The notes below the pieces were generated by a model, which was not told where the DNA came from, ran no database searches, and worked only from the letters and a program-made list of their open reading frames with translations. From IMG/VR virus record IMGVR_UViG_3300013131_000281, positions 1-21,578 of that record: a DNA stretch of 21,578 nucleotides; one strand, written 5' to 3'. The translations under genes and the position numbers were made by a program. Source of the stretch: a virus. How positions within the stretch are numbered: position 1 is the first letter of the stretch; each line of letters begins with the position of its first letter. Of this stretch, positions 1 through 21,578 are shown piece by piece.

Positions 1-549
1 GCCAATTGGTATCCCAACCGGCTGGCCATAGTCAGCAAACTGCATCATCACATCAACAAACCGCTTGTCCTTGATTTGGCGCTCGATTTGGGTGCGCAAC
101 ACGGCGCGGTCAATGCTGTAGAAGAACTTGCGAATGTCGAGCTGCAGGATGTAGCTGTCTGGCGCGCTGCGGCGCAAGGCTTGCTGGGCATAGTCGGCTG
201 CAGCATGGGTTCCTTTGCCTTTACGGCAGGCAAAGGACTGGTCGATGAACGTGCGGTTGAAAATGGGGTAAATCAATCGGTAGATGGCGTGCTGCACAAC
301 CAGGTCACGAAAAGCCGGGGCAAAGATGGTGCGCGGCTTGGGCTCATACACCATAAACTCGTGATACGGCTGCGGCTTGTAGCTGCCACTGTGCAACTCT
401 TGGTGCAGGGCATCCAGGTTGCTGGCCAGGTGACGCGAGAACTCAAATGTTGCACGCTTGTTGCGCTTGCCTGCGCTGGCGTCTACCCAGGCTTGGTAGA
501 GCGACTCCCTGGTAAATGCCTGTTCAAACAGAAACCCTATCCGTTTCAA
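1..549 (-). CDS. DGR reverse transcriptase (3' end beyond the window)
   Basis: This is the reverse transcriptase that copies the template repeat RNA into adenine-mutagenised cDNA. Only the first 183 residues are present; the frame is open to the window edge. Visible RT features are an N-terminal MKRIGFLFEQ-type start, a motif 2 region (FRDLVVQHAIYRLIYPIFNR, residues 80-99), SFACRKGKGTHAA (105-117), motif 3/A LDIRKFFYSID (137-147) with D138 as the first catalytic Asp, and the start of the GxPxG motif (GIPIG, 179-183) at the edge. The YxDD box would lie outside the window. A TTG start at 549 is chosen because the frame closes just upstream (stop near 586), DGR RTs commonly begin with this type of sequence, and a GGGGG stretch (557-561) lies 7 nt upstream. 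The TTG overlaps the TGA of the open frame running through the template repeat. Family assignment is confident; the start is less so. Confidence 0.93.
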   Translation of the reverse strand, partial: MKRIGFLFEQAFTRESLYQAWVDASAGKRNKRATFEFSRHLASNLDALHQELHSGSYKPQPYHEFMVYEPKPRTIFAPAFRDLVVQHAIYRLIYPIFNRTFIDQSFACRKGKGTHAAADYAQQALRRSAPDSYILQLDIRKFFYSIDRAVLRTQIERQIKDKRFVDVMMQFADYGQPVGIPIG

Positions 550-691
550 AGGATGACCCCCAGGCGTTCGAGCACAACATGGTGCCTACTGGTAAGTGGG
601 TGTCCAGCAGATTTCGCAAGAGCTCTCGCTAAATGCAGGAAAGCGCCTCCCTTTGTTCCACCGTTTCTTTTCAGAATTCGAGGTCCAGAGT
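550..691 (-). other. Spacer between template repeat and RT (DGR Sp region)
   Basis: This 142-nt stretch lies between the template repeat and the RT start codon. In the Bordetella phage DGR, a spacer of about this length downstream of TR is part of the template RNA and is needed for cDNA priming (established for that system). No independent gene is seen. The frame carrying the TR stays open across it and stops at 546, overlapping the RT start. Its role as an RNA element is inferred from position and length. Confidence 0.5.
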
Positions 692-805
692 CGGGGCGAG
701 CGCCAATGTTGTTGTTGGAATTCGCCCGGGTGTTGTTGCAATTGAGAGCGAAAACCCCAGAGGTAGCCGCGTTGTTCCAATTGCCGCCACGGAACGGCAA
801 AGCCT
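692..805 (-). repeat. DGR template repeat (TR)
   Basis: This is the invariant 114-bp template for mutagenic homing. It aligns without gaps to the variable repeat 582 bp away (1274-1387). On the coding strand it has 24 adenines, 23 of them inside ten AAY, two ACC and one ATT codons when read in the target frame. None of those codons can become a stop when A is changed to any base. Of the 24 adenines, 14 differ in VR; 88 of 90 non-adenines are identical. The TR begins 8 bp after the avd stop codon. The end nearest the RT carries a GC-rich block (692-704), shared with VR, that corresponds to the initiation-of-mutagenic-homing end. Confidence 0.97.
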
Positions 806-813
806 GTAACATA

Positions 814-1242
814 TTAAGACGCTTCCCTTTTGTTCCCCGCTGCCGGGGTAATGGGTGCCGGATTCTCGTCTCGAATCCAGCCGCCAATCAAACGCCCAAT
901 TTCATCAATCATGCGACTGAGCGTTTCATAGCGATCTTCTGGCGATTTCTGATGGGCCACATTAAGCGTGCCGTCTTTGTAGGCAAAGTAGCCCAATTCA
1001 AACGCCAGCCTGACAAACATGCGCAACTGCTCGTGGCTGATGTCCAGGTTTGTCAAGCTTGTTTTCTTATGGTACCGCTTCTGGGACTCAACAATGAAGC
1101 CGTACACATCGTAAGCCTTGTTTCGGATTTGCAAGCAAATGCCGTACTTTTCATGGCGTGGAAAGTGATTCAGATACAGGTTCATTTGACGCGCAAAGTC
1201 AATGAACTTGGTATCGAGTTTGGCTTCAGAGTGAGTACCCAT
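814..1242 (-). CDS. avd: Avd, DGR accessory variability determinant
   Basis: Avd proteins are small four-helix-bundle proteins that form a pentameric barrel, bind the DGR RT and template RNA, and are needed for mutagenic homing. This 142-residue protein is of typical length, is basic overall and is predicted to be mostly helical, with recognisable stretches such as KYGICLQIRNKAYDVYGFI (residues 32-50), QKRYHKKTSLTNLDI (54-68) and ARQMNLYLNHFPRHEK (17-32). It lies between the variable repeat and the template repeat, the standard position in BPP-1-type DGRs. Its ATG starts 18 bases after the target gene's stop, inside a hairpin (1232-1262), and no strong Shine-Dalgarno is seen. Translation is therefore probably coupled to the upstream gene or controlled by the hairpin. 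The C-terminal tail (about 128-142) looks unstructured. Confidence 0.9.
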   Translation of the reverse strand: MGTHSEAKLDTKFIDFARQMNLYLNHFPRHEKYGICLQIRNKAYDVYGFIVESQKRYHKKTSLTNLDISHEQLRMFVRLAFELGYFAYKDGTLNVAHQKSPEDRYETLSRMIDEIGRLIGGWIRDENPAPITPAAGNKREAS

Positions 1243-1262
1243 CGCTATCGCTCAGGTACTCA
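1232..1262 (-). promoter_or_regulatory. Hairpin just downstream of the variable repeat
   Basis: This is a perfect 8-bp inverted repeat, TGAGTACC (1232-1239) and GGTACTCA (1255-1262), with a 15-nt loop. It begins 11 bp beyond the VR end. DGR targets in several phages carry a hairpin or cruciform just after VR that raises homing efficiency. Here it also contains the target stop codon (1260-1262) and the avd ATG (1240-1242). Confidence 0.65.
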
Positions 1263-2339
1263 GAGAACAAAGGCGGGGCGAGCGCCAAAGTAGGCGTTGG
1301 AATACGCCCGGGGGTAGTAGCAAAGGAGAGCGAAAACCCCAGAGGGCGCCGCGTTGTCCCAAGAGCCGCCACGGCACGGCAAAGCCTCAATTGCAGTGTT
1401 AATCCAAAAGCCGTCGCCATTTGCAGCGGGCACAGCGATGGTTCCACCCAGCAGAGAAGCCACGGGATACAGGCCATGCGCTTTGAGTAGCGACAAGGCA
1501 GTTGCACCGACAGGGGTGGCTCCGGGGTTGGTCATAGCCTCGAACGAGGCTCCCGATGAGCGCACCAGCGTGTAGTTGGCTGTGCCCGATGTGGCGTACT
1601 TCACAGTGTTGGCCGAGCCGGGTGCCACCAGCGCGCCAGTTGCGCCGTCAATGGCTTTCCAGGCTGCAGATGCCACGCCGAAATCGGTGGCGTTCAATGC
1701 AGCGTCATTGTTGACGATGATTTGAATCTCTCCCATGTTGACGCGCATACCCGGCGTCCATTCCCACACTAACCCGCACAGATCAGAGATGCCACTGGAG
1801 CTATTGTCGTGCCGCCACGAAGCCGGGCCTGAGCCGGTCAACGTTCTTCCGGTACCGGATGCGGTTCCGGGAGCCAAGCCGTCAATACGGCGACCAGTTT
1901 CCCAGGCGGCGTCGCTGGATTTTCCCCAGTTAGTATTGCCGCGAGGCTGGAAGCTGTTGGCACGACACCAAAGCGCAATACCCGCCATGGCCACGTTTGG
2001 TACGACGTGATGACCAACACCGCAAGCGCGCGCATAAGCGACAGCCTGATCGTGATTGATGCTTGTTTTGCAATCAACGCCGGGCAAACTCAGCAGCTCG
2101 CCATTTTTGACAATGCCGGGGTAACTTCCAAAAAAATACTCGCTTTTTTCAACGCCATTCACGATGAACATCGGATGTACGCCAGCAGGCAGTCCAGCAT
2201 CAACGTCCTGGCCGTTAAATTTTGGAATCACGTTCATAAATGTCGGCTGACCGGTGGCGGTGTAGAGCACGGTCTGACGGCCGCCACTGGCAGCCTCAAC
2301 GCTCGCCCGTAGGTCGTCTTTGATAAAAATGGTCGGCAT
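1260..2339 (-). CDS. DGR-diversified receptor-binding protein (FGE-type C-type lectin fold)
   Basis: This is the variable protein of the DGR and probably the adhesin at the tip of the tail fibre. The 359-residue product carries a formylglycine-generating-enzyme/C-type-lectin-like domain, seen in EYFFGSYPGIVKNGELLSLP (67-86), the segment around VAMAGIALWCRANSFQPRGN (116-135), SWRHDNSSSGISDLCGLVWE (174-193) and the final RGGSWDN...FGARP block (323-355). The VR covers residues 318-355, and the variable residues are 326, 328, 332, 339, 341-343, 346 and 349-351. The first 65 residues may attach it to the virion. A GGAG sequence lies 7 nt before the ATG. It follows the tail fibre genes and precedes avd. 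Fold and DGR role are confident; receptor binding is inferred from position. Confidence 0.92.
   Translation of the reverse strand: MPTIFIKDDLRASVEAASGGRQTVLYTATGQPTFMNVIPKFNGQDVDAGLPAGVHPMFIVNGVEKSEYFFGSYPGIVKNGELLSLPGVDCKTSINHDQAVAYARACGVGHHVVPNVAMAGIALWCRANSFQPRGNTNWGKSSDAAWETGRRIDGLAPGTASGTGRTLTGSGPASWRHDNSSSGISDLCGLVWEWTPGMRVNMGEIQIIVNNDAALNATDFGVASAAWKAIDGATGALVAPGSANTVKYATSGTANYTLVRSSGASFEAMTNPGATPVGATALSLLKAHGLYPVASLLGGTIAVPAANGDGFWINTAIEALPCRGGSWDNAAPSGVFALLCYYPRAYSNAYFGARPAFVL
1274..1387 (-). repeat. DGR variable repeat (VR)
   Basis: This 114-bp copy of the template repeat forms the last part of the target gene and ends 14 bp before its stop codon. Differences from TR fall at 14 positions where TR has A (coding strand), plus two T-to-G differences at 1347 (silent, Ala) and 1375 (Phe to Cys). 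Amino-acid replacements relative to the TR reading are N to S, D, L, Y or A, T to P, and I to F. The GC-rich end (1274-1286, CGGGGCGAGCGCC on the + strand) is identical to TR and corresponds to the initiation-of-mutagenic-homing site. Confidence 0.97.
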
Positions 2340-2362
2340 GGTTTTCTCCTGAAATTAAAGGG

Positions 2363-2686
2363 TTAGCCCACGGTGGGCCAAAGGGTGACTTGGACCGCAT
2401 TGGGGTCAAGCGGCAGAGCTTCCTGAATGCTGGTTGGGTTGCCTTGCGCATCGTCAAGTCCTGGAACGTTGACATAGCACTTTGGCGGTATGTCGATCTG
2501 CGCCAGGTAGGCGCCGTTGCCGCCTTCGGTGGCGTTGGTGATGGTTCCGCAAATTGAGATGTTGACTGTGCTATCGCTCTGGCGAGCAGCGCAGTCAATG
2601 GATACACCAGCAACAGCAATGACTGCGTCAGAAATTGAAAAATTGGCTACCGGCTGACCGGGTTGTTTAAGGGTGATTTGAGGCAT
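2363..2686 (-). CDS. Small virion-associated protein of unknown function
   Basis: This 107-residue protein is not recognised as a named family. It is rich in beta-forming residues, has no membrane segment or signal peptide, and starts MPQITLKQPGQPVANFSISD. It has four cysteines and a short acidic stretch near GLDDAQGNP (residues 76-84). A TAGGAG Shine-Dalgarno sits about 6 nt before the ATG. It lies between a tail-fibre gene and the DGR target gene. It could be a connector, a chaperone, or a cap domain that attaches the variable protein to the fibre. That role is inference from position only. Confidence 0.7.
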   Translation of the reverse strand: MPQITLKQPGQPVANFSISDAVIAVAGVSIDCAARQSDSTVNISICGTITNATEGGNGAYLAQIDIPPKCYVNVPGLDDAQGNPTSIQEALPLDPNAVQVTLWPTVG

Positions 2687-2702
2687 GTTGGGCTCCTAAA
2701 AA

Positions 2703-3635
2703 TTAGTACGTGGTCGGGGATGAAGCATGAAAATTGGTTACAAAATCAGTTACCGGAAGCTGACTTGGCAGCGATAGCCGAGATGCGCGCCAGCGGACAA
2801 CCACGTTGTCGGCTGCACTGGCCAAAGTGGCGGTAAAACCGTTGGTCTGCCTGCCTGTGACCACAATCGCTTTGGTGTCGCATGGAGCGCCACTAAACGA
2901 CGCCACATCGAAGTCGAGGCGGTAGTCGTTGGCATCCATGATTTTTAAGATTGGGGATGCAGAAGGCGGAGAGTCAAGATGGGCTGGGTAGTTGGCCTCG
3001 ACCCTGGCGGTTGCTGTGACCGTAACGCCCGCCAGCGCTGCGTCGGTATTTGACGCAGGGACTGTGATGCTGCAAACTTTGATGCTATTTGATGGAATAT
3101 CCGACCCAAACGCCGTCACGCGGAAAATGATGTTTGCACTGCCATCAAGTGACAAATACCCGTAGCACACCGCAGAAGATGCGCCCCCTTCAGGCACCGA
3201 GAGACTTTGCTGTGCTGTGATGTTGTACGTTCTGCCATTCATAAAACACTTGCCATCAGCAATTGACAATAGGCGGCTGGAGCCGTACTTAGTAATTGCA
3301 CCGCCCGAGACAAGCCCCCGGTTGGTGATGGTGAACTCTCCCTCTTGCTGAACATGCTGGCGCAATGACCGGATACTGGCATTGGCCTGCGCGGACTGGT
3401 CCAGGGCAAACTTCAGGATGGCATCCTGCATGTTTTTGGTGTCTTCAGACACCGTGATGTTGATTCCGTTAACAGTAATGGCCAGAGTCTCCAGAACGCT
3501 TTTCAGGTAAGCCGTGCGGTTGGTCAGGTGTTTGTGCGGCAGGTTGTCGATGCCGTTGACGCCGCCCGTGATGGGGTCGGTACTTTCGAGTTGATAGACC
3601 GCATCCCAGGATACGGATTCAGCAAGGTTTGACAT
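2703..3635 (-). CDS. Tail fibre protein
   Basis: The 310-residue product has the N-terminal signature of Mu/P2-type tail fibres that attach to the baseplate: YQLESTDPITGGVNGIDNLP (14-33) followed by LTNRTAYLK (37-45). After a short helical linker (about 64-95) comes beta-rich sequence with GGAITKYGSSRLLSIADGKC (111-130) and repeated Thr/Ala/Val strands to the end. It has no C-terminal chaperone or peptidase domain. A GAGG Shine-Dalgarno precedes the ATG. It is followed by the small gene at 2363 and the DGR target. The fibre may therefore be the shaft carrying the variable tip protein, which is an inference. It is shorter than most complete fibres, consistent with a separate adhesin. Confidence 0.8.
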   Translation of the reverse strand: MSNLAESVSWDAVYQLESTDPITGGVNGIDNLPHKHLTNRTAYLKSVLETLAITVNGINITVSEDTKNMQDAILKFALDQSAQANASIRSLRQHVQQEGEFTITNRGLVSGGAITKYGSSRLLSIADGKCFMNGRTYNITAQQSLSVPEGGASSAVCYGYLSLDGSANIIFRVTAFGSDIPSNSIKVCSITVPASNTDAALAGVTVTATARVEANYPAHLDSPPSASPILKIMDANDYRLDFDVASFSGAPCDTKAIVVTGRQTNGFTATLASAADNVVVRWRASRLSLPSQLPVTDFVTNFHASSPTTY

Positions 3636-3654
3636 GTAGTTGTCCTCTTTGAGA

Positions 3655-4098
3655 TTAGTAAATCAGCGTCCACGTCCCGGTCAGGGAGATGTCGATGTCT
3701 TTGAGAAGCGGTCCGCTACGCACTTTGCGGGCGTGCAAGATGCCAGACGCAGTCAATAAGCCAAATTCGCTAATCGACAACCCAACCGCCTCTGATGTGG
3801 ACAAGGAAAAATTGAACTGAACCGAGGTGCTTACCGGATAAGAGTGCGAGTCGATGGCTTTGACAAAAGCACCGGTCAACGCGGTGTCAGCAGGATTTGC
3901 AGCTGTACCATTTGTGCCAAAACCGATATTGACAATGCTCCGGCCCGACACGTCACCAGCCACCAGCCTGACGACACTTTCTCGACCTTTGGTCACAATC
4001 AGGTTGTCGTCTTCAAAATGCTCTATGAGATGACCGTGACGAAAAATGTCAAGCGCAAAAATTCCTCTTGGCTTTAACGATGGGTCGGTGAATTTCAT
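3655..4098 (-). CDS. Baseplate/tail-fibre-associated structural protein
   Basis: This 147-residue protein contains the pattern GHLIEHFEDDNLIVTKGRES (21-40), then VAGDVSGRSIVNIGFGTNGT (45-64). This resembles small proteins found next to gpI-like and tail fibre genes in many Gram-negative phages. It is beta-rich throughout, with no membrane segment. The ATG at 4098 is preferred over an upstream GTG at 4140 because GAGGA lies 7 nt before it. The GTG would lie inside a recurrent intergenic motif (4133-4144). It sits between the I-like baseplate protein and the tail fibre, so a fibre-attachment role is likely but not proven. Confidence 0.72.
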   Translation of the reverse strand: MKFTDPSLKPRGIFALDIFRHGHLIEHFEDDNLIVTKGRESVVRLVAGDVSGRSIVNIGFGTNGTAANPADTALTGAFVKAIDSHSYPVSTSVQFNFSLSTSEAVGLSISEFGLLTASGILHARKVRSGPLLKDIDISLTGTWTLIY

Positions 4099-4132
4099 GC
4101 AGCGTTCCTCAAACTGGATTGGCTGCAAAGAT

Positions 4133-4144
4133 AGCGTCACGACT
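4133..4144 (-). promoter_or_regulatory. Recurrent junction motif, copy 1
   Basis: The core GTCGTGAC (minus strand, 4143-4136) is followed by GCTATCTTT, close to the RCYACC pattern of the other four copies. It overlaps the stop codon of the upstream gene (TAG, 4145-4143) and lies 37 nt before the ATG at 4098. This is the weakest match after the core. Function is unknown. Confidence 0.5.
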
Positions 4145-5210
4145 ACAAAGACTCACCCCACGAGGTTGCTCCACCATACAAAACCGTGCCAAAAGTCCGT
4201 GGAATTCCGTTGTAGTGCAGACTTCCATCGCGCACCGATCCTCGGCGGTAACGCCCGTCACGCGCCAAAACCTTTGTTACCGTCATGCCGCACTGATCCT
4301 GTCCGTCGCTGACGATTCCGCGCCGATTCATTAAGCCATCGCGCTTGTAGCCGCTGCCATAAGTCACAGTCTGGGCAAAGGTGTCTTGCCAAGTGATGTC
4401 GGCATTCATCCCCATGGGATCGATTTCGTCACCATAGGTCGGTGCGTTTGGCAAAGCGTGCCAGCCATCGCGCAACGTCAGGCCATTGCGAGCCACCGTG
4501 TTGTTGTAGAGGTCGTATTGCACTGCACCACGAAACACAGACCCGTCACGAATGGGGCGAGCGCCACGGTACAGGTCTTGCAATGGCGCATGTTCGAGCT
4601 GGTAAGACAGGATGCCGTCCGCACCTGATGTGGAGGCATCAGACAAGCTGCCGGTAAAACTTAGAGTACGCAGTTTGGTTCCAGCGTCACGTAGGCGCTC
4701 AATGACCGATTTGATCCGGTTCCCAAGATCATTGAGACTCTCGCCTGAAGTCAGGTCGTAACCGGTGTTGACGTCAAATTGGCCGTAAAAGTTGCGGGTG
4801 CTCGGCACGCGGTCTTTTTTTCCGTCGAAAAATGTTGCGCCATCACGGTACAAAGTCGTGGTGACCGTGTCCATAGGGGCATCAGTCACAGTGACCTGCA
4901 AGCCGTTGACATACAAGCTGATCGCGTTTTGCAGAGCGATGTTGTTGCCTTTGGGATGGACTAGCTCCGAGATGATGCGCGGACCGTACGCGCCATCAGG
5001 CTCGGAGGCCAGCCTTGGAATGCCAAAGTAGCCACCCCACTCGTCTAGCCACTCGCCATCAGCGGTTGTGAGCAGCATTTGATCCAAAGCCGACGCTATG
5101 TCTGACTGCGCCTGCGTCAATTCTTGCGCAATTGGCGCAAAAAAGTCCTGTAAAACGCCAGGCTCTTTATTGAAAGAGTTTGGCAGGCTGTTAAGCAGTT
5201 TATTGATCAC
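4143..5210 (-). CDS. Baseplate wedge protein, P2 gpI/Mu gp48-like
   Basis: The product is the wedge protein that normally follows the J-like protein and links baseplate to fibres. N-terminal hallmarks are a helical start, QMLLTTADGEWLDEWGGYFG (44-63) and RIISELVHPKGNNIALQNAI (78-97), typical of tail protein I. Unlike P2 gpI (about 176 residues) it has a long C-terminal half with repeated R-[DNR]-G turns: residues 221, 227, 241, 247, 290, 296, 317, 322 and 327, many 5-6 residues apart. It starts with GTG, overlapping the J-like stop (GTGA), so translation is probably coupled. The C-terminal repeats may be a beta-structured fibre-docking extension. Family assignment is fairly confident; the function of the repeats is unknown. 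Confidence 0.82.
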   Translation of the reverse strand: MINKLLNSLPNSFNKEPGVLQDFFAPIAQELTQAQSDIASALDQMLLTTADGEWLDEWGGYFGIPRLASEPDGAYGPRIISELVHPKGNNIALQNAISLYVNGLQVTVTDAPMDTVTTTLYRDGATFFDGKKDRVPSTRNFYGQFDVNTGYDLTSGESLNDLGNRIKSVIERLRDAGTKLRTLSFTGSLSDASTSGADGILSYQLEHAPLQDLYRGARPIRDGSVFRGAVQYDLYNNTVARNGLTLRDGWHALPNAPTYGDEIDPMGMNADITWQDTFAQTVTYGSGYKRDGLMNRRGIVSDGQDQCGMTVTKVLARDGRYRRGSVRDGSLHYNGIPRTFGTVLYGGATSWGESL

Positions 5211-6298
5211 AGTGTCACCGTTCCTGGCATGGCTTTTTGTATGGCAGTGACCACAACGTCAGACGCAGGGGTCGCAAGCGAGACGTTGTAAACCCCGCTG
5301 ATGGCCATGATGGCCGAGATAAGCTCAGACCGGATCACCGGCTGCCCTATGCCCAAGGCCTGAATGTAGCTTTTGATGGCATCACCGGCTGCAACAGAGA
5401 CGCTTGCCGTGCCACTGTCAAGTGTGATGGTTCCAGTGACATCGACCAGGTAATCTTGCGCGGCATACACGTCAACAACAACTCCAGCCGCTTTCCACCC
5501 AGGTGTTGTTCCAGAGCCGTTTACGTCTGATTGAACTTTGTTGACCAAGGTGGCTGATGTGTTGCCTGATCCGTTGTGAACGTATAAATTGACCAAACCA
5601 ACCGGTTGAGTTGCATCGTTCAGGTATGGCTCAATGATGGCAATGTGCTTGGCCTGCTCCACGATTGACCCTACAGAGTCCACCACAGCAGACTGTGTGG
5701 CACCGTAGCGCAGGGATGCGCCTGTGCCGCGCGACAGGGTCGAGATGTAGGCTGTAAAACGGCTTTTTCTGGATGCGTCTGTTTCGGCATCCGCGCCATT
5801 TACCAGCGCAAGCGGGTTTGTCACGCCGGTAACCCCCGCGATGGCGTTGACGATGGTGGTCAACGTATTGGCAGCGCAGTTTCCCAAGGACCCTGTTTCT
5901 GTGCAGGCAACCAGGGCATCGACGTAGGTCTGGCCAACCTCAATCACCACGGCATTCAATGTGGCGTACTCAAAACCTGAGCTGTCTGACTTGATTATTG
6001 TCCCCAGCGGAATTTCGACCCGACTGGCAGAAACGTCACACGAGAACCGAACCGTGCCACTGGCCGCAATGGCAGGCAGCGCGGCGAAGTTGAATGAGTT
6101 GAACACCGATACCGGGATAGCCTCTTGCAGTCCGAGCAAAATTTGCAAGTAAAGCTCTTCAATCTCGACGGCTGACGCTTCCATCAACGTGCGGGCAACG
6201 GAGCCAACGGAGAAGTCGGTGATCTTGCTGCCATTAGCTCGCGAGACATTGATCATGCTCGCGGCAATTGAACGAAAGTCTTTGATTTGGAACGTCAC
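5207..6298 (-). CDS. Baseplate J-like protein (P2 gpJ/Mu gp47 family)
   Basis: This is a wedge component that forms the ring around the tail hub. The 363-residue length and motifs fit the family: TDFSVGSVARTLMEASAVEI (27-46), the beta barrel around SASRVEIPLGTIIKSDSSGF (90-109), and NGADAETDASRKSRF (167-181), which matches the conserved G...E-D...R.RF block. The C-terminal GQPVIRSELISAIMAISGVY segment is also typical. The start is GTG, chosen because GGAG (6308-6305) lies 6 nt upstream and overlaps the stop of the preceding gene (TAGGAG). It is followed directly by the I-like gene. Confidence 0.9.
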   Translation of the reverse strand: MTFQIKDFRSIAASMINVSRANGSKITDFSVGSVARTLMEASAVEIEELYLQILLGLQEAIPVSVFNSFNFAALPAIAASGTVRFSCDVSASRVEIPLGTIIKSDSSGFEYATLNAVVIEVGQTYVDALVACTETGSLGNCAANTLTTIVNAIAGVTGVTNPLALVNGADAETDASRKSRFTAYISTLSRGTGASLRYGATQSAVVDSVGSIVEQAKHIAIIEPYLNDATQPVGLVNLYVHNGSGNTSATLVNKVQSDVNGSGTTPGWKAAGVVVDVYAAQDYLVDVTGTITLDSGTASVSVAAGDAIKSYIQALGIGQPVIRSELISAIMAISGVYNVSLATPASDVVVTAIQKAMPGTVTL

Positions 6299-6307
6299 AG
6301 GCTACTC

Positions 6308-6919
6308 CTAAATTTCGACTTGCAGACGCAAGGGTGTTCCATCGTTGACCAAGGCGGTGACATCAACTTTGATGACATCACCATCTTGTGAGGCTGCGCC
6401 ATCTTGCACAGATACCACGCGCGGGTCGCCCAAGAGGCACTCTTCACAAAAACGCAATGCCAGTAAAGATGCATTGGCATTCGCTTTGTGGCCGCGCAGC
6501 TTGAAGGCATCGTTGCCGTATTTGGGATGAAACGCCAGGCAGCCTTTGTCATTGCGCAGCCGCAGCTCCAGCGCCTGTTTTAGGTTTGGCCCGCCAACGG
6601 CCAAATCCAAGTCGCCGTTGGATACCGTCAATGCGCCATTTGTCAAAAGGACATCTATTCCAAACGATTGCGCGGGAGTCACGCCCTGCTGCTGCGTTTT
6701 AGCTACAGGAACCAGAATAACGCTGCCAAATACCAAAATGCGGCCTGATGCCACGCCTGGCAGAAAAGCGTCTGCTGTCAGGTATGGCGGCAGCAGGTGA
6801 TTGAGCCAGGCCAGCTCTGGCCAGCGCGTTGCATCGCCCATTTCGCGCGCGGCGATGCGCTGCAGGGTGTCGCCGTGTTCGGTTTTGATGGCTTTCCAGC
6901 CTGATGCCATGACAGTCAT
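6308..6919 (-). CDS. Baseplate wedge protein: LysM-like N-terminus fused to GPW/gp25 domain
   Basis: The first 75 residues look like a LysM/T4 gp53 or tail X module: HGDTLQRIAAREMGDATRWP (15-34) followed by LAWLNHLLPPYL. Residues about 100-200 look like GPW/gp25: DLDLAVGGPNLKQALELRLR (103-122), CLAFHPKYGN (127-136) and LLGDPRVVSV (162-171). In T4, gp25 and gp53 are separate wedge proteins, and gp25 initiates sheath polymerisation. Here they appear joined. It overlaps the preceding gene by 4 bp (ATGA) with AAGG upstream. A second ATG at codon 4 is possible. It precedes the J-like gene, as W precedes J in P2. Confidence 0.83.
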   Translation of the reverse strand: MTVMASGWKAIKTEHGDTLQRIAAREMGDATRWPELAWLNHLLPPYLTADAFLPGVASGRILVFGSVILVPVAKTQQQGVTPAQSFGIDVLLTNGALTVSNGDLDLAVGGPNLKQALELRLRNDKGCLAFHPKYGNDAFKLRGHKANANASLLALRFCEECLLGDPRVVSVQDGAASQDGDVIKVDVTALVNDGTPLRLQVEI

Positions 6920-8091
6920 TGGGCCGCCTTGGCAGTGACGGAGCAGCCGTCGGCAATTGTCTTGAGCAGGATACCAATGGCGTTTATGTCAGGAGCCAAG
7001 GTCAAGTCATCAGGCCTTTTGCAGCTTGCAATGGCGGCACTGGCAGCCTCGTTTTTTTGAACGATTGGTATGAAATTTTGGTTGTCGAAAGGGTTCAGCG
7101 TTGACAGGTTGATGGCCGATCCACCCAGTGTGCTTGAGCAGTTGGATGCGCCATACCAAGAGCTGTAGTCTTGCGCCAAATTTGCAGCCTTGTAGCCATT
7201 TGTCAAAATACAGCTCAAGTTGGACATAGCTCCCTTGACCCGCATGACCTCAGACTTGATGCTGTTAGGAATGCTGGTGACGGCTGCCACTGCCGCCCAG
7301 GCTTGTGACCCAACCGCGCTCAGGTCAGCTGCCAAGTCAACAGCAGCCTGTCCAGCCGCATTGATAACGGACTTGGTGTCGTTGGCTGTCTGAATCACGC
7401 CTTTTGCTATATTCATGACCGGACCAAATGTTTCATCAGTCCATTTATGGGCATCTTTGCCAAACTCGCCAATTTCTCCTAAAGACCTTCCTAGTGATTT
7501 TTGCAACTCAGAAATGTCAGCAACAGACTTATTCATTGATTTGACCGCCTCTTCCGGATCGTTGACCGGAATCACAGGCTCCATCAGATAAGGGTATGGA
7601 TTGACTGCTTTGTCGTTGACTGCCGTCATACTGATGTTGTACATCAGCAGCAAGGGCTGTGATTTGCTGCGCCTTAGAACGAAATTTGTCGGCACAACAT
7701 CGGCCACGTAGCTGCCATTGAGCGGATCGATAAAGATCAAGCGAATGACAGATGGATCAAGCCCTGCGTTGATTCTCTGCTCTCTCAAGTAATGCCAATA
7801 ATGAATGAAATCGTCTCTTAGTTTGGTGAACTGGGCAATGCCATCGCCTTGTCCGGACCGGTTGCGCCAACCGGTGTTTCCAGTAATTGTGATGGTTGCC
7901 AAGCCCCGGCCAAAAGAATCAATCCACGCCCCGCCCAATGTGTTGACTGGCGACACGCGAGAAGGCTCATTGCGCGTCAGCTCTTCCGGCTTAATTGGAA
8001 ACGTGAAAAAGTCGAAAGCTTCATCGCCAATAGATAAAGCAAACGACACATTCAGGTATTTCTGATTGGTGATTGGGTAAGTTGTCGCCAT
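6916..8091 (-). CDS. Tail/baseplate structural protein
   Basis: This 391-residue protein is not firmly identified. Residues 1-165 are beta-rich with a pattern seen in baseplate-proximal proteins of contractile tails: FFTFPIKPEELTRNEPSRVS (28-47), GGAWIDSFGRGLATITITGN (53-72), and a late VLRRSKSQPLLLMYNISMTA block. After a Pro-rich link (about 170-180) the rest is alpha-helical and Ala/Ser-rich, with possible coiled coil (about 180-290), then a Cys-containing tail. The ATG lies 14 nt after motif copy 2 and has no Shine-Dalgarno. Its place just before the LysM-gp25, J and I genes suggests a baseplate or tube-end role. A distal-tail-like or gp53-like function is possible but unproven. Confidence 0.75.
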   Translation of the reverse strand: MATTYPITNQKYLNVSFALSIGDEAFDFFTFPIKPEELTRNEPSRVSPVNTLGGAWIDSFGRGLATITITGNTGWRNRSGQGDGIAQFTKLRDDFIHYWHYLREQRINAGLDPSVIRLIFIDPLNGSYVADVVPTNFVLRRSKSQPLLLMYNISMTAVNDKAVNPYPYLMEPVIPVNDPEEAVKSMNKSVADISELQKSLGRSLGEIGEFGKDAHKWTDETFGPVMNIAKGVIQTANDTKSVINAAGQAAVDLAADLSAVGSQAWAAVAAVTSIPNSIKSEVMRVKGAMSNLSCILTNGYKAANLAQDYSSWYGASNCSSTLGGSAINLSTLNPFDNQNFIPIVQKNEAASAAIASCKRPDDLTLAPDINAIGILLKTIADGCSVTAKAAQ

Positions 8092-8102
8092 GGCACAAGT
8101 GT

Positions 8103-8116
8103 GGTGTCACGACACC
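8103..8116 (-). promoter_or_regulatory. Recurrent junction motif, copy 2 (perfect dyad)
   Basis: GGTGTCACGACACC is a 6-2-6 inverted repeat in the 30-bp gap between two genes. On the minus strand GTCGTGAC ends exactly 14 nt before the ATG at 8091. The gap also shares GGGYTGG upstream of the core with copy 5. No Shine-Dalgarno is visible before the ATG. Confidence 0.6.
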
Positions 8117-8121
8117 AACCC

Positions 8122-10044
8122 CTACTGCTTGGCGGCTGCTTCGGCTTGGAACTTTGCCATGTTGGCCATTACACCGGCCATGAATTTATCGTACTTGGCC
8201 GGGTCAACGTTTGTGAAAGGCAGCCACCGGCCACGGCAATGTACATGCTGAGCACCCGATGCAATCCACCACAGCTCGTCAGGCTCGCGGTCATACAGCC
8301 TGCCGTCCACCATCTTCTTCGGCGACGATGACCGCCCGATGTTGGTCTTGCCCGCCCAAATCTCGGTCATGCCGTCTTTGTTGGGCTTGGCCGGGTCCAC
8401 CACCGTGACCACCCGGCCGTCGATCTTGTGGCACCAGGCGCAAACGCCCTTGTACTGCTCAATGCGCTTGAGCTTGGCTCCCGGGCCGCTGGCAGACACC
8501 ACGCCCTGTGCCGCGTTTTCGCTGACCTCTGTGACCGCAATCCGCCGCCAGTCACGGTTAGCCGTAGAGAACTTGTCAAACAGCAGCATCTCCAGGCTCT
8601 GAGGTTTGCCACCCAAAATCATCTCCTGCTGGTGCTCAAGGATCACCGAGCGAACCCCAGCGCGCAGCCGGTCGCCCATGTCAACGATGGCCTGCGCGCA
8701 CCGCTCGCGCGCGAACGCCACCATGGCACGGGTGACAGCCGACACCGGCAAGCCAAGCTCCACGACCGCTTCAATGTTGGCCGGGATGGCTGCGGCCACA
8801 CCTGCTGCCACCAACGCGCTCGGTGGTTTGGCCGCCAGCCCGGCCTCAATCTGGCCCAGCAGTGTGGACTTCACGGCCAGCCAATTTGCCATGCTAGAGG
8901 CCCACTGCGGCGACCAATACTGCTGCAGTAGCCACTCGACCAACATGGAATAGTCCTCTGGCAGCCATAGCGCGCGCGGCTTGGAGTGAAAGTAGTTGCT
9001 CCAGGCGCTCAGCTCGACTTGTGTCCAATGCACGGGCACGTCGGGCATCAGCAGCGCCGGTAGCGAGTTCTTTTTGTGAGGTTGACCGTGGGACGCAAGC
9101 CACCATAGCAGCGCGTCCTTGAAGGACTGCAGGCCGGACTGGCCGGTGTGGGTGAAGGCCTCGACAAGATCGGCTAGGTAAGGCGAATCGAACGGAGCCC
9201 AAATATCGTGCTCGTGGCTGGGTTTTATGGCCTTGCCGAGGTAGGTGCCCACATCGGAATCAGGCACTGGCATGGAGATGCCCACAACATGAATGTCAAG
9301 GTACGACTTGCCAAGAAGCATTGCATCAATTAAACTGTCATCGCAGCAGCGACAGAAGCCGATGGACCCAACGGTCACAGGTTTGCTGCCGGTGGGGTAA
9401 CTCCCGGACTCAGTAGAGTCCCGAAAGACCGAAGGCGCTGACCCAGATGGCTCACTCTTTTGCAGTGGGCCATCATTCTTTGTGCGATCCTGATGCCCAA
9501 GAATGAAGGCAACCTTGCTCACTGGCATCGTGTACGAAGAATCAAAAACGTAGAGTTTTCTCGCAGAACTCCACGCCAAAGCGACCACATGATGATGCCC
9601 GTCTATTTTTCTCTCAAAAAGCAAATCAGCGCCAAACTGAACAGCTTTGGTTTGCGGGTATTCGATGGTTTGAACGATCCTATCCATCAGTTTTGCCCGA
9701 CTTAACAAGAACGTTCGCGGCCCATTTTTGTGCTTTGGGTCATCAAAGCAATCCGGCACATCGCCATTTTCAGATTTTTGTGTGTAGGCGTGCGTTTCTG
9801 CTCCTGGGAAATCGACTTTTATCTTGATGGTGCGATTCCACCCATCTTTGACGCGACCAACATGCACCAATAGAGGCAACACCTTGCCGCCGATGTTCTT
9901 GTCCCACCATGACTTTGCTTGCTCAAACGACTTAATGCTGGAGCTTTCTGACACATCAAAAGAGGTTGGGGCCGTGGTGAATTGACCAGTCCCGCTATCG
10001 TGGTTTGGGTTTCCGATAGGTTTTTCTGGTGAAGTGTTTTCCAT
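8122..10044 (-). CDS. Minor head protein (SPP1 gp7/Mu gpF type) fused to a barnase/EndoU-like nuclease domain
   Basis: The C-terminal part is a phage head morphogenesis domain: RIAVTEVSENAAQGVV (501-516), GVCAWCHKIDGRV (533-545) with a CxxC-H, and HVHCRGRWLPF (600-610). These match the conserved TE...C..C..DG...H..CRC pattern of minor head proteins. Residues about 45-180 resemble the phage-Barnase-EndoU-ColicinE5/D-RelE (PBECR) nuclease domains that phages fuse to head or portal proteins, for example FLLSRAKLMDRIVQTIEYPQ (112-131) and LLFERKIDGHHHVVALAW (141-158). Between lies an uncharacterised segment with CRCC (231-234). The gene has a 193-bp leader region and a weak AAGG 6 nt before the ATG. 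Head domain is well supported; nuclease call is moderate, and activity is not shown. Confidence 0.8.
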   Translation of the reverse strand: MENTSPEKPIGNPNHDSGTGQFTTAPTSFDVSESSSIKSFEQAKSWWDKNIGGKVLPLLVHVGRVKDGWNRTIKIKVDFPGAETHAYTQKSENGDVPDCFDDPKHKNGPRTFLLSRAKLMDRIVQTIEYPQTKAVQFGADLLFERKIDGHHHVVALAWSSARKLYVFDSSYTMPVSKVAFILGHQDRTKNDGPLQKSEPSGSAPSVFRDSTESGSYPTGSKPVTVGSIGFCRCCDDSLIDAMLLGKSYLDIHVVGISMPVPDSDVGTYLGKAIKPSHEHDIWAPFDSPYLADLVEAFTHTGQSGLQSFKDALLWWLASHGQPHKKNSLPALLMPDVPVHWTQVELSAWSNYFHSKPRALWLPEDYSMLVEWLLQQYWSPQWASSMANWLAVKSTLLGQIEAGLAAKPPSALVAAGVAAAIPANIEAVVELGLPVSAVTRAMVAFARERCAQAIVDMGDRLRAGVRSVILEHQQEMILGGKPQSLEMLLFDKFSTANRDWRRIAVTEVSENAAQGVVSASGPGAKLKRIEQYKGVCAWCHKIDGRVVTVVDPAKPNKDGMTEIWAGKTNIGRSSSPKKMVDGRLYDREPDELWWIASGAQHVHCRGRWLPFTNVDPAKYDKFMAGVMANMAKFQAEAAAKQ

Positions 10045-10072
10045 AACTGGCCTTACGTGCCTGAGACAAAGA

Positions 10073-10131
10073 GTCGCGGCACACCAGTCGGGCAGAACCG
10101 GCTTTTCGGCAGATCAAGACCTAGCCGCGAC
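10073..10131. repeat. Inverted repeat in leader of the minor head gene
   Basis: GTCGCGGC (10073-10080) and GCCGCGAC (10124-10131) are exact inverted copies separated by 43 bp, all within the untranslated region before the start at 10044. A long-loop RNA hairpin or paired binding sites are possible. It could be chance in GC-rich DNA. Confidence 0.35.
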
Positions 10132-10143
10132 ACCAAGATGGTG

Positions 10144-10155
10144 GCGTCACGACGC
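10144..10155 (-). promoter_or_regulatory. Recurrent junction motif, copy 3
   Basis: GCGTCACGACGC is a 5-2-5 inverted repeat. The minus-strand sequence GTCGTGACGCCACCATC differs from copy 4 at one of 17 bases. Unlike copies 2, 4 and 5 it is 101 nt from the next annotated ATG (10044). A 26-codon frame with a GTG start at 10133 and a stop at 10053 begins 12 nt after the core and could be a leader peptide. Confidence 0.55.
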
Positions 10156-10170
10156 GCGGGAAGCGGCGCA

Positions 10171-10222
10171 GCTACATCAAATTGATAGCTACCCAACCTT
10201 TGAACATAAGGTCTAGGCGCGA
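10171..10222. repeat. Comamonadaceae-type intergenic repeat (imperfect)
   Basis: The stretch begins GCTACATCAAATTGATAGCT and continues to a CTAGGCGC end, with ACCTT and AAGGT as inverted arms about a 7-nt loop. It resembles short dyad elements of the form TCAAATTGATAGCT...GCGCTAG that I know to be abundant between genes in Acidovorax, Rhodoferax and Polaromonas genomes. Assignment is from memory and not from a search. Confidence 0.4.
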
Positions 10223-10243
10223 AAAAAAGAGTACAAATCACTC
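10222..10243 (-). terminator. Possible weak intrinsic terminator
   Basis: On the minus strand GAGT-N7-ACTC is followed by seven T residues. The stem includes the TGA stop codon of the upstream gene. The stem is only 4 bp plus a possible G-U pair, so termination would be inefficient. It sits at the start of the longest intergenic gap, which supports a transcript boundary. Confidence 0.35.
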
Positions 10244-11020
10244 GGCCACGCCAGCAATGGCGCTGGTCACCTCGGTCTGCAGCATCTGCTGCACCTGCTT
10301 AGAAATCGCTTTGACAATGAACTTGCCGGGTTTTGCAGGGACGATCCACCCAGACGACCATTCGCCCATCACGCGGAACGTAAGGTATGAGCTGGATTTC
10401 TGGCCTCCAGAGCTGGTGTCAAAGCGAACCATACCCTTGAACCGCTTCGGAATGTCCGGCCCATCCAGGCGGTCGCCCCAAGCGTAGGTGTTGCGCATGG
10501 TCATCAATGGGCCTTTGGTGCGCAGACTTGAAGCACCCAAGCCAGAGCGCATGGAAACCTTGCCGGTCACAACCGACTTTGACATCTGCTTTGCCTGCTC
10601 GTAGATGGCTTGCGGCATGGCACCGGCCAAGGCCGTGTTGTCGGGCGTGTTGTGCCTGAAAGGGATGATCAAAAACCGCTGCCCAGCGTGTTTGCCCCCA
10701 CCTGCCACGCGTACCTTGGCCGAGGTATTCAAGGCATTTTTCAGGTTGCGCGCCGGGAATCCGTTTTCGACCAGGCTGGACACCGGGTCGTCGGAGTAAA
10801 TCCTGGCTCCCATCTTATCGGGATCAAACTGAACCTTGATGCTGGATGCGTACCGGTCCCGGTAAAACGACGGGATGCCTGGCGTGCGCAGCACGGTCTC
10901 GTACCAGGCGGTGTAGGTGGTGATCGCTGTGGTCTGGACTGCTTTGGCGATAGCCGCCTCAAGCTGGGCGTGCAGCCCTTTGATCAGGGATGCGGCGTTG
11001 AACTCGACGCTGTAGTTCAT
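10238..11020 (-). CDS. Probable neck or tail-completion protein
   Basis: This 260-residue protein is possibly of the HK97 gp10/tail-completion kind, judged from the helical N-terminus (MNYSVEFNAASLIKGLHAQL, 1-20) and the beta-rich basic middle with the IPFRH element. It has no membrane segment. The ATG overlaps the stop of the preceding gene (ATGA). It lies just before the minor head gene and after two other probable connector proteins, which supports a head-tail joining role. The family is not established from sequence alone. A possible weak terminator follows its stop codon. Confidence 0.65.
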   Translation of the reverse strand: MNYSVEFNAASLIKGLHAQLEAAIAKAVQTTAITTYTAWYETVLRTPGIPSFYRDRYASSIKVQFDPDKMGARIYSDDPVSSLVENGFPARNLKNALNTSAKVRVAGGGKHAGQRFLIIPFRHNTPDNTALAGAMPQAIYEQAKQMSKSVVTGKVSMRSGLGASSLRTKGPLMTMRNTYAWGDRLDGPDIPKRFKGMVRFDTSSGGQKSSSYLTFRVMGEWSSGWIVPAKPGKFIVKAISKQVQQMLQTEVTSAIAGVAE

Positions 11021-11643
11021 CTGCCGAACAGGTCAAATCTGCGAAGCTGGACACGTTTTGGCAAAGTCGCGCCAAAATGGTGATTGCGATCCGACGGAAA
11101 GTCTTGAAACACAAAATATTCGCTGTATTTTGTTCCCGTGACTGAGTAGGCCGATCCAGCTGGTGGCGCACCAGTGGTAAACAGCAACGTGCCATCGGTC
11201 TGTTGAGTTGGAATGCCGCCTTCGACGAGATCGACGCCTGAAATCCAAATCACTCGCGTGATGGTCTTGACCTGCCACGGCAACTTGTCGTTGTAACCGT
11301 AGCGCAAATTGATAGAAAAAGGATCGTCGCCATCAAGCATAGTCACCCGATCACGCTCACCTATCGCATAAAGTGGTGAATCGCTGCCAACTGTCAGAAG
11401 CATGTCGCCGCTTTCCCATTGACCCAGCTTGGCAAACTCACGCTGCACTTTTTGACTTGGTACGCCCGCTACGCCTTCGACCGCCGAAGTCCACAAAAAA
11501 CCTTTTCCAAGACAATGCGGACATGATGGCACTGGTGCATTTGTGGCCGCAGTAACACATGGACAAATATATGATTTGCGCCACGAAAATGTTTGTCCCA
11601 CAAAACCCAAAAATTTGTTAAAGGACTCAGGTGATAGTTTCAT
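11017..11643 (-). CDS. Probable neck/structural protein with a zinc-ribbon-like cysteine cluster
   Basis: The 208-residue product carries four cysteines near its N-terminus, C27-x-C29 and C41-x2-C44, followed by LGKGF, a likely metal-binding knuckle. The rest is beta-rich with hydrophobic strands such as WQVKTITRVIWISGVDLVEG. No family was recognised with confidence. Proteins with this early cysteine pattern occur among phage neck and head-completion genes. It follows the 349-residue gene with only a 2-bp gap and overlaps the next gene by 4 bp, so the three are probably translated together. No strong Shine-Dalgarno is seen. Confidence 0.68.
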   Translation of the reverse strand: MKLSPESFNKFLGFVGQTFSWRKSYICPCVTAATNAPVPSCPHCLGKGFLWTSAVEGVAGVPSQKVQREFAKLGQWESGDMLLTVGSDSPLYAIGERDRVTMLDGDDPFSINLRYGYNDKLPWQVKTITRVIWISGVDLVEGGIPTQQTDGTLLFTTGAPPAGSAYSVTGTKYSEYFVFQDFPSDRNHHFGATLPKRVQLRRFDLFGR

Positions 11644-11645
11644 GC

Positions 11646-12695
11646 TTACATCACCATCAACGGCACGCCATGAATACGCTGGCGCAACGACTCCAACTGC
11701 TTGTCGATACCGTCCTGCATTTTTTCCAAGTCGGGAGCGCTTTTGCTTTGGCTTAGGCCGTCGGCGCTGATGGACTCCGAAGCAGAAACAACCGCATCAG
11801 CCATAAGACGCAACAGCACCATGCGCTGAATCAGGTCCAGCAGGTCAGGGTAGTCGTCGACCGCATTCTGCAAGCCAGCGGTGTAGCGCACCTCGATGAA
11901 CTGCGGCGAGCCCTGCAGACCCATGCCACCGATCATCATCCCACCCAGAGCACCCAAGAAAGCGTTGGTAGGCAGAAACCGGACGTGGCCGTACTTCTTG
12001 TCGATCTTGATCCACTGGGTCGGAACCGTTAAAACGGTGCCACCGTATGGGTAAATGAACTTGATGGATTCCAGGGAAATCACTGGGCGCTGACGCAATG
12101 GAATGAAGGTCCATCCACCAGGCTGGATCATGTCCTCGGTGTAGTCGTAGCCGGGATCAACCGCCCACGGCGCGCCCGTCAAGGCATCAATCTCGGCCTG
12201 TGTAGGGTCGTTCGGGAAAAGCACGGTTGGTACAAGGTAAACATGCAGCTCGCGCTGTGCGTCAGCTTCTGCAGCCTTGAGCTTGTCCCATAGGTAGTCA
12301 TCAGATACCGAGCCTGAGATAAAACCTGCCACAGCAGGAAGTCGATCAGAGCGGAACTTTGCAATAAATTCGTCGCGGTAAAACAGTTTGCTTTTAACCA
12401 ATGGTTCATTGGTCTTTGCGTAAAGCAAAAACGTTCTGGAATCCTTGCGCCCAGCGCTGGTGACGACTGAGTTTGTTACTCGATACAGACCTGCGGAAGA
12501 TGCTTCTATCCGTACACCGACAACTGCGCCAGAGATCGTTTCGTTTGTGAATGTCAGGCCACCCACAAGCGGCCATGTGCTAGTGACAATTGTGTCGCTG
12601 GCCGTTAACAGGTTTGAGTAAGTTTGCGAATAGTCCAGCTTCGACGAGACATCTTGCTCGACCCATTGGACAGTTTGATCAGTTGGTGTTGTCAT
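11646..12695 (-). CDS. Probable head-tail connector or adaptor protein with a beta-sandwich N-terminus
   Basis: The 349-residue protein has a beta-rich N-terminal region (about residues 25-95, containing TSTWPLVGGLTFTNETISGA, 38-57) of a type often found on phage virion proteins. The middle section (about 135-260) and a helical C-terminus (about 275-345) recall gp6-like connector proteins: DLLDLIQRMVLLRLMADAVV suggests the helical part of that fold. The assignment is tentative. It heads a run of three tightly spaced genes. The ATG lies 14 nt after motif copy 4, with a candidate promoter upstream and no clear Shine-Dalgarno. Confidence 0.65.
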   Translation of the reverse strand: MTTPTDQTVQWVEQDVSSKLDYSQTYSNLLTASDTIVTSTWPLVGGLTFTNETISGAVVGVRIEASSAGLYRVTNSVVTSAGRKDSRTFLLYAKTNEPLVKSKLFYRDEFIAKFRSDRLPAVAGFISGSVSDDYLWDKLKAAEADAQRELHVYLVPTVLFPNDPTQAEIDALTGAPWAVDPGYDYTEDMIQPGGWTFIPLRQRPVISLESIKFIYPYGGTVLTVPTQWIKIDKKYGHVRFLPTNAFLGALGGMMIGGMGLQGSPQFIEVRYTAGLQNAVDDYPDLLDLIQRMVLLRLMADAVVSASESISADGLSQSKSAPDLEKMQDGIDKQLESLRQRIHGVPLMVM

Positions 12696-12707
12696 GTTCC
12701 GATGGTG

Positions 12708-12718
12708 GCATCACGACA
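12708..12718 (-). promoter_or_regulatory. Recurrent junction motif, copy 4
   Basis: The minus-strand core GTCGTGAT is followed by GCCACCATC. It ends 14 nt before the ATG at 12695, the same distance as copies 2 and 5. It would sit at the expected transcription start of the candidate promoter at 12721-12748. Confidence 0.6.
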
Positions 12719-12720
12719 CG

Positions 12721-12748
12721 ATTTAACCAAAGAAGATTAATCTGCCAA
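12721..12748 (-). promoter_or_regulatory. Candidate sigma-70 promoter before the connector operon
   Basis: The minus strand has TTGGCA (12748-12743, 5 of 6 to the -35 consensus), a 16-nt spacer and TTAAAT (12726-12721, 4 of 6 to the -10 consensus). The spacer contains the palindrome AGATTAATCT (12734-12743 on the + strand, touching the -35 box). It lies between the spanin genes and the connector gene. The predicted start falls within motif copy 4. Confidence 0.4.
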
Positions 12749-13180
12749 TTATTTCGGCCAAGCATCCATCAGTGTTTTTGTGTCGCTTGCATGGCGTCCA
12801 GCTTTTTCTGCCATGTCTCCACCAGCTTTTTCCACTGCAAGGAATAACTCTCCGAGGGCATCGACTCTGACATTGCAGGCATCGGCACTTTCTCTGGCGG
12901 CGGACAAAGCAGCGGCTGTCGATACCCGCAGCCGCTCAGTAGCATCACGGGCAGCAGCAGCATCCACCCGTAGTTGCATTTCCCGGCCTTTGGCGCGGTT
13001 TTGTGCATCAACCACGTTCTCAACCGATTTGCGAGCGTTTCTCGCCGCTTCACGTTCTGCCGAGAGTTGCTGTTCAACTCGACCTTTTTCTTTTGCATCG
13101 AACCTCCAAGACTGAATCTGCCACGCACCGCCAAAGGCCAGAGCCGCACTGAGAACAGAGGCGATCAGGGTTAGATTCAT
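12749..13180 (-). CDS. Rz: Rz, inner-membrane spanin subunit
   Basis: Spanins connect inner and outer membranes in the last step of lysis of Gram-negative hosts. This 143-residue protein has an N-terminal membrane anchor (about residues 3-22, LTLIASVLSAALAFGGAWQI) followed by a long charged helical coiled-coil region rich in Ala, Arg and Glu, which is typical of Rz. The ATG at 13180 overlaps the endolysin stop (ATGA). A GTG 12 nt upstream is possible but less likely. Its partner Rz1 is nested inside it in another frame, the classic lambda-like arrangement. Confidence 0.88.
   Translation of the reverse strand: MNLTLIASVLSAALAFGGAWQIQSWRFDAKEKGRVEQQLSAEREAARNARKSVENVVDAQNRAKGREMQLRVDAAAARDATERLRVSTAAALSAARESADACNVRVDALGELFLAVEKAGGDMAEKAGRHASDTKTLMDAWPK
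12769..13008 (-). CDS. Rz1: Rz1, outer-membrane lipoprotein spanin nested in Rz
   Basis: In a different frame wholly inside Rz, the sequence encodes a short lipoprotein with a basic n-region (MHKTAPKAGK), a hydrophobic MLLLPVMLL segment and the lipobox LSGC. A Pro-rich stretch (LCPPPEKVPMP) follows, the expected Rz1 pattern. The ATG at 13008 gives 79 residues. A later ATG at 12963 would leave too short an n-region, and the frame is open further upstream without signal character. The Shine-Dalgarno is weak, so the start is the least certain part. Confidence 0.82.
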   Translation of the reverse strand: MHKTAPKAGKCNYGWMLLLPVMLLSGCGYRQPLLCPPPEKVPMPAMSESMPSESYSLQWKKLVETWQKKLDAMQATQKH

Positions 13181-14133
13181 GTATCCAACCACAAATACCT
13201 CACCCGACGAACACGCATGATGTTGGTGACGTACTCCCGGTTGATTGCAAAAAAGCTTTTGCCATAGCCAGGAACAGCAGTTTTAGCCTTGAGGGATGTG
13301 CGTTCTACATGCCCAAACCACTTGCCCGGATCGCACCCAGGCGTGCCAGCACAGGCGCGGCGATCAGAGTTAAGGCCGCCACTGCCACCGTTATAGGCCG
13401 CAAAGCTCATGGCCAGGCGATCAGCACCAGAAGCTGCACCCTGCACGAGCTTGTGACCTTGCAAGTCCTTTAACACTAGGGCACGCAGTTGCAATGCAGG
13501 ATCAAATCGATTACCCCAGCTCAACCCCGCCAGCTCCTGCGGGTGCGCCTGAACTAGCTCCTGCAAGGCATCAAAGCGTGTCGATCCGTCGGCCCGGAAC
13601 GCCCTGGTCAACTGCCCCAAGCCCACGCCTTGTTCCCGGCTAGTGCGCAACTCAGCCATTGGATTCCAACAAGATCGGTGCTTGAGGTTGATGCAAGTCT
13701 CTTGTTCGACTTGAGCGCCAAGCGTCGACGGCAGCGGTATATCTGGCCACCAGCGCGATTGCTCCGCTTTGAGAACTGGTAGCAATGGCACCGCTGCCGC
13801 CGGAGGTGACTCTGCCCGGCTCGCTGACACCACCAGCATCAGCACCGCAGCAGCCAAAACACTGCGCCCAAGATAGATCAATCCAGCAGCCAAGTTGCTG
13901 TCGCTCATGGCCAGCCGTGCCGCCTCTTGCGGATCAATACGAGGTTGCAAGATGCGCAGTGCCACGTCTCCCACTGCCAGGCCCACAAAGCACAATCCGA
14001 AACCAAATATCATCGGCGTCAATGTAGGCCCAAGCTCAATCGCTGCAAAATTTACAGCAGACAAACACAAGCTGCCAATGCCAGCTAACAAAATGTTTCT
14101 TGCGGCTGCGCGCCTTAATGTCTGAATAATCAT
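13177..14133 (-). CDS. Endolysin: lytic transglycosylase-like with a membrane N-terminus
   Basis: The C-terminal region (about 135-318) looks like an SLT-type muramidase: VEQETCI (142-148, probable catalytic Glu145), GVGLGQLT (169-176) and MSFAAYNGG (242-250), with conserved CWNP between. The N-terminus is unusual: three hydrophobic segments (about 13-32, 42-62 and 83-103), the last ending in SASRA-ES, which looks like a signal peptidase site. Residues 63-110 alone resemble a secretion signal. The ATG at 14133 is chosen over GTG 14136 because AGGAG lies 5 nt before it. It could be a holin-like membrane protein fused to an endolysin. Internal initiation at codon 76 is possible. Confidence 0.85.
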   Translation of the reverse strand: MIIQTLRRAAARNILLAGIGSLCLSAVNFAAIELGPTLTPMIFGFGLCFVGLAVGDVALRILQPRIDPQEAARLAMSDSNLAAGLIYLGRSVLAAAVLMLVVSASRAESPPAAAVPLLPVLKAEQSRWWPDIPLPSTLGAQVEQETCINLKHRSCWNPMAELRTSREQGVGLGQLTRAFRADGSTRFDALQELVQAHPQELAGLSWGNRFDPALQLRALVLKDLQGHKLVQGAASGADRLAMSFAAYNGGSGGLNSDRRACAGTPGCDPGKWFGHVERTSLKAKTAVPGYGKSFFAINREYVTNIMRVRRVRYLWLDT

Positions 14134-14363
14134 CACAACTCCTTGACAAGTTCAATCAACCGCAGCAGCCCGCACGTTGCCGACCCGCCAATGACAAGCG
14201 CTGCCAGATCATGGCCCAGTGCCCCGCCGTTCATATCGTTATGCACCTCTACCATGGCACCAACCACAGCCACTACAGCCAGCGCATACCAGCCCACTGC
14301 CGGGTGCATCATGATGCAAATCAGCGCCCCCATAATGCCTAGCATGATCGCGCGGTCGGTCAT
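14133..14363 (-). CDS. Holin candidate
   Basis: This 76-residue protein has two or three hydrophobic segments (about 5-19, 22-42 and 53-70) and few charges, with a charged C-terminal RLIELVKEL. Size, topology and position just before the endolysin fit a holin that times lysis by forming holes in the inner membrane. It overlaps the upstream gene by 4 bp (ATGA) and the endolysin by 1 bp (TGATG). Holins are too diverse for firm identification; the neighbouring membrane proteins could share the role. Confidence 0.7.
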   Translation of the reverse strand: MTDRAIMLGIMGALICIMMHPAVGWYALAVVAVVGAMVEVHNDMNGGALGHDLAALVIGGSATCGLLRLIELVKEL

Positions 14364-14644
14364 TTCATATGATCCTTTACCCAGTCAAGCAGCATCGCTC
14401 CAAACGCCGCTAAAGCGCCGACAGCCACCCATGCGCCCACTTTGGTGGTGATGCCGACCTTGTACCCTTTGAGCACGTTGGCTGCTTCAATGGCGTCTGC
14501 ATGAGCGCGGCGGTGCCCGTCGTAGTCAGCCTCACCCAAATCGTTTTTTACGAAAGCCTTGTCGATCGATGCAAGATGCGCTTCGACCTTAGCCATACGC
14601 TCATGGGCAACGGTGCATTTGTCGAAGTGGTCTTCATTTGCCAT
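14360..14644 (-). CDS. XhlA-like membrane-anchored lysis accessory protein
   Basis: The 94-residue protein has a charged helical N-terminal two-thirds with coiled-coil character (EDHFDKCTVAHERMAKVEAH, 4-23) and a single C-terminal membrane helix (about 70-86, VGAWVAVGALAAFGAML) ending in WVKDHMK. This is the layout of hemolysin XhlA-type proteins found in lysis cassettes. AGGGA lies about 9 nt before the ATG, which overlaps the preceding gene by 11 bp. Assignment rests on topology and context. Confidence 0.7.
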   Translation of the reverse strand: MANEDHFDKCTVAHERMAKVEAHLASIDKAFVKNDLGEADYDGHRRAHADAIEAANVLKGYKVGITTKVGAWVAVGALAAFGAMLLDWVKDHMK

Positions 14645-15074
14645 AACCCAATTCCCTGAGTGCTGTAACCATCAAATAGGGCCTGGCCCAAATCCACCAT
14701 GCTGCCATTGATAGGGCAATGTCGCCAGAAATCCCAGCGGCTGGCGGGTATAGGCTCATCATCATCGCCGCGGTAGTGACCATCCACAACGCGGCGTTCC
14801 AAGCGGCAAACCATCGGGCAAACCGGTCATAAAACTCATTGCGAAAAATGATTGACACCTGCACGACAGCGGTCACGGCAAACACCAGCCCCCATACGTC
14901 CTCTGGCATCACCGCGGCCATGTGCATGTACGTGGAGCGATCAAACGTTGCACCTGGCCACCACAGCAGCAGTGCCCAACAGACCTCAGCGCCAGCAAGG
15001 ATCAGCCGTGATCCGATCAAGTCGGTATCCCAAATGAGCCGATTGAGTACGGCGTGGCATTGTTTATGTGTCAT
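14634..15074 (-). CDS. Four-helix membrane protein of the lysis cassette
   Basis: This 146-residue protein has about four hydrophobic segments (21-40, 61-77, 88-108, 115-135), rich in Trp and Met, with Arg clusters between them. It has no recognised family. The ATG at 15074 is preferred because it overlaps the upstream stop by 4 bp (ATGA). A longer frame reaching 15143 would extend far into the preceding gene. Its place between an HExxH protein and the XhlA-like and holin genes suggests a second holin or antiholin, but this is inference. Confidence 0.68.
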   Translation of the reverse strand: MTHKQCHAVLNRLIWDTDLIGSRLILAGAEVCWALLLWWPGATFDRSTYMHMAAVMPEDVWGLVFAVTAVVQVSIIFRNEFYDRFARWFAAWNAALWMVTTAAMMMSLYPPAAGISGDIALSMAAWWIWARPYLMVTALRELGYGK

Positions 15075-15388
15075 GACAGCTTCTGCCTTGCTTGTTCGGC
15101 GGTGATGCCCAGCCGGTAGTTGTGCGCTAGATACAAAGCGCACATTTCAATATCGCCGCCCGCCGCGATCTGCGCTCTATAGGCCCGAACTTCGGCGCCC
15201 TTCCGAAATGCCGCAGAAAGCAGATACGCAACCCACCAGGGCAGCACCAGCCACCTAATTTGTTCAGCAAAATGCACTATCTCATGGGCCACCAATGGCT
15301 GATCGTCCGGGTTCACCATGAAGATAAATGGCCAGACGGTTAGCCCGGATGCGCCAAATATCTTAGGTAAGTTGGATTTGATGACCAT
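15071..15388 (-). CDS. Small HExxH metallopeptidase-like protein
   Basis: The 105-residue product contains AHEIVHFAEQ with the zinc-protease signature H35-E36-x-x-H39, and E66 in GAEVRAY as a possible third metal ligand. Between them is a hydrophobic segment (about 44-61, rich in Trp and Leu) that could lie in the membrane. It lacks a signal peptide. Small proteins of this kind occur in the lysis modules of some proteobacterial phages, but their function is not established. It heads the lysis genes, with its ATG exactly 14 nt after motif copy 5 and no Shine-Dalgarno. Peptidoglycan or protein substrates are both possible. Confidence 0.7.
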   Translation of the reverse strand: MVIKSNLPKIFGASGLTVWPFIFMVNPDDQPLVAHEIVHFAEQIRWLVLPWWVAYLLSAAFRKGAEVRAYRAQIAAGGDIEMCALYLAHNYRLGITAEQARQKLS

Positions 15389-15399
15389 GGCGCTAAGGT

Positions 15400-15411
15400 A
15401 GCGTCACGACT
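15400..15411 (-). promoter_or_regulatory. Recurrent junction motif, copy 5
   Basis: The minus-strand core GTCGTGAC is followed by GCTACCTT. The core ends 14 nt before the ATG at 15388. The upstream GGGCTGG parallels GGGTTGG at copy 2, so similarity extends over roughly 40 bp of the two gaps. It stands between the baseplate and lysis genes. Confidence 0.6.
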
Positions 15412-15419
15412 GCCAGCCC

Positions 15420-15707
15420 CTATCCGCCAGCAAAGACGTTTCCAGAGCCAGCTGCTGATGCACTACCGCACCCGATGGGGTCACCAATTCTGGCAAGTTG
15501 TTTGCCATTGACAAAAACGCTTGCAGAGCCAGCGGACAACGTGGAGTCATGGCACGCTGGGCCGCAGCAATGTGTGACCCAGTGGTCGCCCTGTCGATGT
15601 GCGCCAATACCGTTGACAAACACATTCTCAGAGGCCGAATCATTGACCCTGCCACCAAAACAGCCGTGTCCAGTGCAGCCATCTCCAAGCCTAGTGACGG
15701 CGGGCAT
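15420..15707 (-). CDS. PAAR-domain tail spike tip protein
   Basis: PAAR proteins form the sharp metal-binding tip on the spike of contractile tails and type VI secretion systems. This 95-residue protein is of typical size and pattern: MPAVTRLGDGCTGHGC at the start, repeated strands with VFVNG (residues about 29-33 and 64-68), the HRQGD box, clustered His/Cys, and IGDPIGCGS near the end. AAGGAG lies 7 nt before the ATG. It overlaps the upstream gene by 17 bp and sits two genes after the spike protein it would cap. Confidence 0.9.
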   Translation of the reverse strand: MPAVTRLGDGCTGHGCFGGRVNDSASENVFVNGIGAHRQGDHWVTHCCGPACHDSTLSAGSASVFVNGKQLARIGDPIGCGSASAAGSGNVFAGG

Positions 15708-16170
15708 TGACGGCCTCCTTGAGTGCAGTGCAGCCTGGTGTGAAGTTGGCGCGGACGGTCAGTACAAAGTCGGCAGAGCCTGATGACCCATCTGACAGCT
15801 TGGCGGTCACATGCAGAGTCCAAAGTTTGATGCTGGCTGGGTTTGGCGCGTACTTGATGACCTCGTCCGCCTGGGGTGGAAGGTCGGCGAACTTAAGACA
15901 GTGCCCCGTGACACCCTTGATCTGGTATTCGATATCAACCGCTGGGAAAGTTCCAACAAGGGATTTTGGCGCTGAAATTGCAACCCCGGATGCACTTGTC
16001 TCCACTACCAGACCGACCAGCGGTTCGCCCACCACGTCAACCGCGTAGCCCGTGACGCTGGCTGGCGGGACGGCATCATCGACCGCAAAGATGATGGGTT
16101 CCACCCAAACCTCATCCTCTTGGACTTCGGCCCATGGGCTCACAGCGGGGTCTGGTGTCCAGGTCAACAT
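15691..16170 (-). CDS. Spike-associated beta-sandwich protein
   Basis: This 159-residue protein is not recognised as a named family. It is strongly beta-rich, with an acidic start (EVQEDEVWVEPIIFAVDDAV, 15-34), a region rich in Val/Thr strands, and LWTLHVTAKLSDGSSGSADF (116-135), which resembles Ig-like or tail-associated beta domains. No membrane segment or signal. It lies between the spike and PAAR genes. It may link them or decorate the hub; this is inference. No clear Shine-Dalgarno precedes the ATG. Confidence 0.65.
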   Translation of the reverse strand: MLTWTPDPAVSPWAEVQEDEVWVEPIIFAVDDAVPPASVTGYAVDVVGEPLVGLVVETSASGVAISAPKSLVGTFPAVDIEYQIKGVTGHCLKFADLPPQADEVIKYAPNPASIKLWTLHVTAKLSDGSSGSADFVLTVRANFTPGCTALKEAVNARRH

Positions 16171-16174
16171 GGGG

Positions 16175-16843
16175 TTAGTTCAGGTCAATGCGTGGGGCTG
16201 TGGCAGTGATGCTCACGTCACTGTGCAGGGTCATGGCGCCGCCAGACGAAATGGACGTAGCGCCGCCTGTTTGCACGTTCAGGCTGCCCGTGTGCGACAG
16301 TGCCACGTTGCCAGAGGGGTCGATGGTGAAAGTGGCTTTGACGCCGCCTGTGTTGGCAACCTGCACCGACAGCCAGACGTTTTTATCCTTGTTGCGCGTC
16401 ACACTCCAGAGCTTGTCAAAGTCTTTCCCGGTCAAGTCTTCATGTGCTGGGGTGGTGGCCACGCGCACAAAAGTGCCGCACGGGTGCGCAACTTCAATAT
16501 TGCCGTCGTTGTCGATGGTCGAATAGACGTCAGAGGCATGTCGGTCAACCTTGAAGTTCTTTCGGTCAAAAGCCATTTGATTGACGGGGGCAGCTATAAA
16601 GCCAAGAGCGATAAACCCACTATCAGTAAGCGCCAAAGCCACAAAACAGTCTTTTGTTGTGCTGCCTTTCTCGCCGAATTTATTGCCTTCTGGATCATGC
16701 ATATCAACCCGGCCAGACGAAGTTGTCATGGTTGGCGACAACAGTGGTACAGCCGTCAGGCGCGAGCGGTCATAAAGCAGCTCCACGTCCAACGAGTTGT
16801 CGTGCGGGTGTGTTTTGATGACCCGGCCTAGAAAATACTTCAT
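16175..16843 (-). CDS. Baseplate spike protein, P2 gpV/Mu gp45-like
   Basis: The central membrane-piercing spike of contractile tails. The 222-residue product has an N-terminal OB-fold-like region (VELLYDRSRLTAVPLLSP, about 20-37; FVALALTDSGFIALGF, about 68-83) and a C-terminal repeated beta segment (about 166-222: TIDPSGNVALSHTGSLNVQT) that would form the triple beta-helix. It overlaps the hub gene by 4 bp (ATGA) with AGGGG 8 nt before the ATG. It is followed by a PAAR gene that would form its tip. Family fit is good by length, order and architecture. Confidence 0.84.
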   Translation of the reverse strand: MKYFLGRVIKTHPHDNSLDVELLYDRSRLTAVPLLSPTMTTSSGRVDMHDPEGNKFGEKGSTTKDCFVALALTDSGFIALGFIAAPVNQMAFDRKNFKVDRHASDVYSTIDNDGNIEVAHPCGTFVRVATTPAHEDLTGKDFDKLWSVTRNKDKNVWLSVQVANTGGVKATFTIDPSGNVALSHTGSLNVQTGGATSISSGGAMTLHSDVSITATAPRIDLN

Positions 16844-18246
16844 TCATAAACCCCTTGGCCGTACACATACGGGTGCTGCGCATTGGTGCGGTTGACAAAA
16901 CCAGTGCCGCGTGAGTACTGAAGCGAGCTGGTGTAGCCCTTGAATGGCTCAAAGGTGTGGGTGACTGCCGTGACGTAGCAAGATGCTTTGAGGCCGTTTT
17001 GCCACGTAATGTCGCAGTAGTGACCCACCTTGTACTCAGGTCGTCCAGCGCAGGTGATCGACCCCGACTCGAACACCGCGTTGTCAATGTTGCTTTGTTG
17101 CAGATACCCGATTTGCCGAGCGAGATACGCTGTGACGTAGTTCATGGCGGGTGCATGCTCTTCTTTTGGCATACCAGGAAACAAGAGAGCACCATGGTTG
17201 GTGTTGACCTCCATGGAACGCCTGCCAAACAGCGTCAAGTCGCAATTCTCAAAGCCCACGCCATCGGTTACCAACTTCTGGCCATCGCCCATCACCGACT
17301 GCACAATGGTATCCATGCCCGTCATGAAGTCGGTGATGGGTGCACGCACGTAGTAAAAGTTGGCCACATCTCGCTCAGATCGGCTGTACTTGATGGCCGT
17401 GATCTCACTGGGCGGCACAGCAAAGGACTTGGCCGAGGTATTCGGGAAGATGTATTCGTCTTTTTGCAGCTTTTTGAAAGCAGGCTTGCGGTAGCAGAAG
17501 GTGGTTTCACTTTCGCCGTCCTCAAAGAATGATTCATAGAACGGGCCGAGATTCCCATGCTTCTGAATGTGGCTCCACATCGTGCCTTCCGGGTTGGCTT
17601 GATAACCCTGTGGGTAGACGATGTCGTCAGCGTCAGCACCATCCAGGTTCAAAAGAATGGGATGCAGCGCATTGTTGGACAAGCCGGTGATAAACGTGTT
17701 TACCACATTGGAAATCATCAACCCAACAAACTGCGCCGCCGACATGGACCCATATGGGATGTTGAACTTTTCCTGCATGTACTGGCCTGACATTTGGATG
17801 ATCAAGTCGTCCAAGCTTGAGCCTTTAAGAAACAGAATTTGGATCATGCGCAGAAACGCACTATAGTCGTTTCCGGTGATGGTGACTGTGCGCTTTGCAG
17901 CCTGCCCCATGGACTCGTCTAAATTGACATCCGTGACCACGCCGCGCATCACCATCATCGGCTTGCCGGTGCGGCTCATGCGGATTTCAATCGCGTCCAT
18001 GGGCTCCACCAGGCCGTAAATTGAATCACCGTACTTCGGCACAAATTGATCTCCAAGACGTATGGTGAACCCATTGTTCGGACTGTTAATGGATCGCTGT
18101 GTTGTGACCGAACTTCCTTCATTGAAGAAAGGCGTAAGGTCCAGCATATTGAATGCGCCAAAACGATCGTGGGTAGCGTTGCGCTTGCGCGCTGATGACT
18201 TGTACAAAATAACGCTGATTTGCGGGGTAAAAACAGAAACCGTCAT
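16840..18246 (-). CDS. Baseplate hub protein (gpD/gp27-like)
   Basis: This 468-residue protein follows the tape measure and precedes the spike, as tail hubs do. The N-terminal half (VEPMDAIEIRMSRTGKPMMV, about 81-100; VVTDVNLDESMGQAAKRTVT, about 103-122) and the late segment GRPEYKVGHYCDITWQNGLK resemble late-control-D or Mu gp44-type hub barrels. No enzymatic domain is visible; peptidoglycan cleavage is provided by the tape measure. The ATG overlaps the tape-measure stop by 4 bp, with GGAG 7 nt upstream. The exact family would need a profile search. Confidence 0.78.
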   Translation of the reverse strand: MTVSVFTPQISVILYKSSARKRNATHDRFGAFNMLDLTPFFNEGSSVTTQRSINSPNNGFTIRLGDQFVPKYGDSIYGLVEPMDAIEIRMSRTGKPMMVMRGVVTDVNLDESMGQAAKRTVTITGNDYSAFLRMIQILFLKGSSLDDLIIQMSGQYMQEKFNIPYGSMSAAQFVGLMISNVVNTFITGLSNNALHPILLNLDGADADDIVYPQGYQANPEGTMWSHIQKHGNLGPFYESFFEDGESETTFCYRKPAFKKLQKDEYIFPNTSAKSFAVPPSEITAIKYSRSERDVANFYYVRAPITDFMTGMDTIVQSVMGDGQKLVTDGVGFENCDLTLFGRRSMEVNTNHGALLFPGMPKEEHAPAMNYVTAYLARQIGYLQQSNIDNAVFESGSITCAGRPEYKVGHYCDITWQNGLKASCYVTAVTHTFEPFKGYTSSLQYSRGTGFVNRTNAQHPYVYGQGVYE

Positions 18247-21200
18247 GCCAACGCTCCAGTCGCACGCGGCTTAATCACACCAGACGATTGAACTGACTGA
18301 ACTTGTCGCTCGTAGCCTGATCCTGACCCAACATCAATCTGGGCAAAGTAGTTCAGCGGCGAAAAGGACAGCGACACCCGCTGAGCGTCGGCTTTTGCCT
18401 TGGCCTCGGCTTTTGATTGAGGGTCTCCATCTGGTATTCGAGCTGGCGCTTGAGGATTGCCAAGATTGACAGCTTTCTGACGATTGATTTTTGCCCGGTG
18501 ACCAGCGATTTTTAACGGATACTTCTCTGTTTCAAGAAAGCCTTTGTCGCGATTGCCAAAGCCAGCGTTGTACGACTTTTGCGCCATCTCAACCGTTGGG
18601 TTTCTTTTTAATTCTTGCCTCATGCGAAGCCTAAACATTTCAGCCGCATCCATGGGGTCAAAAACATCAAATTTGCGCCCGGCCATCTTTTCAACATCAG
18701 CTTGCGCATCTGGCGTGAACTGCGCCAGACCACGCGCCCCGGCCGGGCTTACTGCCAACGGACTCATGCTACTTTCAGCCATGAATGTCGCTTGCGTTGT
18801 CCCAGGTAGCCAATTGGAATTGATGCCACGAAGCTCTGCATCAATCGCCGCCATCTTGGCGTTCAGCTCTGGTGGAATAGCACCATCCAATCTCCGAGGG
18901 TCGTTCGTCATGCCTTTGCGGATTGACTGCCCGGCGTATGAGCCCATCTCATCTTTTTGTGCAGCATCAAGCCTAGCAAGCTCTTCTGGACGATTGCCAA
19001 CAATCTTGCGCTGCCGGTCATAGAAAGCGTTGCGGTCAGCCATAGCCTGCGGGTTGGTTCCAAACGCATCACGCGCAGTCTGCTTAGCGGCCTCAATGCG
19101 CAGTTTCCCTTGTTCGGATTCGGGTGCCATCCAGCTCAACAAATCGGACAACAAGTCTTTTGTTCCCAGCGCAGCCGGAATCAGCTTGTCAGCCATTCTC
19201 GCCGTTGATTGCTCAATCTTTGCTGCCGTCTCTTGCGCCTGCTCCCCCTGAGTTTTTTCACGCTCAAAGGTGTTGGCTACTTTGACCAAGGTGTCTTGAA
19301 GCTCTTTCGGATTGGTAATCGATTTGGCTTTGTCAAGGCTCGCCTTCTGCTCACTGGTTAGCCCTGCCCGAGCGGCCATCTTGTCGCGCACTGCCATCAA
19401 GTCAGCAGGCTTTCCCCCGGCTTGCTGAATGTCAGACATGGCCATCAAGCCGTGAGCGGACAGCTTGGTTAGGTCAACCGTGTCTTTGTATTGGCCAAAC
19501 ATCTGAGTTAAGCCGGTTAATTTGTGTTGGCTGCGCAGGTTGAACAGGGTCGCCATTTCCTCCGGGTTTATCTTGAAATGGTTGGAGGCGCTAAGTAGCT
19601 GAGTTTTCTTGTCCACGCCCCGTCGGTCAAACATGTCCAACACTTGCTCAAGGCCAGAACTTTCGCCACCAAACCTGGTCATGTCTGCTTCGCCATCTGA
19701 CCGAAGAAACTTGTTGACCTGGCTGTTCTTGTTGCCAAACACACTGTCTCCTGTGGCAAACATGCCAGCGGCCTGACGCATCTTGACACCCAACAGGCCC
19801 ACCCTGTCGCCACCCATGGCCATGAACTGCAAGGTGTTAGACGCTTCCCCCATGCCGCCGCCCTGTTGGAACGAAGAATCAGCACGGTTCAAGATGTTGG
19901 CTGAGTTGCCCACGTTTCCATGCAATCCTGGTGTGTTGGAACCCACCATGGCCGACAACAGGCCAGCAAACCCCTCGACGTTAGCTACACCAAGGCTGCG
20001 TTGCGCCGTGCTTGCCGCAAAGCTTCCCATGGCCCCCATCAGGTCGCCAGCGTTCAAGACAGACCCGGTACGTTTGAGGGCCTCGGCAAACTGGATCGAT
20101 AAAATTTTTGCATCGGCTGCCTTCTCGCTCAGTGAACCACTGCGCCGCATGGTTGCCATAAACCCAATGCCCTGCGATTCGTCAACACCAGTGGCCTGCG
20201 CCAAATCAATTGCAGTTGACGCTATGGATGGAGAATTGGTTTTTGCAAGCCCAGCAAATTCCATTGTCAGCTTGCGGGATTGCTCATAAGTCAAGTTGAA
20301 TTGTTCGCCGACAGCACGGCTTTGACCGCGCAGTTGCTCAAAGCTTTCTGTTGTAGCTCCAAGCGACCTGCGAAATTTGTCAATTTCAATGTTTTCTTTT
20401 TTGCCAGCGTCTAACTTGTCGTTCACTGCCCCCACGCCAGAACTCACGGCCTGGAAAGCGCCGTATGCCAAAGCAGCAACACCTCCGCCCTTGACTATGC
20501 CAGCCAGCCCTAATCCGCCAGCACTGGCCTGCTCTGCCCCACGAGCAAATGAAGCCATTGCCCCACCCACCACGCCTCCAGAGCCAAGGCCCTGCACCGC
20601 GCTATGGGCGATTTTGCTGAATCGGCTGTCGTTTGCGGCTTTGCGCTGTTTGGGTTTGAGGTCTTCTTGCTGATTTGGTACTTCTGTTCTGACGCGCCCC
20701 GTAAGTTCGTTATAGCTGAGGCCAACGTCAGCAGGCCTGGTACCAGTGTTTGAGTTGTGCAGCATCAGGCGCGTCATTACGGCCTGCATGTAGTTGCGAT
20801 CCTGCCGCAACGATTGGTCAATTTGAACTGGTGTAAGAGGCCTATTGCCAGGACCTTGATTGACATGATTGAGAGGCCCACGCACCGTTGTGCTAAGCCT
20901 GATAACTTCTTTGAAGTCATCAATCAGTTTTTTGAGATCGTCTGCGTTTTCAGCAACATTCAGAAGCTTAACGGGCTTGCCTAAATTTTTGCCAATTTCT
21001 TGAGTGAAGGCATTGACCGAATCGGCCATGTCTTGAAGTTGCTTGACGGAGTAGCTGGTGTCAACCTTGACTGGCTTGTTTGAAACCTGCTCGACTTTCC
21101 CAGCAGCGGTACTGGCCGCTTGCGATACGCTGTTAAGTTGATTTACCGCATCGGATGCATCAACTTTGACCGACTTGTTTGAAACTTGGTCGACTTTCCC

Positions 21201-21290
21201 CGCAGCCGTTTCAGCGGCCTGAGCGACATCATCAAGTTGCTTGGATGAGTCGCCGGTATCGACCTTGATTCTTACTCCCATTTCAGCCAT
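18243..21290 (-). CDS. Tail tape measure protein with C-terminal lytic transglycosylase domain
   Basis: This is the longest gene (1015 residues), mostly helical with Ala/Gly/Gln-rich stretches as in tape measures, which set tail length. Residues 9 to about 95 hold two complete and one partial 33-residue repeats (AAGKVxQVSNKxVKVD). A Gly/Ala-rich hydrophobic stretch lies at about 235-290. Residues about 830-935 form an SLT-type domain: MAESSMSPLA with probable catalytic Glu839, GARGLAQFTP (851-860) and YNAG (907-910). Phages use such domains to open the cell wall during DNA entry. The ATG at 21290 follows GAGG by 9 nt and overlaps the upstream gene. Length is modest for a myovirus tape measure. 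Confidence 0.9.
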   Translation of the reverse strand: MAEMGVRIKVDTGDSSKQLDDVAQAAETAAGKVDQVSNKSVKVDASDAVNQLNSVSQAASTAAGKVEQVSNKPVKVDTSYSVKQLQDMADSVNAFTQEIGKNLGKPVKLLNVAENADDLKKLIDDFKEVIRLSTTVRGPLNHVNQGPGNRPLTPVQIDQSLRQDRNYMQAVMTRLMLHNSNTGTRPADVGLSYNELTGRVRTEVPNQQEDLKPKQRKAANDSRFSKIAHSAVQGLGSGGVVGGAMASFARGAEQASAGGLGLAGIVKGGGVAALAYGAFQAVSSGVGAVNDKLDAGKKENIEIDKFRRSLGATTESFEQLRGQSRAVGEQFNLTYEQSRKLTMEFAGLAKTNSPSIASTAIDLAQATGVDESQGIGFMATMRRSGSLSEKAADAKILSIQFAEALKRTGSVLNAGDLMGAMGSFAASTAQRSLGVANVEGFAGLLSAMVGSNTPGLHGNVGNSANILNRADSSFQQGGGMGEASNTLQFMAMGGDRVGLLGVKMRQAAGMFATGDSVFGNKNSQVNKFLRSDGEADMTRFGGESSGLEQVLDMFDRRGVDKKTQLLSASNHFKINPEEMATLFNLRSQHKLTGLTQMFGQYKDTVDLTKLSAHGLMAMSDIQQAGGKPADLMAVRDKMAARAGLTSEQKASLDKAKSITNPKELQDTLVKVANTFEREKTQGEQAQETAAKIEQSTARMADKLIPAALGTKDLLSDLLSWMAPESEQGKLRIEAAKQTARDAFGTNPQAMADRNAFYDRQRKIVGNRPEELARLDAAQKDEMGSYAGQSIRKGMTNDPRRLDGAIPPELNAKMAAIDAELRGINSNWLPGTTQATFMAESSMSPLAVSPAGARGLAQFTPDAQADVEKMAGRKFDVFDPMDAAEMFRLRMRQELKRNPTVEMAQKSYNAGFGNRDKGFLETEKYPLKIAGHRAKINRQKAVNLGNPQAPARIPDGDPQSKAEAKAKADAQRVSLSFSPLNYFAQIDVGSGSGYERQVQSVQSSGVIKPRATGALA
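21009..21266 (-). repeat. 99-bp tandem repeat in the tape measure gene
   Basis: Two complete 99-bp units (21266-21168 and 21167-21069) and a diverged partial third encode 33-residue coiled-coil repeats. CTTGTTTGAAAC on the + strand recurs at 21075 and 21174. The repeats are diverged, so this is an old duplication. Confidence 0.75.
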
Positions 21291-21578
21291 GGCTTATGTC
21301 CTCAAAGTCGTCGTCTGGTGGCACGCCCATCTCAGCATCCATGGCGGCCAATTCTTCTTCAAAGTTATCCGTTCCGCCTTCCCATTCCTCTTCTGGCTTT
21401 TCAAAGTAGTAATGCGACCAGTAATCGGTCAGCATATCTTCTTCTGTGACGTCCAGATAACGCCGATCTGTAATGGGTAGGTTGTACTTGCGCCTGTACC
21501 AGAACCGCACTGTTCCAGATGCAGCCTTGGCGACGTCTTTACACCGCCGTTCCAGGCTTGCTTCGAAAATCAGCCTCC
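21283..21578 (-). CDS. Small protein upstream of the tape measure (5' end beyond the window)
   Basis: The frame is open to the right edge, leaving the last 97 residues. The C-terminus is very acidic (EKPEEEWEGGTDNFEEELAA, then DDDFEDISHG), and the middle has FWYRRKYNLPITDRRYLDVT. A GTG at 21510 could be an internal start but has no reason to be preferred. The pattern RRKYNLPxTDxRxLDxT just before the tape measure suggests the tail assembly chaperone or its frameshift-extended form. This is inferred from position and general resemblance. The stop overlaps the tape-measure start. Confidence 0.6.
   Translation of the reverse strand, partial: RLIFEASLERRCKDVAKAASGTVRFWYRRKYNLPITDRRYLDVTEEDMLTDYWSHYYFEKPEEEWEGGTDNFEEELAAMDAEMGVPPDDDFEDISHG

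Follow-up and report, generated by a model that had tools for sequence, protein, structure and literature searches.

We find that the window, the entire 21,578-base virus record IMGVR_UViG_3300013131_000281, encodes a phage diversity-generating retroelement (DGR) of the BPP-1 kind, and we put the probability that this reading, with the mechanism proposed here, best explains the locus as a whole at about 96%. The core parts had been predicted from the sequence to follow the BPP-1 order, and all of them were located in that order, namely a target gene with a 3' variable repeat (VR), a GRNA-loop hairpin, avd, the template repeat (TR), and the reverse transcriptase (RT) (Table 1). In the proposed mechanism, folding of the avd-TR-spacer-RT transcript would present the TR to an RT-Avd complex by means of the spacer and a helix that pairs the end of avd with it, and the RT would copy the TR while misreading its adenines. 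The mutagenized cDNA would then overwrite the VR in the 3' part of the target gene, with the TR left unchanged, and two elements would direct it there, the GC-rich 3' end of the repeat and the GRNA-loop hairpin directly after it. The product would be an FGE-type C-type-lectin protein with a varied binding face, most likely situated at the end of a tail fiber.

Table 1. Features of the DGR and its neighborhood, in window coordinates
Feature	Position (nt)	Strand	Remarks
DGR cassette	2339-1	minus	order: target with 3' VR, GRNA-loop hairpin, avd, TR, RT
DGR RT with TTG start, 183 codons in the window	1..549	minus	phrog_1423, RVT_1
TR-RT spacer (Sp), a structured RNA	550..689	minus	covariation
Long-range helix, 3' arm	637..649	minus	inside spacer
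Template repeat (TR)	690..803	minus	holds 24 adenines, most of them within AAY codons (target frame)
avd, accessory variability determinant, 142 aa	814..1242	minus	PF22296, phrog_3206
Long-range helix, 5' arm	816..828	minus	in final avd codons; partner of 637-649
Hairpin with GATA (GRNA) loop	1232..1262	minus	spans target stop and avd start
Target, 359 aa, FGE-type C-type-lectin variable protein (predicted)	1260..2339	minus	5VF4 homology, phrog_2889
Variable repeat (VR)	1272..1385	minus	3' end of target
Small protein between fiber and target	2363..2686	minus	phrog_8734, function unknown
Tail-fiber-like protein	2703..3635	minus	N-terminal 75-95 residues match 'tail fiber protein' families phrog_4209 and phrog_3100
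Baseplate genes (Mu gp48-like, Baseplate_J, sheath initiator)	4143..6919	minus	profile matches
Tape measure with lytic transglycosylase	18243-21290	minus	

All credible genes of the window lie on the minus strand, where a series of tape measure, tail and PAAR genes, lysis genes, a tail tube initiator, and a sheath initiator continues through Baseplate_J, a Mu gp48-like gene, a tail fiber gene, and a small gene before reaching the DGR. Judged by these assignments, the series is the tail cluster of a contractile-tailed phage. Within it, a 640-aa ORF (8122-10044, minus strand) found no match in Pfam and PHROG searches, and by eye only, its C-terminal Cys/His pattern resembles the Mu F-type domain. 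The gap before this ORF holds a match to the int-alpA RNA (Rfam RF02996; 38.7 bits against a cut-off of 35.8; 10059-10131, minus strand), an odd position for a tail cluster.

The target is homologous to TaqVP of Thermus aquaticus (PDB 5VF4; E 3.1e-84, residues 5-359), a protein that its authors describe as having an FGE-subtype C-type-lectin fold and coming from a prophage DGR (PMC6328139). It also matches phrog_2889 (3.5e-122) and has no Pfam match, and a search of PDB sequences with the target retrieved TaqVP, with no chain of Mtd among the hits up to E 1. An AlphaFold model from a ten-sequence alignment reached a pLDDT of 34 and was unusable. The full-length TaqVP match supports an FGE-type C-type-lectin fold around the VR, in agreement with the predicted target of this fold without recognizable Mtd sequence. 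The target had also been predicted to follow tail-fiber genes, and profile matches place both baseplate and tail-fiber genes upstream of it. This position, the annotation of target homologs as antireceptor or virion structural protein, and the preponderance of tail proteins among the targets of phage-dominated DGR clades (PMC8144416) all argue against a real DGR whose diversified protein is not a tail receptor binder and has some other role, a reading that we consider unlikely even though the fold is shared with the formylglycine-generating enzyme (PMC6328139). We infer that the target is placed at the tail tip of the particle, binds a receptor there, and allows the phage to switch its host receptor specificity.

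The contig end cuts the RT at window base 1, leaving 183 of about 339 codons and stopping just inside the GIPIG... motif; since the record ends inside the RT, YxDD lies outside the window. A search with DGR-family profiles, as the original prediction had proposed, matched the fragment to the DGR RT family phrog_1423 across all 183 residues (3.8e-68). Profile search also matched RVT_1, and the closest named relatives of the fragment are DGR RTs. The product of avd matches PF22296 bAvd (1.5e-16) and phrog_3206, 'Avd protein of DGR' (4.3e-21). Related RTs were present on 57 viral contigs and on six genome contigs (Comamonadaceae, Rhodocyclales, Halopseudomonas, Sulfuricurvum, Polaromonas, and Sulfurovum). 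When the test of the RT frame was run on these relatives, their frames were open and YVDD was present in 54/54 read, preceded by IGNLLSQ or, in one, by IGNLMSQ; the relatives carrying YVDD reach 92% RT identity to the window. The TTG start is common to close relatives, with ATG in others.

Near-identical pairs of related contigs from different metagenomes allowed VR variation to be observed directly, and the TR was identical within each of three such pairs. Between the closest relatives of the window (L072 and L065; RT 92%), 13,077 nt contain 23 substitutions, of which the 117-nt VR holds 18, together with a 3-base deletion. The second pair (L005 and L014), compared over 2,861 nt, shows 13 substitutions, 12 in the VR and 11 of these at TR adenines. 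The third pair (L021 and L024) has 10 substitutions in the VR, all at TR adenines, and 19 elsewhere in 6,672 nt. VR differences are concentrated at TR adenines when the predicted pattern is sought in relatives, and this turnover is mutagenic homing in nature, in relatives of the window phage. An exact-pattern scan for other copies of the window phage itself returned one match of 22 nt, by chance. The VR of L065 (6953-7047) carries an in-frame 3-nt deletion relative to the TR in its AAC-rich part, which suggests copying slippage.

The recent VR turnover in relatives, their complete RTs at up to 92% RT identity, and the intactness of the RT, avd, and target as far as visible weigh against a decayed, inactive DGR whose repeat would be a relic of earlier mutagenesis and whose RT would be broken beyond the contig end. 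We regard such decay as very unlikely, although the RT does run off the record and a single VR is known for the window phage, and we infer that the DGR of the window phage is active. One Comamonadaceae genome contig (L059), with an RT 85% identical to that of the window, places this DGR lineage in Comamonadaceae prophages, since lysis genes follow its RT and lead on to ftsB and enolase (eno), the last two of which we named by reading rather than by profile; its positions 1-5360 appear as a prophage end. Two more target homologs, 75% and 84% identical, lie elsewhere in the same genome (L084 and L086), one of them matched over residues 1-283 only, and they possibly belong to further DGRs in one genome. 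Neither matches the TR used as a query, and we set them aside as a second target in this genome.

A direct repeat of 120 nt (686-805 and 1268-1387, spacing 582) was found independently, and within it, 15/25 adenines but only 3/95 other bases are changed (Fisher p = 4e-10). The original prediction had described 114 aligned base pairs of TR and VR with 14/24 adenines changed; the length and the 88/90 identical non-adenines stand, while our recount gives 15/24 changed adenines. In the minus-strand reading, these 15 adenines became 7 T, 6 C, and 2 G in the VR. The window holds no further VR copy, with the next best place matching 42/90 non-adenine positions. Read in the target frame, nearly all TR adenines belong to AAY or ACC codons. 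Mutation cannot convert any TR codon to a stop, and the reachable target variants amount to ~10^14 proteins.

TR/VR pairs were detected automatically in 57 loci, including the window, and 47 of the pairs are unique. Across these 47, 736/1263 TR adenines are changed compared to 41/4114 non-adenines (C 9/1438, G 10/1532, T 22/1144), as counted with a pair finder that tolerates adenine differences more than others and so aids the detection of adenine-differing pairs. Neither the size of the adenine contrast nor the contig comparisons, in which such a score enters only in VR placement, depend on this tolerance. Together, the window pair and the 47 unique pairs uphold the claim of adenine-specific mutagenic homing. 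An ordinary duplication of the target 3' end that diverged by point mutation or recombination would leave a direct repeat such as this one, but it is refuted by the base bias within the 120 nt. The same bias across the 47 pairs and the adjoining avd and DGR RT also speak against it, and we give it almost no credence.

Both a GC-rich VR end (IMH) and a downstream GRNA-loop hairpin are present in the window. The hairpin 3' of the VR reads GAGTACC-TGAGC-GATA-GCGAT-GGGTACTC, with a DNA fold of -7.4 kcal/mol (z -2.4), and its GATA loop fits the GRNA consensus of Guo et al. (PMC3240598). Its stem is interrupted, unlike the perfect 7-10 bp stems of published cases. Since this interruption makes a longest-perfect-stem statistic uninformative, we replaced it with an alignment-based count. 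Among 18 close relatives, both sides are changed in two of the outer pairs (in 7 and 5 sequences), and C-GRNA-G lies downstream of the VR in 39/40 distinct sequences, with L058 as the exception. Perfect stems of 7-8 bp are present in more distant relatives (L049, L050, L052, and L063).

We also found covariation in the RNA that surrounds the TR. In the spacer, 94.4% of cells are paired compared to about 40-53% in slid controls, and 20 of the 32 predicted pairs show both-side changes; no shuffle reached the observed covariation, a count that is not a probability since the shuffle controls keep sequence relatedness. Across the TR, the last codons of avd pair with part of the spacer in a 13-bp helix, with 98.6% of cells paired across 28 sequences compared to 47-69% in slid controls. 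Changes on both sides occur in 9/13 of its pairs, a value reached by 0/1000 shuffles, which is likewise to be read as a count under controls that keep relatedness. In sequences where this helix is the best match, TR/VR homology starts 0-14 nt past the avd arm. Similar helices are present in Bise, BalMu-1, and Lagaffe, and the best candidate in BPP-1, of 8 bp, does not outperform shuffled sequences. A local hairpin predicted at about 638-651 of the spacer shows no variation and is in competition with the long-range helix, and we set it aside in favor of the latter.

Searches of Rfam with the spacer gave no match up to E 10, the Phage_DGR model RF03022 included, and RF03022 likewise has no match in L061. 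Our own covariance model detects L060, L061, Bise (69 bits), and, with a weak match, L063, and has no credible match to BPP-1. In BPP-1, an avd motif at the gene's 3' end terminates reverse transcription (PMC12875486), and the avd-spacer helix would be a natural candidate for ending reverse transcription in the window lineage. We tentatively propose, with rather less than even confidence, that this lineage has a distinct, uncatalogued structural class of DGR RNA in which a covarying spacer is combined with a 13-bp helix that loops out the whole TR and marks the 5' boundary of the copied stretch. Since similar helices occur in distant phage DGRs, a helix-based definition of the template could be a general DGR rule.

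The class, the gene order, and the target family are already known, and what is new here is this individual element, with modest new content in the population evidence and in an uncatalogued RNA with a template-enclosing helix. Our findings add a well-populated environmental lineage of phage DGRs, link it to the isolated phage Bise, where the DGR could be studied, and provide evidence from natural populations for recent retargeting. With the covarying RNA, the public DGR RNA model would reach past the BPP-1 group, and the avd-spacer helix leads to a testable prediction on what ends the copied stretch.

Among known systems, Pseudomonas phage Bise (OR683401; L076) shares the order of baseplate J, fiber region, small gene, target, four-helix Avd, TR, and RT. 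Its target is 49.7% and its RT 62.8% identical to those of the window, its spacer is detected by our covariance model, and its TR/VR pair differs at 9/25 adenines and at 0 other bases; on the other hand, the phage and host are different, as is the hairpin sequence. The Bise record annotates an RT and a four-helix protein and no DGR, leaving the DGR of this isolated P. aeruginosa phage unannotated. The mtd-avd-TR-brt DGR of Bordetella phage BPP-1 resembles the window in order, adenine mutagenesis, and the GRNA-loop hairpin after the VR, and its TR-RT spacer is of similar length (144 nt compared to ~139 nt). However, its brt is 42.7% identical to the window RT, its target is Mtd rather than a TaqVP-like protein, and its spacer is matched by RF03022 (104.7 bits), while that of the window is not. 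The RF03022 Phage_DGR RNA occupies the same position after the TR and presumably has the same role, with no match in the window even at E 10. TaqVP of Thermus aquaticus is a full-length homolog of the target with the FGE-type C-type-lectin fold and comes from a prophage DGR with avd, but host and VR sequence differ. More distant and of other phage types, the DGRs of Vibrio VHML / VP58.5, Pseudoalteromonas ACA1, Bacillus BalMu-1, and Faecalibacterium Lagaffe combine avd, TR, and RT with homologous targets of 31-37% identity, some of which are annotated as SUMF1-like or antireceptor.
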